Below are positions 1 to 64,000 of a stretch of DNA of 64,000 nt, piece by piece; the first letter of the stretch is position 1, and every line of letters begins with the position of its first letter. The stretch spans positions 1 to 64,000 of the forward strand of contig CAMAUZ010000035.1 of NCBI GenBank assembly GCA_945861535.1, written 5' to 3'. A program made the position numbers and the translations under genes. The notes below the pieces were generated by a model, which had not been told where the DNA came from, did no database searches, and was given only the letters and a program-made list of their open reading frames with translations. Source of the stretch: Akkermansia muciniphila (GTDB taxonomy: Bacteria; Verrucomicrobiota; Verrucomicrobiia; Limisphaerales; BJHT01).

Positions 1-780
1 GAATTGCACGGGACGTTGGGCTTTTTGGTAGGCGGCTTCGAGGGCGCGGGACTGGGCGAAGGGGGCTTGCGGGTCTTGGTCGCCGTGGATGAGCAGGAGC
101 GGCGGATCGGTGGCATCGACGTGGAATACCGGGCTGGCGAGGCGGGCGAGGGCGGGCATGGCGTCGGGCTGGCCGCCGAGGAGGAGTTGCAGCGCGGGGA
201 CGCGGACGGAGAGGCCGTGCGGGGTGGATTGCGAAAGGATGGTGGTGAGGTCGGACATGCCGAAGAAGCTGAGGATCGCGTGGATGTCGGAGGAGGGGCC
301 GGTGACGCCGACGGTGCCTTCGAGTTCGCGGTGGCCGTTGGTGACGCCGACGAGGGCGGCGAGGTGCGCGCCGGCGGAGGCACCGGCGATGGCGATTTTG
401 TCGGTGTTGATGCCGAGCTTCGCCGCGTTGGCGCGGAGGTAGCGGATGGCGGCTTTGAGGTCGTGGATTTGGGCGGGGAAGCGCGCGGTGGTGGAGAGGC
501 GGTAATCGACGCTGGCGATGGCGTAGCCGGCGGCGACAAGTTTGGCGAGGGGCATGTCTTTGCGGGAGCCGGCGCGCCACGCGCCGCCGTGGACCCAGAC
601 GATCACGGGCGGTCGCGCGGACGCGGTCGCGGATGCGGCCGGGAGGTGGAGGTCGAGGGCGAGCGGCTGGCCGTCAACTTCGGCGAAGATGTGGGTGGTG
701 GGCGGTGGGGTTTCGGCGGCAGTGAGGGTGAGGGTGCCAAGGAGGAGGAGGCCGGTGAGGAGGAGGGTGGATGGTTTCAT
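1..780 (-). CDS. Alpha/beta hydrolase (BD-FAE / carboxylesterase-like), secreted, 3' end cut by window
   Basis: A signal peptide (starts MKPSTLLLTG, then a Leu-rich core) precedes an alpha/beta hydrolase fold. The oxyanion-hole motif HGGAW lies near residue 65 and the nucleophile elbow GASAG near residue 135. The C-terminal part reads LLLIHGDQDPQAPF, which carries the acidic catalytic residue region. The catalytic His lies beyond base 1, so the gene is partial. The HGGAW form is typical of carbohydrate-esterase or lipase-like proteins that hydrolyse ester bonds outside the cytoplasm; the substrate cannot be named. The ATG at 778-780 starts a good signal peptide. Family assignment is firm, specificity unknown. 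Confidence 0.85.
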   Translation of the reverse strand, partial: MKPSTLLLTGLLLLGTLTLTAAETPPPTTHIFAEVDGQPLALDLHLPAASATASARPPVIVWVHGGAWRAGSRKDMPLAKLVAAGYAIASVDYRLSTTARFPAQIHDLKAAIRYLRANAAKLGINTDKIAIAGASAGAHLAALVGVTNGHRELEGTVGVTGPSSDIHAILSFFGMSDLTTILSQSTPHGLSVRVPALQLLLGGQPDAMPALARLASPVFHVDATDPPLLLIHGDQDPQAPFAQSRALEAAYQKAQRPVQF

Positions 781-804
781 GGGATGAGGGCGCGGAGGGG
801 ATGG

Positions 805-845
805 GGGGAAAAGAAAACAGGCGACGGCCGGGGGGCCGTCGCCTG
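805..845 (-). terminator. Intrinsic terminator of the downstream-facing dehydrogenase gene
   Basis: A perfect 12-bp inverted repeat (arms 818-829 and 834-845, loop of four G on the plus strand) is followed on the minus strand by TTTTCTTTT. It lies 18 bases past the stop of the gene at 864-5099 and points the same way, so it should end that transcript before the hydrolase gene. Confidence 0.85.
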
Positions 846-863
846 GATAATGCCGGGGCCGCG

Positions 864-3800
864 TCAGGGGGCGGTGGTGAAGGTGGCGTTCGCAGCGGTC
901 GAGAGATTGCCGAAGCCATCGCGGCTGAGGATTTGGAAGTTGTAGAGGGTGCCGCGCGTCAGGCCGGCGAGCGGCAGGGAACGACGGAGGACCAGGGCGC
1001 CGGCGAGCGGGGTGGTCTGGCCGTAGGCGGTGGTCGTTCCGTATCTGACCTGGCTGTCGGAGTTTTCATTGGTGTCCCAAGAAATGGTGGCCGAGGTGGT
1101 GCCGATGGCGCTGACAGCGATGTTGAAGATGCGCGGGCCGAGGGTGTCGGTGGAGTAGAAGTTCCACGTCCTGGACGCGGCGAGGGCGAGGCCGCCGAGG
1201 TCTTTCACACCGGCAGCACCACCCACCACGGTCGGCAGGTAGGTCCAGTCCGTCTTGAGCGGAACGGCGGGTGTCAGGGTGGCGGTCCGGGTGAGCGGGT
1301 TGTAGGTGACCGTTGCCGGGAGGACGACGGTGGTTGACTGCCGGATCAGGGTGAAGGTGCTGGTGTTGATGGTCGCCGGGTCCATGTCTTTGGAGAACAC
1401 AACTTGAATCGCGGTGGTCACGGGAACGTTGCGCGCCCCATTGGCCGGGGTGAACGAAAGGATGGTCGGCGCGGTGCCGCCGCCAAGGCCGGTGACAGTC
1501 AGGGTGGCGACCGCGCTGGTGGCGGAGCCGACGGTGTTGCCGACGATACACCGGAACTGGGCGCCGTTATCGCCGGCGGTGACGGCCGCAATTTGATACG
1601 CGGCCGAGGTGGCGGCAGGGATGGGGGTGAACCCGGCAGCGGCCGGATTCTTGCGCTCCCATTGGTAGGTCATCGGGACGGAGCCGGCAACGCTGACGGT
1701 GAAGTTGGCCTGCGATCCCAAGGCGACGGATTGGGTGGCGGGCGGGACGACGACGGTTGGGGCGTTGCCAACCGGGCCGTTGACGGTCAACAAGGCTCCG
1801 GCGCTGGTGGCGCTGCCAGCCGCGTTGGTGACGACACAGCGGAAGAGCGCGCCGTTGTCGCCGAGCACGGTGGTGACCAGCTGATAGGTGGCGTCCGTGG
1901 CCCCGACGATCGGGTTAAAGCCGGCATCCGCCGGATTTTTCCGCTCCCACTGATAGGCGAGCGGGGCGGTGCCGGTGGCGGTGACATCGAAGGCGGCGGG
2001 CTGGCCGGTGGTGACGGTCAGAGGAGCGGGAGGAACGGAAATGGCCGGCGGGATCGGGCTGCCGCCACCGAGGACCGTGAGCGTGGCGCTGGCACTGGTG
2101 GCGGAGCCGGCGGGACTGGTGAGGAGACAACGGAATTCCGCGCCGTCGTCCGCGGGTCCGGCGAGGCCCAGTCGATAGGTGGGGGTGGTCGCACCCGCGA
2201 TGGCGGTGAAGCCGGCGTCACCGACGGAGCGGCGCTGCCATTGGAAAGTGATCGGGCTGGAGCCGATGGCCCCGACGAAGAAGGAGGCGGGCGTACCCGC
2301 ATTCACAGTCAGGCTGGCCGGGGGCATGGCCACGGTGGGCGGCGCGGCGGCGGTGGGGGTGACATTGATGATCAGGTTGGCGGAGGGCAGTCCATACCAG
2401 CCGACCAGTTCCTGCACCATGCGCCATTGGAAATTGTACTGGCCGACGGTGGTGGGGGCTTTGACGCGGAAGTTAAAGGTCTGGGTTTCGCCCGGAGCGA
2501 CGACGTTGGCAGTGCTGTTGGAAATACCGACGCGGGTGAAGCCCCAGCGGGTGTTGTCCTGCAGATTGGCGGAACCCAGTTTGTGTTTGGTGTCGAAGGA
2601 CCAGATGCTGGTGCCGGTGTTGCGCATGGTCACGAGCACATGGTAGGTGCCGCCGGGGGCCATGACGAGGGGGACGAATTGGGAGACAAACGCGGCGTTG
2701 TTGGCGGCCGGGCCGGTCGCCGCCGCCACGTTGACCACGGTGTTGGCCGAAGGCGTGCCAAAGAAGGTGCCGGCCTTTTTCATCTGCCATTGGAAGTTAT
2801 ACGGGCCGACGACGAGCGGCGCTTTGACGGGGAAGGTGAAGGTGAAACTGTCGCCGGGCGCCACCGCGCTGGTGAGCGTGACTGGTGTGGCGCGCCAGAT
2901 GGTGTTGTCCGCCGGATTCTGCGCGGCGAGGGCGTAGGTCGAGTTGGCCGCCCAGAGGGTGTTGCCGGTGTTTTGCATCCGCACGGAGACATTGTAGGTC
3001 ACGCCGACGGTCATCTGAGCGGGAATCGTCTGCGAGGTCATCGCGGCATTGTCCACCGGCGGCACGAGGCGGAAACGCGCGGTGTAAGTGGTGTTGTTCT
3101 CCGGCGTGGAAATGTCGTGTACCGCCGCGCCATTGTCGGACCACGAGTCGAAGACATAGGAGTTACCGCCGGCGACCTGGGCGGCGGCACCGAGCGAGCG
3201 CGTGACATTGATCACGCCAACCCAGTTGGTCGGGGTCGCGACGGGCCGGCCATCGAGGAACACCACCAGTCCGGGCGGATCGGTGGCGAGGGTGTTGGTC
3301 GTTTTGAGGGGGAAGATCTCGCGCGACACGGTGGCGGAGAGACCGGCGGAGTTGACCGCCGTGAGATAGAGGCGGAACCAGGTGTCCGGGCTGGGTTCAA
3401 TCAGGGTGGGAATGGTGAAGGAGCCGCCGGCGATGCCTGCCGTGTCAGGCAAGACGGGATGGGTGTGTTCCAGATGATGAAAATCAACCTTCCAACTGAG
3501 ATTGGCCGGCGGCAGCGTGCCATCAGTGGCATCCAGCGCCGAGCCGGAAAACACGATCGTGTCGCCCGCGCGGTAGAAGGTGTCGATGACGGGAGACGCG
3601 ATGGTCGGCACCGGCGGGCGGTTGCCGGTCACAGTAAGGGTGACGATGGCGCTCAAGGCGGTGCCCACGAGGTTCGTGATCCGGCACTGAAACTGCGCAC
3701 CGTTGTCGCCGGAGGATAGGCCGGTCAGGTTCAAGCGGGGCGCAGTTGCGCCGGAGATGGCCTGAAAACTGGCGGCACCGGAGTTTTTGCGGAACCATTG

Positions 3801-5099
3801 ATAGCCCAACGGCGCGTTGCCGAAAGCCGCCACCTGAAACGCCGCCTCGCCGCCGCTGAACGCGAGCTGGTCGGTGGGCTGGGTGCCGATGATGGGCGCG
3901 CTGCCGCCCGTGTATTTCACAATGTTAAGCGACGAGTATTGCGCGGACAGGCCGGAGCGGGCGATGTAGTAAAGAAAACCATTTTTCCCCACCGTCGGAT
4001 ACAACGCGGAAACACCGTCCACGTCGGGCGGCGTAGCGTAGATAGATTTGAAGGTCGCAAACGGCGTGACCGCCTTGGTCGCCGGGTCCAGCACCTTGAT
4101 GTAGAGCTGAAAACCGTCCGCGAAAAAATATTTCCCCACATACGAAGCCGGGAAATTGACCACTTCCGGATTGTAAAAGGTCCCGCCGGTGATGGCGCTG
4201 CTGGTGGGGAAAGTCACGGGGTGCGGGTAGGCATAGAAGGGGGTCCGCACGCCCGACGCCGCGCTGGGGCCTTCGTAAGTGGGCCAGCCGTAGTTCCCGC
4301 CGGCCACGCCCTCGTTGATCTCCTCCCAACTGTAGTAGCCGACATCATTGATGAACATCCGGCCGGTGCCAGGCTGGAAGGCGAAGTTGTAGGGATTGCG
4401 GAAGCCGAGCGCCCAGATGGCGCGATTTTGCCCGGTGGTCTGGGCGTAAAACGGATTGTCGATCGGGATGCTGCCGTCGGAATTAATGCGCAGAATCTTT
4501 CCCAATGTCGTTTCCAGGGACTGGGCGTAGGCCGGGACGTTATTTTCGCCCGCCGAGAAATACAGTTTCCCATCCGGCCCGAACCGGATGCACCCGCCGT
4601 TGTGCCAACCGGACTCGCTCAGGTTCGGCAGATCAAACAGGATGACTTCCGTGTTCGGATTGGCCGTGTCGCCGACGACGGTGAAGCGGCTGAGGCGGTT
4701 GTGCGGCGCCGGCAACAGCGCCGCATAGTAGAGATACACGTAGCCGTTGTTGGCGAAATCGGGATCCACCTGCACGCCAACCAGGCCACGCTCCTCGTGG
4801 GCCGACACGTCCAGGGTGATCATCGGGGTCGCCAGCAGGGTGTCGTTTTTGATGACCCGCACGGCACCCCCTTGGGAACAGACCAAGACCCGGCCGTCGG
4901 GCACCAGCGCCATCGCCGCGGGCGAGGAGATGTTGCGGATGCGGGTCTCGGAAAACCCGGCGGGCAACGTGGCCTGGCCGTGGGCCGCGCGCGGCAACCA
5001 GAGCGCGCCGGCCAGGCTCGCCAACGCCAGCCAACGGAGCGGTCGCCCGGCCAGCCGGTGCAGCACGGCGTTCAATATCGCAACGATGTGGTTCTTCAT
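864..5099 (-). CDS. Secreted GSDH-type (PQQ) sugar dehydrogenase with Ig-like, FW-like and Fn3-like modules
   Basis: A 1,411-residue multidomain protein. A signal peptide (about 1-43, ending AAHGQA) is followed by a glucose/sorbosone dehydrogenase beta-propeller (about 45-410) with family motifs SGWHNGG, GPDGKLYF, LGKILRI and IWALGFRNPYNFAFQPG. After it come an I-set Ig domain, a domain opening TFYRAGDTIVFSG, a PPGLVVFLDG segment, two NBR1-FW-like domains (about 686-800 and 803-915, each with the NTGTSIW / FNFRVKAP pattern), three more Ig domains (920-1205), an SbsA-like Ig domain (about 1211, FTPANGARNVPV) and a fibronectin-like end (about 1323). It probably oxidises a sugar or polyol outside the cell using PQQ. 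An in-frame ATG at 5153 exists, but 5099 begins the signal peptide and has GAAGAGA upstream. It is a tandem paralogue of the next gene. Confidence 0.88.
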   Translation of the reverse strand: MKNHIVAILNAVLHRLAGRPLRWLALASLAGALWLPRAAHGQATLPAGFSETRIRNISSPAAMALVPDGRVLVCSQGGAVRVIKNDTLLATPMITLDVSAHEERGLVGVQVDPDFANNGYVYLYYAALLPAPHNRLSRFTVVGDTANPNTEVILFDLPNLSESGWHNGGCIRFGPDGKLYFSAGENNVPAYAQSLETTLGKILRINSDGSIPIDNPFYAQTTGQNRAIWALGFRNPYNFAFQPGTGRMFINDVGYYSWEEINEGVAGGNYGWPTYEGPSAASGVRTPFYAYPHPVTFPTSSAITGGTFYNPEVVNFPASYVGKYFFADGFQLYIKVLDPATKAVTPFATFKSIYATPPDVDGVSALYPTVGKNGFLYYIARSGLSAQYSSLNIVKYTGGSAPIIGTQPTDQLAFSGGEAAFQVAAFGNAPLGYQWFRKNSGAASFQAISGATAPRLNLTGLSSGDNGAQFQCRITNLVGTALSAIVTLTVTGNRPPVPTIASPVIDTFYRAGDTIVFSGSALDATDGTLPPANLSWKVDFHHLEHTHPVLPDTAGIAGGSFTIPTLIEPSPDTWFRLYLTAVNSAGLSATVSREIFPLKTTNTLATDPPGLVVFLDGRPVATPTNWVGVINVTRSLGAAAQVAGGNSYVFDSWSDNGAAVHDISTPENNTTYTARFRLVPPVDNAAMTSQTIPAQMTVGVTYNVSVRMQNTGNTLWAANSTYALAAQNPADNTIWRATPVTLTSAVAPGDSFTFTFPVKAPLVVGPYNFQWQMKKAGTFFGTPSANTVVNVAAATGPAANNAAFVSQFVPLVMAPGGTYHVLVTMRNTGTSIWSFDTKHKLGSANLQDNTRWGFTRVGISNSTANVVAPGETQTFNFRVKAPTTVGQYNFQWRMVQELVGWYGLPSANLIINVTPTAAAPPTVAMPPASLTVNAGTPASFFVGAIGSSPITFQWQRRSVGDAGFTAIAGATTPTYRLGLAGPADDGAEFRCLLTSPAGSATSASATLTVLGGGSPIPPAISVPPAPLTVTTGQPAAFDVTATGTAPLAYQWERKNPADAGFNPIVGATDATYQLVTTVLGDNGALFRCVVTNAAGSATSAGALLTVNGPVGNAPTVVVPPATQSVALGSQANFTVSVAGSVPMTYQWERKNPAAAGFTPIPAATSAAYQIAAVTAGDNGAQFRCIVGNTVGSATSAVATLTVTGLGGGTAPTILSFTPANGARNVPVTTAIQVVFSKDMDPATINTSTFTLIRQSTTVVLPATVTYNPLTRTATLTPAVPLKTDWTYLPTVVGGAAGVKDLGGLALAASRTWNFYSTDTLGPRIFNIAVSAIGTTSATISWDTNENSDSQVRYGTTTAYGQTTPLAGALVLRRSLPLAGLTRGTLYNFQILSRDGFGNLSTAANATFTTAP

Positions 5100-5320
5100 T
5101 TCTCTTCGTGAATGGTGCTCAAGACACTTAAAAACAAGGACCCAAGGGAACACTCGTTTGCGCGGGTATCAAAAGAAACTCCCGCTCTTTTTTTGACCTC
5201 CGCGCGCAACGGCGGCCCCCCCGGACGACGCTCCGGAAACTGTGGCCGGCGCGGCCAGGCGCGGCCAGGCGCGGCCGCCTTCGTGCGCGTGGTTGGCAGA
5301 TGCAGTCGGTTGGGAAAAAC
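5100..5320. repeat. Gap with three copies of a GC-rich decamer
   Basis: The 221-base gap between the two dehydrogenase genes holds three direct copies of GCGGCCAGGC (5251-5280, last copy diverged). No gene or clear promoter was seen. Confidence 0.5.
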
Positions 5321-8300
5321 TCACTTCCGTTCCCGCTCGCCGCCCACGGTGAACGAGAAGACAAAATCCCCCGCCAGGCGGTTGCCCGCCCGATCAGCAA
5401 TGCCGCCGCGCCCGCCCTGCAAGGTCACCACGTAGGTCTTGTGCTTCTTCAGCTTTTTCGTCGGGACCAGGGTCAGAGTCCGGGTGCCGCCATAGTACGC
5501 GATGTAGGCGGCGAACAGGCGCATTTCCCCGGTCTCCCGGAGCGTCAGCGAGCCTGCCGTGAGGGTCGCTTCGTTCAACGCCTCCGAAAACGTGAGCGAG
5601 ATCGTCGGGCGCTCCGTCACCGCGGAGCCCCCGCCGGGGACATAACCCACCACCTTGGGCGGCACCGTGTCCGCCGTGCGGAATCCCCAGCCTACGTCGC
5701 CGGCCAGCGCCGCCCCTTCCAGACTCTTGACCCCGTTCGCGCCACCCCGGAGCACCACCTGATAGCGCGCCCCCGCGGGGTCTAGTCCGCCCAGCGGCCG
5801 CAGCGTCGCCGTGCGCGTTCCATTGTCGTAAGTCACCACGGCCGGCACGAGTGCGGAGTTGCCCGCCTTTTGCAGATAAAACCGGCCCGGCGTCAGGGTG
5901 CCGGCCTGCATCGCCACGGAGAATGTGACCGTGATCGCGGCGTTCGCCGACACCTCAACCGCGGAACGACCCGGACTGACGCGCGTGACCACCGGCACGG
6001 GCGGATTCGTCACCCGCAGCGCCGCCACGCGGCTCGTCACGCTGCCTCCGCGATTGCTCACCACGCAGGAAAACTTCGCGCCGTCATCGCCCAGCGTCGT
6101 CGCCGCGATGCGATACGCCGCCGCCGTCGCTCCCGTGATCGCACGCCCATCGCGCAGCCATTGATAACTCAGCGGCGATGCCCCCGCTGCCGTCACCGTG
6201 AAACTGGCCGGCTGACCGGTTCGCACCGCCACATCCGCCGGCTGGCTGCGAATCTCCGGCGGCAGCGGCGTCACGCGCAGCATCGCCGCGCGGCTCGTCA
6301 CGCTGCCTCCGCGATTGCTCACCACGCAGGAAAATTTCGCGCCATCATCGCCCAACGTCGTCACCGCGATGCGATACGCCGCCGCCGTCGCTCCCGTGAT
6401 CGCGCGCCCGTCGCGCTGCCATTGATAACTCAGCGGCGACGCCCCCACCGCCGTCACCGTAAAACTGGCCGGCTCGCCAGCCCGCACCGCCACATCCGCA
6501 GGCTGGCTGCGAATCTCCGGCGGCAGCGGCGTCACGCGCAGCACCGCCGCGCGGCTCGTCACGCTGCCTCCGCGATTGCTCACCACGCAGGAAAACTTCG
6601 CGCCGTCATCGCCCAGCGTCGTCACCGCGATCCGATACGCCGCCGCCGTCGCTCCCGTGATCGCGCGCCCGTCGCGCTGCCATTGATAACTCAGCGGATT
6701 CGGCCCCACCGCTGTCACAGTGAAACTGGCCGGCTCGCCGGCCCGCACCGCCACATCCGCGGGCTGGCTGCGGATTTCCGGCACCGGCGGCAACGTCACG
6801 CGCAACACCGCCGCGCGGCTCATCACGCTGCCCGCGAGACTGCTCACCACACACGAAAACTTCGCGCCGTCATCGCCCGTCGTCGTCGTGGCCAGGCGAT
6901 ACCCCGCCGCCGTCGCCCCGGGGATCACACGGTTGTCGCGCAGCCATTGATAAGTCGGCGGCTCCGGCCCGATCGCCGTCACCCCAAAAGCCGCCGGCTC
7001 CCCAACCATCACCGTCACGTCCGCCGGCTGGCTGCGGATTTCCGGCAGGGCGGTCACCTGCACCACCACGTTGGAAGTGAACTCCCCGAACCACGCCACG
7101 CCGTCCTGAATCATCCGCCATTGAAAATCATAAGCCCCCGGCGCCGGCGGCGCGGTGACGGTGAACCGAAACGTCGCGTTCGCACCCGCCGCCGTGGTCC
7201 GCTCCAGCTCGACCCGGGCCGTCCCCCACGTATCATTATCCTCCGGCCGCTGCGAACTGAGCCGGTACAACTCCGCCGCCGTCCACGCGTTGGCCCCGCT
7301 GTTCCGCATCGTCACCGTCACGTCGTAAAGCTGCCCCGCCACCATCGTCGCCGGCACCGACTGCGCGATGAACCGCGCGTCGTTCGCCAGTTCGCCCACC
7401 CGCACCACCACGTTCGGCGTCAGCGCGCCAAAGTAATAAAAACCGTCGCGCACCATCTGCCACTGCATGTCATTCGTCCCCAGTTCTACCGGCGCGGTGA
7501 CGGTGAAATTAAACGTCGCCAGCGCCCCCGGCGGCACCGGCCCGGCCAGCGCGACGCGATTGATCCCCCACCGCGGACTGTCCGGCGGATTCTGCACGGC
7601 GAGATGATAATTCTCCGCCGTGGTCCACGTCGTGGTGCCCGTGTTACGCACCACCACCGTCACGGGATAAATCGCGCCGCCCACCATCTCGTTCGTCACC
7701 GTCTGCGAGACAAACTCCGCCGCATCCGCCTCCGTCGTGAGCGCGCGGAACCGCGCCACCAGCGTCGTGTCACGCCCCGGCGTGGCCAGCGTGCGCACCG
7801 CCGCGCCGCCATCGGCCCACGACTCGAACTCATACGCGACGCCATCGACCACCTGGCTGCGCGCCGCGATCACCCGCTCGACCCCCGCCACCCCGACAAA
7901 CACCAACGGCGCGCTCACCTCCGTGCCATCCAGCGCCACCACCAGCCCCGGCGGCACCGTCTCCAACGTGATCGCGCTCTTGACCGGCAGCACCTCGCGA
8001 AAAACCGTCCGGCTGATCCCCGCCGCATCCGTCGCCGTGAGATAAATGCGATACCACACGTCGTCGCTCGTCTCGCCGCTCGTCGGGATCGTGACACTCC
8101 CGCCCGCGATCCCCCGCGTGTCCGGCAACAACGGATGCGAATGATCGTGATGTTGGAAATCAATCCGCCAGCTCAGTTGCGTGGCGGCGAGCCGGCCATC
8201 CTCGCGGTCCGTCCCAAACCCACGGAACACCAGCGTGTCCCCCGCCCGGTACGTCGCCCCCTCGACCGGCACCTCGATCACCGGCACCGGCGGCGTGTCC

Positions 8301-9769
8301 GACAGCACCCGCAGGCCCGCGGCCCGGCTCGTCGCCACCCCAAACGGATTGGTCACCACGCAGCGGAACTCCGCATTGTCATCCGCAACACCCGCCGCCC
8401 CGAGCACGTACTCGGGCGCGGTCGTTCCGGCGATCGCCGTGAAGCTCCCCTGCCCCGCCGCTTTCCGTTCCCACTGGTACGCCAGCGGCTCGCGGCCATA
8501 CGCCGTGACCATGAAGCGAGCCGCCTCCCCAACCACCACCACCAGGTCCGCCGGCTGCCCGCCCACCCGCGGCACCGGCGAAACCCCATACTGGATGCGG
8601 TTCAGCGTGCGCTGACTGCGGGCGATGTAATACAGGCTGCCGTCCGCCGCGACGGTCAGATACAGCGGTGTGACATCCGGCCCGCTCGCCGGAAACGGCG
8701 CATACGTCGCGAAACCCGTCACCGCCCGCGTCACCGGATCGAGCACGTTGATGACCTGCGTGAACCCGTCGGCGAAAAAATATTTCCCCGTGTACTCCGC
8801 GGGAAACTGGTTGGTCGCCGGATTGTAAAACGCGCCGCCCGTGATCGCGCTGCTCGCGTTGACATTTTGGAGATGCCGGTAGGCAAACAGCGGGGCGTTG
8901 AAATTCGGATCGTTCGCCGGCCCTTCATAAACCGGCCAGCCGTAATTCCCCCCGCGCACCACCTCATTGATCTCCTCCCACGTATCCAGGCCGACATCGT
9001 TCGCGAACAACCGGCCCGTCCCCGGCTGAAACGCCAGCGTGTACGGATTCCGAAAACCCAGCGCCCAAATCGCCCGGCTCGCGCCCTCCGCGGTCCCCGC
9101 CAACGGATTGTCCGCCGGAATGGTCCCGTCGCGATTCAGCCGCAGCACCTTGCCCAGCACCGAGTCCAGCCGCTGTGCCAACGCGCCGAGGTTGTTGTCC
9201 CCGACCCCGAGATACAGTTTGTCATCCGGCCCAAACGCGATGCTGCCGCCATTGTGCCAGCCCGAAACCCCGAGCGTCGGCAGGTCCAGCAAAACCACCT
9301 CCGAGCCGGGCACCGCGTTGGTCTCCCCCGCCGTGAACCGGCTCAGCCGGTTGTGGAACGTCGGCTGCGTCGCCGTGTAATAAAGGTAAATCCACCGGTT
9401 GGAGCCGAAGCCCGGATCGAACTGCACGCCGACGAGACCCCGCTCCTGGAACGCCTGCACGTCCACCTGGAGAAACGGCTGCGTTTGCAGGGCTCCGTCC
9501 CGAATCAGCCGCAACGCGCCGCGTTGTTCACACACCAAAATCCACCCGTCCGGTCCCACCGCCAGCGCGGTCGGCGACGACAGACCGCGCACCTGGGTTT
9601 CATAAAATCCCTCCGGCAAAATCGCCTGCGCGCCCGCCGTCATCGCCCCCGCCAGGAGCAACATTACCACGGCAAGCGCGTGCAGCGGCTTGCCGCTGCG
9701 GAGCCAGGCCAACGCCTGCCCCGGTCCGCACTCTTTGGAGATCCCCCCCCGGTACAACATTTTACGCAT
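5321..9769 (-). CDS. Secreted GSDH-type (PQQ) sugar dehydrogenase with tandem near-identical Ig repeats
   Basis: A 1,482-residue paralogue of the gene at 864-5099. It has a signal peptide (about 1-49), a GSDH propeller (50-410; SGWHNGG, GPDDKLYLGVGDNN, IWALGFRNPY), one Ig domain, the same TYRAGDTLVFRG domain and PPGLVVALDG segment, and two NBR1-FW-like domains (about 683 and 790). Then come four Ig domains beginning PEIRSQPADV (residues 908-1257) and two C-terminal SbsA-like Ig domains (about 1260 and 1356). The extracellular PQQ enzyme role is inferred from the family; the modules probably hold it on surfaces or substrates. Starts at 9769, 9760 or further upstream (9895) are possible. 9769 was chosen because it opens directly before the signal peptide; no convincing ribosome site was seen. 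Confidence 0.85.
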   Translation of the reverse strand: MRKMLYRGGISKECGPGQALAWLRSGKPLHALAVVMLLLAGAMTAGAQAILPEGFYETQVRGLSSPTALAVGPDGWILVCEQRGALRLIRDGALQTQPFLQVDVQAFQERGLVGVQFDPGFGSNRWIYLYYTATQPTFHNRLSRFTAGETNAVPGSEVVLLDLPTLGVSGWHNGGSIAFGPDDKLYLGVGDNNLGALAQRLDSVLGKVLRLNRDGTIPADNPLAGTAEGASRAIWALGFRNPYTLAFQPGTGRLFANDVGLDTWEEINEVVRGGNYGWPVYEGPANDPNFNAPLFAYRHLQNVNASSAITGGAFYNPATNQFPAEYTGKYFFADGFTQVINVLDPVTRAVTGFATYAPFPASGPDVTPLYLTVAADGSLYYIARSQRTLNRIQYGVSPVPRVGGQPADLVVVVGEAARFMVTAYGREPLAYQWERKAAGQGSFTAIAGTTAPEYVLGAAGVADDNAEFRCVVTNPFGVATSRAAGLRVLSDTPPVPVIEVPVEGATYRAGDTLVFRGFGTDREDGRLAATQLSWRIDFQHHDHSHPLLPDTRGIAGGSVTIPTSGETSDDVWYRIYLTATDAAGISRTVFREVLPVKSAITLETVPPGLVVALDGTEVSAPLVFVGVAGVERVIAARSQVVDGVAYEFESWADGGAAVRTLATPGRDTTLVARFRALTTEADAAEFVSQTVTNEMVGGAIYPVTVVVRNTGTTTWTTAENYHLAVQNPPDSPRWGINRVALAGPVPPGALATFNFTVTAPVELGTNDMQWQMVRDGFYYFGALTPNVVVRVGELANDARFIAQSVPATMVAGQLYDVTVTMRNSGANAWTAAELYRLSSQRPEDNDTWGTARVELERTTAAGANATFRFTVTAPPAPGAYDFQWRMIQDGVAWFGEFTSNVVVQVTALPEIRSQPADVTVMVGEPAAFGVTAIGPEPPTYQWLRDNRVIPGATAAGYRLATTTTGDDGAKFSCVVSSLAGSVMSRAAVLRVTLPPVPEIRSQPADVAVRAGEPASFTVTAVGPNPLSYQWQRDGRAITGATAAAYRIAVTTLGDDGAKFSCVVSNRGGSVTSRAAVLRVTPLPPEIRSQPADVAVRAGEPASFTVTAVGASPLSYQWQRDGRAITGATAAAYRIAVTTLGDDGAKFSCVVSNRGGSVTSRAAMLRVTPLPPEIRSQPADVAVRTGQPASFTVTAAGASPLSYQWLRDGRAITGATAAAYRIAATTLGDDGAKFSCVVSNRGGSVTSRVAALRVTNPPVPVVTRVSPGRSAVEVSANAAITVTFSVAMQAGTLTPGRFYLQKAGNSALVPAVVTYDNGTRTATLRPLGGLDPAGARYQVVLRGGANGVKSLEGAALAGDVGWGFRTADTVPPKVVGYVPGGGSAVTERPTISLTFSEALNEATLTAGSLTLRETGEMRLFAAYIAYYGGTRTLTLVPTKKLKKHKTYVVTLQGGRGGIADRAGNRLAGDFVFSFTVGGERERK
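5999..7045 (-). repeat. Four tandem Ig-encoding repeats (264/261/261/264 bp)
   Basis: Units at about 5999-6259, 6260-6520, 6521-6781 and 6782-7045 each encode one Ig domain starting PEIRSQPADV and ending near SRAAVLRVT. The three units closest to the C-terminus are almost identical at DNA level, including silent positions. The fourth (6782-7045) has clearly diverged. This points to recent tandem duplication or gene conversion. Confidence 0.9.
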
Positions 9770-10435
9770 ACTGAAAATCGAGCGGCGGAAGGAACACCCT
9801 TCCGGCCCGTCTGTCAAAGTGCGGGCAAAAAATGCCACCGGGTCTGGTGCGGCTTGGCCTGGACGGACGGAGTTGAAAAAAAGTTCCAAGGACAAAGCTC
9901 AAAGCTCAAGGGAAGCACCAAGGGCCAAGTTCTAGACCAGCGCGTCCGCCCCCGGAGCGCGGCTGTGTCGCCGCGACCAGCCGCAGCACGCAGCCAACCG
10001 CGCGAGGGCTTTGCGGTTGTCGTCTCCGCCACTCCCGTCGGGGCCGCTGCGGCTGATCCCGCCCGGCGCGGGACACAGCCGCGCTCCGCCCGCGCCCGGC
10101 CCCCCGGGAGCGCGGCTGTGTCGTCGCGACCAGCCGCAGCACGGACGCACCGGCATGGGCCACGCCGGTTCGGGCTGACCGCTGACCGCGGCCGCCGGTC
10201 GCGCTCCCTTCCTCCCGTCCGCTTCGTGCCGCTGGCACGACGCGGAGGCGAGGCCGGACGCGCGGATAGGGCCGAACGAAAATGTCCAAACTCCAGCGTT
10301 AGGCTCGAAGTCTCACCCATCTGACCGACGGCAATCCACACAGGCGAGATGCTAACCCTGATGCTTGGACCTTGCTCCTTCCCTTGAACTTTGAGCTTTA
10401 ATCTTTGAGCTTCTTCCCCCTCGCGCCCCCACTCC
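9770..10435. repeat. Repeat-filled gap: family-1 palindromic element plus flanking GAGCTTTGAGC-type repeats
   Basis: No gene seen. A family-1 element runs 9954-10087 (ends GGAGCGCGGCTGTGT and its complement), with a half copy from 10107. On either side, 9886-9934 (AAGCTCAAAGCTCAAGGGAA) and 10370-10415 (TTGAACTTTGAGCTTTAATC) form a loose outer inverted repeat. The same short repeat recurs at 25945-26000. Confidence 0.8.
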
Positions 10436-11365
10436 TCACCCATTTCGCGCATCCCGCACCGCCGCCAGCGCCAGCTCCACCGGCAGCTCGGCCAACCCCG
10501 TCGCGTGCTTCAGCAGCACATTCCGCCGCCCCGGTGGACGCCAGATTTCCTCCACCGTGTCGCCCCACAACAACACCGCCGGCACGCCCAGCGCCGACGC
10601 CAGATGCGAAATCCCCGAGTCGTGGCCGATGAACGTCCGGCACTGTTGCAGCAGTTGCGCCAGATGCGGCAGCGGCAGATTGAACGCCGTCCGCACGCGC
10701 TCCGCTGGCAATTGCCGCGCCAACCGCTGCACCTTGTCCCCGTCCGCCTCGCCCGCGATCAGCAGCAGCCGCGTCTCCGGCTCCGCCACCAGCAACCGCG
10801 GCAGCAACTCCGCCCACTTCGCCTCCGGCCAGTTCTTCTTTTCACTCCCGCTGCCCGGATGCGCCGCCACCCAGTCGCCGCCCGGCAACGGCTCGCCCGC
10901 GTCCGCCGGCACGCGCAACTGCGGCGCCGCGTCCGCATCGAAAATCGCCAGCCGCTCCAACGGTTTCAAAAACACCGCGCTCGCCGGGATTCGCTCCTTC
11001 TCATCCGGCCGATGCGGTCCCGCAATGAACTGCGCCTTGTTGTTCCGCCGCACATTCCCCTGAAAAAACTCATCCGGGTCATACAGGTACGAAACGATGA
11101 TGTGAAAACTGCAGAAGAACTCCGCCAACGCCGCGTCCGGCTTGCCCCCATTGATGAAAAACGACGCCAGCGCCCGCGCCTCAATCGACCGCACCTCATC
11201 CACCAGCCCGCCCGCCAGCGCCAGCCGCGCAATGTGCGGATACCCGAGCAACGCAATGTGCGTGTCCGGAAACTGCGCCCGCAACGCCGCCAACACCGGC
11301 AACGTCAGGACAAAATCCCCAATCGCCCCGCCCCGCACCACCAAGATTCGCCCACTCTTTTTCAT
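10436..11365 (-). CDS. Glycosyltransferase family 9 (heptosyltransferase-like)
   Basis: A 309-residue GT9 protein (ADP-heptose:LPS heptosyltransferase family). It opens ILVVRGGAIGDFVLTLPVL, the characteristic N-terminal motif. It has the C-terminal nucleotide-sugar site HPGSGSEKKNWPEAKWAEL and FIGHDSGISHLASALGVP, followed by LLWGDT. Such enzymes add sugars to lipid A core or other surface glycans at the inner face of the cytoplasmic membrane. Donor and acceptor cannot be told. The ATG at 11365 matches the family start; the open frame upstream is repeat DNA. It stands alone between repeat-rich gaps. Confidence 0.88.
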   Translation of the reverse strand: MKKSGRILVVRGGAIGDFVLTLPVLAALRAQFPDTHIALLGYPHIARLALAGGLVDEVRSIEARALASFFINGGKPDAALAEFFCSFHIIVSYLYDPDEFFQGNVRRNNKAQFIAGPHRPDEKERIPASAVFLKPLERLAIFDADAAPQLRVPADAGEPLPGGDWVAAHPGSGSEKKNWPEAKWAELLPRLLVAEPETRLLLIAGEADGDKVQRLARQLPAERVRTAFNLPLPHLAQLLQQCRTFIGHDSGISHLASALGVPAVLLWGDTVEEIWRPPGRRNVLLKHATGLAELPVELALAAVRDARNG

Positions 11366-12135
11366 GCGCGCAACGCTTTGCCCACGGGTGGAACGGGCGA
11401 CCCGCCCGTGCCGCCGGGCCACTGGCCCGGCGGAATGGCGGGAGACTTCCTTTTGCTCCAGCGCGCTTGGCCGAAGATCAATCGTTGTGAAAGATCGTGC
11501 CAGGAACGTTGTAATAAGCAGCACGTCCGTCTCCCTCGCCCCGTGAGGCACGAACGGGGAGAGGGCCGGGGAGAGGGGTGCCCCACACTCGCGAGCGGTC
11601 CAACTCTGCGGAGCGCCTCCTCTCCCCAACCCTCTCCTCCGTTCCGAACGGAGGAGAGGGAGCCGGAGACCCCGAGGCGGACTGGACAAGTTTTCGCAAC
11701 GACTGATCCCGCGTCACACCCATTCCGTCCGGCGAGTCGCGAGCATCCATCTAGCCCCAACGGGGCGGTGCCATACCAGCCCAGGGCATCGCCCTGGGTT
11801 GGCGTTGTAGTAGCGACAAAGCCCTGAAGGGGCGGCCCAATTCTGCGCGCGGCTCCGGCGATGGCCCGCCCCTTCAGGGCTGAATTCCCTACGGCTATCC
11901 AACCCAGGGCGTCGCTCCGCTCTGCCCTGGGCTGGTATGAGTCCGCCCCGTTGGGGCTAGACAACTGCAGTCGCCGGACGCCACGCGCTGGCAGCTCGTG
12001 CCACCCATGTTGCTGCGGACATCTGTGAAATATCCCGTCCATCCACCGCAACTCCGCTTGCGCCCCCCATCCCCATCCGTGTCCATCCGTGTCCATCCGT
12101 GGTTCTCCAATTCCCATTCCCATTTCCCCGCCGCG
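11366..12135. repeat. 770-base repeat array (families 4 and 5)
   Basis: No gene seen. The order is a GC-rich inverted repeat (11383-11450, CACGGGTGG / CCCGCCCGTG), a family-4 block (about 11515-11670, with CGGGGAGAGGG and CCTCTCC palindromes), then a family-5 element (11752-11959). The family-5 element's long inverted ends begin TAGCCCCAACGGGGCGG and enclose a second palindrome around CCTGAAGGGGCGG. Confidence 0.85.
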
Positions 12136-12675
12136 CTACAACACCGTCGCCCCCAACCCCGCCACGAACAGCCCGAACCCCAGCCGCACCGCGCTCAGCA
12201 TCCGCGTCCGCTCCACCGTCGCCGTGGACCATTCGATCAAATCCCGCAGCCGCCACGGCGACACCGTGAACCACATCCCCGCGACGATCCACCCGTACGC
12301 CCACACCACGATCACCAGCCGCCACGGCGTGTCCGACCACCGCGCCGCATCCACCAGCACCTTCGCCAGCAACAGCAACACCACCGCCAGCCCGCGCACC
12401 GCCAGAAAATCCTTCACGAAAATACACGTCGCCACCCCCAGCACCCCGAAGCCCCCCAGCATCATCGGCTTGTACGCCGCGAAGTCCGAGATCGCCTCCT
12501 GCCGCAGATTGTACAAAAACCCCGCCGTCCCCAGCAACGTCAGTACCCAGCCCCACACCAGCGACCGCGGGAACCGCCGCAACGCCGCGCCATACCGCGC
12601 CGGTTGCAACACGCCGAACAATTGCAACGCCGCAAACCCCAGCCCCAACACGATCGCCAAAGTGGAAAGTTTCAT
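12136..12675 (-). CDS. Small multi-pass membrane protein of unknown function
   Basis: A 179-residue hydrophobic protein with about six predicted membrane helices, starting at MKLSTLAIVLGLGFA. Charged loops are short (for example QPARYGAALRRFPRS). No enzymatic motif was recognised. The ATG at 12675 places the first helix at the N-terminus; an ATG at 12696 is also in frame. It is flanked on both sides by repeat-filled gaps, so gives no operon context. Confidence 0.65.
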   Translation of the reverse strand: MKLSTLAIVLGLGFAALQLFGVLQPARYGAALRRFPRSLVWGWVLTLLGTAGFLYNLRQEAISDFAAYKPMMLGGFGVLGVATCIFVKDFLAVRGLAVVLLLLAKVLVDAARWSDTPWRLVIVVWAYGWIVAGMWFTVSPWRLRDLIEWSTATVERTRMLSAVRLGFGLFVAGLGATVL

Positions 12676-13092
12676 TCGAAAAAAATATGCCGCCACCCGC
12701 TAGTCCGTATCTATGCAATGGAAACCGATAAGAGAACCACAGAGCCGCGATGAACACCGAGCGGCGGAGCCGCAACCCAAGGAGCGCGGCTGTGTCCGCC
12801 GAGGACCAGCCGCAGCGGCCCCGAAACCTCGCCGGCATCCGTGGAAATCAGCGGCGTCCCCTGACGGCCAACCTGCTGCGGCTGGTGCTCCGCGCACACA
12901 GCCGCGCTCCGGGAAAAATCCTCGCGGCGCGCGAGGATTCTGCAGAGTTGTAGTACAGAGAAAAACCAGGGCTGGCATCGGCCCCGGGAAGTCACCATTT
13001 GGTGACTCCTTGTCGGCTTGATAATTCTTTGTCTTCTCTGTGTTCATCGTGTCTCTGTGGTCGTTTAGCAGCGGCTCGCTCAACGCTCAACG
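12676..13092. repeat. Gap with a family-1 palindromic element
   Basis: The core element is 12781-12910 (130 bp, ends GGAGCGCGGCTGTGT and its complement). The surroundings are also repeated elsewhere: GAACCACAGAGCC before it, a CTCGCGGCGCGCGAGG hairpin at 12921-12936 after it, and a TCTCTGTGGTC end near 13060. No gene seen. Confidence 0.85.
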
Positions 13093-14469
13093 CTAGTTCA
13101 GATTCAAAATCGCCGGGTCGCCATACAGCGTGAACGACCCCGCCCGCGTGATCCGCACATCCAGCAACTGCCCGACATGCCGCTCCGCCCCGTCAAAAAT
13201 CACAATCTTGTTGCACGCCGTCCGCCCCTCCAGCCGCGCCGCGTTCCGATGACTCGGCCCGCTCGCCAGAATCCGCATCGTCCCGCCCACGCACGCCTGA
13301 TACTTCCGCTGCCCGATCTCGTTCACCGCCGCCAGCAGCCGCGCGTGCCGCTCCTCGATCACGTCCTCCGGCACCTGCCCCGGCAGCTCCGCCGCCGGCG
13401 TGTCTCGGCGACGCGAGTATTTGAAAACGTAGGCGTTGTCGAACTCCGTCGCCCGCACCAGCCCGAGCGTCTCCTGAAAATCCGCCTCCGTCTCCCCCGG
13501 AAAACCCACGATCAAATCCGTCGTCAACCCCATCGCCGGCCGCACCTGCCGCAGTTGCCGCACGATCTCGGCAAACCGCTCCCGCGTGTAACCCCGGTGC
13601 ATCAATTTCAAAATCCGATCACTCCCGCTCTGCACCGGAATGTGCGCGCTCGCCACCAGCTTCGGCAGCCGCCCATACGCCGCGACCAAGTCTTCCCCAT
13701 ACCCCTTCGGATGCGGCGACGTGAACCGGATGCGCTCAAGCCCCTCGATCCCCTGCACCGCCTCGAGCAGTTGCACAAAGGCCGAGCGCCCGTCCCGCAC
13801 CCCGATCTCGCGCTTGCCATAGCTCGTCACAATCTGTCCGAGCAACACGATCTCCCGCACTCCGCCCGCCACCAGTTCGCGACACTCCGCCACGATCTCC
13901 GCAATCGGCCGGCTCCGCTCCTGCCCCCGCGTGTACGGCACGATGCAAAACGTACAATATTGATTGCACCCCTGCATGATGCTCACAAACGCCGTCACCC
14001 CCTGCGCCTTTCCCGGTGACACCGCCCCGCCGCCGCCCACCGCCAGATGCTCACGGATCGTCCCCTCGCTCCCCGCCTCCTCCGCCGTGTCCACCACCTT
14101 CGTCCGCCGCCCCGCCGCGATGTCCGCCAGATACTCCGCCGCGCGATGAAACTTCTGCGTGCCCAAAACCAGATCCACCTCCGGCTGCTGCGCGATCAAC
14201 TCCGACCCGCGGCTCTGCGCCATACACCCGAGAAAACCCAGCACCACCTCGGGCCGCCGCTGCCGCACCTCCGCCGCCAGATTCGCCATCTTCCCCAGCG
14301 CCTTCTGCTCCGCCGCATCGCGCACACTGCACGTGTTCAGCAAAATCACATCCGCCGCCGCCTCCGTTGCCGCCAGCCCATACCCCTGCGCGACGAGCTG
14401 CGCGGCGACCGCTTCCGAATCGCGCTCATTCATCTGGCACCCGTACGTTTTGATAAACACCGAAGGCAT
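13093..14469 (-). CDS. miaB: tRNA-2-methylthio-N6-dimethylallyladenosine synthase MiaB
   Basis: A 458-residue methylthiotransferase. It opens with the UPF0004 domain (SVFIKTYGCQMNERDS, NTCSVRDAAEQKA, GCMAQ, supplying three cluster cysteines). The radical-SAM motif CNQYCTFC follows near residue 170 with VPYTRGQERSRP. A C-terminal TRAM domain ends LYGDPAIL. It adds the methylthio group at C2 of i6A37 in tRNA. The GQERSRP signature and overall length favour MiaB over MtaB or RimO. The frame stays open to 14895, but that upstream part translates a palindromic repeat. The ATG at 14469 gives the conserved N-terminus. Confidence 0.93.
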   Translation of the reverse strand: MPSVFIKTYGCQMNERDSEAVAAQLVAQGYGLAATEAAADVILLNTCSVRDAAEQKALGKMANLAAEVRQRRPEVVLGFLGCMAQSRGSELIAQQPEVDLVLGTQKFHRAAEYLADIAAGRRTKVVDTAEEAGSEGTIREHLAVGGGGAVSPGKAQGVTAFVSIMQGCNQYCTFCIVPYTRGQERSRPIAEIVAECRELVAGGVREIVLLGQIVTSYGKREIGVRDGRSAFVQLLEAVQGIEGLERIRFTSPHPKGYGEDLVAAYGRLPKLVASAHIPVQSGSDRILKLMHRGYTRERFAEIVRQLRQVRPAMGLTTDLIVGFPGETEADFQETLGLVRATEFDNAYVFKYSRRRDTPAAELPGQVPEDVIEERHARLLAAVNEIGQRKYQACVGGTMRILASGPSHRNAARLEGRTACNKIVIFDGAERHVGQLLDVRITRAGSFTLYGDPAILNLN

Positions 14470-15458
14470 ACCGCGTTTAAGGCGCGGCACGCTACGGCAC
14501 CCCCCTCGCGATGCAAAGAGTGAAGATGGTTTCGCACGGCGCGCGGGCGAATCCGCGCCCGCCTCCTCGTACCGCAGACTTCCAAGTCTGCTGTATCGCG
14601 GGTTTCCAAACCCGCGGACGGTCCGGTCACCCGCCGCGCCTCGGCTTGCCGGACGCGCCCCGAACAACGCAGCCCCCGCCGATTGGGAAATCGGCGACAC
14701 AGCAGGTTTGGAAACCTGCGCTACCCGGCTGCGCTCCCTTGCCCGCCTCGGCTTCGTGCCGGAGGCACGACCGCGCGCACGGCCGGGGACGAGAGAAAAT
14801 AGCCAAACTCCAGACCCAGCATTGAGTATGTGTTTAGCGCCAAAGGCGCGGCTCATACCAGCCTGGGGCAACGCCCCACGGCAGATGCCAGCCAATGAAT
14901 TCAGGGCTGAAAGCCCGTTCGATTTTTCTGCTGCAGGATAATGCTTCCCCGCGAATGGACCGCGCCTTCAGCGCTCAAATGGAAAATGGCGCGCTTCCTG
15001 GGACGGTGCCCCAGGCTGGTATAAGCCCGCGCCTTTGGCGCTAAACAGACCCGGCACTGAAGTGCCGGGCGATTTTCGGTCGTCCCTGCGCGACTGCGCC
15101 GACTCGCCCCCGATCCCGTGGGGCAGGCTTCCAGCCTGCCAGTTCGGGCGGCATCCTGCCGCCCGTTCCCCGCGGCGGGCGCGGACGGATAGCTGCCGGG
15201 CGCGGAAACACGGGGCAGAGATGCCCCGTGAACTGGCAGGCAAGGATGCCTGCCCCACACCCCTCCCCTCCTCATTATTCTGCCCCCATTATTCTGCCGG
15301 CACCTTCTTCACTCCAAAAAATTTCCGCTGCGCGGAATTTGTTCCGGCCCGAGACGCAGGACATTTCACGCTCCGGCGGCGCACGGCCCGTTCGACTCCG
15401 GCTTCGTCCCTCAGCCTCCGTCTCCCGGTCCTTGCGCCGCCTCCGCTCGTCCCTCGCC
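14470..15458. repeat. ~990-base repeat array (families 2 and 5 and others)
   Basis: No gene seen. A family-2 element spans 14569-14724 (GTACCGCAGACTTCC ... GGAAACCTGCGCTAC). A family-5 element spans 14835-15043 (ends TAGCGCCAAAGGCGCG and its complement). A further inverted repeat runs about 15118-15260 (GTGGGGCAGGCTTCC ... GGATGCCTGCCCCAC). The rest is GC-rich and unassigned. Confidence 0.85.
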
Positions 15459-18400
15459 TCACTCCTTGCCCCGCTCCGCGGAAGACTTTCGGCCTCCGGC
15501 CTCCCCGGCTGGGCTGATGGAACTGGGGCAGGGGCGGAAGCCGATGCGGTTGTTCCCGCGGTCCGGGGCGTTGCCGTAGCGGATGGCGGCCCGGGCGCGC
15601 CTGCCGCTGGAGATCCAGCTACCGCCGCGGAGCACGCGGGCCCAGCCATTTTCCGGCCCCACGGGATCGATCACCGCCTTCGCTTCATACGTACGCGGAC
15701 TATCCTGGCACCACTCCCACACGTTGCCGTGCATGTCGTACAAGCCCCACGGATTCGGCTTCTTCTGCCCCACCGCGTGCGTCCTTCCCCCACTGTTCTT
15801 GTCATACCAGCCGTAATCCTTCAGCAGCGCCTCATCGTCCCCAAAACTAAACTGCGTCGTCGTCCCCGCCCGGCACGCATACTCCCACTCCGCCTCCGTC
15901 GGCAACCGATAGCCTGCCCACGCACAGAACGCCTGCGCGTCGTACCACGACACTCCCACCACCGGCTGCAGCGGATCGTTGAACTGACTGTTGTTCCACT
16001 CACGTGGTTTCTCTGCCTGCGGATTCGCCTCCAGATATTTCTGATACTCCGCATTCGTCACCGCATATTTCGCCAGCCAGAACCCTTTGGAAATCGTCAC
16101 CCAATGCACCGGCCGCTCATTGTCGAAGTCACTCTTCGCCTGCCCCATCTCAAACTCCCCCGCCGGTATCCACACAAACGCCATCCCCGTCCGCGCATCC
16201 ACAAACCCCTTCCCACGCGCCACCGCCCGCGGCTGCGCCGCACCCGTCGCCCGCTGTAAAATCTCCCGCGCCAGCGCCACCACTTCCTTGTCCTTCGTGC
16301 CCGCAAGTTCCCGGCAAACCGCCAGCAGGTCCGGCTGATTGTGCCGCGACAACAGCCGCAAAATCTCCACCCGCCGCGCCGCGTGCTTCGTCCCCCGCAA
16401 CTCCGCCACGAACGGCTCCAGCGTCACATGCTGCGCCTCCTCCAGACATTGCTCCACCAACTCCCGCTGCGCACCAAGCGCCCCCGCTTTCAACACCGCC
16501 GTGAAAAATTCCTGCGCAAACGCCTTGGACCCCAGCGCCACCGCCATGAGCGTCGCCTCGCGCCACCAGCTCCGCCCAAACGTCTCGGCCAGCTTCGCCA
16601 CCCGCCCCTCCTGCGCCGCGTGCGCGCCCGCCAGATACTCCTGAAACGTGAGATGCAGAAACCCCGTCTGTCCGTCCCCATACGGCGCGAGAATCCCGCT
16701 CTCGTCCCGCATCCGCTCGATGAACACCGTGCCATCGCGCCCCAAACCCGCGCTCGCCGCGATGTCCACCAGCGCCTTCGTGGCCTCCGCGCCCAGCGCC
16801 GCCACGGTTTCCGTCGTGCGGTTTTCCGTCCCGTGCAGCCACCACGCCACCGACCCGAGCACGCTCTCCGCCGCCTTGGGTTCAAACGGTGCAATGCCCG
16901 CCGCCTCGCGCACCGCCTGCCGCCAGTGCTCCACCAGCACCCGCACGCACCGCGCATACAAATCCGCCCGTCGCCGCGGCAGATTGTGATTCTCATGATG
17001 CACCACGCACAGAATCGTGAGCATCAATGGATTGGCCGGCAGCTCCCGCAACCGCCCGATGCGGTAGTCCGGCTGCGCCAGAATATCGAGCAACGACTTG
17101 ATTTCCGCCGCCGCTTTCTCCGCCACCTCCGCCCCCTCGCCATGCAGCCGCCGGAACACCGCGCCATACCAGTGCTCCACGAACTCCCGCACCTGCGGCT
17201 CGGTCAGCGGCTCCACCTGAAACTGACAGAACGACGGCCCCAGATTCACCTTTCCCTGGTAGCCCTGATACCGGCTCGTCACGAGATAGAAGTCCTCCGG
17301 CCGGTCCGCCAGCGCCTGCCGAATCCACCCGCACACCCGCACCCGCGCCGCCTCGTCCACCACTTCATCAAGACCATCAAACACCCACAGCACCCGTTCG
17401 CGCGCGAGCAGGTCGTCCGCGGGATTCGCCAGCTCCGCGCGCCCGGCATTCGGGGCCGCCAGCGCGTGGCGGATGAAGTCATTCAACGTCGCGTGCTCGC
17501 GCCGCAGATCGCGCAACCGCAGAAACACCGGGAGCACATCCGAGGGCAAACCCGGCACCGCCGTCGCGGCCGCATTCAGCACGCGCCAGCAAAACTGCCG
17601 CGCCCCCGTCGTCTTCCCCGCGCCCGGATCGCCGAGCAGGATCACGCCAGAGTGCTCGCGCTTCGTCGCGTACCCGAAAATCTCCGCCAGTTCGATGTTG
17701 CCATCGCCGAATGGTCCCTCGCCGAAGTCGGCCTCCGGAGCCAGCGGTCGGTAGGGCGCGGTGTCCTCACCGCGCCGCTCCGCATCGGTGCCGTCCAGTC
17801 GGTCGGCGGCGGGCTGAGGACAGCCCGCCCTACCCGCTCCCTGAGACAGCGCACCCGGCTTCCGCCGCCCGCCGGTGACATCCATCCGCGCCATCACGTT
17901 GAGCGGCACGTACGCCTGCTCGATCGGGAACTCGATGGGAATGCCCTTGCCGATGCCGACCAACTGCAGCTTCGCCGTCGCCTTCCGCAACCGCTTCAAA
18001 TACTCACCAATCGCCGCCGAATGCCGCGGCGGCGATGCCGTTCCCTTCCCGCCGGATTTGCCTTTTGCGGCCGAACCCTTCGCGCCCACCACCACCGTCA
18101 CGCTTGTCTCCGTCTCCGCCGGACGCGGCGCCAGGCCCGCGAGAAAGCCCGCGAGGTCCGCGTGTTTTTTGCCGTAAGACACCGGAAAGATGCGCTGCTC
18201 CGGCGGGTGCGCCGCGTGCAACGCCCCGACCTCCGCCTCCAAACACAACCGATAATGCCGCGCCGTATGGTGCCGGCTCACCGCGCCCAGCCACGAGAGG
18301 AACGGCTTGAAATTCGGATCGGACAAACCCTCGCCGCACCCGACAAACACCAGGCTCTTGGTCATCGCCAGCGCCCGCACCACCGCCTGCGCATGGGTGT

Positions 18401-18983
18401 CCTGCCGCACGTCCTCATACGACCGGATGCCGAGCACGACCGACGCAGGCGTCTGCCAATGCCCGTGCAGATGCAGAATGCCGTCGCTGTCCCCGCGCAA
18501 GACGCCGGCCACATCGTCCGGGTCCTGCCACGTCACCGCGCGCCGCCCGGTGACGGTGGCGAGCAGGTCATCGTAGTTCGTCGTCGCCAGCGGAACGTCG
18601 AGCGCATCCAACCGTTCGAGCACCGTGGCGTCGCTGGCTTTTAGTTGGCCGACCGTCTCCCGCAGCCAGCGCTTGAACTCGGGACCGTCGTTGCCGCCGA
18701 GCTTCTTGGAAATTTTCTCCGCCGCCGAAACCATGTCGTCGAGATCGCCCGACAAGATTTCCCCGAGCACGCGGTCCTGCCACGCGGCATCCAGCTTTCC
18801 CGGAAACAACTTGCGACACTCCTGCACGCCCAGCCTCAGCAACCCCGGCCACGACGCCGCCGGCGCGCCCTTCGGCACCTTGGCCGAACTCGTCGCCGCG
18901 ATGGTCACGCCGGTCCCGACCACGACCAGCACCTGCTTCGCCCCGATCAATTTCCGCAAATCCTCTGTCAACGTGTCCGCCAT
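15459..18983 (-). CDS. SIR2-NACHT-FGE protein, candidate NLR-like (STAND) defence protein
   Basis: A 1,174-residue three-part protein. Residues about 15-270 are SIR2-like (VLVVVGTGVTIA, LATTNYDDLL, LHLHGHWQTP, SLVFVGCGEG). A NACHT NTPase follows, with Walker A GDPGAGKTT near 448, Walker B VLWVFDGLDE near 535 and an all-alpha arm. The end (about 925-1160) is a formylglycine-generating-enzyme/SUMF fold (WIPAGEFEMG, RLPTEAEWEYACRAG, DMHGNVWEW, RVLRGGSW, GFRPC). SIR2 domains in such proteins commonly deplete NAD; NACHT oligomerises; the FGE fold may act as a sensor. Antiphage function is inferred. A palindromic repeat is inserted in frame at 17750-17834 (residues about 384-412), in the linker before NACHT. 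Confidence 0.85.
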   Translation of the reverse strand: MADTLTEDLRKLIGAKQVLVVVGTGVTIAATSSAKVPKGAPAASWPGLLRLGVQECRKLFPGKLDAAWQDRVLGEILSGDLDDMVSAAEKISKKLGGNDGPEFKRWLRETVGQLKASDATVLERLDALDVPLATTNYDDLLATVTGRRAVTWQDPDDVAGVLRGDSDGILHLHGHWQTPASVVLGIRSYEDVRQDTHAQAVVRALAMTKSLVFVGCGEGLSDPNFKPFLSWLGAVSRHHTARHYRLCLEAEVGALHAAHPPEQRIFPVSYGKKHADLAGFLAGLAPRPAETETSVTVVVGAKGSAAKGKSGGKGTASPPRHSAAIGEYLKRLRKATAKLQLVGIGKGIPIEFPIEQAYVPLNVMARMDVTGGRRKPGALSQGAGRAGCPQPAADRLDGTDAERRGEDTAPYRPLAPEADFGEGPFGDGNIELAEIFGYATKREHSGVILLGDPGAGKTTGARQFCWRVLNAAATAVPGLPSDVLPVFLRLRDLRREHATLNDFIRHALAAPNAGRAELANPADDLLARERVLWVFDGLDEVVDEAARVRVCGWIRQALADRPEDFYLVTSRYQGYQGKVNLGPSFCQFQVEPLTEPQVREFVEHWYGAVFRRLHGEGAEVAEKAAAEIKSLLDILAQPDYRIGRLRELPANPLMLTILCVVHHENHNLPRRRADLYARCVRVLVEHWRQAVREAAGIAPFEPKAAESVLGSVAWWLHGTENRTTETVAALGAEATKALVDIAASAGLGRDGTVFIERMRDESGILAPYGDGQTGFLHLTFQEYLAGAHAAQEGRVAKLAETFGRSWWREATLMAVALGSKAFAQEFFTAVLKAGALGAQRELVEQCLEEAQHVTLEPFVAELRGTKHAARRVEILRLLSRHNQPDLLAVCRELAGTKDKEVVALAREILQRATGAAQPRAVARGKGFVDARTGMAFVWIPAGEFEMGQAKSDFDNERPVHWVTISKGFWLAKYAVTNAEYQKYLEANPQAEKPREWNNSQFNDPLQPVVGVSWYDAQAFCAWAGYRLPTEAEWEYACRAGTTTQFSFGDDEALLKDYGWYDKNSGGRTHAVGQKKPNPWGLYDMHGNVWEWCQDSPRTYEAKAVIDPVGPENGWARVLRGGSWISSGRRARAAIRYGNAPDRGNNRIGFRPCPSSISPAGEAGGRKSSAERGKE
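17750..17834. repeat. Palindromic element inside the SIR2-NACHT gene
   Basis: An 85-bp segment is bounded by GGTAGGGCG and CGCCCTACC, with a second imperfect inverted pair inside (GTCCTCACCGCGCCG against CGGCGGGCTGAGGAC). It adds about 28 residues without breaking the frame, in a linker with no recognised domain. Confidence 0.75.
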
Positions 18984-19276
18984 GATGCGCCGACGCTAAA
19001 ACGCCCGCGCCCGAAACAAAACGCCTTTCTGCGCGCGGGCGCGCCCGCACTCCGACGGAGCGCGGCTGTGTCCGCCGAGGACCAGCCGCAGCGGCCGCGA
19101 AACCGCGTCGGCACCCGTTTGAATCGGAGGCGTCCCGTGCGGCCCACCTGCTGCGGCTGGTGCTCCGCGCACACAGTCGCGCTCCGGAGAAAAATCCTCG
19201 CGGCGCGCTGGGGACAGACGCGCCCCACCCCATCAAAGTTTTGCCCGGCCGAGCGACCGGACCACAGAGCCAGGGA
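18984..19276. repeat. Family-1 palindromic element
   Basis: Core 19057-19185 (129 bp) has the same ends and inner GACCAGCCGCAGCGG / CTGCTGCGGCTGGTGCTC pair as the copies at 12781 and 35138. It is followed by the usual TCCTCGCGGCGCG tail. No gene seen. Confidence 0.88.
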
Positions 19277-20140
19277 TCAATCCACGTAGAGCGCCGTCTT
19301 CAAATCCCGGACCAGCACGCTCATGTAGGGGTAGCGTTTGTCCGGGTCGCGTTCGAGGCACTTGAGGACGATCTTGTCGAGGGCGAGGAGGAGTTCCGGG
19401 TTGTGCTGCCGGGTACTGGCGATGTGGAAGTTCGGATCGAGATGGCGGCGGATGACTTCTTCCTGGGTGTCGCCATTGAACGGCTTCTTGTTGGTCAGCA
19501 GTTCGTAGGCAGTGATCCCGAAGGCGAAGATGTCGGCGCGATGATCGAGCGGGAGGCGTTGGAGCTGCTCGGGGGCCATGTAGGCGGGGGTGCCCGAGTG
19601 TTTGTCCATCTTCCGGGGTTTGTCGGGGATTTCCTCGGCGAGATCGAAGTCGATGAGCCGCACGTCGCCGGCCCGGGTGATCATGATATTCTCGGGTTTG
19701 AAATCCAGGTGCATGTAGCCGTTGTCGTGCATGTGCTCCAAGGCCTGGGCGGAATCGATGAGGATGTTGCCGACGTAGGCCTCGACCACCTCGGGAAACC
19801 GGCTCGGGGCCATCTTCAAATTGTGCCCTTCGACATACTCGAGGAGGACGTAGGGCAGACTGTCGATCTTCCCGTGCTCGTAATAGCCGATGATGTAGGG
19901 GTGCTGGTGGAGTTTCTCCAGAATCTCGCAACCGCGGGCGAACAGCTTCTTGGTCTTCAGCCCGAAAATGGAGGTGTTGTAGAGGCGGCGCAGGGCGAAG
20001 TTGTTCCCCTCCTTGTCGGCGACCAGCCAGATTTCCGCCATTGCTCCCTGGCTGATTTTCTCATGCAAAAAAAAACGCCCAAAGGGAGTGCCTTGGGTCA
20101 TTTGCGTTTCGTTGCCGTTGGTCATTGCCTGAGCGAACAT
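19277..20140 (-). CDS. Serine/threonine protein kinase-like protein with altered catalytic motifs
   Basis: A 287-residue cytoplasmic protein with a whole kinase fold and no transmembrane or sensor extension. The glycine loop is GRFFLHEKISQGAMAEIW. The usual VAIK lysine position reads FALRRL (Arg). The catalytic loop is HLDFKPENIM (Asp and Asn kept). The metal motif is DFD rather than DFG. SGTPAYMAPEQL and DIFAFGITAYELLT follow normally. It may be a weak kinase or pseudokinase that binds rather than phosphorylates. The start may be 20140 or 20125 (MTNGNETQ). It is divergent from the CPBP gene. The SIR2-NACHT gene lies downstream on the same strand, separated by a repeat. Confidence 0.8.
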   Translation of the reverse strand: MFAQAMTNGNETQMTQGTPFGRFFLHEKISQGAMAEIWLVADKEGNNFALRRLYNTSIFGLKTKKLFARGCEILEKLHQHPYIIGYYEHGKIDSLPYVLLEYVEGHNLKMAPSRFPEVVEAYVGNILIDSAQALEHMHDNGYMHLDFKPENIMITRAGDVRLIDFDLAEEIPDKPRKMDKHSGTPAYMAPEQLQRLPLDHRADIFAFGITAYELLTNKKPFNGDTQEEVIRRHLDPNFHIASTRQHNPELLLALDKIVLKCLERDPDKRYPYMSVLVRDLKTALYVD

Positions 20141-20237
20141 TCGTTTGCGGTAGAGCCGGTTCTGTGCCAGTCGTCGCCGCGCTGATTTTAGCAGCGCCGG
20201 GGTGACTTGGATTTCAACTCCGTGTAAAAGAGACTCC

Positions 20238-21155
20238 GTGCGCCCACTAAAGGTAACAACAATCTTCGTCGCGACCGTGCTTCTCGGGGGAGCGATCCTA
20301 GCACCGGCGCTACACTGGCTGGTTCAACAGGGGGCGTCAACGGTTTCGGCGCTCGAACCGCTCTCCCGCCAGCCGTTTCACCGCTTTGTCAGCCGCGCCA
20401 TGCTGGTGCTGGCCATCGTCGGGCTGTGGCCGTGGGCGCGGGCGATGGGCCTGCGTTCGTGGGCCGAGCTGGGCTGGTGCCGCCCCGCCGCCGGGCACTG
20501 GAAGCTGCTGGGGCGTGGGTTTCTGTGGGGCTTTGTCTCGCTCGCCGCCTTCGCCGCCGTGGCCCTGCTCTGCGGAGCCAAGGTGGGCAATTTTGACCAC
20601 ACTCCCGGCGAATGGGGCAAACGCCTCGCGAGTGCGGCGCTCTCCGGCCTGTTCGTGGGCGTGCTAGAGGAAACGTTGTTTCGCGGCGCGCTCTTCGGCG
20701 GTCTCCGCAAGGGGATGGCGTGGCCTTCCGCGCTGGTGGTTTCGAGCACGATTTTTGCGCTGCTGCACTTTCTCGACCGCCGCCCCGAGCCGCCGGCGCA
20801 AGTCGGGTGGACGAGCGGGTTGGCGTTGCTGCCACGCATGGTGCGGGAAATTGACGACGGACGGATGTTCGCCGCCGCCCTCGGCAGCCTGCTGGTGGTC
20901 GGGTGTTTCCTGGCGCTTTCCTATCAGCGAACCGGAAATCTTTTCTTCCCGCTCGGTCTGCACGCGGGCTGGGTGTTTTGGATGAAACTCACCGGCTTCA
21001 TCACCGTGGCCAAACCTGACGCGCCGGGCTGGCTGTGGGGCACGGGGAAACTCGTGGACGGCTGGGCCACCTTCGCGCTGCTGGTGCTGACGTTCGGAAT
21101 CTACCTGCGCTGGGGCCAGCCGGCGGCAACCGGGGAACCGCGCCGGAATGAGTGA
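20238..21155 (+). CDS. CPBP family intramembrane protease-like protein
   Basis: A membrane protein of about 305 residues with several hydrophobic segments. The CPBP/Abi signature is present: EETLFRGALFGGLR near residue 144 (EExxxR) and ALLHFLDR, followed by LFFPLGLHAGWVFW with the second conserved His. Such proteins cleave membrane substrates or act in prenyl-protein-like processing; the substrate is unknown. The start is uncertain. GTG at 20238 has AAAGAGA just upstream, and an in-frame GTG at 20202 also exists. It overlaps comF by 8 bases, so the two are probably co-translated. Confidence 0.8.
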   Translation: MRPLKVTTIFVATVLLGGAILAPALHWLVQQGASTVSALEPLSRQPFHRFVSRAMLVLAIVGLWPWARAMGLRSWAELGWCRPAAGHWKLLGRGFLWGFVSLAAFAAVALLCGAKVGNFDHTPGEWGKRLASAALSGLFVGVLEETLFRGALFGGLRKGMAWPSALVVSSTIFALLHFLDRRPEPPAQVGWTSGLALLPRMVREIDDGRMFAAALGSLLVVGCFLALSYQRTGNLFFPLGLHAGWVFWMKLTGFITVAKPDAPGWLWGTGKLVDGWATFALLVLTFGIYLRWGQPAATGEPRRNE

Positions 21156-21936
21156 GCCTTCCGCCACCCCGCCCGCCCGCGCGTGGGCCGATGCGCTGCT
21201 CGGTTTTTTCTTTCCCGAGGCGTGCCAGATTTGTCGCACCGCCCGCGCCACGCCCGCCGAGGGCTACGTCTGTGCCGCGTGCTGGCAGGACGTGCGCTTC
21301 ATCAAGCCGCCCTTCTGCGACCGCTGTGGACTCCCCTACCCCGGCGACATCACGACGGTTTTCGAATGCGGAAACTGCCGCGACGTGAAACTCCACTTCC
21401 GCTCCGCCCGCTCGGCCGTCGCCGCCGAGGGCCTCGTCCTCGAAGTGATCCACCAGTACAAATATCAGCGGGCGCTGTGGTTCGAGCCGTTCCTCGCGGA
21501 TTTGCTCATTCGCGCGGCCAAGCCCGAGTTGCAGCCCGAGCCGTGGGATCTCGTCGTCCCCATCCCGCTCCATCCGGTGAAAGAACGCGAACGCGAGTTC
21601 AACCAAGCCGAACGCCTCGGCCGCCACCTCGCCGCCGCCCTCGGCATCACCCTTCGCGCCGATCTGGTGCAACGCGTCCGGCCCACGGTTTCGCAGACGC
21701 GCCTCGACCGCACCGAACGCGCCGAGAATGTCCTCCGCGCCTTCGCCCCCCGCCCCGGCGCGCGCTTGCAGGGCGAGAAAGTCATCCTGCTTGACGATGT
21801 TTTCACCACCGGCGCGACCACCAACGCCTGCGCCCGCGTGCTGCACAAATTGGGCGCGGGCGAGGTCACCGTCTGGACCCTCGCGCGCGGTCTGGCGGGG
21901 CCGAAATTATCTTTTGAAATGCCCCCTGCTTCTTGA
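21148..21936 (+). CDS. comF: ComF family protein (phosphoribosyltransferase-like)
   Basis: A 262-residue ComF-like protein. The N-terminal double zinc finger has CQIC, CAAC, CDRC and CGNC pairs (residues about 27-75). The phosphoribosyltransferase domain has WDLVVPIPLHP, REFNQAERL and the PRPP loop VILLDDVFTTGATT. ComF is linked to DNA uptake in competent bacteria, but the family is also widespread where its role is unknown. The ATG lies inside the end of the CPBP gene, and accD starts about 18 bases after its stop, so a three-gene transcript is likely. Confidence 0.9.
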   Translation: MSEPSATPPARAWADALLGFFFPEACQICRTARATPAEGYVCAACWQDVRFIKPPFCDRCGLPYPGDITTVFECGNCRDVKLHFRSARSAVAAEGLVLEVIHQYKYQRALWFEPFLADLLIRAAKPELQPEPWDLVVPIPLHPVKEREREFNQAERLGRHLAAALGITLRADLVQRVRPTVSQTRLDRTERAENVLRAFAPRPGARLQGEKVILLDDVFTTGATTNACARVLHKLGAGEVTVWTLARGLAGPKLSFEMPPAS

Positions 21937-21954
21937 GAGCATCCGCAATCGTCG

Positions 21955-22938
21955 ATGACCGGTCCGGGTCATGGCGCGCGTTTTATGGCCACCACGATTC
22001 ACAAAAAATCCATCGGCTTCGACACCGTCGAACCCGCCGTCACCCCGCCGCCCCCGGCGCCCGCGGGCGAGTCCACTTTCGTCAAGAAACCCAAGCTCGG
22101 CGGTTCCAAATCCAAAAAACGCGACATCCCCGAGGGCCTGTGGACCAAGTGTCCCAAGTGCGCCACGCTGATCTACGACAAGGACCTCGACGAGAACCTC
22201 AAGGTCTGTCCCAAGTGCCAGCATCACTTCCCCATCGGCGCCCGTGAACGCATCAACTCCCTCGTCGAGACCTGTTCCTTCGAGGAAATCGACGCCCAGA
22301 TGACCAGCGTGGACACCCTCCAGTTCACCGGCACCGCCACCTACATTTCCAAGCTCGAGGCCTACCAGAAATCCACCGGCCTCAAGGACGCCGTCATCAC
22401 CGGCGTCGGCCGCATCGGCGCGCAGAAACTCGCGCTGGGCGTGATGGATTTCAGTTTCCTCGGCGGCTCGATGGGTTCCGTGGTCGGCGAAAAACTCACC
22501 CGCCTGATCGAACTCGGCACCGACCGCGGCCTGCCCGTCATCATCATCTCCACCAGCGGCGGCGCGCGCATGTATGAAGGCATGTTCAGCCTCATGCAGA
22601 TGGCCAAGACCAGCGCCGCCCTCGCCTACCACGCCAAGGCCAAACTTCCCTACCTCAGCATCCTCACCCATCCCACCACCGCCGGCGTCATGGCCAGCTA
22701 CGCCAGCCTCGGCGACCTCATCCTCGCCGAACCGGGCGCGATGGTCGGGTTCGCCGGCCCGCGCGTCATCAAGGACACCACGCAGGCCGAACTGCCCCCC
22801 GGTTTCCAGACCGCCGAATTCCTCCGCGACCGCGGCCTCATCGACGCCATCATCCCCCGCAATGAAATGAAGGCCCGGCTCGCCAACTACCTCGACTTCC
22901 TCATGCAAGGCCGCCGGCAACTGGCGAGCCTGGGATGA
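21955..22938 (+). CDS. accD: Acetyl-CoA carboxylase carboxyltransferase subunit beta
   Basis: A 327-residue AccD. A four-cysteine zinc ribbon (CPKCATLIY and VCPKCQHHF, residues about 65-90) is followed by the crotonase-like carboxyltransferase domain with LALGVMDFSFLGGSMG, IISTSGGARMYEG and HPTTAGVMASYASLGD. With AccA it moves carboxyl from biotin to acetyl-CoA to make malonyl-CoA for fatty acid synthesis. Two starts are possible: ATG 21955 or ATG 21985 (MATTIHKKS), which looks more natural as a protein start; neither has a clear ribosome site. It is last in the run with the CPBP gene and comF. Confidence 0.95.
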   Translation: MTGPGHGARFMATTIHKKSIGFDTVEPAVTPPPPAPAGESTFVKKPKLGGSKSKKRDIPEGLWTKCPKCATLIYDKDLDENLKVCPKCQHHFPIGARERINSLVETCSFEEIDAQMTSVDTLQFTGTATYISKLEAYQKSTGLKDAVITGVGRIGAQKLALGVMDFSFLGGSMGSVVGEKLTRLIELGTDRGLPVIIISTSGGARMYEGMFSLMQMAKTSAALAYHAKAKLPYLSILTHPTTAGVMASYASLGDLILAEPGAMVGFAGPRVIKDTTQAELPPGFQTAEFLRDRGLIDAIIPRNEMKARLANYLDFLMQGRRQLASLG

Positions 22939-23128
22939 TGCGCCACGGAGAAGACCGGGGCCGACAGAAAGATTAGCGACAGAAAAATCGAGGGCGGGGA
23001 AATGACGGCTGTCACCCGGATTTTGGTTCCGTTGCAGCCTTGCGACCTGCGATTGAAGTACAGAATACGCCCCCTCCCCATATCTTCCTGTCCCCAATTT
23101 TCCTGTCAGCCTCCCCTCCCCTCCCCGC
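22939..23128. repeat. Convergent gap with short inverted repeats
   Basis: Between convergent accD and the DRTGG gene. GACAGAAAGATTAGCGACAG (22962-22981) and the complementary-type TATCTTCCTGTCCCC...TTTTCCTGTCAGCC (about 23080-23108) form a loose inverted pair. No rho-independent terminator was recognised. Confidence 0.5.
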
Positions 23129-24223
23129 TCACAACGCCTTCAAAATCTTCGGTATGTCCAGATTCTGCTCAATCAAATCGAAAATGACCTGAATCTTCTT
23201 CGTGTCCGCCGGCCGCGTTTTCACGATCAGGTTGTGGACCTTTGACGCCACCTCGTAACTGTCATCCGCCGCCAGCAGCACCGGAAACGACAGCCCGCGA
23301 ATCGTCTGCAACGTCGCCTCCGACGGCCGCAGATTCCCCGTCAGCACGATCCCCGCCAGCCCCGTGTCCTTCTGCCCGCTGGCCGCCGCCGCCGCCGCCT
23401 CCACGATGTCCTCGCGGTCACCCGGCGTGATCACCAGCACGCCCGGCTGAAAAAACTGCACCGCGTTCTGCACGCTCATCGCCCCGATCACCACGTCGTC
23501 CACCAACCGCAGCCCGCATTGGGAGCCATTGAGCGACTCGGCGTGCAACTCCTCGCGGATGGAATCCACCGTGGGCCGCGCCAAGATCGGCAGATGCGGC
23601 AACACCCCGAGCAACTCCAGCCCCTTGCGCTTGAGCCCGCGACGGGCGAACTCGGTGACGAACTCGACCTTCTCCGGCAGCACCTTGTTGAGAATCACGC
23701 CGATGATCTCGACGCCCTCCTTCTCGAACAACGCCTGATTCAACGCCACCTCATCGATCGGCCGCCCGATCCCGCCCTGCGTGACGATGATCGCCTTGGC
23801 CCCGAGAATCCGCGCCACCGTCGCGTTCGACAGATCAAACACCGACCCGACGCCCGCGTGCCCCGAGCCTTCGCACAACACGAAATCCTTCTCCCACGCC
23901 ACGCGGTCGAACGCCTTCTCGATCCGCTTCACCAGCGCGTCGTAATTCGCCGACTGCAAATATTTGCGCGTGAAATCCGGCTCCACCGCGATCGGACTCA
24001 TGTCCACCAGCGGGCAGTTCAGCCGGAATACCCGGTCCATCAACACCGTGTCCTCGTCGATCTTCTGCTCGTCGATCTCCACAAACCGCTGCCCCACCGG
24101 CTTGATGTAGCCGATGCGCGGATACGTTTTGTGCAGCGCGGCGAGCAACCCCAGCGAGGTTGTGGTCTTGCCGTCATTCTGCCGGGTGGCTGCGATGAAA
24201 ACCCGCGGCGTGTCGGTGTTCAT
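23129..24223 (-). CDS. AAA_26/DRTGG protein: detached N-terminal half of a long-form phosphotransacetylase
   Basis: A 364-residue protein. A dethiobiotin-synthetase-like P-loop domain (RVFIAATRQNDGKTTTSLGLL, then VLCEGSGHAGVGSVFDLSNA) is followed by a DRTGG domain (about 215-330; GAMSVQNAVQFFQPGVLVITPGDRED). In long Pta enzymes this pair forms the regulatory N-terminal region. Here it is a separate gene starting 11 bases after the stop of the catalytic Pta gene on the same strand, so the two products probably form one complex in acetyl-CoA/acetyl-phosphate exchange. The regulatory role is inferred. Confidence 0.88.
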   Translation of the reverse strand: MNTDTPRVFIAATRQNDGKTTTSLGLLAALHKTYPRIGYIKPVGQRFVEIDEQKIDEDTVLMDRVFRLNCPLVDMSPIAVEPDFTRKYLQSANYDALVKRIEKAFDRVAWEKDFVLCEGSGHAGVGSVFDLSNATVARILGAKAIIVTQGGIGRPIDEVALNQALFEKEGVEIIGVILNKVLPEKVEFVTEFARRGLKRKGLELLGVLPHLPILARPTVDSIREELHAESLNGSQCGLRLVDDVVIGAMSVQNAVQFFQPGVLVITPGDREDIVEAAAAAASGQKDTGLAGIVLTGNLRPSEATLQTIRGLSFPVLLAADDSYEVASKVHNLIVKTRPADTKKIQVIFDLIEQNLDIPKILKAL

Positions 24224-24234
24224 GGCGAGAATAA

Positions 24235-25287
24235 TTACTCCCCGGGCAGACGCTTGCCCGCATCCGGATACAGCAGGTGATACTCAATCGACTGCAAACC
24301 CACGATCGCCGCCACGCCGAGAATGTCGTGCGCGTTGGCCCCGCGCGACACATCCGCCGCGGGCCGGTCCAGCCCCAGCAGAATCTGCCCGTACGCATTC
24401 GCCCGCGCGACATGCTGGATGAGCTTGCTGCCGATGTTGCCGGAATTCAGATCGGGAAACACCAGCACATTGGCGCGGCCACCCACCGGACTGCCGTGCA
24501 ATTTCCGCCCCGCAATCTCCGGAATCAGCGCCGCGTCCACCTGCAGCTCGCCGTCGAAATCCGCCTCCAGCATTCGCTCCTTCGCCCGCTGCCGCGCCAG
24601 CTCCGTCGCCGCCTGCACCTTCATCACCGTCGGATGCGTCGCGCTCCCCCGCGTCGAGAAACTCAGCATCGCCACCAGCGGCCGGATGTTCAGCAACCGC
24701 TCCGTCAACTGCGCCGCCGACACCGCGATGTCCGCGAGCTGCTCCGCCGTCGGGTCCGGGATCACCCCGCAGTCCGCCATCACCAGCGTCCCCTCATGCC
24801 CGAACCGCGTGTCCTCCACCTCCATCACCATGCAGCTCGACGCCGTCGTCGCCGTCGGCGCGACTTTGATGATCTGGAACAACGGCCGCAGCACGCTCCC
24901 CGAAACCTCGCTCGTCCCCGAGATCAACCCATCCGCCTGGTGCATCGCCACCATCATCGCGCCGTAATAATTCGGCTTCATCATCGCCTCGCGCGCCTCG
25001 CGTTCCCGGATGCCCTTCATGCGCCGCAACGCCTCATACCGCTGCGTGAAACTCTCCAAATCCTCGCTCTCCGCCGGATTAATGATCCGCACCCCCTCCA
25101 GCGACACATTCAGCCGCTCCGCCGCATCCTTCACCTTCGCCCGTTCCCCGAGCAAAATCGGCACGCCAAGGCGCAGCGAAAAAAACTGCCGCGCCGCCTG
25201 CAACACCCGCGGCTCGGTCCCTTCCGGGAACACCACCCGCTTGGGATGCCGCTGCAACTTTTCAATGACACTGCCAATAAAACGCAT
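24235..25287 (-). CDS. pta: Phosphate acetyltransferase, catalytic domain
   Basis: A 350-residue PTA/PTB domain. It opens RFIGSVIEKLQRHPKRVVFPEG, continues with GLISGTSEVSGSVLRPLFQ and VMADCGVIPDPTAEQLADI, and has the active-site region MLSFSTRGSATHPTVMKVQ and FPDLNSGNIGSKLIQ. It interconverts acetyl-CoA and acetyl-phosphate. The ATG at 25287 matches the family start; the upstream frame is repeat-like. It is first in a two-gene operon with the DRTGG protein. No acetate kinase gene lies next to it. Confidence 0.92.
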   Translation of the reverse strand: MRFIGSVIEKLQRHPKRVVFPEGTEPRVLQAARQFFSLRLGVPILLGERAKVKDAAERLNVSLEGVRIINPAESEDLESFTQRYEALRRMKGIREREAREAMMKPNYYGAMMVAMHQADGLISGTSEVSGSVLRPLFQIIKVAPTATTASSCMVMEVEDTRFGHEGTLVMADCGVIPDPTAEQLADIAVSAAQLTERLLNIRPLVAMLSFSTRGSATHPTVMKVQAATELARQRAKERMLEADFDGELQVDAALIPEIAGRKLHGSPVGGRANVLVFPDLNSGNIGSKLIQHVARANAYGQILLGLDRPAADVSRGANAHDILGVAAIVGLQSIEYHLLYPDAGKRLPGE

Positions 25288-26003
25288 GGCCGCCCTAAGT
25301 ACCCGACCGCCCCCCAATCTGCAAACACCATTCCCCCCGGCGCGCGACCGGTCCCGTGGGGCAGGCTTCCAGCCTGACACTGAAGTCTGAACCTTTTCGA
25401 TCGGCCCTTACTTGCTAGCCCGGCCTCGCCACCCCGTCGTGCCGGAGGCACGTAAGAGATTAGCCGGTGGTGGAGCGCAGCGGAACCACCGGACCCCCGA
25501 CCACCCACCGAACCCTGCGCCCCGGCGGGGCGCGAGAACCGTGGTAACAATCGTTACAAAAGATCGCGCCGCAACCGCCGCCAAGCCGAGCGCGTCCGTC
25601 TCCCTCGCCCCGTGAGGCACAACCGGGGAGAGGCACAACCGGGGAGAGGGGTGCCCCACTACTGACTGCGTTCTCGCCGTGGCGAGGCGTGACGGCGGGG
25701 TTTCGCGGCGCTCGCGCCCCGCCGGGGCGCAGCGCTCTTCGGCACGGTTGTTCCGGTGGTTCCGCTGCGCTCCACCACCGGCTAATTTCTTGCGTGCCTC
25801 CGGCACGACGCGGAAGCGCGCCCCACGCGCGGCGTTCACGCCGCTTCACCGTTCGCACGTCCCAACGCATTCCCACCCGCCCGCCCGTCGCACGTTGAAG
25901 CGGCATAAATGCCGCGCTCCATGCGCCCACCCCCATGGAACTTGCCCCCGTCTTGGCCCTTCCCTTGAGCTTTGAGCTTTAGCCTTGGAACTTTTCCCCT
26001 GCA
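25288..26003. repeat. ~700-base repeat array with a 374-bp family-3 element
   Basis: The family-3 element runs 25436-25809. Its inverted ends of about 56 bases begin GTCGTGCCGGAGGCACG and contain GGTGGTGGAGCGCAGCGGAA. Inside it are GCGCCCCGGCGGGGCGCG-type palindromes and a family-4 block (about 25598-25660). A family-7 palindrome (GCGGCGTTCACGCCGC ... GCGGCATAAATGCCGCGCTC) lies at 25830-25920 and a GAGCTTTGAGC repeat at 25945-26000. No gene seen. Confidence 0.88.
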
Positions 26004-29000
26004 CTACTCCCCGCCATTCCCCCCATCCCCGCCGCGCCGCTCCCACGCTTTCTTCTGCCGCTCCGGCAGCGCCGTGTCCACCTTCGCGTAATACGTTTCC
26101 TCGCCGAACATTTCGTCCGCCGCCTTTTGCAGCGCGAGCGACGGCTGCACGGCGAACCGGTCGTGCGCCGCGATGAAAATGATCTCCCCGCCCGGCTGCG
26201 TGAGGCACAGCAACAGCGGGCACTTGCCGGGATTCGCCGTGGCCAGTTGCAGCGCGGCATCGAAATTTTCCGGCCGCAGATGCGCCGTGTGCAGCCGCAG
26301 ATGAACCTGTTTGGTGAACTTCCGCGGCGCGTCCTCCAGCGGCATGATGTCCTGTGGGAAAATCTTGGGCTTGTCCTCGCTGTTGTTCACCTCGCCGATG
26401 ATCAGCAACGGTTTGTTCACCACGAACAGCTCGCGAAACTTGTCGTAGTTCTCGTTCATGCACAGCACCTGCACCGTGCCCTCGAGATCCTCCAGCGTGA
26501 GCATCGCGTACGGCTTGTTCGACTTCTTGGAAAAGCCCTGCTGCACCGCCGCGATCATCCCGCCGATGCGCGTCAGGCCGCGGTTGGGCACCGCCGCCAA
26601 AGTCGTCGTGGTCGCCAGCGAGTAGCGTTTGAGAATGTCCGCGAACGGCGTGAGCGGATGGCCCGTGACGTAAAACCCGAGCAGCTCTTTTTCAAACGCG
26701 AGCAGCTCGTGCTGCGGCCACTCCGGCAAACGCGGCGTGTTTTCCGGCGCGGTCGTCTTCGGTTCCTCGATCATTCCGAACAAGGAAACCTGCCCGCGCG
26801 CCCGGTCCTGCGCCGCGCTCGCCGCCCGCGACAACGCGCGGTCGATCTGCCCGAACAACGTCGCGCGCGTCTCGCCGAAGCCGTCGCACGCGCCGCTCTT
26901 GATCAAGGCCTCCAGCCCTTTGCGGCTCACCGTGCGCGTGTCCACGCGGTCGCACAGGTCGCCGAGCGACGTGAATTTGCCGCCCGCGGCGCGCGCCTTC
27001 AGGAGGCATTCAACCGCCACCTCGCCCATGCCCTTGATCGCCGCCAGCCCGAAGCGGATCACCGCCTCGCTCGTGCCGTCCGCATTGGTGCGCACCGCCG
27101 GCGCGAACACCACCTGGCTCTCGTTCACGTCCGGCCCGAGCACATCGACGCCCATCGTGCGCGCCTCGGCGATGTACTGGCTGAGCTTGGCCGTGTCCCC
27201 CATGTCGTTCGTCAACATCGCGCTGAGGAACTCGATCGGGTAGTTGGCCTTCAGATACGCCGTCTGATACGCGACGATCGCGTAGGCAGCCGCGTGGGAT
27301 TTGTTGAAACCATAGCCGGCAAATTTTTCGAGCAGATCGAAAACCTCGTTCGCCTTGGCCCCGGAAATGTTGTTCGCCTTCGCCGCGCCCTTCACGAAAT
27401 TCGCGCGCTGCTGCTGCATTTCCTCGAGCTTCTTCTTGCCCATCGCGCGCCGCAGCAGGTCCGCGCTGCCCAGCGTGTAGCCGGCCAGAATCTGCGTCGC
27501 CTGCATCACCTGCTCCTGATAAATCAGCACGCCGTAGGTTTCCTTCGAGATCGGCTCCAGCAACGGATGCGGATACTCGATCTTCACCTCGCCATGCCGG
27601 CGCTTGATGAAGTCCGGGATCAGGTCCATCGGTCCCGGCCGGTAGAGCGCCACGAGCGCCGTGATGTGCTCGACCGAACTGATCTGAAACTTCCGGCACA
27701 GGTCGCGCATCCCGCCTGATTCCAACTGGAACACCCCGAGCGTATTGGCCTTGTTCAACAGGTCGTACGTCTTCGCGTCATCGAGCGGCAGCGCCTCGAT
27801 GGGCACCTCGATCCCTTGCGTTAGCTTCACCAGCGCGCACGCGTTGCGGATGACCGTGAGCGTTTTCAACCCGAGAAAGTCCATCTTCAACAGGCCCAGG
27901 TCGCCCACCGGTCCCATCGGATATTGCGTCACGATGGTGCCGCTTTCGTCCCGTTTGAGCGGGAGCAGATTCACCAGCGGCTCCGGCCCGATCACCACGC
28001 CGGCCGCATGAACACTGGCGTTGCGCGTGATGTCCTCGAGCAGCATCGCCGTGTCCACCAACTCGCGCGTCAGCTCCTCTGAGTTGTAGGCCTGCTTGAA
28101 ATCCGCCGACTGCTCCAGCGCCTTTTTCAAATCCATCTTCAGGTCCGTCGGCACCATTTTCGAGAGCCGGTCCACCTCGCCGTAGCTCAGGCCCATCACG
28201 CGGCCCACGTCGCGGATCACGGACTTCGCGCCCATCGTGCCGAAGGTGATGATCTGCGCCACGCTGTCGCGCCCGTATTTGTTGCGCACGTACTCGATCA
28301 CGTCCGCGCGCCGGTCGTCCGCGAAATCAATGTCGATGTCGGGCGGATTCACGCGTTCGGGATTCAGAAACCGCTCGAACAGCAGCCCGTAGCGAATCGG
28401 ATCGACGTTCGAAATCTCCAGCAGATACGTGACAATCGAGCCGGCCGCGGAACCGCGCGCCACGCACGAAATGCCCACGCTGCGGCCGTACTGCACGAAA
28501 TCGCCGACGATCAGGAAGTAGGAGATGAACCCGGTCTTCTCGATGACCGTGAGTTCGAGTTGCAGCCGGTCGATGACCGCCGCCACCGCCGCCGCCACCG
28601 CCGGATCGCTCAGGTCCGTGGGTACCGCAGGCGTCCCTGCCTGCGAGTTCGGCGGCGTCTCGCCGCCCGAACCACCGACCGCACCGGAGCCGCCCGCCGC
28701 CCCCGCCGCCGCCTGATACGTCGGCAGCCGCCGCGCATCCTCCACTCCATCGACCACATACTCCTGCCCGACCGCGCGCGCCCGCAGGCCGTAACGCCGC
28801 TGCAATCCATCCGCCAGCAGATGCCGCAGATAACCCTCGCGCGTGAAGTGCTCGGGCGGACTGAACACCGGGTAATGCAGCTTGCCGAACTCGATCTCCA
28901 GATTGCACTTCTCCGAAATCTCCAGCGTGTTCCGCACCGCCGCGGGCGCCTCGTGAAACAGCGCCTGCATCTCCTCCGCCGACCGCAGATAGAACTGCTC

Positions 29001-29747
29001 CGGCTGATAGCGCATCCGCTTCGTGTCCGTCAGTTGCGCCTGCGTGCCGATGCAGATCAGGCAGTCGTGCGCGTGCGAATGGCCCTTCTCGACGTAGTGA
29101 ACATCGTTCGTCGCCACCAGGTTCAGCCCGAATTCCTTCGCCCACGGGATCAGCAGCCGGTTCACCTTCGCCTGCTCCGGGATGGCGTGGTTTTGCAGCT
29201 CCAGATAAAAATTCTCCGCGCCAAACGTCTGCTTGAACCAGTCGATCGACTCGCGCGCCTTGTCCGGCTGCTCCTGCAAAATGTGCTGCGGAATCTCGCT
29301 CGCCAGACACCCCGACAACACCACGAGGCCCTCGCGATGCTGCGCCAGGATTTCCTTGTCGATGCGCGGCTTGTAGTAAAAGCCCTCCAGATGCGCCTCC
29401 GTCACCAGCTTCACCAGATTCCGGTAGCCCGTCTCGTCCTTGGCCAGCAGCACCAGATGATTGTAAACGTCCTTCATCCCCGAGGCGGTAGAACTACCGC
29501 CCGGCTTCTTTTCCAGCCGGCTCCCCGGCGCCACATACACCTCGCAGCCGATGATCGGCTTGATCCCCGCCTTGCGCGCCGCCTGATAAAAATCAATCGC
29601 CCCGTAGAGCACGCCGTGATCCGTGATCGTCAGCGCCGGGAATTTCAGGTCGCGCGCCTTGGCCATCAACGTGTCCAGACGACACGCCCCGTCGAGCAGC
29701 GAATACTCGGTGTGCAAATGAAGATGAACGAACTCAGCGTGCGACAT
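26004..29747 (-). CDS. dnaE: DNA polymerase III subunit alpha
   Basis: A 1,247-residue replicative polymerase. The PHP domain comes first (FVHLHLHTEYSLLDGA, ITDHGVLYGAIDFY). The palm carries the catalytic aspartates in PDIDIDFADDRR, and SGMPSM-equivalent regions include RNASVHAAGVVIG. Fingers, a helix-hairpin-helix region (GLAAIKGMGE) and an OB-fold (RIGGMIAAVQQGFSKK) follow. It synthesises DNA as core of the replisome. A palindromic repeat is inserted in frame (28621-28673, residues about 359-375: ETPPNSQAGTPAVP) in a Gly/Ala-rich loop before the palm. The ATG at 29747 fits the conserved start. It stands alone. Confidence 0.96.
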   Translation of the reverse strand: MSHAEFVHLHLHTEYSLLDGACRLDTLMAKARDLKFPALTITDHGVLYGAIDFYQAARKAGIKPIIGCEVYVAPGSRLEKKPGGSSTASGMKDVYNHLVLLAKDETGYRNLVKLVTEAHLEGFYYKPRIDKEILAQHREGLVVLSGCLASEIPQHILQEQPDKARESIDWFKQTFGAENFYLELQNHAIPEQAKVNRLLIPWAKEFGLNLVATNDVHYVEKGHSHAHDCLICIGTQAQLTDTKRMRYQPEQFYLRSAEEMQALFHEAPAAVRNTLEISEKCNLEIEFGKLHYPVFSPPEHFTREGYLRHLLADGLQRRYGLRARAVGQEYVVDGVEDARRLPTYQAAAGAAGGSGAVGGSGGETPPNSQAGTPAVPTDLSDPAVAAAVAAVIDRLQLELTVIEKTGFISYFLIVGDFVQYGRSVGISCVARGSAAGSIVTYLLEISNVDPIRYGLLFERFLNPERVNPPDIDIDFADDRRADVIEYVRNKYGRDSVAQIITFGTMGAKSVIRDVGRVMGLSYGEVDRLSKMVPTDLKMDLKKALEQSADFKQAYNSEELTRELVDTAMLLEDITRNASVHAAGVVIGPEPLVNLLPLKRDESGTIVTQYPMGPVGDLGLLKMDFLGLKTLTVIRNACALVKLTQGIEVPIEALPLDDAKTYDLLNKANTLGVFQLESGGMRDLCRKFQISSVEHITALVALYRPGPMDLIPDFIKRRHGEVKIEYPHPLLEPISKETYGVLIYQEQVMQATQILAGYTLGSADLLRRAMGKKKLEEMQQQRANFVKGAAKANNISGAKANEVFDLLEKFAGYGFNKSHAAAYAIVAYQTAYLKANYPIEFLSAMLTNDMGDTAKLSQYIAEARTMGVDVLGPDVNESQVVFAPAVRTNADGTSEAVIRFGLAAIKGMGEVAVECLLKARAAGGKFTSLGDLCDRVDTRTVSRKGLEALIKSGACDGFGETRATLFGQIDRALSRAASAAQDRARGQVSLFGMIEEPKTTAPENTPRLPEWPQHELLAFEKELLGFYVTGHPLTPFADILKRYSLATTTTLAAVPNRGLTRIGGMIAAVQQGFSKKSNKPYAMLTLEDLEGTVQVLCMNENYDKFRELFVVNKPLLIIGEVNNSEDKPKIFPQDIMPLEDAPRKFTKQVHLRLHTAHLRPENFDAALQLATANPGKCPLLLCLTQPGGEIIFIAAHDRFAVQPSLALQKAADEMFGEETYYAKVDTALPERQKKAWERRGGDGGNGGE
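28621..28673. repeat. Family-9 palindromic element inside dnaE
   Basis: This begins GGTACCGCAGGCGTCC and ends GTCTCGCCGCCCGAACC. It matches half of the intergenic element at 51441-51543. It contains two small palindromes (CGCAGGC/GCCTGCG and TTCGGCGGCG/CGCCGCCCGAA) and is kept in frame. Confidence 0.8.
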
Positions 29748-29917
29748 GTGGCGAAATACTAGGAGCGACCGGCGAAGTGCAAAGGGGAAACTGACCCGGA
29801 CATGAACGGCCGGAAGACGATGGGCAAAGGAATGGGGGCAAAGGAATGAAAAACTGGAGTTTCATCATGCTGCCCCATTCCCCTGCCCCAGATTCCCCTG
29901 CCAAACTCGGCCCTGCG
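29748..29917. repeat. Gap with purine-rich inverted repeat
   Basis: GGGCAAAGGAATGGGGGCAA (29821-29840) is mirrored by CCCATTCCCCTGCCCC and ATTCCCCTGCC (29875-29901). The related TCCGCCCCAAATTCCCCCGCC lies upstream of the methyltransferase near 30767. No gene seen. Confidence 0.6.
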
Positions 29918-30625
29918 TCACTTGCCGCGCGCCTCGATCAGCAGCGCGCAATTCCATGCGAGCAACTCCCGCAGCCCCGGAATCTTCAGCAAAAACGCCA
30001 GTTCCGTGTAATACCGCGGCGCGGCGCACACCACCTTCAGCCCCGGCTGCGCGTGAATCCACCGCAGCACCTCGCCGATGTACGTCGGGAACAAATTCAC
30101 ACCCGGCGTGTGCGACCGCTGCCCCCGCCCGAGCCGGTCGTGGACCCGATGCCCCCGCGTCGCGCCCAGATAATGAAACGGCGAAAACTCATGCCCGCCC
30201 CACGGCGAGAGCCAGTTCGTCCAGCTCAGATAAAACCTCCCGCCCGGCTTCAGCAGCATCCCCATGCGCCCGATGAACTCCGCCGGCCGCGGCAGGTGCT
30301 CGAGCACGTTCGAGCACACCACCAGATCGTAGCGGCCCAGCGTGGCGAAATCGTCGCGATCAATGTTGAACGCCTTGAAATTCGCCCCCGCCAATTCCGG
30401 CAGCAGGCCGTCGTGCTCATCCGAATACGTCACAACGCACCCGCGCTTCGCCAACTCCGCACCGAACACCCCGTGCCCGCACCCGAGGTCCAGCACCGTC
30501 GCGCCATCGCGCGTCCGCCCGCCGCCATCCTCGATCCAGCGGATCGCATCCCGCGCCTGCAACGCGTAAAACTCCGCGTCGTCCTTGTGCTTCAAATGCC
30601 GCGCGATGAGCTGGTGAATAATCAT
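29918..30625 (-). CDS. Class I SAM-dependent methyltransferase
   Basis: A 235-residue methyltransferase. Motif I is VLDLGCGHGVFGAELA. Then come VVTYSDEHDGLLPEL (acidic end of beta-2), YDLVVCSNVLEHLPRPAEFI and GMLLKPGGRFYLSWTN. This EHLPRP type is common in enzymes acting on small molecules or on sugars and lipids; the substrate is unknown. The ATG at 30625 (MIIHQLIARHLKHKDDAEF) begins the conserved part; the frame is open upstream but translates repeat DNA. No operon partner. Confidence 0.85.
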   Translation of the reverse strand: MIIHQLIARHLKHKDDAEFYALQARDAIRWIEDGGGRTRDGATVLDLGCGHGVFGAELAKRGCVVTYSDEHDGLLPELAGANFKAFNIDRDDFATLGRYDLVVCSNVLEHLPRPAEFIGRMGMLLKPGGRFYLSWTNWLSPWGGHEFSPFHYLGATRGHRVHDRLGRGQRSHTPGVNLFPTYIGEVLRWIHAQPGLKVVCAAPRYYTELAFLLKIPGLRELLAWNCALLIEARGK

Positions 30626-31150
30626 GCCAATGCAATGGGCGGCGAGCAGACCAGAAGCCCTCCCGACCAGCAACGGAATATCCCGCCCAACCTTCGCCGC
30701 CGGCGTGCCGAGGCGGACTCCCACGGCCAGCGGCCGCTCCGCCCGCCAGCGTCCCCTCCCATTCCTCCGCCCCAAATTCCCCCGCCAAAACCGGCCCGGC
30801 TCACGCCCGGCTCCGTCCCGCGCCGCCAACCACGTCACCCGTGTCCCGCCGCGCCCGCCGCGCGTACGCCAGACGCGGGTCGTTCGCGCCCCTCCCACGG
30901 CCCGGGCCGGGACCGGGGAGCGGTCGCGCACGAGGGAGAGCATTCATCGGAAACACTGAAGCCGCGCGGGTCACACCAGTAGCGCAGATTTCCAAACCTG
31001 CCTTGTCACCGACTTCAAAGTTGGCAAGCCGCGGACCAGCGTGGGCACTCGAACCAATCCCGGCGTTCGCAGGTTTAGAAACCTGCGACACGGCAGGCTG
31101 GGAAGCCTGCGCTACCGGCGTCAGGCGGGCGCCCACTGCCGCATTCGCTT
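30626..31150. repeat. Gap with a family-2 palindromic element
   Basis: A family-2 element spans 30979-31115 (GTAGCGCAGATTTCC ... GGGAAGCCTGCGCTAC) with an inner GTTTAGAAACCTGCGACAC half. The remainder, 30626-30970, is GC-rich with no credible gene. Confidence 0.8.
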
Positions 31151-31447
31151 TCAAGCCCGCAGGCCGAAAAGGATCACCCCACCGAAAAACGCCAGACAGC
31201 CCGCCGCCTGCAACGCCCGCCGCGGCAACCGTTGCTGCACCAACTGCGCGCCGAGAAACATCACCGCGCCCAACAGCACCAGCACGACCAGATGGCCGGG
31301 GCTGGTGACCAGATGCGCGACAGTCGCATCGGTGAGGGAATGCCCGGGGTGGGCGCCCGCCAGCGGAGCACCCGCGAACAGGGCGAGCGAGGCCGCAGCC
31401 AGGCGTCGGGCGTGAGGGACGAGAGACTTCGTGATGGTGTGGTTCAT
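31151..31447 (-). CDS. Small HupE/UreJ-like membrane protein
   Basis: A 98-residue protein with a signal or anchor segment (LAAASLALFAGAPLAGA), then AHPGHS and two hydrophobic helices (HLVVLVLLGAVMFLGAQL; AAGCLAFFGGVILFGL). The AHPGH start after a signal sequence is seen in HupE/UreJ nickel-related proteins, but this one is much shorter than usual. Its ATG overlaps the stop of the urtE remnant as ATGA, so it once belonged to a urea-uptake or urease operon. Function is uncertain; it may be a relic. Confidence 0.5.
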   Translation of the reverse strand: MNHTITKSLVPHARRLAAASLALFAGAPLAGAHPGHSLTDATVAHLVTSPGHLVVLVLLGAVMFLGAQLVQQRLPRRALQAAGCLAFFGGVILFGLRA

Positions 31448-31587
31448 ACAATAAGATGTTCTATTACAATCGCGTCGTTGAGCTGGGCAACCGGCCCCGG
31501 CGCAACAATCGCGCCACGGCCCATGATGTAAAAGCGGTCGCCCACGTCGAGACAGAAGTCCAAGTATTGCTCGACCAGCAGGATGCC
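31444..31587 (-). pseudogene. urtE: 3' remnant of a urea ABC transporter ATPase (UrtE-like)
   Basis: 47 codons ending at 31444 read ILLVEQYLDFCLDVGDRFY, then IMGRG and an EHLIV end. This matches the C-terminal end of UrtE, the branched-chain-type ABC ATPase for urea uptake. Walker A, signature and Walker B regions are absent; the frame upstream (31588-31665) is unrelated. This is seen directly as truncation; the family call rests on LLVEQY and the C-terminal pattern. Confidence 0.7.
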
Positions 31588-31899
31588 GGGATGCACTCGC
31601 GCTTGGGTTGAGTGCTCATCCCTCGTTGACGCTGGCGAGTTTGACCGCCGGAGCGTCCGGCGCACCGGGGGTCAGCCAGCCACCGGCGACACGGAGCGGC
31701 TCCAAAACATCGCACCGGGCGATTGTGAGTTCGGCGCGATCGGTCGGCGGCGCCGGGTTTTCCCGCGTTCCGGTGAGGCCCGGCCCGTCCCGCCGGGAAA
31801 AGATATTTGCCTTACGAAAAAAGCGACCTATCAATGTCCCCGTTGCAAATTCAGCTTCAGTTTCCGAAACAGAATCAGAATTAGAATCCCAGTCATTGA
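31588..31899. other. Gap, no gene recognised
   Basis: About 310 bases between the urtE remnant and the cytochrome c peroxidase gene. Short open frames exist on both strands but none resembles a known family. From about 31800 base composition falls to AT-richer DNA (GCAAATTCAGCTTCAGTTTC), which probably holds the promoter of the peroxidase gene. No clear -35/-10 pair could be fixed. Confidence 0.4.
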
Positions 31900-32916
31900 A
31901 TGAAAAAAATCATCCTATTTGCCACCACCGTTGCCTTGGCGGGCACCTCCCTCCAGGCGGCCGAAGCGCCTGCCACCGCAGTGATCGAGAAGCTCCGCGC
32001 CGAGGCCCGCAAAGTGCTCGCCCCGTTGCCCGAGAAGATGCCAGGTGGCGAAAAGGACACGCCCGAGCGGGTCAAGCTGGGTGAAAAACTTTTCTTTGAG
32101 AAGCGGTTGTCGGTCAACAATCAGCAATCGTGCAATTCGTGCCACCGGGTGGATGAGGGGCGCGGGGGCGTGGACAATGATCCGACTTCGCAAGGCACCT
32201 TTGGCAAGCGGGGCGACCGGAATTCGCCCACCGTGCTGAACGCTGGTTATCATTTGGCGCAATTCTGGGACGGCCGGGCACCGACGCTCAAGGAACAGGC
32301 CAAAGGTCCGGTGTTGAACCCGGGCGAGATGGCGATGCCCAACCCCGAGGAAGTCATCAAACGGCTGTCGGCTGACAAGGTCTATCAGGCTCAGTTCCGG
32401 GCCGCCTTTCCCGCGGACGCCGCGGCCATCAATTACGAAAACCTGGCCGAAGCGATCGCGGCCTTCGAGCGCACTCTGCGCACCCACGACCGATTCGATG
32501 ACTTCCTGCGAGGCGACAACAAGGCGCTGTCCGCGGGCGAACTCGCGGGTCTGAACACCTTTCTCCAGACCGGCTGCACGACCTGCCACAACGGCCCGGC
32601 GCTGGGCGGCAACAGCTACCAAAAGGTCGGATTGGTCAAACCCTATGAGAACCTGGCCGACGCCGGTCGTTTCAACGTCACCAAAGACCCCGATGACAAG
32701 TTCAAGTTCAAGGTGCCGTCCCTGCGCAACATCGTGCTGACCGCCCCCTATTTCCACGACGGCAAACAGGCCGGTCTCGAGCAGGCCGTAAGCAAGATGG
32801 CTGAAATGCAACTGGGCAAGGAACTCACGGCGACGGAGACGCAGCAGATCATCGCGTTCCTCAGCAGCCTGACCGACAAAACCCGCGGCGCGAAGAAACC
32901 CGCGGCGAGCAAGTAG
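31900..32916 (+). CDS. Di-haem cytochrome c peroxidase (CcpA/MauG family)
   Basis: A 338-residue periplasmic protein. The signal peptide (MKKIILFATTVALAG...LQA) is followed by two haem-binding motifs, CNSCH near residue 77 and CTTCH near residue 226. Family motifs are FWDGRAPTLKEQAKGPVLNP, the interdomain VPSLRNIVLTAPYFHDG, and a C-terminal TETQQIIAFLSSL. It reduces H2O2 to water with electrons from cytochrome c or a cupredoxin. It is a single gene with its own strong terminator, so probably monocistronic. Confidence 0.94.
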   Translation: MKKIILFATTVALAGTSLQAAEAPATAVIEKLRAEARKVLAPLPEKMPGGEKDTPERVKLGEKLFFEKRLSVNNQQSCNSCHRVDEGRGGVDNDPTSQGTFGKRGDRNSPTVLNAGYHLAQFWDGRAPTLKEQAKGPVLNPGEMAMPNPEEVIKRLSADKVYQAQFRAAFPADAAAINYENLAEAIAAFERTLRTHDRFDDFLRGDNKALSAGELAGLNTFLQTGCTTCHNGPALGGNSYQKVGLVKPYENLADAGRFNVTKDPDDKFKFKVPSLRNIVLTAPYFHDGKQAGLEQAVSKMAEMQLGKELTATETQQIIAFLSSLTDKTRGAKKPAASK

Positions 32917-32936
32917 GAGGTCGCAGGGAAGATCCC

Positions 32937-32974
32937 CGGCCGTGGCCCGCACTCGGGCCACGGCCGTTTTTTTT
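32937..32974 (+). terminator. Intrinsic terminator after the peroxidase gene
   Basis: A perfect 13-bp stem (CGGCCGTGGCCCG, 32937-32949, with its complement 32954-32966), a four-base loop and a run of eight T (32967-32974). It starts about 20 bases after the stop codon. Confidence 0.95.
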
Positions 32975-33357
32975 GTGCTGATCTCGTCGGGATGGGCGTT
33001 TCACGTGGCTGCCAGCGTCGCCTCCCGGTCTCTCCGAGCGTGTGTGAACCTGGAAACGGCCGTCGGGTTGAACCACGAAAGACACGAAAGACACGAAAAG
33101 CCTGAAAAAAAGGGCGGAAGCGTGATGACTCGACCTCTGAATATCTCAACCGCCAGATGACAACCCCAATTCCGCCAGCCCTGCTCCTTTCGTGCCTTTC
33201 GTGTCTTCCGTAGTTCCGACTCCTTTTTCCAGGTTGAACAGTCGCCTGGTCCGCGCGGGCCTGGGTTTGGAGTTCCGCGTTTACGCGGCCCACTGGGCGA
33301 ACCCCGCGCGAACCAGCGCGCACGGGGATCTCCAAACCGGGATCTTCAAACCCGCTC
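32975..33357. repeat. Gap with ACGAAAGACACGAA-type inverted repeat and a family-6 element
   Basis: CCACGAAAGACACGAAAGAC (from 33073) is mirrored by CCTTTCGTGTCTTCC (about 33197-33211). A family-6 element (TTCCGCGTTTACGCGGCCCA ...) lies at about 33268-33345. No gene seen. Confidence 0.75.
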
Positions 33358-34554
33358 TCAATCGGTGGCTGCTGGTCCGCGATCCCCCGGGGTCACGACG
33401 CCGAGACCGGCCCAGAGCCAGAGGAGGCGGCGGGCGGCTTCGCTTGGTCCCCAGTGACGCAGCCAGTTTGGCGAGGCGGTGCCGGTTTCGATGAAGGTCC
33501 GCAGCCCGTCGGCTTGTCGGCGCGTGAGTGACCAGGCGAAGTGCAGACTGAGGGTCGGGCAATGGAAGGTCGCCGGCACTTTTTGACTGTCTGTGGTGCG
33601 CGGGAAATGGACGGAGTAGAGACCGCTCCAACGCAGCGGCACAGCCCGTCCGTCGGCGGGGAAAAGGTCCAACGCGCCCGGGGCCGCGCGGCGCAGGAGC
33701 AGTTTGTGAAAACTCGCAGGGCGGATCAGATCGATGCGCTCGGCCAATTCTCCAAGGCCGGCGGGGAACAGCGGCCGGTGATGTTCGCCGTCCATGGTGA
33801 GTCGTAGTGCGAGCGGCAGGAGGGTGGTGCCGGCCAGCTCCCAGCCGCAGCGATTGGCTACGGCGCGCCAGCGCCTGAGGGGCCAGTTGTTGAAATGCGG
33901 TCCGCAGACGTCGCCGGCCAGATAGCTCGTGGATTTGCCCGCGAACTCGCCACTCTCGCCGTCGTGGAGCGAGTCCCAGAGGCCGAGCAATTCGCGCAGG
34001 CGGCGTTCATCGTGCAGCGCGTCGGTGGCAAAGCCGAAGCTGGCGAGCCACGGGCGCAGGCGCGTCGCGGGATGCGCCTCGCCGTTGACCCCGAGATAGA
34101 GCGCCCCGCTGGGACGGAGGCAGGCGGCGAAACCGGTCAGCACGGGCTGCGGGTCCGGGAGGTAGCTCAGGACTCCGTGACAGGTGATGAGATCGAAGTC
34201 GCCGCCGGTTTGCCACGCCAGGTCCGGGTCCGTCAGATCGGCGACGAGAAAGGTGATCGGCTCGCCGACGCCGATGGTGCGCTGAAGCCGTCGGGCCAGC
34301 GCGATGGAGCGGGGGCTGAAATCCACGGCGACAATCTCCGCTTTGGGCAGGCGCCGGCGCAGGGCGAAGGCTTCCGCGCCCGTGCCGCAGCCCGCGACGA
34401 GGACGCGTTCCGGTCGTGGCTGACCGGGGCGACCGATGGCCTGGAGCCATTTCAGCGGCGGGATGGCGCGGCCTTTGCGGGCGATCTCGGCGAGGTTGGC
34501 GGCGGGATACGGGTGGCGCTCGTAGATTTGACGGGTTTGTTCAGCGGTGGTCAC
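33358..34554 (-). CDS. Class I SAM-dependent methyltransferase, two-domain
   Basis: A 398-residue protein. The N-terminal methyltransferase has motif I VLVAGCGTGAEAFAL, AEIVAVDFSPRSIALARR, FLVADLTDP, and FDLITCHGVLSYLPDP. About 170 further residues form an unassigned C-terminal domain (for example LAERIDLIRPASFHKLLLRR). The opening QIYERHPYPAAN resembles methyltransferases that act on proteins or small molecules after a YPYP-type motif. The substrate cannot be named. ATG 34554 is the only natural start. No operon partners. Confidence 0.82.
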   Translation of the reverse strand: MTTAEQTRQIYERHPYPAANLAEIARKGRAIPPLKWLQAIGRPGQPRPERVLVAGCGTGAEAFALRRRLPKAEIVAVDFSPRSIALARRLQRTIGVGEPITFLVADLTDPDLAWQTGGDFDLITCHGVLSYLPDPQPVLTGFAACLRPSGALYLGVNGEAHPATRLRPWLASFGFATDALHDERRLRELLGLWDSLHDGESGEFAGKSTSYLAGDVCGPHFNNWPLRRWRAVANRCGWELAGTTLLPLALRLTMDGEHHRPLFPAGLGELAERIDLIRPASFHKLLLRRAAPGALDLFPADGRAVPLRWSGLYSVHFPRTTDSQKVPATFHCPTLSLHFAWSLTRRQADGLRTFIETGTASPNWLRHWGPSEAARRLLWLWAGLGVVTPGDRGPAATD

Positions 34555-35621
34555 GCGGGGATGATGGGGGCTGATGGTTGCAGGTCAACGGTGCCGGGGT
34601 TTGGAGCCGCGGTTGCCCGGTTGGCCCGATACGGTACCAGACTCAAAAAGAAATCCGCCGCTGTCGCGGGGCGAGCAAAGCAGGACAGCTTCCGAAGTTG
34701 GCAACGGAGGACCCGCCTGTCCCGTAGGCAGAAACCTCGCCTGCCCCGAACTCCGACGCAGAGAACGTACCGGGCGCAGCGGCGCGGCACCGAGCGCGGC
34801 GTTCACGCCGCAGAAGGAACGGCTGCGATCGCGCGCAGCGGCGTCGGCCGACCCACGCACGCTGGGGCGGTCAGCAGGCCGCCCGCCTCGCGACCAGCCT
34901 GCGACCAATTCGGGAGTTTGGTTTCAGAGTCCGTTTGCAAAGCCCCTCGGGATGCGCGGGACCGGGCTTGGTGTTCCGCGGTTCCGCGGCCCGCTGGTCG
35001 AAAGCCGCCCGACCCGCGTAAACGCGGAACTCCAAACCGGGATTTTCAACCAGGCTCTCAGCCCCAGCGATCCAGTCGAACCGAATTGTTTGACCACCGA
35101 GACGCGAGGAACACAGAGCGGCGCAGCCGCAACCCCAGGAGCGCGGCGGTGTCCGCCGAGGACCAGCCGCAGCGGCCCAGAAATTTCGTGGGTGCCCGGT
35201 GAAATCAAACGCTTCCCGTGCGGCCAACCTGCTGCGGCTGGTGCTCCGCGCACACAGCCGCGCTCCGGGAAAAAGCCCCTCGGCGCGCGAGGGTTTTGCA
35301 GAGTTGTCGTACAGAGCGGCGAAGCAGCAACCCAAGGAGCGCGGCGGTTACGCCGCTTCACCGTTCGAACATCGTCGCGGGTCCGACCCTGCCCGCACCT
35401 CTCACGCCGAAGCGGGCTAAATGCCGCGCTCCGAATTCCTCGCGCCACGCGAGAATTTCGGCACGCGGGCGGTCCCCGCCCGCAGCGGCTCCGCACCTGC
35501 GACAACGCCAGAAATTCTCCGCACCCCGGCTCCGATGTTGCCGCTGCGGCTGCGGCTCTGCCACCCAGTGTTCATCGTGTCTCTGTGGTTCTTACATCGG
35601 TTGCCACTGCATGGATCCGGC
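34555..35621. repeat. ~1.07-kb repeat array (families 1, 6 and 7)
   Basis: No gene seen. A family-6 element lies near 34973-35034 (TTCCGCGGCC ... CGCGTAAACGCGGAACTCC). A family-1 element runs 35138-35266 with its GGCGCGCGAGGG tail. Family 7 runs 35337-35432 (GCGGCGGTTACGCCGC ... GCGGGCTAAATGCCGCGCTC). Around 34797-34830 lies another GCGGCGTTCACGCCGC half. Confidence 0.85.
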
Positions 35622-36194
35622 TCAGTACAACTCGAAGAACGAATCCCGGCCCAGATGCACGAAGTATTTGGCGGCGAGCTTTTTGATCGTCTCGGGCCGG
35701 CCGATGGAAATCCAGTCGTCCACGCTGCCGCGGTAGCAGAAGCGTTCCGGCGCGAACAGGCGCTTCTCGCCGTCCACCAGAATGAACCGCATCGCCGGCT
35801 GGTAATAAGCGAAGCGTTCCCGCAATTCGGCCAGCTTCTGCGGTGAAAGCCGCATGAGCGTTTCCAGTTCCCCGCTGGAACGCTTCCCGCTGTCGTAGAT
35901 CGTCAGGGTGTCGCCGCGAACTTCGATTCGGTAAAGAATGTCACCGCGCAGTTTTGCGATCTGGGCGTGGATGCCCGCGGTTTCCTCGTCGCGGATGAGG
36001 CTTGCTTGTTTGCGCCGCACGAAGACCTGACCGTTGACGGTCTCAAAAATCTCGAAGCCGTCTGGCAGTTGTTTGGCCAGCGAACCGCTGGATTTCATGG
36101 CAAAGAAATACTGGACGCCGCCGCCGCGCTTGGGGCCGGTGTGCAGGTAGTATGTTTTGCCCTTGCGGGTGGTGTGGGTCACGGGCGTTGTCAT
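35622..36194 (-). CDS. Hypothetical protein, unknown family
   Basis: A 190-residue soluble protein with no recognised domain. The N-terminal part is basic and aromatic (RKGKTYYLHTGPKRGGG, YFFAMKSSG), and the C-terminus ends YFVHLGRDSFFELY. A central segment with LYRIEVRGDTLTIYDSG looks like a beta-rich unit. It starts 13 bases after the stop of the gene at 36208-36867 on the same strand, so the two probably form an operon. Codon use matches neighbours. Confidence 0.65.
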   Translation of the reverse strand: MTTPVTHTTRKGKTYYLHTGPKRGGGVQYFFAMKSSGSLAKQLPDGFEIFETVNGQVFVRRKQASLIRDEETAGIHAQIAKLRGDILYRIEVRGDTLTIYDSGKRSSGELETLMRLSPQKLAELRERFAYYQPAMRFILVDGEKRLFAPERFCYRGSVDDWISIGRPETIKKLAAKYFVHLGRDSFFELY

Positions 36195-36207
36195 GGTGGC
36201 TGTCTCC

Positions 36208-36867
36208 TCAAACTACCTTCTGGTAGGTCTGTTCGATGCCGCACTGGCGGTGTTTTTGATAGAAAAAGACGAAGCGCGCTTCGGCCAGTTGGTCGGGCGG
36301 CACCCGCTTCGTCTTCTGCCGGTAAGCTTGGAGGAGTCCGGGGATGAGCTTCGTCGCGAAACCAAAACTGAATCCGCTGGTCATCGTGATGTCGCGCACG
36401 GTGAGCAGGCGGCAAAACAGCGCGAGCCAGCCGCCGGCGCGGAACGAGTCGCTCAAGCCGAGGTCGGTGACCCAGACGTCCGGCTGGTCCGGGGCCAGCA
36501 GGTCGCGCAGGCGCAATTGCGGTTGGTCGGGCGCGACCGCCTCGATTTGAAAGAAGGAAGTGCGGGCGCGACGGGCGGCCTCGAGGAATTCCGTTTCCGC
36601 CACGTCGAGGCCCGCCGCCACCGGGTCAATTTGTTCGAGCAGGCTTTTCCCGTTCACGCGGTACTCGTAACTCCAGAAATCAGCGAAGGCGTGGGTGGCG
36701 CCTTCACGGTCGAAAACCAGCGAGCCGCCAAGGACCGGCAGGGTCATCCGTTTGGCGATCTGGACCGGATGGAAACCGAGGGGACGGGTGGCCTGCATCG
36801 CCTTGCTGTGCATCGTCGCTCCCGCGGCGCGGAGTTGCTGGTACGGAGTCTTGTGCTGAATCGACAT
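36208..36867 (-). CDS. Hypothetical protein, unknown family
   Basis: A 219-residue soluble protein, not recognised. The sequence is rich in aromatic and basic residues (FADFWSYEYRVNGKSLLEQI, LARRARTSFFQIEAV), with no signal peptide or membrane segment. It is first gene of a pair with 35622-36194. Its gap upstream is repeat DNA. Replication initiator or transposase-accessory roles were considered but nothing in the sequence supports them. Confidence 0.6.
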   Translation of the reverse strand: MSIQHKTPYQQLRAAGATMHSKAMQATRPLGFHPVQIAKRMTLPVLGGSLVFDREGATHAFADFWSYEYRVNGKSLLEQIDPVAAGLDVAETEFLEAARRARTSFFQIEAVAPDQPQLRLRDLLAPDQPDVWVTDLGLSDSFRAGGWLALFCRLLTVRDITMTSGFSFGFATKLIPGLLQAYRQKTKRVPPDQLAEARFVFFYQKHRQCGIEQTYQKVV

Positions 36868-37225
36868 GGGGCGCGACGGTCCCGTCCGGCGGGGCGACTC
36901 GCAAGCGGATTCCGCGCTGCCGATTCTGCACCGCTGGCGGAGGGCGGGCGCGTCTCCGCATGTTGCACATGGCCGGAGACCTCATGTCAGCCCGCCGGGG
37001 GACGGAGAATAGCCCGGCCAAAAGCTTGTTTGAAAACCCCAGTTCGGAGTTCGGCGTTTACGCGGTTCCGGCGGGATGCAACCAGCGGGCCGCGTAAACG
37101 CGGAACTCCCAACCCAGTCACCCGCGGTTCAAGGGACTTTTCCAACACGCTCTGAGCTGCGCCCGCTGTCGATCCCGGCTCAGTGTGACTCTTGACCGGG
37201 AAGCGCCAACACCTAGTCTGGCCGT
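36868..37225. repeat. Gap with a family-6 palindromic element
   Basis: 37047-37109 carries GGAGTTCGGCGTTTACGCGG and its near-complement CCGCGTAAACGCGGAACTCC. The TTGAAAACCCCAGTT flank is also shared with the other family-6 copies (for example near 33340). No gene seen before the antitoxin start. Confidence 0.8.
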
Positions 37226-37492
37226 GTGAAAATTTTGGAAGCAACCAAGGCCGCGGCAAACTTTGCGAGTATTCTGAGCGCAGTTCACGCGCGGCATGAA
37301 TCCTTCGAGATCGTTCAGGAGGGCGTGTCCTGCGCCTTCCTGATTCCCGTCGCCGCGTGCGGCAGCAGCACCCACGAGTTGGCCGACGACCTCGCCGGGG
37401 CGGAACTGAGTGCCACCGACCGGCGCTCGTTTGCCGCCACCCTGGGCAAAGGCCGCCAAACCCTCCAACCCCTCAAGAATCCGTGGGGTTGA
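37226..37492 (+). CDS. Phd/YefM-type antitoxin
   Basis: An 88-residue small protein starting with GTG. The N-terminal part (MKILEATKAAANFASILSAV) fits the Phd/YefM DNA-binding antitoxin fold (usual form MKTVSATEAKNNFSELLDRV). The C-terminal part would bind the toxin. It overlaps the PIN toxin gene by 10 bases, the usual antitoxin-first order. It probably represses its own promoter. Family call is by pattern and context. Confidence 0.7.
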   Translation: MKILEATKAAANFASILSAVHARHESFEIVQEGVSCAFLIPVAACGSSTHELADDLAGAELSATDRRSFAATLGKGRQTLQPLKNPWG

Positions 37493-37893
37493 TCCTCGAC
37501 AGTTCCCTGCTGATTGCCGACGAACGCGGGCAGTTCACGCTGTCCGCCTGGCTCCGTGCCCGACCGCCGGAAACCGTGGCCGTCAGCTCCATCACCATTT
37601 CCGAATTGTGGTTCGGCATTGAGGCCGAGACCCAGGCCGCTCGCGCCAGGCGACGGCGCCGCTGGTTGGAGAGAATTTGCCGTCGGCTGGAAGTCGTGCC
37701 CTTGGATGCCGCGGCGGCCCGGGTCCATGCCCGCCTGTGGGCGCAACTCTCCGCGACGGGACAAATGATCGGCCCCCACGACCTGATCGTTGCCGCCACC
37801 GCGACCCACCGGCGCTGGTCCCTCGCAACATTCAATGCCGAAGAGTTCCGCCACATCCGCGGATTGGATGTAGTTCGACCTTCGCCCGAATAG
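37483..37893 (+). CDS. VapC-type PIN-domain toxin
   Basis: A 136-residue PIN ribonuclease. The acidic site residues are visible: Asp6 in GLILDSSLL, Glu in TISELWFGIE, Asp in GPHDLIVAA, and the late region WSLATFNAEEFRHI. VapC toxins cut specific RNAs when not bound by antitoxin. The GTG at 37483 sits inside the end of the Phd-type gene; an ATG further upstream would be too far into it. Partner is the overlapping upstream gene. Confidence 0.85.
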   Translation: MGLILDSSLLIADERGQFTLSAWLRARPPETVAVSSITISELWFGIEAETQAARARRRRRWLERICRRLEVVPLDAAAARVHARLWAQLSATGQMIGPHDLIVAATATHRRWSLATFNAEEFRHIRGLDVVRPSPE

Positions 37894-38214
37894 TTCACAA
37901 TCCCATTACCCCTGCGGGCCGCCCGCCCTCGTAGCGCAGGTTTCCAAACCTGCTGTGTCGCCAACTTCCAAGTCGGCAGGGTGTCGGCCTCGCCAAGCGC
38001 ACCGCGGGTTTAGAAACCCGCGATACAGCAGGCTTGGAAGCCTGCGCTACAAAACGAGCATGAAATATCCGGGTTCAGCGCTGGCCTATCTTGGGTTGTC
38101 CTTGTGGCCTGCGCCAACGCGCCCCGGTGGTTGCCAGAAACCGAGTTGCGCTTCACTCGATACTTCCAACAAAACACCTCTTGCCTTACTTCCTAGCCGT
38201 GGTATCCAAACCTC
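37894..38214. repeat. Gap with a family-2 palindromic element
   Basis: 37931-38050 carries GTAGCGCAGGTTTCCAAACC at one end and GGAAGCCTGCGCTAC at the other, with inner GGGTTTAGAAACCCGC. The remaining 38051-38214 shows no gene. Confidence 0.85.
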
Positions 38215-38460
38215 ATGCCTGCGGCAACAAAGTTAGAAACCGTTTACTTCTCCGTCAAAGGTCAGGTGGTCATTCCCCGCCGGCTCCGCAAGGAGTTTGA
38301 AATCGAGGAGGGCACCCGGGCCTACGTGCAATCCACGCCGGAGGGCATCCTGATCAAGCCGCTCACGGCCAAACACATCCGCAGTCTCCGCGGCAAGTAC
38401 CAGCACCTCCCGGTGATGGAAACGCTCAAGGAGATGAAGCGCGAGGAGAAGGAACACTGA
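38215..38460 (+). CDS. AbrB/MazE-type (SpoVT-AbrB) antitoxin
   Basis: An 81-residue protein. The swapped-hairpin AbrB motif is KLETVYFSVKGQVVIPRRLR, followed by KEFEIEEGTRAYVQ and GILIKPL. A Lys/Glu-rich tail (LKEMKREEKEH) would bind the toxin. It neutralises the PIN toxin encoded one base downstream and probably autoregulates the operon. Confidence 0.88.
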   Translation: MPAATKLETVYFSVKGQVVIPRRLRKEFEIEEGTRAYVQSTPEGILIKPLTAKHIRSLRGKYQHLPVMETLKEMKREEKEH

Positions 38461-38461
38461 C

Positions 38462-38863
38462 ATGGTTGCCAAGGTTCTCGACTCGTGGGCTTTGATGGCC
38501 TTCTTCAAGGGCGAACCGGCGGGTGCGACCGTGGAAGTCCTCCTCCAAAAGGCCACCGACGAGAAGGCCCGTCTCCTGTTCTGCGTGGTGAACTGGGGTG
38601 AAGTCTATTACGGCATGTGGCGGGCGGGTGGCAAGGAAGCGGCGGAGGCGGTGGCAGCAGACATGTCCCACCTGCCTCTGGAACTGATTGAGGCCGACTT
38701 GGAATTATCCCGCCAGGCCGCCACCTTCAAAGCCACCCACAAGCTGTCCTACGCCGATTGTTTTGCCGCCGCGCTCGGCAAGCTCCGGAACGCGGAAGTC
38801 GTCACCGGCGACCCCGAGTTCAAGGCGCTGGAGACGGAAATCAAAATCAACTGGCTCAAATGA
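38462..38863 (+). CDS. VapC-type PIN-domain toxin
   Basis: A 133-residue PIN nuclease. Asp7 lies in KVLDSWALMAFFKG, Glu in CVVNWGEVYYG, and Asp residues in LSYADCFAAALG and VVTGDPEFK, giving the full four-acid set. It starts one base after the AbrB antitoxin gene and overlaps the next gene as ATGA. It is an RNA-cleaving toxin held by the antitoxin. Confidence 0.9.
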   Translation: MVAKVLDSWALMAFFKGEPAGATVEVLLQKATDEKARLLFCVVNWGEVYYGMWRAGGKEAAEAVAADMSHLPLELIEADLELSRQAATFKATHKLSYADCFAAALGKLRNAEVVTGDPEFKALETEIKINWLK

Positions 38864-39399
38864 TCATCTCCCCCGCGCCGTTGGAACTGATCTTGAGCGG
38901 ACGGGCCGCGCGCTTTTTGCAGCGCAAGCCGGTTCGTGCCTTCACCCAGCCGGCCCCGGACCTTTTTCTCGCGCAATGGCGCGTGGAGTTGTCGGATGAC
39001 GGCGACGGCGGGCGCTGGTTCATGGTCACCAACCTGCCCACGCTGTTCACCTTCCTGCTGCCGCGACAGCCGGCCAGCGGCTTCGATTCGATGAACCGGG
39101 ACTTCCGGCTGCGACTGGGTTTTGCCCTCCTCGCCGCCTCCCCGACCCTCGAATGGACACCGTCCGAGATCGTGCCGGTCCGGGGCAACCCCAGCGCCGT
39201 CGTCGGTTCCATGAACAACATGGTGCAGCTCCTGTCCTGGCCACGCCGGCAGGACGCGATGACGCCGATTGAAGATCCCGAGACCTGGTTGCAACGCACG
39301 CCTTTCAGCGCGGTTGGCGGCAAGGAGAACTATGGATTTCCCAACCGGATCTGGCAGCAACGCCTCAACGACCTGGCCCGCTCCCCGCAACCTGGCTGA
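38860..39399 (+). CDS. Unknown protein translationally coupled to a VapC toxin
   Basis: A 179-residue soluble protein whose ATG overlaps the toxin stop (ATGA). No firm family was recognised. The opening IISPAPLELILSGRAARFL is followed by FLAQWRVELSDD, WFMVTNLPTLFTFLLPRQ and GSMNNMVQLLS. It is not a second antitoxin by any motif. Coupling implies joint expression with the AbrB/VapC pair; it may be a passenger, or may modulate or protect a target. Confidence 0.7.
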   Translation: MIISPAPLELILSGRAARFLQRKPVRAFTQPAPDLFLAQWRVELSDDGDGGRWFMVTNLPTLFTFLLPRQPASGFDSMNRDFRLRLGFALLAASPTLEWTPSEIVPVRGNPSAVVGSMNNMVQLLSWPRRQDAMTPIEDPETWLQRTPFSAVGGKENYGFPNRIWQQRLNDLARSPQPG

Positions 39400-39640
39400 T
39401 CGTCCGTATCAGTCTTCGCGGAAATTCGTGCAAGCCGCACCGTAACTGCCGTCTCCCGCTCCTCCGTTCGGAATGGTGGAGAGAGGGACGGGGAGAGGAG
39501 GCGCTCCGCCACAGCGAGACCGTACCCAATAGTGGGGCACCCCTCTCCCCGGCCCTCTCCCCGTTCGTGCCTCACGGGGAGAGGGAGACGGACGCGCTAC
39601 TCGTTACGGCGATTGCTTCCTGCAACCTGGCTGATCGTCC
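39387..39640. repeat. Family-4 element bounded by a 19-bp direct duplication
   Basis: GCAACCTGGCTGATCGTCC occurs at 39387-39405 (across the stop of the preceding gene) and again at 39622-39640. Between them lies a family-4 block (GTCTCCC ... GGGAGAC, with CGGGGAGAGGAGGCG and CCCCGTTCGTGCCTCACGGG inner palindromes). It looks like an insertion with target duplication. Confidence 0.7.
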
Positions 39641-39666
39641 ATAGACCCCGCCTTGGTTTCCGCATG

Positions 39667-39677
39667 GACTATCGGTC
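39667..39677. promoter_or_regulatory. Imperfect C-box-like operator before the first C gene
   Basis: GACTATCGGTC directly precedes the ATG at 39678. It equals the C-box GACT-N3-AGTC except for one base (GGTC), at the same place as the perfect copy at 40743. Confidence 0.5.
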
Positions 39678-39905
39678 ATGCCGAAACGTGATCCCGTCCT
39701 GGCGGCCCTCGGGCGCAATGTCCGCCGCAGCCGCGAGGAAAAGTCTCTCACCCAGGAAAAGCTCGCCGAAAAGGCGGGCCTTGATCCCACCTACATCAGC
39801 GGCATCGAGCGCGGCCTGCGCAATCCCGGCATCAAGAACGTGGCCCGCCTCGCCAAGGCGCTGCGCCTCTCCACCGGGGAACTCTGCAAAGGGGTGGACG
39901 CGTGA
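39678..39905 (+). CDS. HTH (XRE/C-protein type) regulator of a broken restriction module
   Basis: A 75-residue helix-turn-helix protein: LGRNVRRSREEKSLTQEKLA, then GLDPTYISGIERG and a short tail. Size, fold and position directly before a methyltransferase fit a controller (C) protein. It is closely similar to the C gene at 40754-40981 (shared MPKRD start, NPGIKNVAR, ELCKGV end). Its stop overlaps the GTG of the methyltransferase pseudogene. With the methyltransferase broken it may now only add to regulation at the intact locus. Confidence 0.82.
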   Translation: MPKRDPVLAALGRNVRRSREEKSLTQEKLAEKAGLDPTYISGIERGLRNPGIKNVARLAKALRLSTGELCKGVDA

Positions 39906-40678
39906 GCGGAAAAGGCAAGCCCGGTAGCCGCCGACGTGAGGAGGCGGACGCTCCCTCCTCCGCGAACGGCGTCCGCCTCCTCACGTCGGCGGCTACGCGC
40001 CTGCGCGAAGACTCCGCGCCCTACCGCACCGGAGCGCCGAGCATCGCTCGGCACGATGACGCCCGGGCCGAGCAATGCTCGGCGCTCCCGCCCCTGCGCT
40101 TCATCGACCTCTTCTGCGGCATCGGCGGGTTCCGGCTCGCCTTCGAGCGCGCGGGCGCGCGGTGCGTGTTTTCCAGCGACTGGGATAAGTACAGCCGACA
40201 GACCTACGCCGCCAATTTCGGCGAGACCCCGCACGGCGACATCCATTCCGTGGCCGTGGCTGACATCCCGAAGTTCGACATCCTCTGCGGCGGATTTCCC
40301 TGCCAGCCCTTCAGCCTCGCGGGCGTTTCCAAGAAGAACAGCCTCGGCCGCAAACACGGCTTCGAGGACGTGAAACAGGGCAACCTCTTCTTCTCCATCG
40401 CCGACATTCTCGAATACCACCAACCGCCCACCTTCGTGCTGTAGAACGTGAAGCACCTCGTCCGACACGATCAGGGCCGCACCTTCGAGATCATCCACGA
40501 CACCCTCACCAACGCCCTCGGCTACCAAGTTTACTGGAAAATCATCAACGCGCAGAGCGTAGTGCCGCAGAGCCGCCAGCGGATCATCCTCGTCGGGTTC
40601 AAGCCGGGCCGCGCTGTCGAGTTCCGGGAATTTCCCGCCGGAGGGCCGAAGCTGGAATCCGTCCTCGAAGCTCAATAA
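39902..40678 (+). pseudogene. DNA cytosine-5 methyltransferase, broken by a stop codon and truncated
   Basis: Starts with GTG overlapping the C gene. After two palindromic repeat insertions (39924-39996 and 40031-40088) it has motif I FIDLFCGIGGFRLAFERAG and the catalytic FPCQPFSLAG. In the ENV motif the Glu codon is TAG (40442-40444: FVL-stop-NVKHL). The same frame resumes with QSRQRIILVGF and ends at 40678, before any target-recognition domain or motifs IX and X. Two faults (nonsense in a catalytic motif, missing third) make it a pseudogene, related in layout to the intact gene at 40978. Confidence 0.88.
39924..39996. repeat. Palindromic element inside the methyltransferase pseudogene
   Basis: A perfect 27-bp inverted repeat (arms 39924-39950 and 39970-39996, starting GTAGCCGCCGACGTGAGG). 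The arm sequence recurs near 62875-62902. A second palindrome (40031-40088, arms of 22 with one mismatch, starting GGAGCGCCGAGCATCG) follows 35 bases later. Both keep the reading frame. Confidence 0.85.
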
Positions 40679-40753
40679 TTCAGCGAAATACGCCGTGCCG
40701 ATTATGAATCATCGTCAATAAACGTCCACCCGCAGGCCTATAGACTATGAGTC
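40679..40753. promoter_or_regulatory. Control region of the intact C gene with perfect C-box
   Basis: GACTATGAGTC at 40743-40753 is a perfect GACT-N3-AGTC palindrome, the known C-box pattern, and abuts the ATG of the C gene. That suggests a leaderless or nearly leaderless transcript controlled at its own start. The AT-richer stretch TCATCGTCAATAAACG upstream may hold the promoter. Confidence 0.65.
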
Positions 40754-40981
40754 ATGCCGAAACGTGACTCTGCTCTTGCGACCCTTGGATCGAACATCCG
40801 GAGGTGCCGCGAGGGGTTGGACTACTCGCAGGAAATGCTGGCGGAGAAAGCCGGCCTCGACCAGACCTACATCTCGGGGATCGAATGTGGTAAGCGGAAT
40901 CCTGGCATCAAGAACGTCGCCCGAATTGCCAAGGCGCTTGAAATCACCACGTCGGAACTTTGCAAGGGGGTGGAGGCGTGA
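40754..40981 (+). CDS. Controller (C) protein of the restriction-modification system
   Basis: A 75-residue HTH_3 protein: LGSNIRRCREGLDYSQEMLA, then AGLDQTYISGIE. C proteins bind C-boxes to delay endonuclease expression until DNA is methylated. Here the C gene heads a chain C-M-R-V in which each start overlaps the previous stop. The perfect C-box next to its ATG supports autoregulation. In this layout it would control methyltransferase and nuclease together, unlike the common separate methyltransferase promoter. Confidence 0.88.
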   Translation: MPKRDSALATLGSNIRRCREGLDYSQEMLAEKAGLDQTYISGIECGKRNPGIKNVARIAKALEITTSELCKGVEA

Positions 40982-42393
40982 GCGTGAAGCATTCCAAGTC
41001 GCGCCAGCAGCGTCGGCCTGCGACCAAAAGCGAGCGGCCGCACCCGCGAAGTAACGGCTCCTACCAGCCGAGTGAAACGGTCCTTCTTGAGGACTCCGTG
41101 GCTTACCGCCCCGTCGCTCCTCCTCCGCGTCGGCAACTTCATTGCCTTGACCTCTTCGCTGGTTGCGGTGGGCTGTCCCTTGGCTTGGAGGAGGCTGGCT
41201 TCCAGCCGCTGCTCTTCAGCGAAATCAATCCGCAGGCAGCCGAGACCTACATCGCCAACCGCACGGACCTGGACATCGTCCCCGTGGGCGATGTTTACAA
41301 CCTCACCGATCTTGATCTTGGGCTGCTCCAGACCTACTGGCGCTATAAGGGCATCGAGGAGATTGACCTCGTCTGTGGTGGCCCGCCTTGTCAGGGCTAC
41401 TCCGGCATCGGGCACCGCCGGACCTTCAAGCTGGACAAGCAGGACATCCCCTCGAACCACCTCTTCCAAGAGATGGTGCGCGTCATCCGCGCTGTGCGGC
41501 CCAAGATGTTCCTCTTCGAGAACGTCCGTGGCCTGCTGAACGCCCGCTGGACACCCGAGGGCGAGTGCGGGGAAATTTTCAAGGCCGTCCTCAACGAGTT
41601 CAAGACCCTGCAAGACTACTGTATTCGCTGGGATTTGCTTCACGCGAAGAACTACGGCGTGCCGCAGAACCGCCCGCGCGTCATTATGGTCGGCATTCGC
41701 TCGGATGTCCTGCCGCATTGGGTGCAAGACCCGCTGCTGGATGCGTCCTTCGACGCCCCGAGCGCCGTGGAATTTGGTTTCCTGCCGCGCCCTTCGGGCG
41801 TCCCACCCACTCTGGAGGAACTCCTGTCCGACTTGGAAGACCCTCACTACCTAGAGCGCGGCGAAACCACCGAGTATCCCAACGAGCCAAGAACTGAAAT
41901 CCAACGCCTCCTCCGAACAAATCGAGAAGGTCGCGTGCTCCGAAAGGGCGAGTTCCTCACGGAGCAGGAATACTCCGACCATGCGCCCTACATCAGGGAA
42001 AAGTTCGCCCACATGATAGCCAACAACGGCGAGATTCCCGCCCAATACCAGACGAAGAAGTTTGCCCAACGCGTGTTCCCGATGTCCTGGGGTGAGGAGG
42101 GGCCGAACCTAACGGCTTGCTCGCTGCCAGAAGACTACGTGCATTACAGGCAACCCCGCGGACCGACAGTCCGTGAGTGGGCACGGCTCCAAACTTTTCC
42201 CGACTGGTATCAGTTCAAAGGCCCACGAACCACGGGCGGACGCCGACGGGCCGGCGACCCCAGCATTGGAGTTTGGTCACGAGACGTTCCGCGATACACC
42301 CAGATTGGGAACGCCGTCCCGGTCATGCTCGCTGAGAAAATTGGCAAACACCTCGCGAAGATTCTGAGGGGGGAGCTCACGGTTAGGCCATGA
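40978..42393 (+). CDS. DNA cytosine-5 methyltransferase of a type II restriction system
   Basis: A 471-residue C5 methyltransferase starting with GTG (overlaps C gene stop). Motif I is LHCLDLFAGCGGLSLGLEEA, motif IV CGGPPCQGYSG (catalytic Cys), motif VI FLFENVRGLL, motif VIII NRPRVIMVG, and motif X RYTQIGNAVPVMLAEKI. The target-recognition region lies between 240 and 400. The order and motifs are complete, unlike the broken copy upstream. It protects host DNA against the nuclease encoded next. The nuclease family hints at a CCWGG- or CCSGG-like site, but that is inference. Confidence 0.95.
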   Translation: MSVKHSKSRQQRRPATKSERPHPRSNGSYQPSETVLLEDSVAYRPVAPPPRRQLHCLDLFAGCGGLSLGLEEAGFQPLLFSEINPQAAETYIANRTDLDIVPVGDVYNLTDLDLGLLQTYWRYKGIEEIDLVCGGPPCQGYSGIGHRRTFKLDKQDIPSNHLFQEMVRVIRAVRPKMFLFENVRGLLNARWTPEGECGEIFKAVLNEFKTLQDYCIRWDLLHAKNYGVPQNRPRVIMVGIRSDVLPHWVQDPLLDASFDAPSAVEFGFLPRPSGVPPTLEELLSDLEDPHYLERGETTEYPNEPRTEIQRLLRTNREGRVLRKGEFLTEQEYSDHAPYIREKFAHMIANNGEIPAQYQTKKFAQRVFPMSWGEEGPNLTACSLPEDYVHYRQPRGPTVREWARLQTFPDWYQFKGPRTTGGRRRAGDPSIGVWSRDVPRYTQIGNAVPVMLAEKIGKHLAKILRGELTVRP

Positions 42394-43589
42394 GCACGCG
42401 GCCGCTAACAGAGCTGGAGTCGAATAATCTAGCCGCGTTGAACGCTACTGGCAGCAGTAGCGTGCTCTTGTTCGTGACCGCAACGGGGCTAGGCAAGGCA
42501 ATCCTTGATGCGACCGAACCAATGCGGCGCTGGCTCAAGGAAGCCGAGGTTCATGATTACGCTTCGCAAGCTCTGGGACCGGCCGGGAAAGTCCTCAAGC
42601 CAGCGGTTGTTCTTGGTGATTCGGTTACCGAGAAAACCATGGTTTCGCTCTATCGGCCGGTGACAAAAAAAGGCGACCCTCGGCTTTGGTTCAGTGATTT
42701 CAGACGCTTCGCTTCGCCAGATGATGTGTGTGCGGTCTTCGTCCACCGAACGACGGTTCATCTGCTGAATTTGACCCAGAGTCGGGTGGCAGAAGCGCTG
42801 GCGCAGGGAGTCCTGACTCCTGCGAGCCGCTTCCTTCTTGAGCTTACTGATTCAGCGAATGCCGTCGCGAATGAGCTGCTAGGACGACTTCAGGCAGTCG
42901 CTGCTGCCGGTCCGTTTAAGGCGGTGTGTGGTGGTGATACGGCAGTCGGAAGGAGCATTGAGGCTGCGCTTGGCATCCAAATTAATTCCAGCCAAACCCC
43001 GGATTTCCAAGGCATCGAAATCAAGAGCGGTCGCAGCACCATCGTGAGCAAGGCAACGCGAGCTACCTTGTTTGCCTGCGTGCCGGATTGGGAATTAAGC
43101 GCGGTCAAAAGCAGCAGGGCCATCTTGGAACGTTTCGGATATCAACGCGGGGAGAACTTCAAACTTTATTGCTCGGTTTCCACGAAGCGGGCCAATTCGC
43201 AGGGACTCCAACTGTGGATGGATGAAGCGGCAGCGCGGCTGCGGGAGCTATACGCCAGCCAACCCGTGGAAGAGGTCTGCGTGTGGCGGCTCGACAACTT
43301 GCACGGCAGGCTGGCCGCGAAGCATCGGGAAACTTTTTGGGTCAAGGCCAAGTCCCTCCAGCTGGATTCCGCCGAGTGGTTCCAACTGGAGTCCGTCACG
43401 CACACCACCCGCCCCAGCGTCGAGCAGTTCGACCGGCTGCTGGGCGACGGCACCGTGACCCTCGACCATCTCATCAAGCGCAAGCCCAGCGGGAGCGTCA
43501 CGGAGAAAGGCCCGCTCTTCAAGATTGCCCGGCCGCGCATCGCCGAGCTTTTCCTTGGGAAGCCACGAAGCTACAGCTTGCTCGCGTGA
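42390..43589 (+). CDS. MvaI/BcnI-family type II restriction endonuclease
   Basis: A 399-residue protein whose ATG overlaps the methyltransferase stop. The C-terminal half holds the MvaI/BcnI nuclease core: GGDTAVGRSIEAALGIQINS, then SQTPDFQGIEIKSGR (metal-binding Asp and Glu-x-Lys). The N-terminal ~170 residues, including VCAVFVHRTTVHLLNL, are an extra domain not seen in the small MvaI enzymes. It cuts unmethylated target sites of invading DNA. Family members often nick CC-containing sites as monomers. Context (C, M, Vsr) fully supports the role. Confidence 0.9.
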   Translation: MSTRPLTELESNNLAALNATGSSSVLLFVTATGLGKAILDATEPMRRWLKEAEVHDYASQALGPAGKVLKPAVVLGDSVTEKTMVSLYRPVTKKGDPRLWFSDFRRFASPDDVCAVFVHRTTVHLLNLTQSRVAEALAQGVLTPASRFLLELTDSANAVANELLGRLQAVAAAGPFKAVCGGDTAVGRSIEAALGIQINSSQTPDFQGIEIKSGRSTIVSKATRATLFACVPDWELSAVKSSRAILERFGYQRGENFKLYCSVSTKRANSQGLQLWMDEAAARLRELYASQPVEEVCVWRLDNLHGRLAAKHRETFWVKAKSLQLDSAEWFQLESVTHTTRPSVEQFDRLLGDGTVTLDHLIKRKPSGSVTEKGPLFKIARPRIAELFLGKPRSYSLLA

Positions 43590-44014
43590 GCCAGCTCTTC
43601 TCAGGCCTGACCCGCAGCGAGCTGATGTCCCGCATCCGTTCGCGCGGCAACAAGAACACGGAACTGGCGATGGTGCAGGTGTTCCGCGCGCACACCATCA
43701 CGGGATGGCGGCGGCATCAGCCAGTCTTCGGCAAGCCGGACTTCGTCTTTCCCAAACTGAAGTTGGCGGTCTTTGTGGACGGCTGCTTCTGGCACGGCTG
43801 CCCAAAGCACACGACGATGCCCCGGAACAATGCGGCGTTCTGGCGGAAGAAGTTCACGGCGAACACAAAGCGCGATCGACTTGTGACGAGAACACTTCGC
43901 AAGAACGGCTGGCGGGTGCTGCGCATCTGGGAACACGAACTGGCACGGAAGAACGAAGCGCGGTTGGTGGCGCGACTGCGGCGAGCCTTCAGCCCTTCGC
44001 CAGTTCGCGGCTGA
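43586..44014 (+). CDS. vsr: Very short patch repair endonuclease Vsr
   Basis: A 142-residue Vsr nuclease starting with GTG inside the end of the restriction gene. Motifs are SRIRSRGNKNTELAM, KPDFVFPKLKLAVFVDGCFW (catalytic Asp), HGCPKH with zinc ligands, and NGWRVLRIWEHEL. It nicks at T:G mismatches made when 5-methylcytosine deaminates, so it repairs damage caused by the neighbouring methyltransferase. It is the last gene of the four-gene overlapping unit. Confidence 0.95.
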   Translation: MSQLFSGLTRSELMSRIRSRGNKNTELAMVQVFRAHTITGWRRHQPVFGKPDFVFPKLKLAVFVDGCFWHGCPKHTTMPRNNAAFWRKKFTANTKRDRLVTRTLRKNGWRVLRIWEHELARKNEARLVARLRRAFSPSPVRG

Positions 44015-44506
44015 TATCTTCCACGCCTTCAGCGTGCGGCGCGATGTATTACGATCCGGGCATCAAGCTGGAAGTCCTTGCGCGCGGCCGCCAGCGTCCA
44101 CGAAGAAACCGAAGCAGAAGAAACGAAGCCAGTTTCGCGTCGCGTCGAAGAATATCACGGCGCTCTACGAGACGGTCGAGACGGTGGCGGTGTGATTTCC
44201 TTCCCAGCAAACGAATTGGAACACTGTGCCTCAGAGGGCGGCATGAAGAGCTACATTTACATTCCGAACTCCCTTCGTTCAGCGAAGCGTCAGCTCCGCA
44301 CCCCGCTCGTTGACTCGCTTGCCCGCCTTCCGAAACCCGCCTTCGTCCGCGCGTGGCGAGCGATTGCCTATCTCCACCCCGGCCTGCATCCCGACGGCTA
44401 CGAAGCCGCCGACAGCGGCTGGCCGCTGCGACACAGCCGCGCTCCGTAGTCCCAAAGATCGCCCCCAAGTATAAAACCAACTCCGCAGCCCCGGGCCTGC
44501 GGCACT
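44015..44506. other. Gap with a probable gene remnant and half a family-1 element
   Basis: 44027-44195 carries MYYDPGIKLEVLARGR in one frame, then in another the lysine-rich run KKPKQKKR and NITALYETVETVAV to a TGA at 44193. It looks like the frameshifted 3' end of a lost gene, family unknown. 44411-44446 matches one half of a family-1 element (CGACACAGCCGCGCTCCG end). Nothing else seen. Confidence 0.45.
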
Positions 44507-44710
44507 TCAAAGCAGCGCCTTGAACTGATCCGGCGTCAATCCCGCGTCCCGCGCGATGTCGGCCATCGTGAAGGCGTTGATGACGGTGTGGCGGGGAATC
44601 GTGAGGCGCACTTTGCCATTGGACATGATGGTGTGCTTGCCCTCGCGCGCGATGCGGAATCCGACCTTGCCGAACAAGCGCACCGGCCGCGGGCGACTGA
44701 TGCCAGGCAG
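44507..44710 (-). CDS. HicA-like toxin with no normal start codon
   Basis: About 67 residues of a HicA fold: LFGKVGFRIAREGKHTIM with the catalytic His, then RLTIPRHTVINAFTMADIA and DAGLTPDQFKALL. It overlaps or directly follows HicB. No ATG, GTG or TTG fits; where a start is expected (PKLPG) the codon before it is AGG, and CTG 44710 is the only near option. A short inverted pair GCCAGGC/GCCTGGC sits here. It may use CTG, or be silent after loss of its start. HicA degrades mRNA. Confidence 0.65.
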   Translation of the reverse strand: MPGISRPRPVRLFGKVGFRIAREGKHTIMSNGKVRLTIPRHTVINAFTMADIARDAGLTPDQFKALL

Positions 44711-44721
44711 CTTGGGCCTGG

Positions 44722-44919
44722 CTACACGGTCACAAGGTCTTCTTCCACGGACAGGATGCCGTTTTCTTCGGCCGCCACCGAGAGCCATTCGCGGATGGCG
44801 ATGCGGATGTTTTCCATCGCCTCGGCGCGCGTGGTTCCCTGGGAATGGCATCCCGGAAGCACCGGACAACTGACCGCCCAGCCTTCGTCCGACTGAATGA
44901 GTCTGATGTGATAGTCCAT
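44722..44919 (-). CDS. HicB-like antitoxin
   Basis: A 65-residue HicB fold: MDYHIRLIQSDEGWAVSCPV, LPGCHSQGTTRAEAMENI and a C-terminal helix (AIREWLSVAAEEN). It is upstream of the HicA-like gene on the same strand. The ATG at 44919 gives the typical N-terminus; an ATG at 44946 is also open. It neutralises HicA and may regulate the operon. It lacks the C-terminal DNA-binding domain of long HicB proteins. Confidence 0.85.
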   Translation of the reverse strand: MDYHIRLIQSDEGWAVSCPVLPGCHSQGTTRAEAMENIRIAIREWLSVAAEENGILSVEEDLVTV

Positions 44920-45006
44920 GTCGGCGGAGAACCTAGCCCGTTTCATCGCAGCGGCGCAAACTGGTTTTGAGGCCGGTTCAGTGCGCGAATGCCCGCACGT
45001 AAAATG

Positions 45007-46227
45007 CTATTCCAGCAGTTTTCCCAGCGGAATGGCGAACAGTCGCTCGCCCAGTTTCACGGCCTCGCGACCGTTGTAGGCCAGCACGGCGGCGACGCAG
45101 GCGGGCGTCCGGTCGAGAAACGCCCGCAGACCGGACAGGTCGCTGTCATTCCAGCGGGTGGCCGCCTTCACCTCGAAGCCGAACACCTTGCGGCCCGCTT
45201 CGATGACGAAATCCACTTCATGCCGTCCCTGCTCGTGCCAGAAGGCGAGCTGGGCTTCCGGCAGGTGCGCCTCCAGCAGCGCGGCGAAATTCTGCGCCAC
45301 ATACGTCTCGAACAACGCGCCGCGCTGCAGGTCGTCCCGCCCCGGTTCCAGCGAGGTGATGCCCGCCAGATGGGCCGCCAGGCCGCTGTCGGTGAAGTGC
45401 AGCTTGGGCGATTTCACGAGGCGCGAGCTGCGGTTCTTCAAGAACGGCGGCAGCCGCCGGATGAGAAACGAAGCCTCCAGCAGGTCGAGATAACGCCCCG
45501 TCGTGACGGCGTTGAGCTTGGCATCGCGTCCCAGCGTGCTGATGGCGAGCACCTGGGCCGTGCGCAGGGCGGCCAGTTGCGCCAGCGTGCGGAAGGCGAC
45601 CAGGTCGGTGATCTGGGACAGTTGCCGCACGTCGCGCTCGACGTAGGTCTGCACGTAGGCGCGGAACCATTCCGCCACGTCGTCCGCCGGGCCGAGGCAC
45701 GCGGGCGGCAGTCCGCCCCGCAAAATCTCTGTTTCAGTCACCGGGTCCGCGTGGCCAGCCGGCAGGGCGGGGGAAGCGAGGAACTTCACGAGGAACGGTT
45801 CGCGGGCCGTGGTTCCCCGCTGTTCCCGGCGGGTCATCGGGTGCAGCGTGAAATAGCCGGCGCGCCCCGCCAGCGTTTCGGTGACGTGTCCCAGCAGGGC
45901 CAGGTTGGCCGAGCCGGAGAGAATGAAGCGCCCGGGCTTGCGCTGCTCATCGACGCTCTTTTTCAGTGCGACGAGCAACTCTGGGCAGCGCTGGACTTCG
46001 TCGAGGATCGCGGCGTTTTCCAGCAACGACTCGGGGTTCGAACGCGCCGCCGCCAGCGTGGCGAAGTCGTCGAGCGTGCGGTAGGCGTGCCCGCGGGCCA
46101 GGCCGGCCTCGTGCTGGAGCAGGGTGCTTTTGCCGGACTGCCGCAGGCCGGAAAGCACGACGACGGGCAACCGGCGCATGGCCCGCTCCAGCCGGGGAGT
46201 GATCTCGCGGGAAAGGTAGTCTGTCAT
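45007..46227 (-). CDS. AAA_14 / DUF4143 ATPase
   Basis: A 406-residue ATPase. Walker A is LSGLRQSGKSTLLQ, Walker B AAILDEVQRCPELL, and sensor region GRFILSGSANLALLG. The C-terminal DUF4143 domain ends in a PD-(D/E)xK-like fold: HEVDFVIEAGRKVFGFEVKA (Glu-x-Lys). Such proteins are common in accessory regions; their biochemical role is not settled. The ATG at 46227 lies in a 12-bp palindrome, a likely operator. A longer start (46266) would read through that palindrome. Confidence 0.85.
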   Translation of the reverse strand: MTDYLSREITPRLERAMRRLPVVVLSGLRQSGKSTLLQHEAGLARGHAYRTLDDFATLAAARSNPESLLENAAILDEVQRCPELLVALKKSVDEQRKPGRFILSGSANLALLGHVTETLAGRAGYFTLHPMTRREQRGTTAREPFLVKFLASPALPAGHADPVTETEILRGGLPPACLGPADDVAEWFRAYVQTYVERDVRQLSQITDLVAFRTLAQLAALRTAQVLAISTLGRDAKLNAVTTGRYLDLLEASFLIRRLPPFLKNRSSRLVKSPKLHFTDSGLAAHLAGITSLEPGRDDLQRGALFETYVAQNFAALLEAHLPEAQLAFWHEQGRHEVDFVIEAGRKVFGFEVKAATRWNDSDLSGLRAFLDRTPACVAAVLAYNGREAVKLGERLFAIPLGKLLE

Positions 46228-46258
46228 AATGCAACACCTTGTAGTGGCATTATGACAG
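46221..46258. promoter_or_regulatory. Palindromic operator candidate at the ATPase start
   Basis: CTGTCATAATGC (46221-46232) and GCATTATGACAG (46247-46258) form a perfect 12-bp inverted repeat with 14 bases between. It overlaps the start codon of the ATPase gene and is AT-rich against its surroundings, as expected for a repressor site. Confidence 0.6.
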
Positions 46259-46299
46259 GTCGTCAATGTCGGTCCGCCCGCGCGAGGTCTCGGCGTCCC

Positions 46300-46411
46300 T
46301 CACTTCTCCCGATAAATCCCCACCGGGCCGAGCAGGCCGCCGGTGCCGAGTTCGTTGATGACGTCGGTGCGGTTGGCGCGGAAGACACGGGTGTTGGGGG
46401 CGTTGGGTCTT
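46300..46411 (-). pseudogene. Duplicated 3' end of the DUF4838 gene
   Basis: 112 bases match 47429-47540 with only a few differences, starting exactly at the stop codon (IYREK-stop) and reading back about 37 codons. No rest of the gene is present. It is a small segmental duplication about 1.1 kb from its source. The rest of the gap to 46476 shows nothing else. Confidence 0.85.
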
Positions 46412-46476
46412 CCAACTTTCCATCGGCCCGCCTCAACTTGCTGGACTAGGGTTGGGCACCGCTCGGAATAGGCACT

Positions 46477-46803
46477 TCAAATTCCGCCCAAGGCCGTGGA
46501 CTGAATCACTCGGGCGGCGATCTGACGGCGGCGTTCCGCACTCACGCTGCCGCGCTTTTGCGAGAGGTCTTTCTTGTCGGCCAGATAAATCAGGTCGCAT
46601 TTGACGATCGTCGCCCAGTCGAGACCGTCCGCGGCATCCAGCAGCACCTCGTGCTCCTCGGGCTTGCGTCCGCCGCGCTGGGTGAAGCAGAGCAGGACAT
46701 TCACCAGCGACTTGTGATGCACCCGGTCCGGGTGGGAGATGATCACGGCGGGGTGGGAGTCCGCGCCGGGGAACTTGAACGTGACGATGTCCCAGGCGTT
46801 CAC
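46477..46803 (-). CDS. MazF/PemK-like toxin
   Basis: A 108-residue protein fitting the PemK/MazF beta-barrel: AWDIVTFKFPGADSHPAVII, then VNVLLCFTQRGG and DWATIVKCDLIYLADKKDL with a C-terminal helix. MazF-type toxins cut mRNA at short sites. Its ATG overlaps the stop of the upstream gene (ATGA), the standard antitoxin-toxin arrangement. Family call is moderate because the conserved RP start motif is degenerate. Confidence 0.75.
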   Translation of the reverse strand: MNAWDIVTFKFPGADSHPAVIISHPDRVHHKSLVNVLLCFTQRGGRKPEEHEVLLDAADGLDWATIVKCDLIYLADKKDLSQKRGSVSAERRRQIAARVIQSTALGGI

Positions 46804-47087
46804 GCGTTGACGTCCGGTTTGGGTTGCGCCCGATACGCGGCGGCTTCGACCTTGTCCCAGTCGGGATCAGGGCGGCGGTAGATGCGCGCCAGTGTGCCCT
46901 TCGGAAAGGGCTTCACGTTGGAAATCCGGGGCGGCACGCCCAAGCGCTCGATCAGCAGGGGCAGGCCCATCTTCATCGCCTGACGCATGACTTCGTGATC
47001 CTTGAGGTGGGTGAGTGCGGCCGCGGCGCTGACATCTTTTTGCAACCTGGCGGGCATTCGCAGCGGAACGGGTTTGGACTTGGTCAT
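46800..47087 (-). CDS. Antitoxin partner of the MazF-like toxin
   Basis: A 95-residue basic protein. The N-terminal PVPLRMPARLQKDVSAAAAL suggests a ribbon-helix-helix DNA-binding unit. The C-terminal tail (DPDWDKVEAAAYRAQPKPD) would bind toxin. It overlaps the toxin gene by 4 bases. The ATG at 47087 (MTKSKPVPLR) was chosen over further upstream frames that are repeat DNA. Confidence 0.7.
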   Translation of the reverse strand: MTKSKPVPLRMPARLQKDVSAAAALTHLKDHEVMRQAMKMGLPLLIERLGVPPRISNVKPFPKGTLARIYRRPDPDWDKVEAAAYRAQPKPDVNA

Positions 47088-47428
47088 GGGCCGAAGCGTG
47101 GAAGAAGACTCCGCACCGGTCAAGGAGCGTGGTCCCGGATGAAGGTGCCCTTTGCCAGCGGGAAAGAAGCGCGGCATTAATGCCGCTTCAGCGTGAAGCG
47201 TTCCGGGAGGTTCGAATGCGTTGCGGCGTTCCACGGTGAAGCGGCGTGAACGCCGCGCGCCTGCCGCGCTTGTGGCGCGGCCTCGGAGCGTGGCTGTGTG
47301 CGGAGCATCAGCCGCAGCACGCCGACATTTGCCGACACCCTCGGAATACTTCCAGCCGTCCCGTTTGGCAGGCTGCTGCGGCTGGTCGCTGCGACACAGC
47401 CGCGCTCCGGCGGACGGCGGCGGTCGAT
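47088..47428. repeat. Gap with family-7 and family-1 elements
   Basis: Family 7 lies at 47168-47263 (GCGCGGCATTAATGCCGC ... GCGGCGTGAACGCCGCGCGC). A family-1 element runs 47285-47408 (GGAGCGTGGCTGTGTG ... CACAGCCGCGCTCC). No gene seen. Confidence 0.88.
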
Positions 47429-49765
47429 TCACTTCTCCCGATAAATCCCCACCGGGCCGAGCAGGCCGCCGGTGCCGAGTTCGTTGATGACGTCGGTGCG
47501 GTGGGCGCGGAAGACGAGGGTGTTGGGGGCGTTGGGTTTGAGGAGGTGGGTGATTTCGACGGAGATGGGTTCGGCGTAGCGATTGTAGTCGGGGGTGGTT
47601 TCGCCTTTGCGGTTGGTGAAGGTGAGGGGCTGGCCGTTGAACCATGCGCTGAGCGCGCCGTCGCTGGCGCTGATCCAGAGGAAGGTTTTGCGGCCGGCGG
47701 GGACGGCGGGGAGTCGCACGGTGGCACGATACCAAGCGTGGCCGAAGTATTTGTCGAGGCCGAGGCCGGACCAGGTGTCCACGCAGGAATCCATGGTGCG
47801 CCAGGCTTTGTCATCGGTGGTGGCCGAGGTCCAGCCGCGGGCTTCGCCGGTTTTTTCGGGGTCGGTTTGGAAACGCCATTGGCGGATGGCGGGCGCGAGG
47901 AAGGTGTGGCTCTTGGCGAGTTTCGCGGCGTCTTCGTAGGTCTGGCCGAAGAAGGTGCGGAAGTAGCCGCCGGCGATGGTGTAGGTGCTCCAGCCGACCC
48001 GGTTGAAGGAGTAGCTGGCGGCGTGTTCGTCGGCGAGGGCGAGTTGCGCGCCCTGCCAGCGGAGGCTGTCGCGGTCGAGGTGGGCGTAACGTCCGGCGGC
48101 GAGGTCTTCGCGCAGGGCCATGAAGCGCTCGAACTGGCGGAGGGCGTCGTCCTGCAATTTCACGCGCCGGTATTCCAGCGGCGTGCGGGCGGCGGCGAGG
48201 GCGGCGTCCATGGTTTCGCGGGCGGTTTTCAGGAAGGCGGGCGGGAAGCGTTTCAAGTAGCTCCAGCCGCAGCCGGCGTGGTCGGGGACTTGATTCCACG
48301 CGTCATCGAAGTGCTGCCAGTAACGGCGCATGGGGGCTTCGGCGGCGCCGTAGAAGCGGGTGAAAAATTCGTCGAGCACCGCGCGCGGCTCGGCCTGCGT
48401 GTGCCAGGACATGCGGATGGCGAGCCACATGCCGGGGAGGATGGACTCGAAATTCGGCATGGTCTCGGGGTTCCAGAGCTTGACCTTGTTGCGGTAGAGC
48501 AGCGGGAGTTCCTCGCTCATCTGGCGCATCATCGGGTAGGGCACGGCGACCTCGGCGAGGTGAAACATGTAATTGTAGTAGGCGACGGTTTCCGACGTGC
48601 GGCCCCAGCCTTCGGCGATGCGGCGGAGCTGCTGGCGCGAGGGGCATTGCGGATCGGTCATCGCGTGCGCGCGACAGTAGGTGATCGGCGCGATGAGCGG
48701 GACGAGGTTCGGGTGGAGGCGTTCGCGCACCGGCGGGCGCGTGTATTGCACGTAGGCGAGGAAACCGAAGAGGACGTCGGGATGCTTGCGGGTGACGCGC
48801 GTGGCGATGCGGTTGCAGAAGTGAACGAAGCGGTCGGTGCTGGAGAAGCGGTTCATGCTTTCGTCCCAATCGCCGGCGTCGAGGGCGCGGCAGCGGGCGC
48901 ATTCGCAGAAGTGCGCGCCGTCGTCGGGCGAGAGCGAGACGGTGCGCGCGGGCGTCTTGTCGAGGCGGGCGCTGATGGCGTCGGCGAGGGCGTCGGAGAC
49001 CTCGGGATTGCCCCAGCAATAGCGGCCGTTGATGGAGCGTTTGCCGTTGAGTTCGGCGTTCCAATCGGGATGGGCGGTGAGTTGTTCCTTGGTGAGGTAG
49101 CCGCTGATTTCGAGGGCGTGGCCGGCGGAGAGCTTGAAGCCGCCCTGACGGTTGCGGCGGCGGAAGGCTTCGTCGGCGTACCAGATGTGCCGCGAGATGG
49201 TGCCGGGCACGGCGCTCACATCTTGCGCGGCAATGCGCACCGTGCGCGATTCGGGGAGCACCTCGCCGAGATCGCCGGGGAGAAACCAGCGGCAGCCGAG
49301 TTGATCGAGCAGCTCGTAGATCGCGTAGCTGCTGGCTTCGTCGGATTCGCCCGTCAGGCCGAGGCCCTGCGCGTTGGCGACGAGCCGCCACGCCTGCTGA
49401 TGCGGAGACTTCTTCGCGGGTGGACCGAAGCGTTGGGTGGCGAGTTCGCCGATGAGGATGGGCAATCGCGCGGGCGCACCGGCCGGCAGATTGGTGACGA
49501 TTTGAATCGGTGCGCCGGAGATTTTTTCGAGGCAGCGGGCGAGGTCGCGGGCGGATTCGCGGAGGCGTTGGCGGGCTTGTTCCGCCTCGGTCGCGGCGGC
49601 GGGCGCGCCGGCCGGGAGCTTGTGATCGCCCTCGAGTACGCGCGCGGCGACCTGGATGAAGACCTGCGCCACGCCGTCGCGAACGAGCGTGATCTCGGCA
49701 CCGCGAGCAAGTGGCGAGAGGAGGAAACAGAGGGCGATGGCCGGGAAAAAGCGCGTGGAAATCAT
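47429..49765 (-). CDS. Secreted DUF4838 protein, probable glycoside hydrolase-like
   Basis: A 778-residue protein with signal peptide (MISTRFFPAIALCFLLSPLARGA). An N-terminal alpha-glucuronidase-like domain carries LPILIGELATQRFG and SYAIYELLDQLGCRWFLPGD. The DUF4838 barrel has VSLSPDDGAHFCECARC and VLFGFLAYVQYTRPP, then LVPLIAPITYCRAHAM. The C-terminal 150 residues look like a beta-galactosidase-type jelly roll (WYRATVRLP, LWISASDGALSAWFNG). DUF4838 proteins occur in polysaccharide-use loci of Verrucomicrobiota and Bacteroidota; substrate is unknown. It stands alone. Its 3' end is copied at 46300-46411. Confidence 0.85.
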   Translation of the reverse strand: MISTRFFPAIALCFLLSPLARGAEITLVRDGVAQVFIQVAARVLEGDHKLPAGAPAAATEAEQARQRLRESARDLARCLEKISGAPIQIVTNLPAGAPARLPILIGELATQRFGPPAKKSPHQQAWRLVANAQGLGLTGESDEASSYAIYELLDQLGCRWFLPGDLGEVLPESRTVRIAAQDVSAVPGTISRHIWYADEAFRRRNRQGGFKLSAGHALEISGYLTKEQLTAHPDWNAELNGKRSINGRYCWGNPEVSDALADAISARLDKTPARTVSLSPDDGAHFCECARCRALDAGDWDESMNRFSSTDRFVHFCNRIATRVTRKHPDVLFGFLAYVQYTRPPVRERLHPNLVPLIAPITYCRAHAMTDPQCPSRQQLRRIAEGWGRTSETVAYYNYMFHLAEVAVPYPMMRQMSEELPLLYRNKVKLWNPETMPNFESILPGMWLAIRMSWHTQAEPRAVLDEFFTRFYGAAEAPMRRYWQHFDDAWNQVPDHAGCGWSYLKRFPPAFLKTARETMDAALAAARTPLEYRRVKLQDDALRQFERFMALREDLAAGRYAHLDRDSLRWQGAQLALADEHAASYSFNRVGWSTYTIAGGYFRTFFGQTYEDAAKLAKSHTFLAPAIRQWRFQTDPEKTGEARGWTSATTDDKAWRTMDSCVDTWSGLGLDKYFGHAWYRATVRLPAVPAGRKTFLWISASDGALSAWFNGQPLTFTNRKGETTPDYNRYAEPISVEITHLLKPNAPNTLVFRAHRTDVINELGTGGLLGPVGIYREK

Positions 49766-50122
49766 GCGGCGAGTGAAGCCCGCTCCCCGCGCAATCGCAA
49801 GGGGGATGACTTGTCCCGTGGACTTTGGGGCACATCCGCGCACCGCCCCCCCGTAGCGCAGGTTTCCAAACCTGCTGTGTCGCCGATTTCCAAATCGGCG
49901 GCGGCCACGGGGTTTCGGGCGCGTTCGGCAAACCGTGGCGTTGCGGGTGGCCGGACGGCCCGCGGGTTTGGAAACCCGCGACACAGCAGACTTGGAAGTC
50001 TGCGCTACGCTGGGGCGCAATGCCGGGATGCTCCGATGAGCCCGAGCTTCGAGCTTTGCCTCCGCTCTTCCGTCATCACCCGGTGCCAAGCCTAATCGCC
50101 GGTGCGCTTCCCAACCCCGCCC
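49766..50122. repeat. Gap with a family-2 palindromic element
   Basis: 49853-50008 has ends GTAGCGCAGGTTTCCAAACC and GGAAGTCTGCGCTAC with inner GGTTTGGAAACCCGCGACAC. No gene seen in the remainder. Confidence 0.88.
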
Positions 50123-51364
50123 TCAGACCAGCTCCGGCTCCTCGATTTCACGCGGCGCGGCGAAGAGCGGCGTGCCGTCGCGGGCTTCGGGATACTCGAA
50201 GATTTTCCCCTCGAAATTGCGGATGACGACGCGGTCGGCATTGCGGCTGAGGACGTACTCGGGATTGACCGGCACCTTGCCGCCACCGCCGGGGGCATCG
50301 ATGACATATTGCGGAACGGCGTAACCGGTCGTGTGGCCACGGAGGCTCTCCATCACCTCGAGTCCCTTGCGCACGCTGGCGCGCAGGTGGGCGGACCCGG
50401 CGATGAGATCGCACTGGTAAAGGTAGTAGGGCTTCACGCGGCACAGCAGCAGTTTCTGCAGATGGGCGCGCATCACGACGGGGTCGTCGTTCACGTGCTT
50501 GAGCAGCACGGACTGGTTTCCCAGCGGGATGCCCGCGTCAGCGAGGCGGCCGAGGGCATCGCGCACTTCGGTGGTGAGTTCGCGCGGATGGTTCGAGTGA
50601 ACACTGACAAACAACGGATGAAACTGGCGCAGCATCGCGCACAATTCCGGCGTGATGCGCTGCGGCAGAAAGATCGGGATGCGCGTGCCGATGCGGAGGA
50701 ACTCGACGTGCGGAATCGCGCGCAGGCGGCTGAGGAGCGTCTCGAGTTTTTCATCGCTCAACAGCAGCGGATCGCCGCCGCTCAACAGCACGTCGCGGAT
50801 GGCGGGCGTGCGGCGGATGTAATCAATCTGCTGCTCGAAGTTCGGATGAAAATCGTAGCCGGTGGCGTTGCTCACCAGCCGCGAACGCGTGCAGTAGCGG
50901 CAGTACGCGGCGCAGCGGTCGGTGACGAGGAACAGCACGCGGTCGGGGTAGCGATGCACCAGGCCGGGAACGGGCGAGTGCGAATCTTCGCCGCACGGGT
51001 CGCTCATTTCCCACGGCGCGGTGTGGGTTTCTTCGAGGCGGGGGATGACCTGCGAGCGGATGGGGCAGCGCTCGTCGCTGGCATCGATCAGGTTGAAAAA
51101 ATACGGCGTGATGGCCATCGCCAGCTTGGTGTTGGCGAGCTGGGTGCCGGCGTATTCCTCGGGGGTCAGGGTGGGGAGGAAGCGCTGGAGCGTGTCGAGC
51201 GAGGTGATGCGGTGCCGGAGCTGCCAGCGCCAGTCGTTCCAATCGTGGTCGGAAACTTTCGCCCAGTATCCGCGGCCGGCGCTGTGAAATTGCTTCAACT
51301 GATTCAGGACTGCTGACGCCGATCCATCCGCCTGACCTGCGTCATCTGCCACGAGATTTTCCAT
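50123..51364 (-). CDS. kamA: KamA family radical SAM protein (lysine 2,3-aminomutase-like)
   Basis: A 413-residue radical-SAM aminomutase. The cluster motif CAAYCRYC lies near residue 150, preceded by HRYPDRVLFLVTD. DVLLSGGDPLLLSD and IGTRIPIFLPQRI follow. PLP-binding Lys is likely in QYVIDAPGGGGKVPVNPEY. It converts L-lysine to L-beta-lysine (osmolyte, antibiotic or EF-P use); some homologues act on glutamate or other residues, so substrate is not certain. It stands alone between repeat gaps; start ATG 51364. Confidence 0.9.
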   Translation of the reverse strand: MENLVADDAGQADGSASAVLNQLKQFHSAGRGYWAKVSDHDWNDWRWQLRHRITSLDTLQRFLPTLTPEEYAGTQLANTKLAMAITPYFFNLIDASDERCPIRSQVIPRLEETHTAPWEMSDPCGEDSHSPVPGLVHRYPDRVLFLVTDRCAAYCRYCTRSRLVSNATGYDFHPNFEQQIDYIRRTPAIRDVLLSGGDPLLLSDEKLETLLSRLRAIPHVEFLRIGTRIPIFLPQRITPELCAMLRQFHPLFVSVHSNHPRELTTEVRDALGRLADAGIPLGNQSVLLKHVNDDPVVMRAHLQKLLLCRVKPYYLYQCDLIAGSAHLRASVRKGLEVMESLRGHTTGYAVPQYVIDAPGGGGKVPVNPEYVLSRNADRVVIRNFEGKIFEYPEARDGTPLFAAPREIEEPELV

Positions 51365-52042
51365 GTGCGGCCGAGTATAAAATTGAGGTCCGAAGTGTCA
51401 AGCAACCGGCCCGCGCCGGTTGACGGGAGGGCGTGCCAGCGTACCGCAGGCGTCCCGCGTGCGAGTTCTCGGGGCGTCTCGCCCAGAGTCGGTGCGAGCG
51501 GCGCGACGCCGCCCGAACCCGCAGGCGAGGACGCCTGCGGTACCCGGATCTCACCCCGCCTCTGCGTCGTGCCGGAGGCACGTAAGAGATTAGCCGGTGG
51601 TGGAGCGCAGCGGAACCACCGGACCACCAGCCTCCCCAAACCCTGCGCCCCGGCGGGGCGCGAGAGCCGTGGAAACGGCCCGACACCACCCGCCTTCACA
51701 GCGTTTCCTCCGTCGTTCGGCCTCCGGGCAGACGCGCTTCCACTGGATTGCCAGCAGGTCGGGGAATCTGCCGTTGATGACCCGTCGCACTTGCTACGCG
51801 TATCAGCAGGTTTCGCGGCTCTCGCGCCCCGCCAGGGCGCAGGGCCTTTCCGCACGGTTTTCCCGGTGGTTCCGCTGCGCTCCACCACCGGCTAATTTCT
51901 TGCGTGCCTCCGGCACGAAGCGGAGGCGCCGAAGGGAACGCGGCAGGCTGCCGCGACCAGCGGCCAGCCAGAAACCGGCGTGGCCCATGCAGCGCTCCGG
52001 CGGCGCATCTCGCTTTTCCAGCATCGCGGGAGCTTTGTCGGG
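51365..52042. repeat. ~680-base repeat array (families 9 and 3)
   Basis: A family-9 element lies at 51441-51543 (GTACCGCAGGCGTCC and its complement). A family-3 element at 51566-51918 has the same ~56-base inverted ends as the copy at 25436-25809. No gene seen. Confidence 0.9.
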
Positions 52043-53158
52043 TCACAAATGCTCGCCCGCGAGCACGTCTTTTTCGCTGAGCGGCAAATTGAACGGCTCC
52101 AGCGGCATCAGGCCGTCGTGGTCGAGAAACGCGTGGCAGATGTGGAAGAAATCCGCCTTGGTCGCGACGCGCCGGATTTGGTGGAGGAACTGGCCCGCGG
52201 GATCCACGCCCAGGCCGACGAAGTTCATGTACTTCTTCATTTTCTGCACGAGCGCGTGCTCGGGCACGTCGGCGGGCGAGACGGCTTCGAAGAGTTCGTG
52301 GACGTAGCGCAGCACGTCGCGGCCGCGCGGTGCGAAGAGCGTTTCGCCGCGCAGGTGCTGGCGTATTTGCTGGAAGAGCCACGGATTACGAATCGCGCCG
52401 CGCCCGATCATCAGGCCGCGCGCGCCGGTGAGGCGGAGCACCTCGAGGGCCTTGCGCGCGGAGTGGACGTTGCCATTGGCGAGCACCGGACAGGGCAGCG
52501 CGGCAACGGCCTGCGCGATGTATTCGTAGTGAACCTCGCTGCGGTACATCTCCAACACCGTGCGCCCGTGAACGGTCAGCAGGTCAATCGCGTGCCGCGC
52601 GAAAATCGGCAGCAGCTCCGCGAAGACGACGGGCGTGTCGAAGCCAATGCGGGTCTTGACGGTGAAGCGCGTGCTGATCGCGTCGCGCAACGCACCGACG
52701 ATGGCATCGACGCGTTTTGGTTCACGCAGCAGCCCGCCGCCGGCGCATTTGCGATACACGACCGGCGCGGGGCAGCCGAGGTTCAGGTCGATGGCGGCGA
52801 TGGGATAATGCTGCAGCTCGCGCGCCGTCCGCACGAGGGCCGGGATGTCGTTGCCGATCAGTTGCGCGACGACCGGGCGGCCGGTGGGATTGCGCACGAT
52901 GGATTCGAGGATCGGCCGGTCGAGCGTTGAGGTGACGTGGACACGGAAATACTCGGTGTAATACACATCCGCGCCGCCGTAAGCCGCCATCAGGCGCCAG
53001 AACGGCAGGTCGGTCACGTCCTGCATCGGGGCCAGCGCCAGCAGCGGCGCGGGGTCGGCGAGCACTTCCTCCCAGGAGCGCGGACAGCCCGTCGGCGAGT
53101 CCCGGCGTGACAATGCGGGAGCAGCCGCGAGCGGGGCGCGAAAAGGGGGAGGATTCAC
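52043..53158 (-). CDS. dus: tRNA-dihydrouridine synthase
   Basis: A 371-residue flavoprotein of the Dus family. Motifs: LALAPMQDVTDLPFWRL, VVAQLIGND, IDLNLGCPAPVVYRKCAGGG (active-site Cys), FTVKTRIGFD, LLTVHGRTVLEMY, VLANGNVHSA and GLMIGRGAIRNPWLFQQI (FMN phosphate site). It reduces uridines in tRNA to dihydrouridine. The first ~30 residues (RAPLAAAPALSRRDS) look non-conserved, so the true start could be lower. Start ATG 53158. Confidence 0.92.
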   Translation of the reverse strand: MNPPPFRAPLAAAPALSRRDSPTGCPRSWEEVLADPAPLLALAPMQDVTDLPFWRLMAAYGGADVYYTEYFRVHVTSTLDRPILESIVRNPTGRPVVAQLIGNDIPALVRTARELQHYPIAAIDLNLGCPAPVVYRKCAGGGLLREPKRVDAIVGALRDAISTRFTVKTRIGFDTPVVFAELLPIFARHAIDLLTVHGRTVLEMYRSEVHYEYIAQAVAALPCPVLANGNVHSARKALEVLRLTGARGLMIGRGAIRNPWLFQQIRQHLRGETLFAPRGRDVLRYVHELFEAVSPADVPEHALVQKMKKYMNFVGLGVDPAGQFLHQIRRVATKADFFHICHAFLDHDGLMPLEPFNLPLSEKDVLAGEHL

Positions 53159-53429
53159 GCGGAGCAGCGTTGAGCCACGGCGAGAGACGCAGCGGGCGCG
53201 CGGCGTTTACACCGCTTCACCGCCCGGGGAGCGCACCCGCCCTCGGGTGCTGTTTTCCGCGCCCTCGCGGAAAACCGGCGTGGCACGCGAGCAAGCGGAG
53301 ATTCTGCGATCTGCGTACGCGCCCTCACGCCGAATGCGAGGGCGCATCCGGCGACACGCGAGGGCGCGTGTGCTCCCCGCGCTCCGCGGCCGCGTGCGCC
53401 TGCCGCAGTTTGCCAGACCATGTCCTCCG
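53159..53429. repeat. Gap with family-7 half and GAGGGCGC palindromes
   Basis: CGCGGCGTTTACACCGC lies near 53199-53215. Between about 53225 and 53385, GCCCTCGCGGAAAACC and CGCCCTCACGCCGAATGCGAGGGCGC-type pairs form nested hairpins. No gene seen. Confidence 0.7.
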
Positions 53430-54053
53430 TCACGCCTGGTACCCTCGTTTCACAAAATCCTGAATCACCCCAAGCTCCGCCAGCCCCGCGATGGTGTGCG
53501 CCTTGGCGAATTCGTGCCATTCGATGTGCAGCCCCGCGGCCTTGAGCAGATTGATCTGCTCGCGCACCTCGGCCAGCGGGATCAACGGATCGAGCGAACC
53601 GTGCGTGACTAGAAAACGCTGCTGCGTCGCGGTCGGAGCAAGTTCCTTCACCAGCGTCTCGGGTTCGTGAACGTACCCGCTGATGCCGACCAATCCCGCC
53701 AGCTTGTGCGGATAACGCGCGCCGATTTCGAGCGTCATCAGGCACCCTTGGGAAAAACCAAAGAGCGTCGTCAGCTCCGTGGGAAATCCCTTGGCGCGCA
53801 AATCATCCAGCAGGCGGAACAGCATCCCGCGGCTGCGCGCAACGCCCGGCGCGGGCTCGTCAGCAAAGTCGTACCACGAATAACCGCCGAAGTACGAATC
53901 GGGCGCATTGACGAGCAGATAGTTGAGCCACGACAACTCCAGCGTCGGTGGCAGCCAGCGATAGCCGGCCATGCTGTCGCCCAGTCCGTGCAAGACGACC
54001 ATGAGCCGCCGCGATTGCGGATCGGCGGCGGAAACCAGTTCAGTTGTCAACAT
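53430..54053 (-). CDS. Phospholipase/carboxylesterase-type alpha/beta hydrolase
   Basis: A 207-residue serine hydrolase of the Abhydrolase_2 family. VVLHGLGDSMAGYRWLPPTL holds the oxyanion-hole region. GFSQGC is the nucleophile elbow, SLDPLIPLAEV supplies Asp, and EFAKAHTIAG supplies His, completing the triad. Substrate is probably a short acyl ester or lysophospholipid. No signal peptide, so cytoplasmic. ATG 54053; upstream frame unlikely. Confidence 0.9.
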   Translation of the reverse strand: MLTTELVSAADPQSRRLMVVLHGLGDSMAGYRWLPPTLELSWLNYLLVNAPDSYFGGYSWYDFADEPAPGVARSRGMLFRLLDDLRAKGFPTELTTLFGFSQGCLMTLEIGARYPHKLAGLVGISGYVHEPETLVKELAPTATQQRFLVTHGSLDPLIPLAEVREQINLLKAAGLHIEWHEFAKAHTIAGLAELGVIQDFVKRGYQA

Positions 54054-54278
54054 CGCGCCATATTGTCGGAGCCAACCCGGCGAGGAAAGAACATGTCGCG
54101 CGCGACTTGGTAGAAGACGAGGTAACGAGGCTCTGACCTCGGCTCTGCGGAACGGCTGACTGACTCGAACCCATCGCCGATCTCCTCCGGAACCGTCCAC
54201 CCCAGCCCCCCGTCAAGATCGCGGCTCCGCAAACGACCCGAACCGCGCCCCGCCAACCGTAAAATTCACAAATTGTCC

Positions 54279-54308
54279 TTGCCTCTCGCCTCGCGTACTC
54301 CCTACATT
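54279..54308 (+). promoter_or_regulatory. Possible sigma-70-like promoter of rpmI-rplT
   Basis: TTGCCT (54279-54284) and TACATT (54303-54308) are 18 bases apart, about 30 bases before the rpmI ATG. It is a weak match and the only candidate seen in this 285-base divergent gap. Confidence 0.3.
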
Positions 54309-54338
54309 GCGCGCTCTTTTGAAAAACGGATTGAAAAT

Positions 54339-54548
54339 ATGAGACGTCCCAAGGGCATCAAGACCCGCAAAGCAGTCGCCAAACGGTTCAAAATTACCGG
54401 CACCGGCAAGGTCATGCGTTCGCGCGCCGGCCGTCGCCATCTGTTGTCGGGCAAATCGCCCAAGCTCCGGCGCAACCTCGGCAAAGGTGCCGAAGTGGAC
54501 CGCACCGACACCTACCGAATCACCCAAAACCTGCCGTTCAGCCACTGA
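54339..54548 (+). CDS. rpmI: 50S ribosomal protein bL35
   Basis: A 69-residue bL35: RPKGIKTRKAVAKRFKITGT, then GKVMRSRAGRRHLLSGKSP. It is strongly basic as expected. The ATG at 54339 gives the family length; the open frame from 54273 is not conserved. It is followed 50 bases later by rplT, the standard order, but infC is not directly upstream as it is in many bacteria. Confidence 0.95.
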   Translation: MRRPKGIKTRKAVAKRFKITGTGKVMRSRAGRRHLLSGKSPKLRRNLGKGAEVDRTDTYRITQNLPFSH

Positions 54549-54598
54549 GGTTGCACGACGGTTGCTCCCCCACCGAACCCTGAAATCACTGAGAATTT

Positions 54599-55234
54599 AT
54601 GCGAGTTACCAACGCCCCAGCCTCATGGAAGCGCCGCAAGCGCATGATCCGGGCCGCCAAAGGCTACCGCGGTCGTCGTTCCAAACTATACCGTTACGCC
54701 AGCGATGCCGTGGACCACGGTCGCGTGTATGCCTACCGGGATCGCCGCCGCAAAAAACGCGAGTTCCGCTATCTCTGGCAGATTCGCATCAACGCCGCCT
54801 CGCGCGCGGCCGGCATGACCTACAGCCGCTTCATTGAAGGTCTCAAGGCCGCGAATTGCCAACTGGATCGCAAAGTTCTCGCCGACCTCGCCGCCACGGA
54901 CATCGCCGCCTTTGCGTGTATCATCTCACTCGCGCAAAGTGCTTTGAAGACGAAGGCCGCCGCGCCGAAGGCTGCCGGAGCTGATGACTTGGAAAAAATT
55001 GAAGGCATCGGCCCGAAAGTCGCCACGTTGTTGCACGCCGCTGGCATCACCACCTTTCCCGGACTCGCTGCCGCACCGGTCGCCAAGCTCAAGGAAATCC
55101 TCCACGCTGCGGGCTCCCGTTTCGCGATGATGGAGCCGACCACCTGGCCCGAACAGGCCGCCCTCGCTGCAAAGGGCGACTGGGCCACGCTCGACAAACT
55201 CCAGGACGAGCTCGACGGCGGCAAGCGCCACTAA
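54599..55234 (+). CDS. rplT: 50S ribosomal protein bL20 fused to a helix-hairpin-helix domain
   Basis: A 211-residue protein. Residues 1-115 are ordinary bL20 (VTNAPASWKRRKRMIRAAKG, YAYRDRRRKKREFRYLWQI, AGMTYSRFIEGL). From about 128 there is an Ala/Lys-rich linker, then a helix-hairpin-helix unit (LEKIEGIGPKVATLLHAAGI, FPGLAAAPVAKLKEIL) and a short tail. Usual bL20 length is near 117, so about 90 residues are extra. bL20 is needed for early 50S assembly. The HhH unit could bind rRNA or DNA; no function is known here. It ends in a strong terminator. Confidence 0.92.
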   Translation: MRVTNAPASWKRRKRMIRAAKGYRGRRSKLYRYASDAVDHGRVYAYRDRRRKKREFRYLWQIRINAASRAAGMTYSRFIEGLKAANCQLDRKVLADLAATDIAAFACIISLAQSALKTKAAAPKAAGADDLEKIEGIGPKVATLLHAAGITTFPGLAAAPVAKLKEILHAAGSRFAMMEPTTWPEQAALAAKGDWATLDKLQDELDGGKRH

Positions 55235-55253
55235 GTCGCAGACCCATTCAAGA

Positions 55254-55286
55254 CGGGCGACCAGCAATGGTCGCCCGTTTTTCTTT
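55254..55286 (+). terminator. Intrinsic terminator after rplT
   Basis: A stem CGGGCGACCA / TGGTCGCCCG (55254-55263 and 55268-55277), loop GCAA, then TTTTTCTTT. It separates rpmI-rplT from pheS, 40 bases before the pheS start. Confidence 0.93.
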
Positions 55287-55325
55287 GCTTCCATTCGCCA
55301 GCGGGTACTCTCGCGCCACAAATCT

Positions 55326-56396
55326 ATGGGATTCCTGAATGACATTGCACCGCTCAAACAGACGGCCTTGACCGAGTTAAGTGCCGCGCCTGACCTCGCC
55401 ACCTTGGAACAAACCAAGGGCGCGTGGATTGGTCCACACGGCAAGTTCACCGCGCTGATGAAACAACTCGGCACGCTCTCGAAAGAGGAAAAGCCCGCCG
55501 CCGGCAAACTCATCAACGCCGCCAAGGTCGAACTCGAGGCCGCCCTCGCCACCCGCCGCAGCGACCTCGAACTCAAGGCCGCGCTCCCCAAGGAACCGAC
55601 CGACTGGACCCTCCCCGGTCGCCGCCGCGCCGTCGGTAAGTTGCACCCGCTCACCGAAGTCACCGATGACATCGTGAAGGCCTTCCGCAAAGTAGGCTTC
55701 GCCGTCGCCGACGGTCCCGAAATCGAGGACGAGTATCATTGCTTCGACGCCCTCAACACTCCCGCCGACCATCCCGCGCGCGACTCACAAGATACCTTCT
55801 ACGTCGCCAACTCCTCACCCGCCCAGTCGGGCACCCTCTCCCCATCGGATGGGGAGAGGGACGGGGTGAGGGGCAGCGCGAAACTGCCCCTTCTCCGCAC
55901 ACACACGAGTTCGGTGCAGATACGCGCGATGAAGTCCCAGCCCCCGCCCATCCGCATCATCGTGCCCGGCCGCGTCTATCGCCGTGACAACGCCGACGCG
56001 ACCCACAACCCCACCTTCCACCAAATCGAAGGTCTCTATGTGGATAAGAACGTCACCGTCGGCGACCTCAAGGGCACCGTCGAAGCCGTGTTCCAAGACG
56101 TGCTCGGCAGCGACGTGAAACTGCGCTTCCGCCCGCACTACTTCAGCTACACCGAACCCAGCCTGGAGATCGACTTCACCAACGCACTCGTGAAGAAACT
56201 CGGCAAAGATTGGTTGGAAATTGCCGGCTGCGGCATGGTCCACCCGCAAGTCTTTGGGAACGTCGGCTACGACCCCGAGGTCTGGAGTGGCTGGGCCTTC
56301 GGCTTCGGCATCGAACGCATCGCCATGCTCCGCTACGGCATCACCGACATCCGGCTCTTCTATGAGAACGATGTGCGGTTTTTGAGGCAGTTTTAA
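55326..56396 (+). CDS. pheS: Phenylalanyl-tRNA synthetase alpha subunit
   Basis: A 356-residue class II synthetase subunit. An N-terminal coiled coil (about 1-90) precedes the catalytic core with RTHTSSVQIRAM, RRDNADATHNPTFHQIEGLY (motif 2) and FGFGIERIAMLRYGI (motif 3). With PheT it charges tRNA-Phe. The palindromic element at 55829-55886 lies in frame between DTFYVANSSPA and LLRTHTSS (residues about 166-188), a place where homologues run on directly. Because pheS is essential, the insertion must be tolerated. Confidence 0.95.
   Translation: MGFLNDIAPLKQTALTELSAAPDLATLEQTKGAWIGPHGKFTALMKQLGTLSKEEKPAAGKLINAAKVELEAALATRRSDLELKAALPKEPTDWTLPGRRRAVGKLHPLTEVTDDIVKAFRKVGFAVADGPEIEDEYHCFDALNTPADHPARDSQDTFYVANSSPAQSGTLSPSDGERDGVRGSAKLPLLRTHTSSVQIRAMKSQPPPIRIIVPGRVYRRDNADATHNPTFHQIEGLYVDKNVTVGDLKGTVEAVFQDVLGSDVKLRFRPHYFSYTEPSLEIDFTNALVKKLGKDWLEIAGCGMVHPQVFGNVGYDPEVWSGWAFGFGIERIAMLRYGITDIRLFYENDVRFLRQF
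55829..55886. repeat. Family-4-like palindromic element inside pheS
   Basis: The core 55834-55860 is a perfect palindrome (CCCTCTCCCCATC, one base, then its complement), followed by GACGGGGTGAGGGG. The CTCTCCCC/GGGGAGAG units are those of family 4 in the gaps at 11.5, 25.6 and 39.5 kb. It adds about 22 residues in frame. Confidence 0.85.
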
Positions 56397-56414
56397 TCCG
56401 ACAACTCCAATTCA

Positions 56415-56903
56415 ATGTCCGGCACAGTTTACATTGAAACCACGGTTCCGAGTTTTTACTACAATACCCGGAAAGATAACGCCAATATGGCGCGTCAGCG
56501 CTGGACGCAGAAATGGTGGGACCAGCTCGCCCATAAGCAGCCCCTTGTCAGCAGTTACGCCGTCATTCAAGAACTCGAAGACTCCGGCTACCCTGCCGAG
56601 AAACGCGCCAAATGTCTGACGATGCTGCAAGCCCTGCCACTGTTGGCTGAAAGCACGGAGATTCAGAAAATCGTCCAGCACTACATCGCCCACCGCCTCA
56701 TGCCCAAAGACCCGTCGGGTGATGCGCTGCATCTGGCCCTGGCATCGTATTATCGTTGCGAGATTTTGGTGACTTGGAATTGCGTTCATCTCGCCAATCC
56801 GCTGAAAGCCGGGCATATTCACCGCATAAACGACCGGCTGGGCCTGTCCACGCCGGTCATGACCACACCCATGAACCTGTTGGGAGAACTCTATGAACTC
56901 TGA
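56415..56903 (+). CDS. PIN-domain (VapC-like) toxin
   Basis: A 162-residue PIN protein starting VYIETTVPSFYYNTRKD, a subfamily in which Glu stands at the first acidic position. LVSSYAVIQELEDS and DPSGDALHLALASYYRCEIL carry the later acids, and LVTWNCVHLANPLK the last region. It lies 18 bases after pheS and overlaps the next small gene by 11 bases. An RNase toxin role is by family. Confidence 0.85.
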   Translation: MSGTVYIETTVPSFYYNTRKDNANMARQRWTQKWWDQLAHKQPLVSSYAVIQELEDSGYPAEKRAKCLTMLQALPLLAESTEIQKIVQHYIAHRLMPKDPSGDALHLALASYYRCEILVTWNCVHLANPLKAGHIHRINDRLGLSTPVMTTPMNLLGELYEL

Positions 56904-57090
56904 TCCTGTGATCGACGAAGTCCGGGCCGTGCGACGGAAAATTTCCGCATCCTATGGCCACGACGTTGGCAAAATGATTGCCGACCATATGAAGCTGCAG
57001 GAGCGCTTTGCTGACCGATTGATCCGGCTCGCGCCCGCGCGCAAGCTTTCTCATGTGTCACCCTCGCGCCGGCAACCAGCCGACGTCTGA
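56893..57090 (+). CDS. Small protein, probable antitoxin of the PIN gene
   Basis: A 65-residue protein (NSDPVIDEVRAVRRKISASY, then GHDVGKMIADHMKLQERF). The DEVRxxRxxISxxxGHD pattern is typical of short proteins that accompany this kind of PIN toxin. The start overlaps the toxin gene (toxin first). Role is by context. Confidence 0.75.
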   Translation: MNSDPVIDEVRAVRRKISASYGHDVGKMIADHMKLQERFADRLIRLAPARKLSHVSPSRRQPADV

Positions 57091-57136
57091 CATTTTTCCA
57101 ACGAACCCTCCGTTTACCTATGCTAGGAAACTACCC

Positions 57137-57340
57137 ATGACTGACACCTCGCCAGAAATCACCGAACTCGTCCGGCAAAAACTCATGGCTCGCTCGGGCG
57201 AAGAGCGTTTTGTGATGGGCGTTCAGATGTTCGAGGCCGCCCGCGCAATGGTTCTGGCGTCACTCCCCGCAGGGCTTTCGGCGACGGACGCCAAACGCCA
57301 GCTCTTCCAACGGCTTTACGACCAGACGGCGCCGTTCTGA
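57137..57340 (+). CDS. Small conserved-looking protein, unknown function
   Basis: A 67-residue protein: SPEITELVRQKLMARSGEER, then MGVQMFEAARAMVLASLP. Helical, acidic start, no known domain; similar short proteins occur beside toxin or nucleotidyltransferase genes. It shares the pheS-pheT gap with the PIN and HicB-like genes. Function is unknown. Confidence 0.65.
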   Translation: MTDTSPEITELVRQKLMARSGEERFVMGVQMFEAARAMVLASLPAGLSATDAKRQLFQRLYDQTAPF

Positions 57341-57356
57341 AAGACTGGAGAATGCC

Positions 57357-57566
57357 ATGCGCACCTACCAAGTTTCTATCCACTGGAGCAAGGACGACGA
57401 CGCCTTCATCGCCGAGGTGCCGGGACTACCCGGCTGCGCCGCCGACGGCCCCACCCGCGCCGCCGCGCTCAAGAACATTGATGTCATCATTAGGGAGTGG
57501 ATCGAGACGGCGAAGTCCGTGGGCAGAGCGATTCCGGAAACTAAGAGAAAGCTCGTGTTCGCCTAA
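57357..57566 (+). CDS. HicB-like protein, no HicA partner
   Basis: A 69-residue HicB fold: YQVSIHWSKDDDAFIAEVPG, then LPGCAADGPTRAAALKNI and IREWIETAKSVG. HicB neutralises HicA, but none is found on either side, so it may be an orphan. It starts 16 bases after the small gene upstream. Confidence 0.82.
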   Translation: MRTYQVSIHWSKDDDAFIAEVPGLPGCAADGPTRAAALKNIDVIIREWIETAKSVGRAIPETKRKLVFA

Positions 57567-57579
57567 CTCGCCATCCGTC

Positions 57580-57783
57580 ATGCGCCCCGATCACATCCAA
57601 TTAACCAAGTCGCCGGAAGAAGTAACGGCGGAAGCCGCACGGGCCGCCGGCTTCGAGCGCAAGCAGCGCTGGAAGGAACTGCCCGGCAACCGCTACACCC
57701 CCGAGGAGTTGCGGCAGATGAGCGGGGAGTTCGCCGATTGCACCATGCACCGGCGCAAACGTCGGATCATGTTCATCGCCTGA
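57580..57783 (+). CDS. Small hypothetical protein
   Basis: A 67-residue soluble, basic protein (SPEEVTAEAARAAGFERKQR, later RYTPEELRQMSGEFADCTMH). No family recognised. It follows the HicB-like gene by 13 bases and precedes the next gene by 2, so probably same transcript. Confidence 0.55.
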   Translation: MRPDHIQLTKSPEEVTAEAARAAGFERKQRWKELPGNRYTPEELRQMSGEFADCTMHRRKRRIMFIA

Positions 57784-57785
57784 CC

Positions 57786-57989
57786 ATGGTTCTGCCGAGA
57801 ATCTACGATTGGGCGCGGGTGCGCTCCGCTCTCAAGCTGCTCGCGGAGGAGTTTCCCGATGAGTTCCGGACTTGGATTCTCATCGGTGGCGGGGCGTGTT
57901 GGTTTTATCGTGAATCGTCATTTGAGGACCACGAACACCGCAGTCTCAATCACTGGACCAAGCATCATCTGCCCGGCTACACCGAATAG
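57786..57989 (+). CDS. Small protein resembling the start of a nucleotidyltransferase, probably truncated
   Basis: A 67-residue protein. WILIGGGACWFYRESS resembles the N-terminal glycine-rich motif of AbiEii or DUF6036-type nucleotidyltransferases, but the metal-binding D-x-D and the rest are missing: the sequence ends LPGYTE six bases before pheT. Probably a remnant of a toxin gene that was cut when pheT was rejoined. Low certainty. Confidence 0.5.
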   Translation: MVLPRIYDWARVRSALKLLAEEFPDEFRTWILIGGGACWFYRESSFEDHEHRSLNHWTKHHLPGYTE

Positions 57990-57995
57990 TTTCTT

Positions 57996-60440
57996 ATGAA
58001 AGTCACCCTGAACTGGCTCAAGCAATACGTGGATTTCAACTGGTCGCCCGAGGAACTCGCGGAGCGGCTTACCATGCTCGGTCTCGAGGTCGAGGGTGTG
58101 CGGAAGCTGGGTGGCGAGTTTGAAGGGATCGTCGTGGCGCAGGTTATCACCCGCGACAAGCATCCGAACGCTGACAAGCTCTCGCTCTGTCGGGTCAATG
58201 ATGGCAAGGGTGAGCGGCAGATAGTCTGCGGCGCGCAGAACTTCAAGGCCGGGGACAAGGTGCCCCTCATTTTACCGGGTGCCTCTCTACCCATGAAGCC
58301 GGGTGAGAAGGAGCCTTTCACCATCAAGGTTGGGAAGATTCGCGGGGTCGAGTCACACGGGATGATGTGTTCGCCGCAGGAGCTTGGTCTGCCGGACGCC
58401 GTGGATGGTCTGTTGCTGTTGCGTGAGGATGCGCCGGTTGGCCAGCCTTTCGCCGCCTATCTCGGCCGCGCCGGGAGTGATGTGATCTATGACCTCGAAG
58501 TCACTCCGAACCGGCCTGATCTGAACAGTGTCATCGGCATAGCCAGAGAGATCGCGGCGCTGACAGGCAATCCTCTGAAGGTACCGGAAGTAGGAAGTCA
58601 GAATACGGAAGTCGGAATCCAGGAACTTGTCGCCGTGCGGTTGGACGAGCCGGCGCTTTGTCCCCGCTACACTGCGCGGGTCATCACCGGTGTGAAGGTT
58701 GGCCCCAGCCCGGACTGGCTGCGCAGCACGCTGGAGAAAGTCGGTATCCGTAGCATCAGCAATGTGGTGGATGTGACGAACTTCGTGATGCTGGAGACCG
58801 GCCAGCCGTTGCACGCGTTTGACTATCATCTCATCACCACGGGCGCGGACAGAAAACCCACCATTGTCGTGCGTCGCGCCGCCGCGGGCGAGAAGTTCAA
58901 GACGCTCGACAATCAGGAGCGCACGCTGACGGCTGACATGCTGCTGATCGCCGACGAGCACAAAGGCATCGCGCTCGCGGGAGTCATGGGTGGGGCGAAC
59001 ACGGAGATTCGCGACGATACGAAGGATGTGCTCATCGAGAGCGCTTACTTCGTTCCGACCAACATTCGTCGCACCAGCAAGGCGCTGGGTTTGCGCAGCG
59101 AGTCGAGCTACCGGTTCGAGCGCGGTTGTGACATCGGGATCACGGACTACGCCAGCCGGCGCGCGGTGCAACTCATCCTTGAGACGGCCGGTGGGACGCT
59201 GGCATCGGGCGTCGTGGATGCTTATCCCCAGCCGGCCGAACCCAAGGTCATTTGCCTGAAGCACGAAAGGACCGGGGCATTGCTCGGCGTGGAAATCCCC
59301 GGCGGCCAACAAGTGCAAATGTTGCAGAGCCTCGGCTTGGAAATCCACGCGCAGATTGGGCACGACGACAAAGGTGCGGTCGCCACCAGCTTCCGGATCC
59401 CGAGCTTCCGCGTGGACCTCAAGCGCGAGGTGGACCTTATCGAAGAGATCGCCCGTCTCTACGGCGTGGACAAGATCCCCAGCACTCCCCCGCGCGGGGC
59501 GGTCGGCGCGCATCCCTTCGATGCGGTGTATGACCAGCTCGCCGACGTGCGGCGGTTGCTCACGGGTCTCGGCCTGAACGAAGCGCAGGGACAGACCTTG
59601 GTTGGAAACGACGAATGCCGGGTGGCAAATGACGAACTGGTGAAGCTGGCCAATCCGCTCAGCTCGGACATGGATGTGTTGCGACCGAGTCTGCTGCCGG
59701 GCCTGTTGAACACGCTGCGGCACAATGTCAGCCGGAAGAACTACGACCTCGCGTTGTTCGAGATTGGGAGAGTTTTCACCAATGTTAATGGCCAGATGAA
59801 GGAAGAGCGCCGGGTGGCCATTGCCCTGACCGGCCTGCGGGCGCCGGGATTCTGGAGTGGCGAAGAGCGGGATGCGAAGTTCGATGCCTATGACTTGAAA
59901 GGACTGGTGGAAGACTTGATTGAACACTTCGGCCTGCGCGGCATTGCATTCACGCGGCGCGCAGAGAGCACAGCGCTGTTCCTTGAGTCTGCGACCGTGA
60001 GTCTCGGCGGCAAGCTGCCGTTGGGCGAAATGGGGCAGTTGCTCCCACCACTGGTAAAGAGATACGACCTGCGCGACGCGGTCTTCCTCGCCGAGTTGCG
60101 GCTCGACGAGCTGCAGGCCCGGCGCAATGACGCCAAGTCTTTCAAACCCTTGCCGCAGTTCCCCGCCAGCCGCCGCGACGTGGCGATGATCGTGCCTGAA
60201 GCCACGACGCACGAAGCCGTGCTCATGGCGGTGAAGCAGTCCAAGCCGCTGAACCTAGAGAGTGTCGAGTTGTTCGATGTCTTCCGCGGCAAGAACGTAC
60301 CCGCCGGTCAGAAGAGTCTCGCCTACGCCTTCACCTATCGCGCTGCCGACAAGACTCTGACCGAAGCCGAAGTGAACACCGGGCACACCAAAGTAGTGGA
60401 GGCGCTGAGACAAAAGCTGGCCGCGGTGGTGCGGGAGTAG
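57996..60440 (+). CDS. pheT: Phenylalanyl-tRNA synthetase beta subunit
   Basis: An 814-residue PheT. The tRNA-binding OB domain (KHPNADKLSLCRVNDG) is followed by B3/B4 (SISNVVDVTNFVMLETGQPL, HAFDY), B5 (LKREVDLIEEIARLYGVDKI), the catalytic-like domain (NPLSSDMDVLRPSLLPGLL) and a C-terminal FDX-ACB domain (FPASRRDVAMIVPE). It pairs with PheS. Two unusual short stretches look repeat-derived: VGSQNTEVGIQE (residues about 199-210) and NDECRVANDE (about 538-547), both beside domain borders. Separated from pheS by 1.6 kb of small genes. Confidence 0.96.
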   Translation: MKVTLNWLKQYVDFNWSPEELAERLTMLGLEVEGVRKLGGEFEGIVVAQVITRDKHPNADKLSLCRVNDGKGERQIVCGAQNFKAGDKVPLILPGASLPMKPGEKEPFTIKVGKIRGVESHGMMCSPQELGLPDAVDGLLLLREDAPVGQPFAAYLGRAGSDVIYDLEVTPNRPDLNSVIGIAREIAALTGNPLKVPEVGSQNTEVGIQELVAVRLDEPALCPRYTARVITGVKVGPSPDWLRSTLEKVGIRSISNVVDVTNFVMLETGQPLHAFDYHLITTGADRKPTIVVRRAAAGEKFKTLDNQERTLTADMLLIADEHKGIALAGVMGGANTEIRDDTKDVLIESAYFVPTNIRRTSKALGLRSESSYRFERGCDIGITDYASRRAVQLILETAGGTLASGVVDAYPQPAEPKVICLKHERTGALLGVEIPGGQQVQMLQSLGLEIHAQIGHDDKGAVATSFRIPSFRVDLKREVDLIEEIARLYGVDKIPSTPPRGAVGAHPFDAVYDQLADVRRLLTGLGLNEAQGQTLVGNDECRVANDELVKLANPLSSDMDVLRPSLLPGLLNTLRHNVSRKNYDLALFEIGRVFTNVNGQMKEERRVAIALTGLRAPGFWSGEERDAKFDAYDLKGLVEDLIEHFGLRGIAFTRRAESTALFLESATVSLGGKLPLGEMGQLLPPLVKRYDLRDAVFLAELRLDELQARRNDAKSFKPLPQFPASRRDVAMIVPEATTHEAVLMAVKQSKPLNLESVELFDVFRGKNVPAGQKSLAYAFTYRAADKTLTEAEVNTGHTKVVEALRQKLAAVVRE

Positions 60441-60472
60441 AAGGTGCGCTTGAACTCAATACTGGCCTGCGG

Positions 60473-60970
60473 TCATCGCTCACCAAAGTCCCGCAAGATT
60501 TGCTCGGCCAGACGGTCCGAAATCCAGAACCGGGCTTTGGTGCGAAGTTCGCGCAGCACGGGCGCGACCGCGGGAAACAGGGCCTGTTGGCGGGCCTTCG
60601 CCACGCAACCGAGGGTTCCGGTGTAGAGCAGGCCGTTCGCCAACGCGATCTCCCGGGCAGCGAGATCGTCCAGCAGGAGCAATGAATCCGGATGCTCCAT
60701 GGCAAGGGCGAGGCATTCCGCTTCTCCACGATGTACTTGGTGCGCCAGTCCCTTGACCAACAGTTGATCGGCAGGGGCGCGGAGGGAAATGTTCGGCAGC
60801 GCGGGCACCAACGCGGCATTCGGAAACAGCTCGGATTTAGCCGTCAATTCATCCCGAACCGCCGGTGTTATCACCAACTCTCCAAACAAAGCGCGCAAGA
60901 CATCCATCCGCCCGATCTCGGCGAAATTGATGAGCGGCGTGGTGTTGGAGATGATCACCGGCTTTGCCAT
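60473..60970 (-). CDS. DUF3368 PIN-like toxin
   Basis: A 165-residue protein: PVIISNTTPLINFAEIGRMD (Asn/Thr-rich start of this subfamily), LVITPAVRDEL, HRGEAECLALAME and LLLLDDLAAREIALANGL with conserved acids. DUF3368 is a PIN family often paired with UPF0175. The ATG lies inside the end of the upstream UPF0175 gene (16-base overlap), so both are expressed as one unit. Toxin action (RNA cleavage) is by family. It is convergent with pheT. Confidence 0.88.
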   Translation of the reverse strand: MAKPVIISNTTPLINFAEIGRMDVLRALFGELVITPAVRDELTAKSELFPNAALVPALPNISLRAPADQLLVKGLAHQVHRGEAECLALAMEHPDSLLLLDDLAAREIALANGLLYTGTLGCVAKARQQALFPAVAPVLRELRTKARFWISDRLAEQILRDFGER

Positions 60971-61221
60971 GCAGCGAGGTTGCTCAGGTCCTGATCAAAG
61001 CCCGCTTCGTCCAGAGGCTGGGTGATGCCGCGCTCGCCAAGGAGGTGCTGAAACTCCGCCTTGCCCAAGCCCGCCATCCGGCAGGCCGCCGCACCCGACA
61101 GGATGCCGTCGGAAAACAGCGCCGCAGCCAGACGCCGTCGCAACTCGTCATGCAGTTCGCGAGGCGGAATGCGGACCCCGATCAACGATTCGGCAGGCAG
61201 GGTGAGGGTCACGTCTTGCAT
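60955..61221 (-). CDS. UPF0175 antitoxin
   Basis: An 88-residue UPF0175 protein: RRLAAALFSDGILSGAAACR, then MAGLGKAEFQHLLGERGI (the helix-turn-helix-like core). It is followed by the DUF3368 gene. Likely binds DNA and toxin. Start ATG 61221. Confidence 0.88.
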   Translation of the reverse strand: MQDVTLTLPAESLIGVRIPPRELHDELRRRLAAALFSDGILSGAAACRMAGLGKAEFQHLLGERGITQPLDEAGFDQDLSNLAAWQSR

Positions 61222-61289
61222 GGAGAAAAAGTAGTCGCGCCGGGTGCGGATGTCAGTTCATTCCTCGTGCGCCGCTCGGAGTCGCGGAC

Positions 61290-61766
61290 TTACTGCACCG
61301 GGATGGGAAGTTTGAAATCATTCAAGCTGAGACCGCCCTCGGCTTCGGTGCTGAGGCGGCGGCTGTGGCTGCCGTCGCGGGAGTAGAAGGTGCTCTTGAG
61401 TTGGTAGTCCACTTTCTGGGTCTCGACGATGGGACGCAGGCGCTGGACGAGGGAGAGGTTGCTGAGGAAGACTTTCGCGGTCTGCGTGGTGGAACTCAGT
61501 CGCGGCACGGCGGTCGTCTCGCTCACGGTGCCCTGGCCGATGTAGGAGCCGTTGAGGTAGAGCTTGTGGACGGCACCTTCGAGTTGCAGCGGCGCGGGCG
61601 TCGGGTTTTGGATGCGGATGGTGCAGAGGAGCGTGGTCTCGAGCACGGTGACTTCGCCGAAGCCGAGGTTGATAAGGGTGACCTCGATGCCGGGGGCGGG
61701 TTCGAGAGTTTGGCAGGCGCAGAGAAAGGCCGCGGCGAGGGCGAGGAGGGAGGTTTTCAGTTTCAT
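61290..61766 (-). CDS. LEA14-like lipoprotein (WHy domain)
   Basis: A 158-residue lipoprotein. The signal peptide ends in lipobox LCAC (Cys near residue 18). The rest has the LEA2/WHy beta-sandwich pattern: INLGFGEVTVLETTLLCTI, RIQNPTPAPLQLEGAVHKLY, LNGSYIGQGTVSE. LEA14-type proteins are linked to stress and desiccation, but roles in bacteria are poorly known. Probably anchored to a membrane facing the periplasm. Confidence 0.82.
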   Translation of the reverse strand: MKLKTSLLALAAAFLCACQTLEPAPGIEVTLINLGFGEVTVLETTLLCTIRIQNPTPAPLQLEGAVHKLYLNGSYIGQGTVSETTAVPRLSSTTQTAKVFLSNLSLVQRLRPIVETQKVDYQLKSTFYSRDGSHSRRLSTEAEGGLSLNDFKLPIPVQ

Positions 61767-61820
61767 GGGTGGAGGTGGTTTGGGGACATCAGCAAATCCG
61801 GCGGTGCGGTAAATCGCCGG

Positions 61821-62696
61821 TCAGGCCGGACGCGCGAGGATGGAGGGGTCGGTTTTTTTCTCAGCGGGCGGCCGCTGGCGGGCGAGGGCGCCGCGTTGGC
61901 GTCCGGCTTCGTAGAGGAAGACCGCGCCGGCGCTGGCGGCGTTGAGGGAGTCCATCTCGACGAGCATGGGGATGGCGATGCGTTCGTCGCAGACGGCGAG
62001 GATGGAGTCAGAGATGCCGTAGCCTTCGCTGCCGAACACGACGCAGCAATCGCCCGTGAAATCGGCCTCGACGATGGTTTTGCCGCCCGGCTCGGGATGC
62101 GCGGCGAGGAGGCGCAGGCCGCGCGCCCGCAGGTCCTGCAGGGTCGCGGCGAGGTTCGTGCATTCCACGGTGGGCAGATGAAAGATCACGCCCATCGAAC
62201 TGCTCACGCAGCGGCGCAGATACGGGGAGCACGAGGTTTCGCTGACGAGCAGGGCCTGCGCCCCGAACGCGCCGCAACTGCGGATGAGCGCGCCGAGATT
62301 CTCCGCGTTGCTGAAGCCGTCCACGGCGGCGAGCAGGATGGGGCGCGGGAGTTTTTCGAGAATGGAGTCGAGGCTGGGGCGCGGTGGGATTTGGGCCAAT
62401 GCCAGCGCGCCTTGGTGCATGGTGTAGCCGGTGATGGTTTCGAGGAGTTTTTTCGGACCGAGGAAGACACGGATGTTTTCCGGGCGCGCGGTGAGGAGCG
62501 GTTCTAGGCGCTGGAGCCATTCCTCGGTGAGGAGCATCGAGAGGATGGGATAGTCGGTGTGCAGCAGACGGGTGACGACCTTGACGTTGGTGGCGACGAA
62601 GATGCCGCGGCGCTGATGTTCCTCGGGGCGCTTGAGGGTGCGGTAGGGTTCGAGGTCGGGGAGGTCGAGGGACTCGATTTTCTCGGCGTGAAACAT
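61821..62696 (-). CDS. TrmH/SpoU-family RNA 2'-O-methyltransferase
   Basis: A 291-residue SpoU methyltransferase. The N-terminal substrate-binding domain (FLGPKKLLETI) is followed by the knotted core: VDGFSNAENLGALIRSC (motif 1, catalytic Asn/Arg), CVVFGSEGYGISDSILAVCD (motif 2) and IPMLVEMDSLNAASAGAVFL (motif 3). It methylates ribose in tRNA or rRNA; which site is not evident. ATG 62696. Confidence 0.92.
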   Translation of the reverse strand: MFHAEKIESLDLPDLEPYRTLKRPEEHQRRGIFVATNVKVVTRLLHTDYPILSMLLTEEWLQRLEPLLTARPENIRVFLGPKKLLETITGYTMHQGALALAQIPPRPSLDSILEKLPRPILLAAVDGFSNAENLGALIRSCGAFGAQALLVSETSCSPYLRRCVSSSMGVIFHLPTVECTNLAATLQDLRARGLRLLAAHPEPGGKTIVEADFTGDCCVVFGSEGYGISDSILAVCDERIAIPMLVEMDSLNAASAGAVFLYEAGRQRGALARQRPPAEKKTDPSILARPA

Positions 62697-62763
62697 GTGG
62701 GCGGGAGCTTACAGATGCGCGGGCGTTCGCCAATGGGATCGTGCGCGCCGACGCATCGTGTTT

Positions 62764-62857
62764 TGTAGGAGACGACGTAAGGAGACTCTAACTTTTTCTC
62801 GGCGAGGGGCGCGCTTGGGCAGAAGGAGGTCAGAGTCTCCTTACGTCGTCTCCTACA
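62764..62857. repeat. Family-8 element with perfect 26-bp inverted ends
   Basis: Arms 62764-62789 (TGTAGGAGACGACGTAAGGA...) and 62832-62857 are perfectly complementary, 42 bases apart. Near 62875-62902 a further half palindrome (CCGCCTCCTCACGTCGGCGG) is the same arm as that inside the methyltransferase pseudogene. No gene in 62697-62906. Confidence 0.92.
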
Positions 62858-62906
62858 AGGACGCGGAGCGTCCGATCCGCCTCCTCACGTCGGCGGCTAC
62901 AGAGGG

Positions 62907-63254
62907 TCAGGGCTTTTTCTCGGGCGCGCCGTAGGTGGTGGCAAGGTATTCGACGAGAGTATCCACCTGGTCAGCGGGGATGGGCGCGCCGAATTTTTCC
63001 TTCATCTTTTGCACGTTCGCTTTCCAGAAGGCGCGTGGCAGGCGGGGCTGGGTCGAGACGTACTCGGCGGAATGACAGACGAGGCATTGCGCCTTGACGG
63101 CCTCGACGCCGGGGCCGGGTTTGAAGGTCGCGGTCTCGGGCGGCAGCTCGAAGCGCTCGGCGGCGACGGCATGCGACGCGGCGACGTGGGCGAGGGCGAG
63201 CACGACGATGGTGAGAAGCGCGGAGGCGCAGCGGACAGCGGGGGGAATTTTCAT
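62907..63254 (-). CDS. sorB: Cytochrome c subunit of sulfite dehydrogenase (SorB-like)
   Basis: A 115-residue periplasmic cytochrome with signal peptide (ending HAVAA) and one haem site CLVCH near residue 57, followed by SAEYVSTQPRLPRAFWKANV (Met region) and ADQVDTLVEYLATTYG. It follows the molybdopterin subunit by 14 bases, so it passes electrons from sulfite oxidation to the respiratory chain. Role inferred from fold plus neighbour. Confidence 0.82.
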   Translation of the reverse strand: MKIPPAVRCASALLTIVVLALAHVAASHAVAAERFELPPETATFKPGPGVEAVKAQCLVCHSAEYVSTQPRLPRAFWKANVQKMKEKFGAPIPADQVDTLVEYLATTYGAPEKKP

Positions 63255-63268
63255 GGCGGCAGAATTTT

Positions 63269-64000
63269 TCAGGCGGCGTTCACGCGGACGGTTTCGACGA
63301 CATTGCGCAGGTAGCCGGCGGGGTTCCACAGCGGCTCCAGCGGCTGCGACTGGCCGATGCGGTTGGTGGCCTTGGCCTTGAGTTCGAGCAGGCCGGCGCG
63401 CGACGGCGTGAAGTTGATCGTCCATTCGCGGAACGAATATTTGCCGAGGTCCTTCCCCAGTTCCGCGCGCCGCCACGAGCGACCGCCGTCGTCGGAAAAG
63501 ATCACCTCGCTGATGCCGTGCCCGCTGTCGAAAGCGATGCCGCGCACGGTCAGCGGCTGACCCGTCTTGATCGTGCTGCCATCGACGAGACTCGTGATGA
63601 ACGAGCGGACATTGAAGCGCATGATCGGCACCGTCTTGCCGGGCACCGTGCCGGGCGCGATGCAGCCGCTGGCGTTGTCGGGAATGCGATACGCCGTGCC
63701 CATCCAGAAGCCGGAGAAAACCTCGTCGATGACGGTGATCTCGTTGACGTGCTTGATCCAGTAGGTGCCGTAGTGGCCGGGCACGACGAGGCGGAGCGGC
63801 CAGCCGTTGAGGATCGGCAGCGGTTCTCCGTTCATCTCGTAGGCGAGCATCACCTCGCCGTCGCGCGCGTGGTCCACGTCGAGCGCCTTGATGAAGTCCG
63901 GCGTCCCCTTCACCAGCGCGCGGTCGAGGCCGCGGAAGGTGACCTGCTTCGCGCCCGCGCCCACGCCCGCTTGATCGAGCACGTCCTTGAGGCGCACGCC
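63269..64000 (-). CDS. sorA: Sulfite:cytochrome c oxidoreductase molybdopterin subunit (SorA-like), 5' end cut by window
   Basis: The C-terminal 243 residues of a sulfite-oxidase family enzyme. GVRLKDVLDQAGVGAGA, YEMNGEPLPILNGWPLRLVV, PGHYGTYWIKHVNEITVID and FWMGTAYR are the molybdopterin and dimer motifs; the C-terminal Mo-co dimerisation domain has FDSGHGISEVIFSDDGGRSW. The conserved Cys that binds Mo lies beyond base 64000. It oxidises sulfite to sulfate in the periplasm. The cytochrome c gene follows. Confidence 0.88.
   Translation of the reverse strand, partial: GVRLKDVLDQAGVGAGAKQVTFRGLDRALVKGTPDFIKALDVDHARDGEVMLAYEMNGEPLPILNGWPLRLVVPGHYGTYWIKHVNEITVIDEVFSGFWMGTAYRIPDNASGCIAPGTVPGKTVPIMRFNVRSFITSLVDGSTIKTGQPLTVRGIAFDSGHGISEVIFSDDGGRSWRRAELGKDLGKYSFREWTINFTPSRAGLLELKAKATNRIGQSQPLEPLWNPAGYLRNVVETVRVNAA

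What the first reader, a model, noticed from the sequence alone, without database searches (positions are those of the whole stretch)
15459..18983. SIR2-NACHT-FGE architecture: candidate NLR-like antiphage protein with a C-lectin-type sensor
An NAD-acting effector domain, a STAND switch and a formylglycine-enzyme fold on one chain. FGE folds at the end of NACHT proteins are known as variable ligand-binding modules, some diversified by reverse transcriptase systems; the end here (RVLRGGSW ... GFRPC) is the region that varies in those. No reverse transcriptase or template repeat is in this window.
Basis: partly seen in the sequence, partly recalled or inferred. Interest (0 to 1): 0.75.

Follow-up and report, generated by a model that had tools for sequence, protein, structure and literature searches.

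The report
NLR-like protein with hypermutated sensor end
A bacterium of the Verrucomicrobiota phylum makes an immune-receptor-like protein that probably destroys the cell's NAD when a lectin-like tip recognises an invader, and that tip carries the mutation footprint of a natural hypermutation machine (a diversity-generating retroelement) whose parts have been lost from, or lie outside, this genome assembly.

Summary
Window 15459-18983 (-) is one intact 1174-aa ORF: SIR2_2 NADase-type domain (N136 and H173 present), NACHT ATPase, helical linker, and an FGE-type C-lectin domain that lacks both FGE catalytic cysteines. No template repeat (TR) for this gene and no DGR reverse transcriptase (RT) were found in the genome. 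However, the variable end (15534-15638) and its closest paralogue differ almost only at codon positions 1-2 of NNC codons. A second paralogue pair shows the same pattern, with third positions homogenised (1/28 versus 82/185 differences, p=1e-5). A relative in another family of the order carries a TR 302 nt downstream. The window's own genome and a congener each hold an adenine-specific TR-VR pair on another NACHT-FGE gene, again without an RT. A hairpin typical of DGR cassettes in this order lies 123 nt after the stop. Best reading: an NLR-like, probably abortive-infection receptor whose FGE sensor was diversified by a DGR now lost, or acting in trans from outside the assembly. DGR-diversified STAND-FGE sensors are known; new here are the SIR2 effector, the RT-less cassettes, and apparent shuffling of FGE modules between different STAND proteins.

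The parts
15459..18983 (-). SIR2-NACHT-FGE gene, 1174 aa
   Evidence: single open frame; Pfam SIR2_2, NACHT and FGE above curated cut-offs
18129..18938 (-). SIR2_2 NADase-type effector domain (aa 16-285); N136 at 18576-18578, H173 at 18465-18467
   Evidence: Pfam SIR2_2; aligned with FAM118B (E 3e-12) and weakly with ThsA-type chains; N136, D138, H173 invariant in 6 sequences
17718..17864 (-). in-frame inserted intergenic repeat (aa 374-422), between effector and ATPase
   Evidence: absent from paralogue C26 and the congener orthologue; copies elsewhere in the genome
17166..17645 (-). NACHT (STAND) NTPase, Walker A GDPGAGKTT
   Evidence: Pfam NACHT E 3e-12
16194..16526 (-). helical, HEAT-like stretch between NACHT and FGE (aa 820-930)
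   Evidence: inferred from sequence; the structure model is low confidence, no Pfam hit
15534..16181 (-). FGE-type C-lectin domain (aa 935-1150), catalytic cysteines missing
   Evidence: Pfam E 4e-57; AlphaFold2 model pLDDT 80 matches FGE and the DGR variable protein TvpA 2y3c; cysteine check
15534..15638 (-). variable repeat (VR) core, RVLRGGSW...GFR
   Evidence: codon-position pattern against paralogues; TR found for a related gene in genome G088
15316..15335 (-). GNA-loop hairpin with A/T tract (CCGCGCAGCGGAAATTTTTT), 123 nt after the stop
   Evidence: only copy in the window, 0.01 expected; hairpin of the same kind follows VRs in DGR cassettes of the order; folds as DNA hairpin

Best explanation
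A single-gene, NLR-like receptor. Inferred mechanism: the C-terminal FGE/C-lectin domain binds a ligand, most likely from a phage or other invader; the NACHT ATPase switches and oligomerises; the N-terminal SIR2 domain hydrolyses NAD and stops the infected cell. Supported by sequence comparison: the binding surface of this gene family has been rewritten by a diversity-generating retroelement that randomises template adenines. In this genome the window copy retains the VR and the downstream hairpin, but no TR for it and no RT were found, so diversification has either stopped or is driven in trans by DNA missing from the assembly.
For: Domains and intact motifs. FGE catalytic Cys pair absent. 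FGE model matches TvpA, a known DGR variable protein (PMC5006420). Window gene versus paralogue C98: 17 VR differences at codon positions 1/2 and 2 at position 3, against 40:36 in the rest of the FGE (p=0.0035). C127 versus C26: 17:1 against 103:82 (p=8e-4), and third positions differ at 1/28 VR codons against 82/185 elsewhere (p=1e-5). G088:C443, a relative with about 63% identical NACHT, carries a TR 302 nt downstream with mismatches mostly at template A. TR-VR pairs on another NACHT-FGE gene in this genome (C4) and the congener (C270), with all core substitutions (C270) or all but one (C4) at template A. Complete VR-TR-RT cassettes in the same order target NACHT-FGE proteins. GNA-loop hairpin downstream, like the DGR target hairpin of PMC3240598.
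Against: No TR for this VR in the assembly at up to 3 mismatches over the constant bases. No DGR RT in this genome or the congener with two profiles. Adenine enrichment among VR differences is modest for C35/C98 (p=0.03) and absent for C127/C26. No obvious defence island: neighbouring ORFs read as housekeeping-type genes (by eye). Nothing here tests ligand binding, NAD loss or phage resistance. The model of the SIR2-NACHT part is low confidence.
Confidence: 0.7

Rival explanations
1. The DGR is still active in trans: RT and TR sit on a replicon or mobile element that is not part of the two draft assemblies.
For: C270 VR and TR are identical at all non-A sites of the core, which implies recent RT activity, yet no RT is found in two congeners of 95-97% completeness. 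Trans diversification is described in Thiohalocapsa (PMC10907252). Relevant genes end at contig ends in both assemblies.
Against: TRs for the window VR are missing as well, not only the RT. RT-less cassettes could equally be recent losses.
Confidence: 0.35
2. No DGR was involved at these loci: gene conversion homogenised the FGE ends and positive selection on a binding surface produced the nonsynonymous changes.
For: The homogenised tract extends beyond the stop codon in C127/C26. FGE modules look exchanged between genes. Adenine bias is absent in C127/C26.
Against: Several codons change at both positions 1 and 2 with the third fixed; a TR is present beside a related gene; DGR-type hairpin; adenine-specific TR-VR pairs elsewhere in the same genome.
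Confidence: 0.15
3. The FGE domain is a working formylglycine-generating or sulfoxide-synthase-type enzyme and the protein is not a receptor.
For: Strong Pfam and PDB match to FGE enzymes.
Against: Both catalytic cysteines absent; fused to NACHT and SIR2; the end of the domain varies like a DGR VR.
Confidence: 0.03
4. An NLR-like cell-death protein used for self/non-self or developmental signalling, not phage defence.
For: No obvious defence island and no phage data; comparable STAND-FGE proteins are enriched in multicellular bacteria (PMC10907252).
Against: SIR2 effectors coupled to STAND-like sensors are mostly known from antiphage systems (established knowledge, not tested here).
Confidence: 0.2

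Closest known systems
DGR-diversified STAND/NACHT-CLec targets of Thiohalocapsa PB-PSB1 (DGR 3 and 6) and clade 5D DGRs (PMC10907252)
   Same: STAND or NACHT ATPase with a C-terminal FGE/CLec domain carrying the VR; incomplete loci and remote targets also described there
   Different: N-termini there are EAD, peptidase, TIR or unknown, and the main text does not mention SIR2; the window gene has neither TR nor RT in its genome
Antiviral STAND (Avs) and bacterial NACHT (bNACHT) proteins
   Same: tripartite effector-STAND-sensor layout
   Different: FGE sensor; no Avs model hit in PADLOC, only weak SIR2 hits to ThsA, LmuA and Dsr1
SIR2_2 immune NADases: ThsA, and human FAM118B (PMC12700824)
   Same: SIR2_2 fold with catalytic Asn/His motifs; FAM118B is the best PDB sequence match
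   Different: fused to NACHT and FGE; activity untested
TvpA of Treponema denticola (2y3c)
   Same: FGE-subclass C-lectin DGR variable protein, Foldseek E 1e-17
   Different: not part of a STAND receptor
SIR2-NACHT proteins of Pseudomonas koreensis and Enterobacter mori (L106, L107)
   Same: SIR2_2-NACHT order of domains, 26-29% identity
   Different: no FGE domain found; another C-terminus instead

Membership tests
DGR target (variable protein) | C-lectin/FGE domain at the C-terminus carrying the variable end | tested here: met
DGR target (variable protein) | a TR with A-specific mismatches for this very gene | tested here: not met
   pattern searches of the own genome found only the two VRs of each type
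DGR target (variable protein) | DGR reverse transcriptase in the genome | tested here: not met
   only a group II-type RT on C50; caveat: assembly about 97% complete
DGR target (variable protein) | VR differences confined to what template adenines allow | tested here: inconclusive
   strong codon-position pattern; adenine enrichment modest or absent
DGR target (variable protein) | GC-rich hairpin downstream of the VR | tested here: met
   loop GNA and distance differ from the GRNA loop and 4-34 bp of phage DGRs (PMC3240598)
DGR target (variable protein) | a related gene in another species has its own TR | tested here: met
   G088:C443
NLR-like STAND receptor | N-terminal effector, STAND ATPase with Walker motifs, C-terminal sensor | tested here: met
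NLR-like STAND receptor | ligand-triggered oligomerisation and phage resistance | not testable with these tools
   needs experiments
Avs / known PADLOC systems | match to a curated defence-system model over the whole protein | tested here: not met
   only partial SIR2 hits
SIR2_2 NADase | catalytic Asn and His conserved | tested here: met
   N136 and H173
SIR2_2 NADase | NAD hydrolysis | not testable with these tools
   needs an assay
Formylglycine-generating enzyme | catalytic cysteine pair | tested here: not met
   GGSWISSGRRARAAIR against GGSYMCHRSYCYRYRCAAR

The most novel reading that the evidence does not exclude
A dispersed, RT-poor sensor repertoire: FGE sensor ends are hypermutated by RT supplied in trans, and whole FGE modules are moved between different STAND receptors (SIR2-NACHT, STAND-pentapeptide), while effectors are swapped on the NACHT-FGE chassis (SIR2, metallophosphatase), giving bacteria both point and combinatorial diversity of NLR sensors.
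Probability: 0.25. Interest if true: 0.8.

Novelty: new variant of a known kind. Interest (0 to 1): 0.58.

Why it matters
It adds a clear NAD-depleting effector to the DGR-diversified STAND sensors, so the idea that DGRs serve bacterial immunity becomes testable with a simple read-out: NAD loss on ligand binding. Finding TR-VR cassettes without an RT in two congeners, and VR footprints without a TR, shows that DGR surveys anchored on the RT gene would miss such targets. Shared FGE modules on different receptors suggest sensor exchange.

Tried and rejected
The only RT in the genome (C50:22706) was examined and rejected as a DGR RT: it has the group II motif TPQGGVISPLLANLY and scores 146 bits with the DGR profile, against 213 or more for the higher-scoring, DGR-type group in the order. 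Short BLAST hits to the VR (C132, C29, C2, C33, C80) were fetched but not examined further; the pattern searches of the whole genome returned only the known VRs. The conserved post-TR sequence of C4/C270 was searched in both congeners and found once each. Conserved neighbours (operon partners) were looked for and not found. The AlphaFold2 model of the SIR2-NACHT part was too poor to use. The similarity between C35 and C98 was first considered plain duplication; it is confined to the FGE region and what follows.

Full report
What is there. The ORF at 15459-18983 on the minus strand is intact and encodes 1174 aa. Pfam finds SIR2_2 (aa 133-250), NACHT (447-606) and FGE-sulfatase (935-1150), all above curated cut-offs. 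[quoted passage not shown] PMC12700824). The FGE domain lacks both catalytic cysteines (GGSWISSGRRARAAIR against GGSYMCHRSYCYRYRC in the enzyme). Its predicted structure (pLDDT 80) matches FGE enzymes and TvpA, a DGR variable protein. It is therefore most likely a binding domain.

Own genome. The genome (7.94 Mb, 169 contigs) holds a full paralogue on C26 (about 56% identical in SIR2, 65% in NACHT-FGE) and FGE relatives on C98 and C127. C98 and C127 end at contig borders. Their first codons are identical to each other, and matching upstream parts lie at the end of C44 and the start of C117. They read as STAND-type ATPases (by motif; no Pfam hit for the ATPase part) with pentapeptide repeats and a C-terminal FGE, without SIR2. 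The C98 FGE is nevertheless 86% identical in DNA to the window FGE, while the region before the FGE is unrelated. FGE modules thus appear to be shared between different receptors.

The DGR question. The only RT in the genome is of group II type, and the congener G001 has none. A profile built from nine DGR RTs finds a high-scoring, DGR-type group (213-360 bits, with a gap to the next score at 166) in about 33 of 320 genomes of the order (my count from the table), but in G000 only the group II RT at 146 bits and in G001 nothing. Patterns made from the constant bases of the two VR types find only the VRs themselves in G000. So the window gene has no TR and no RT in this assembly.

The footprint is nevertheless there. 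Between the window gene and C98, VR codons differ 17 times at positions 1/2 and twice at position 3, against 40:36 in the rest of the FGE (p=0.0035). Between C127 and C26 the numbers are 17:1 against 103:82 (p=8e-4), and third positions differ at 1 of 28 VR codons against 82 of 185 elsewhere (p=1e-5). That is what replacement from a common template with NNC-type codon randomisation leaves. A caveat: enrichment of adenine among the changed bases is modest in the first pair (15/17, p=0.03) and absent in the second, so this alone does not prove a DGR.

Direct template evidence comes from relatives. In genome G088 (whose contig C125 matches Loclat_bin-20771 contig 125 in length and match position), a NACHT-FGE gene about 63% identical in the NACHT part is followed 302 nt downstream by a TR reading RGGSWNNDNPANLSCLYRNNNHPDNRNDNIGFRC against the VR RGGSWYLVNPARLSCSYRLVSSPGLRRDGRGFRC. 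A SIR2-NACHT start on contig C125 of the same genome probably belongs to this gene; the join is inferred from a shared repeat at the contig ends. No RT is seen in the roughly 800 nt to the contig end, which is not conclusive because RTs in complete cassettes start about 90-1000 nt after the TR; G088 has DGR-type RTs elsewhere. In the window's own genome (C4) and the congener (C270), another NACHT-FGE gene has a TR about 308 nt downstream. In C270 all core mismatches fall on template A; in C4 all but one substitution do, plus a 3-nt indel. Neither is followed by an RT within the 1.1-1.5 kb to the next gene. Complete VR-TR-RT cassettes with the same short VR-TR spacing occur in the order and target NACHT-FGE, DUF4062-HD-NACHT-FGE and kinase-FGE proteins. 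DUF4062 has been reported as a TIR-like NADase family (PMC13174449, abstract).

A hairpin with a short GNA-type loop and an A/T tract follows the VR gene in these cassettes. The window gene has one 123 nt after its stop (15316-15335), the only copy in 64 kb, with 0.01 expected by shuffling. Target hairpins downstream of VRs are required for efficient retrohoming in phage BPP-1 (PMC3240598). The distance and loop size differ, so an intrinsic terminator remains possible.

How it probably works (inferred). The FGE tip binds an invader-derived ligand, the NACHT domain exchanges nucleotide and oligomerises, and the SIR2 domain depletes NAD. The nearest described systems are the DGR-diversified STAND-CLec sensors of Thiohalocapsa and related multicellular bacteria (PMC10907252), where incomplete loci and trans targets are also reported. 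New here are the SIR2 effector, the swap of SIR2 for a metallophosphatase on a 63% identical NACHT chassis (G262:C456), the RT-less cassettes and the apparent exchange of FGE modules. Novelty is judged against the papers read here only.

What is not known. Whether diversification is ongoing, what the ligand is, whether NAD is hydrolysed, and whether the protein protects against phages.

Noticed in passing
window 17718-17864 (-), aa 374-422: A dispersed GC-rich palindromic intergenic repeat is inserted in frame in the coding sequence, absent from the paralogue and the congener's orthologue; a different repeat (GTGVSPVRTETHGRDARAT) interrupts the NACHT of the G088 relative. Resembles in-frame repeat insertion as known from Rickettsia palindromic elements (from memory).
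   Followed up: partly
L056 (G000:C4:144000-156000) and L100 (G001:C270): TR-VR pairs on a NACHT-FGE gene with adenine-specific mismatches but no RT beside them or found in the genome.
   Followed up: yes
L056 and L100, just after the TR: Conserved sequence of about 200 nt (GTCAGTGCCAAGARGYCACCTAACC ... AAAGTCACGGCCC) that may be a structured RNA needed with the TR; one copy per genome.
   Followed up: partly
L050, L051 with L253, L254 (G000 contigs C98, C127, C44, C117): Two STAND-pentapeptide-FGE receptors with near-identical ATPase ends but different FGE sensor domains; the assembly breaks inside them.
   Followed up: partly
L214 (G262:C456): Calcineurin-like phosphatase-NACHT-FGE protein whose NACHT part is 63% identical to the window protein: effector swap on the same chassis.
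   Followed up: partly
L076 (G001:C344): The orthologue in the congener is cut at a contig end just before the FGE, and its FGE part was not recovered among the congener's hits.
   Followed up: no
window 19277-20140 (-): Short stand-alone Ser/Thr protein kinase gene upstream of the SIR2-NACHT-FGE gene; no conserved linkage seen.
   Followed up: partly
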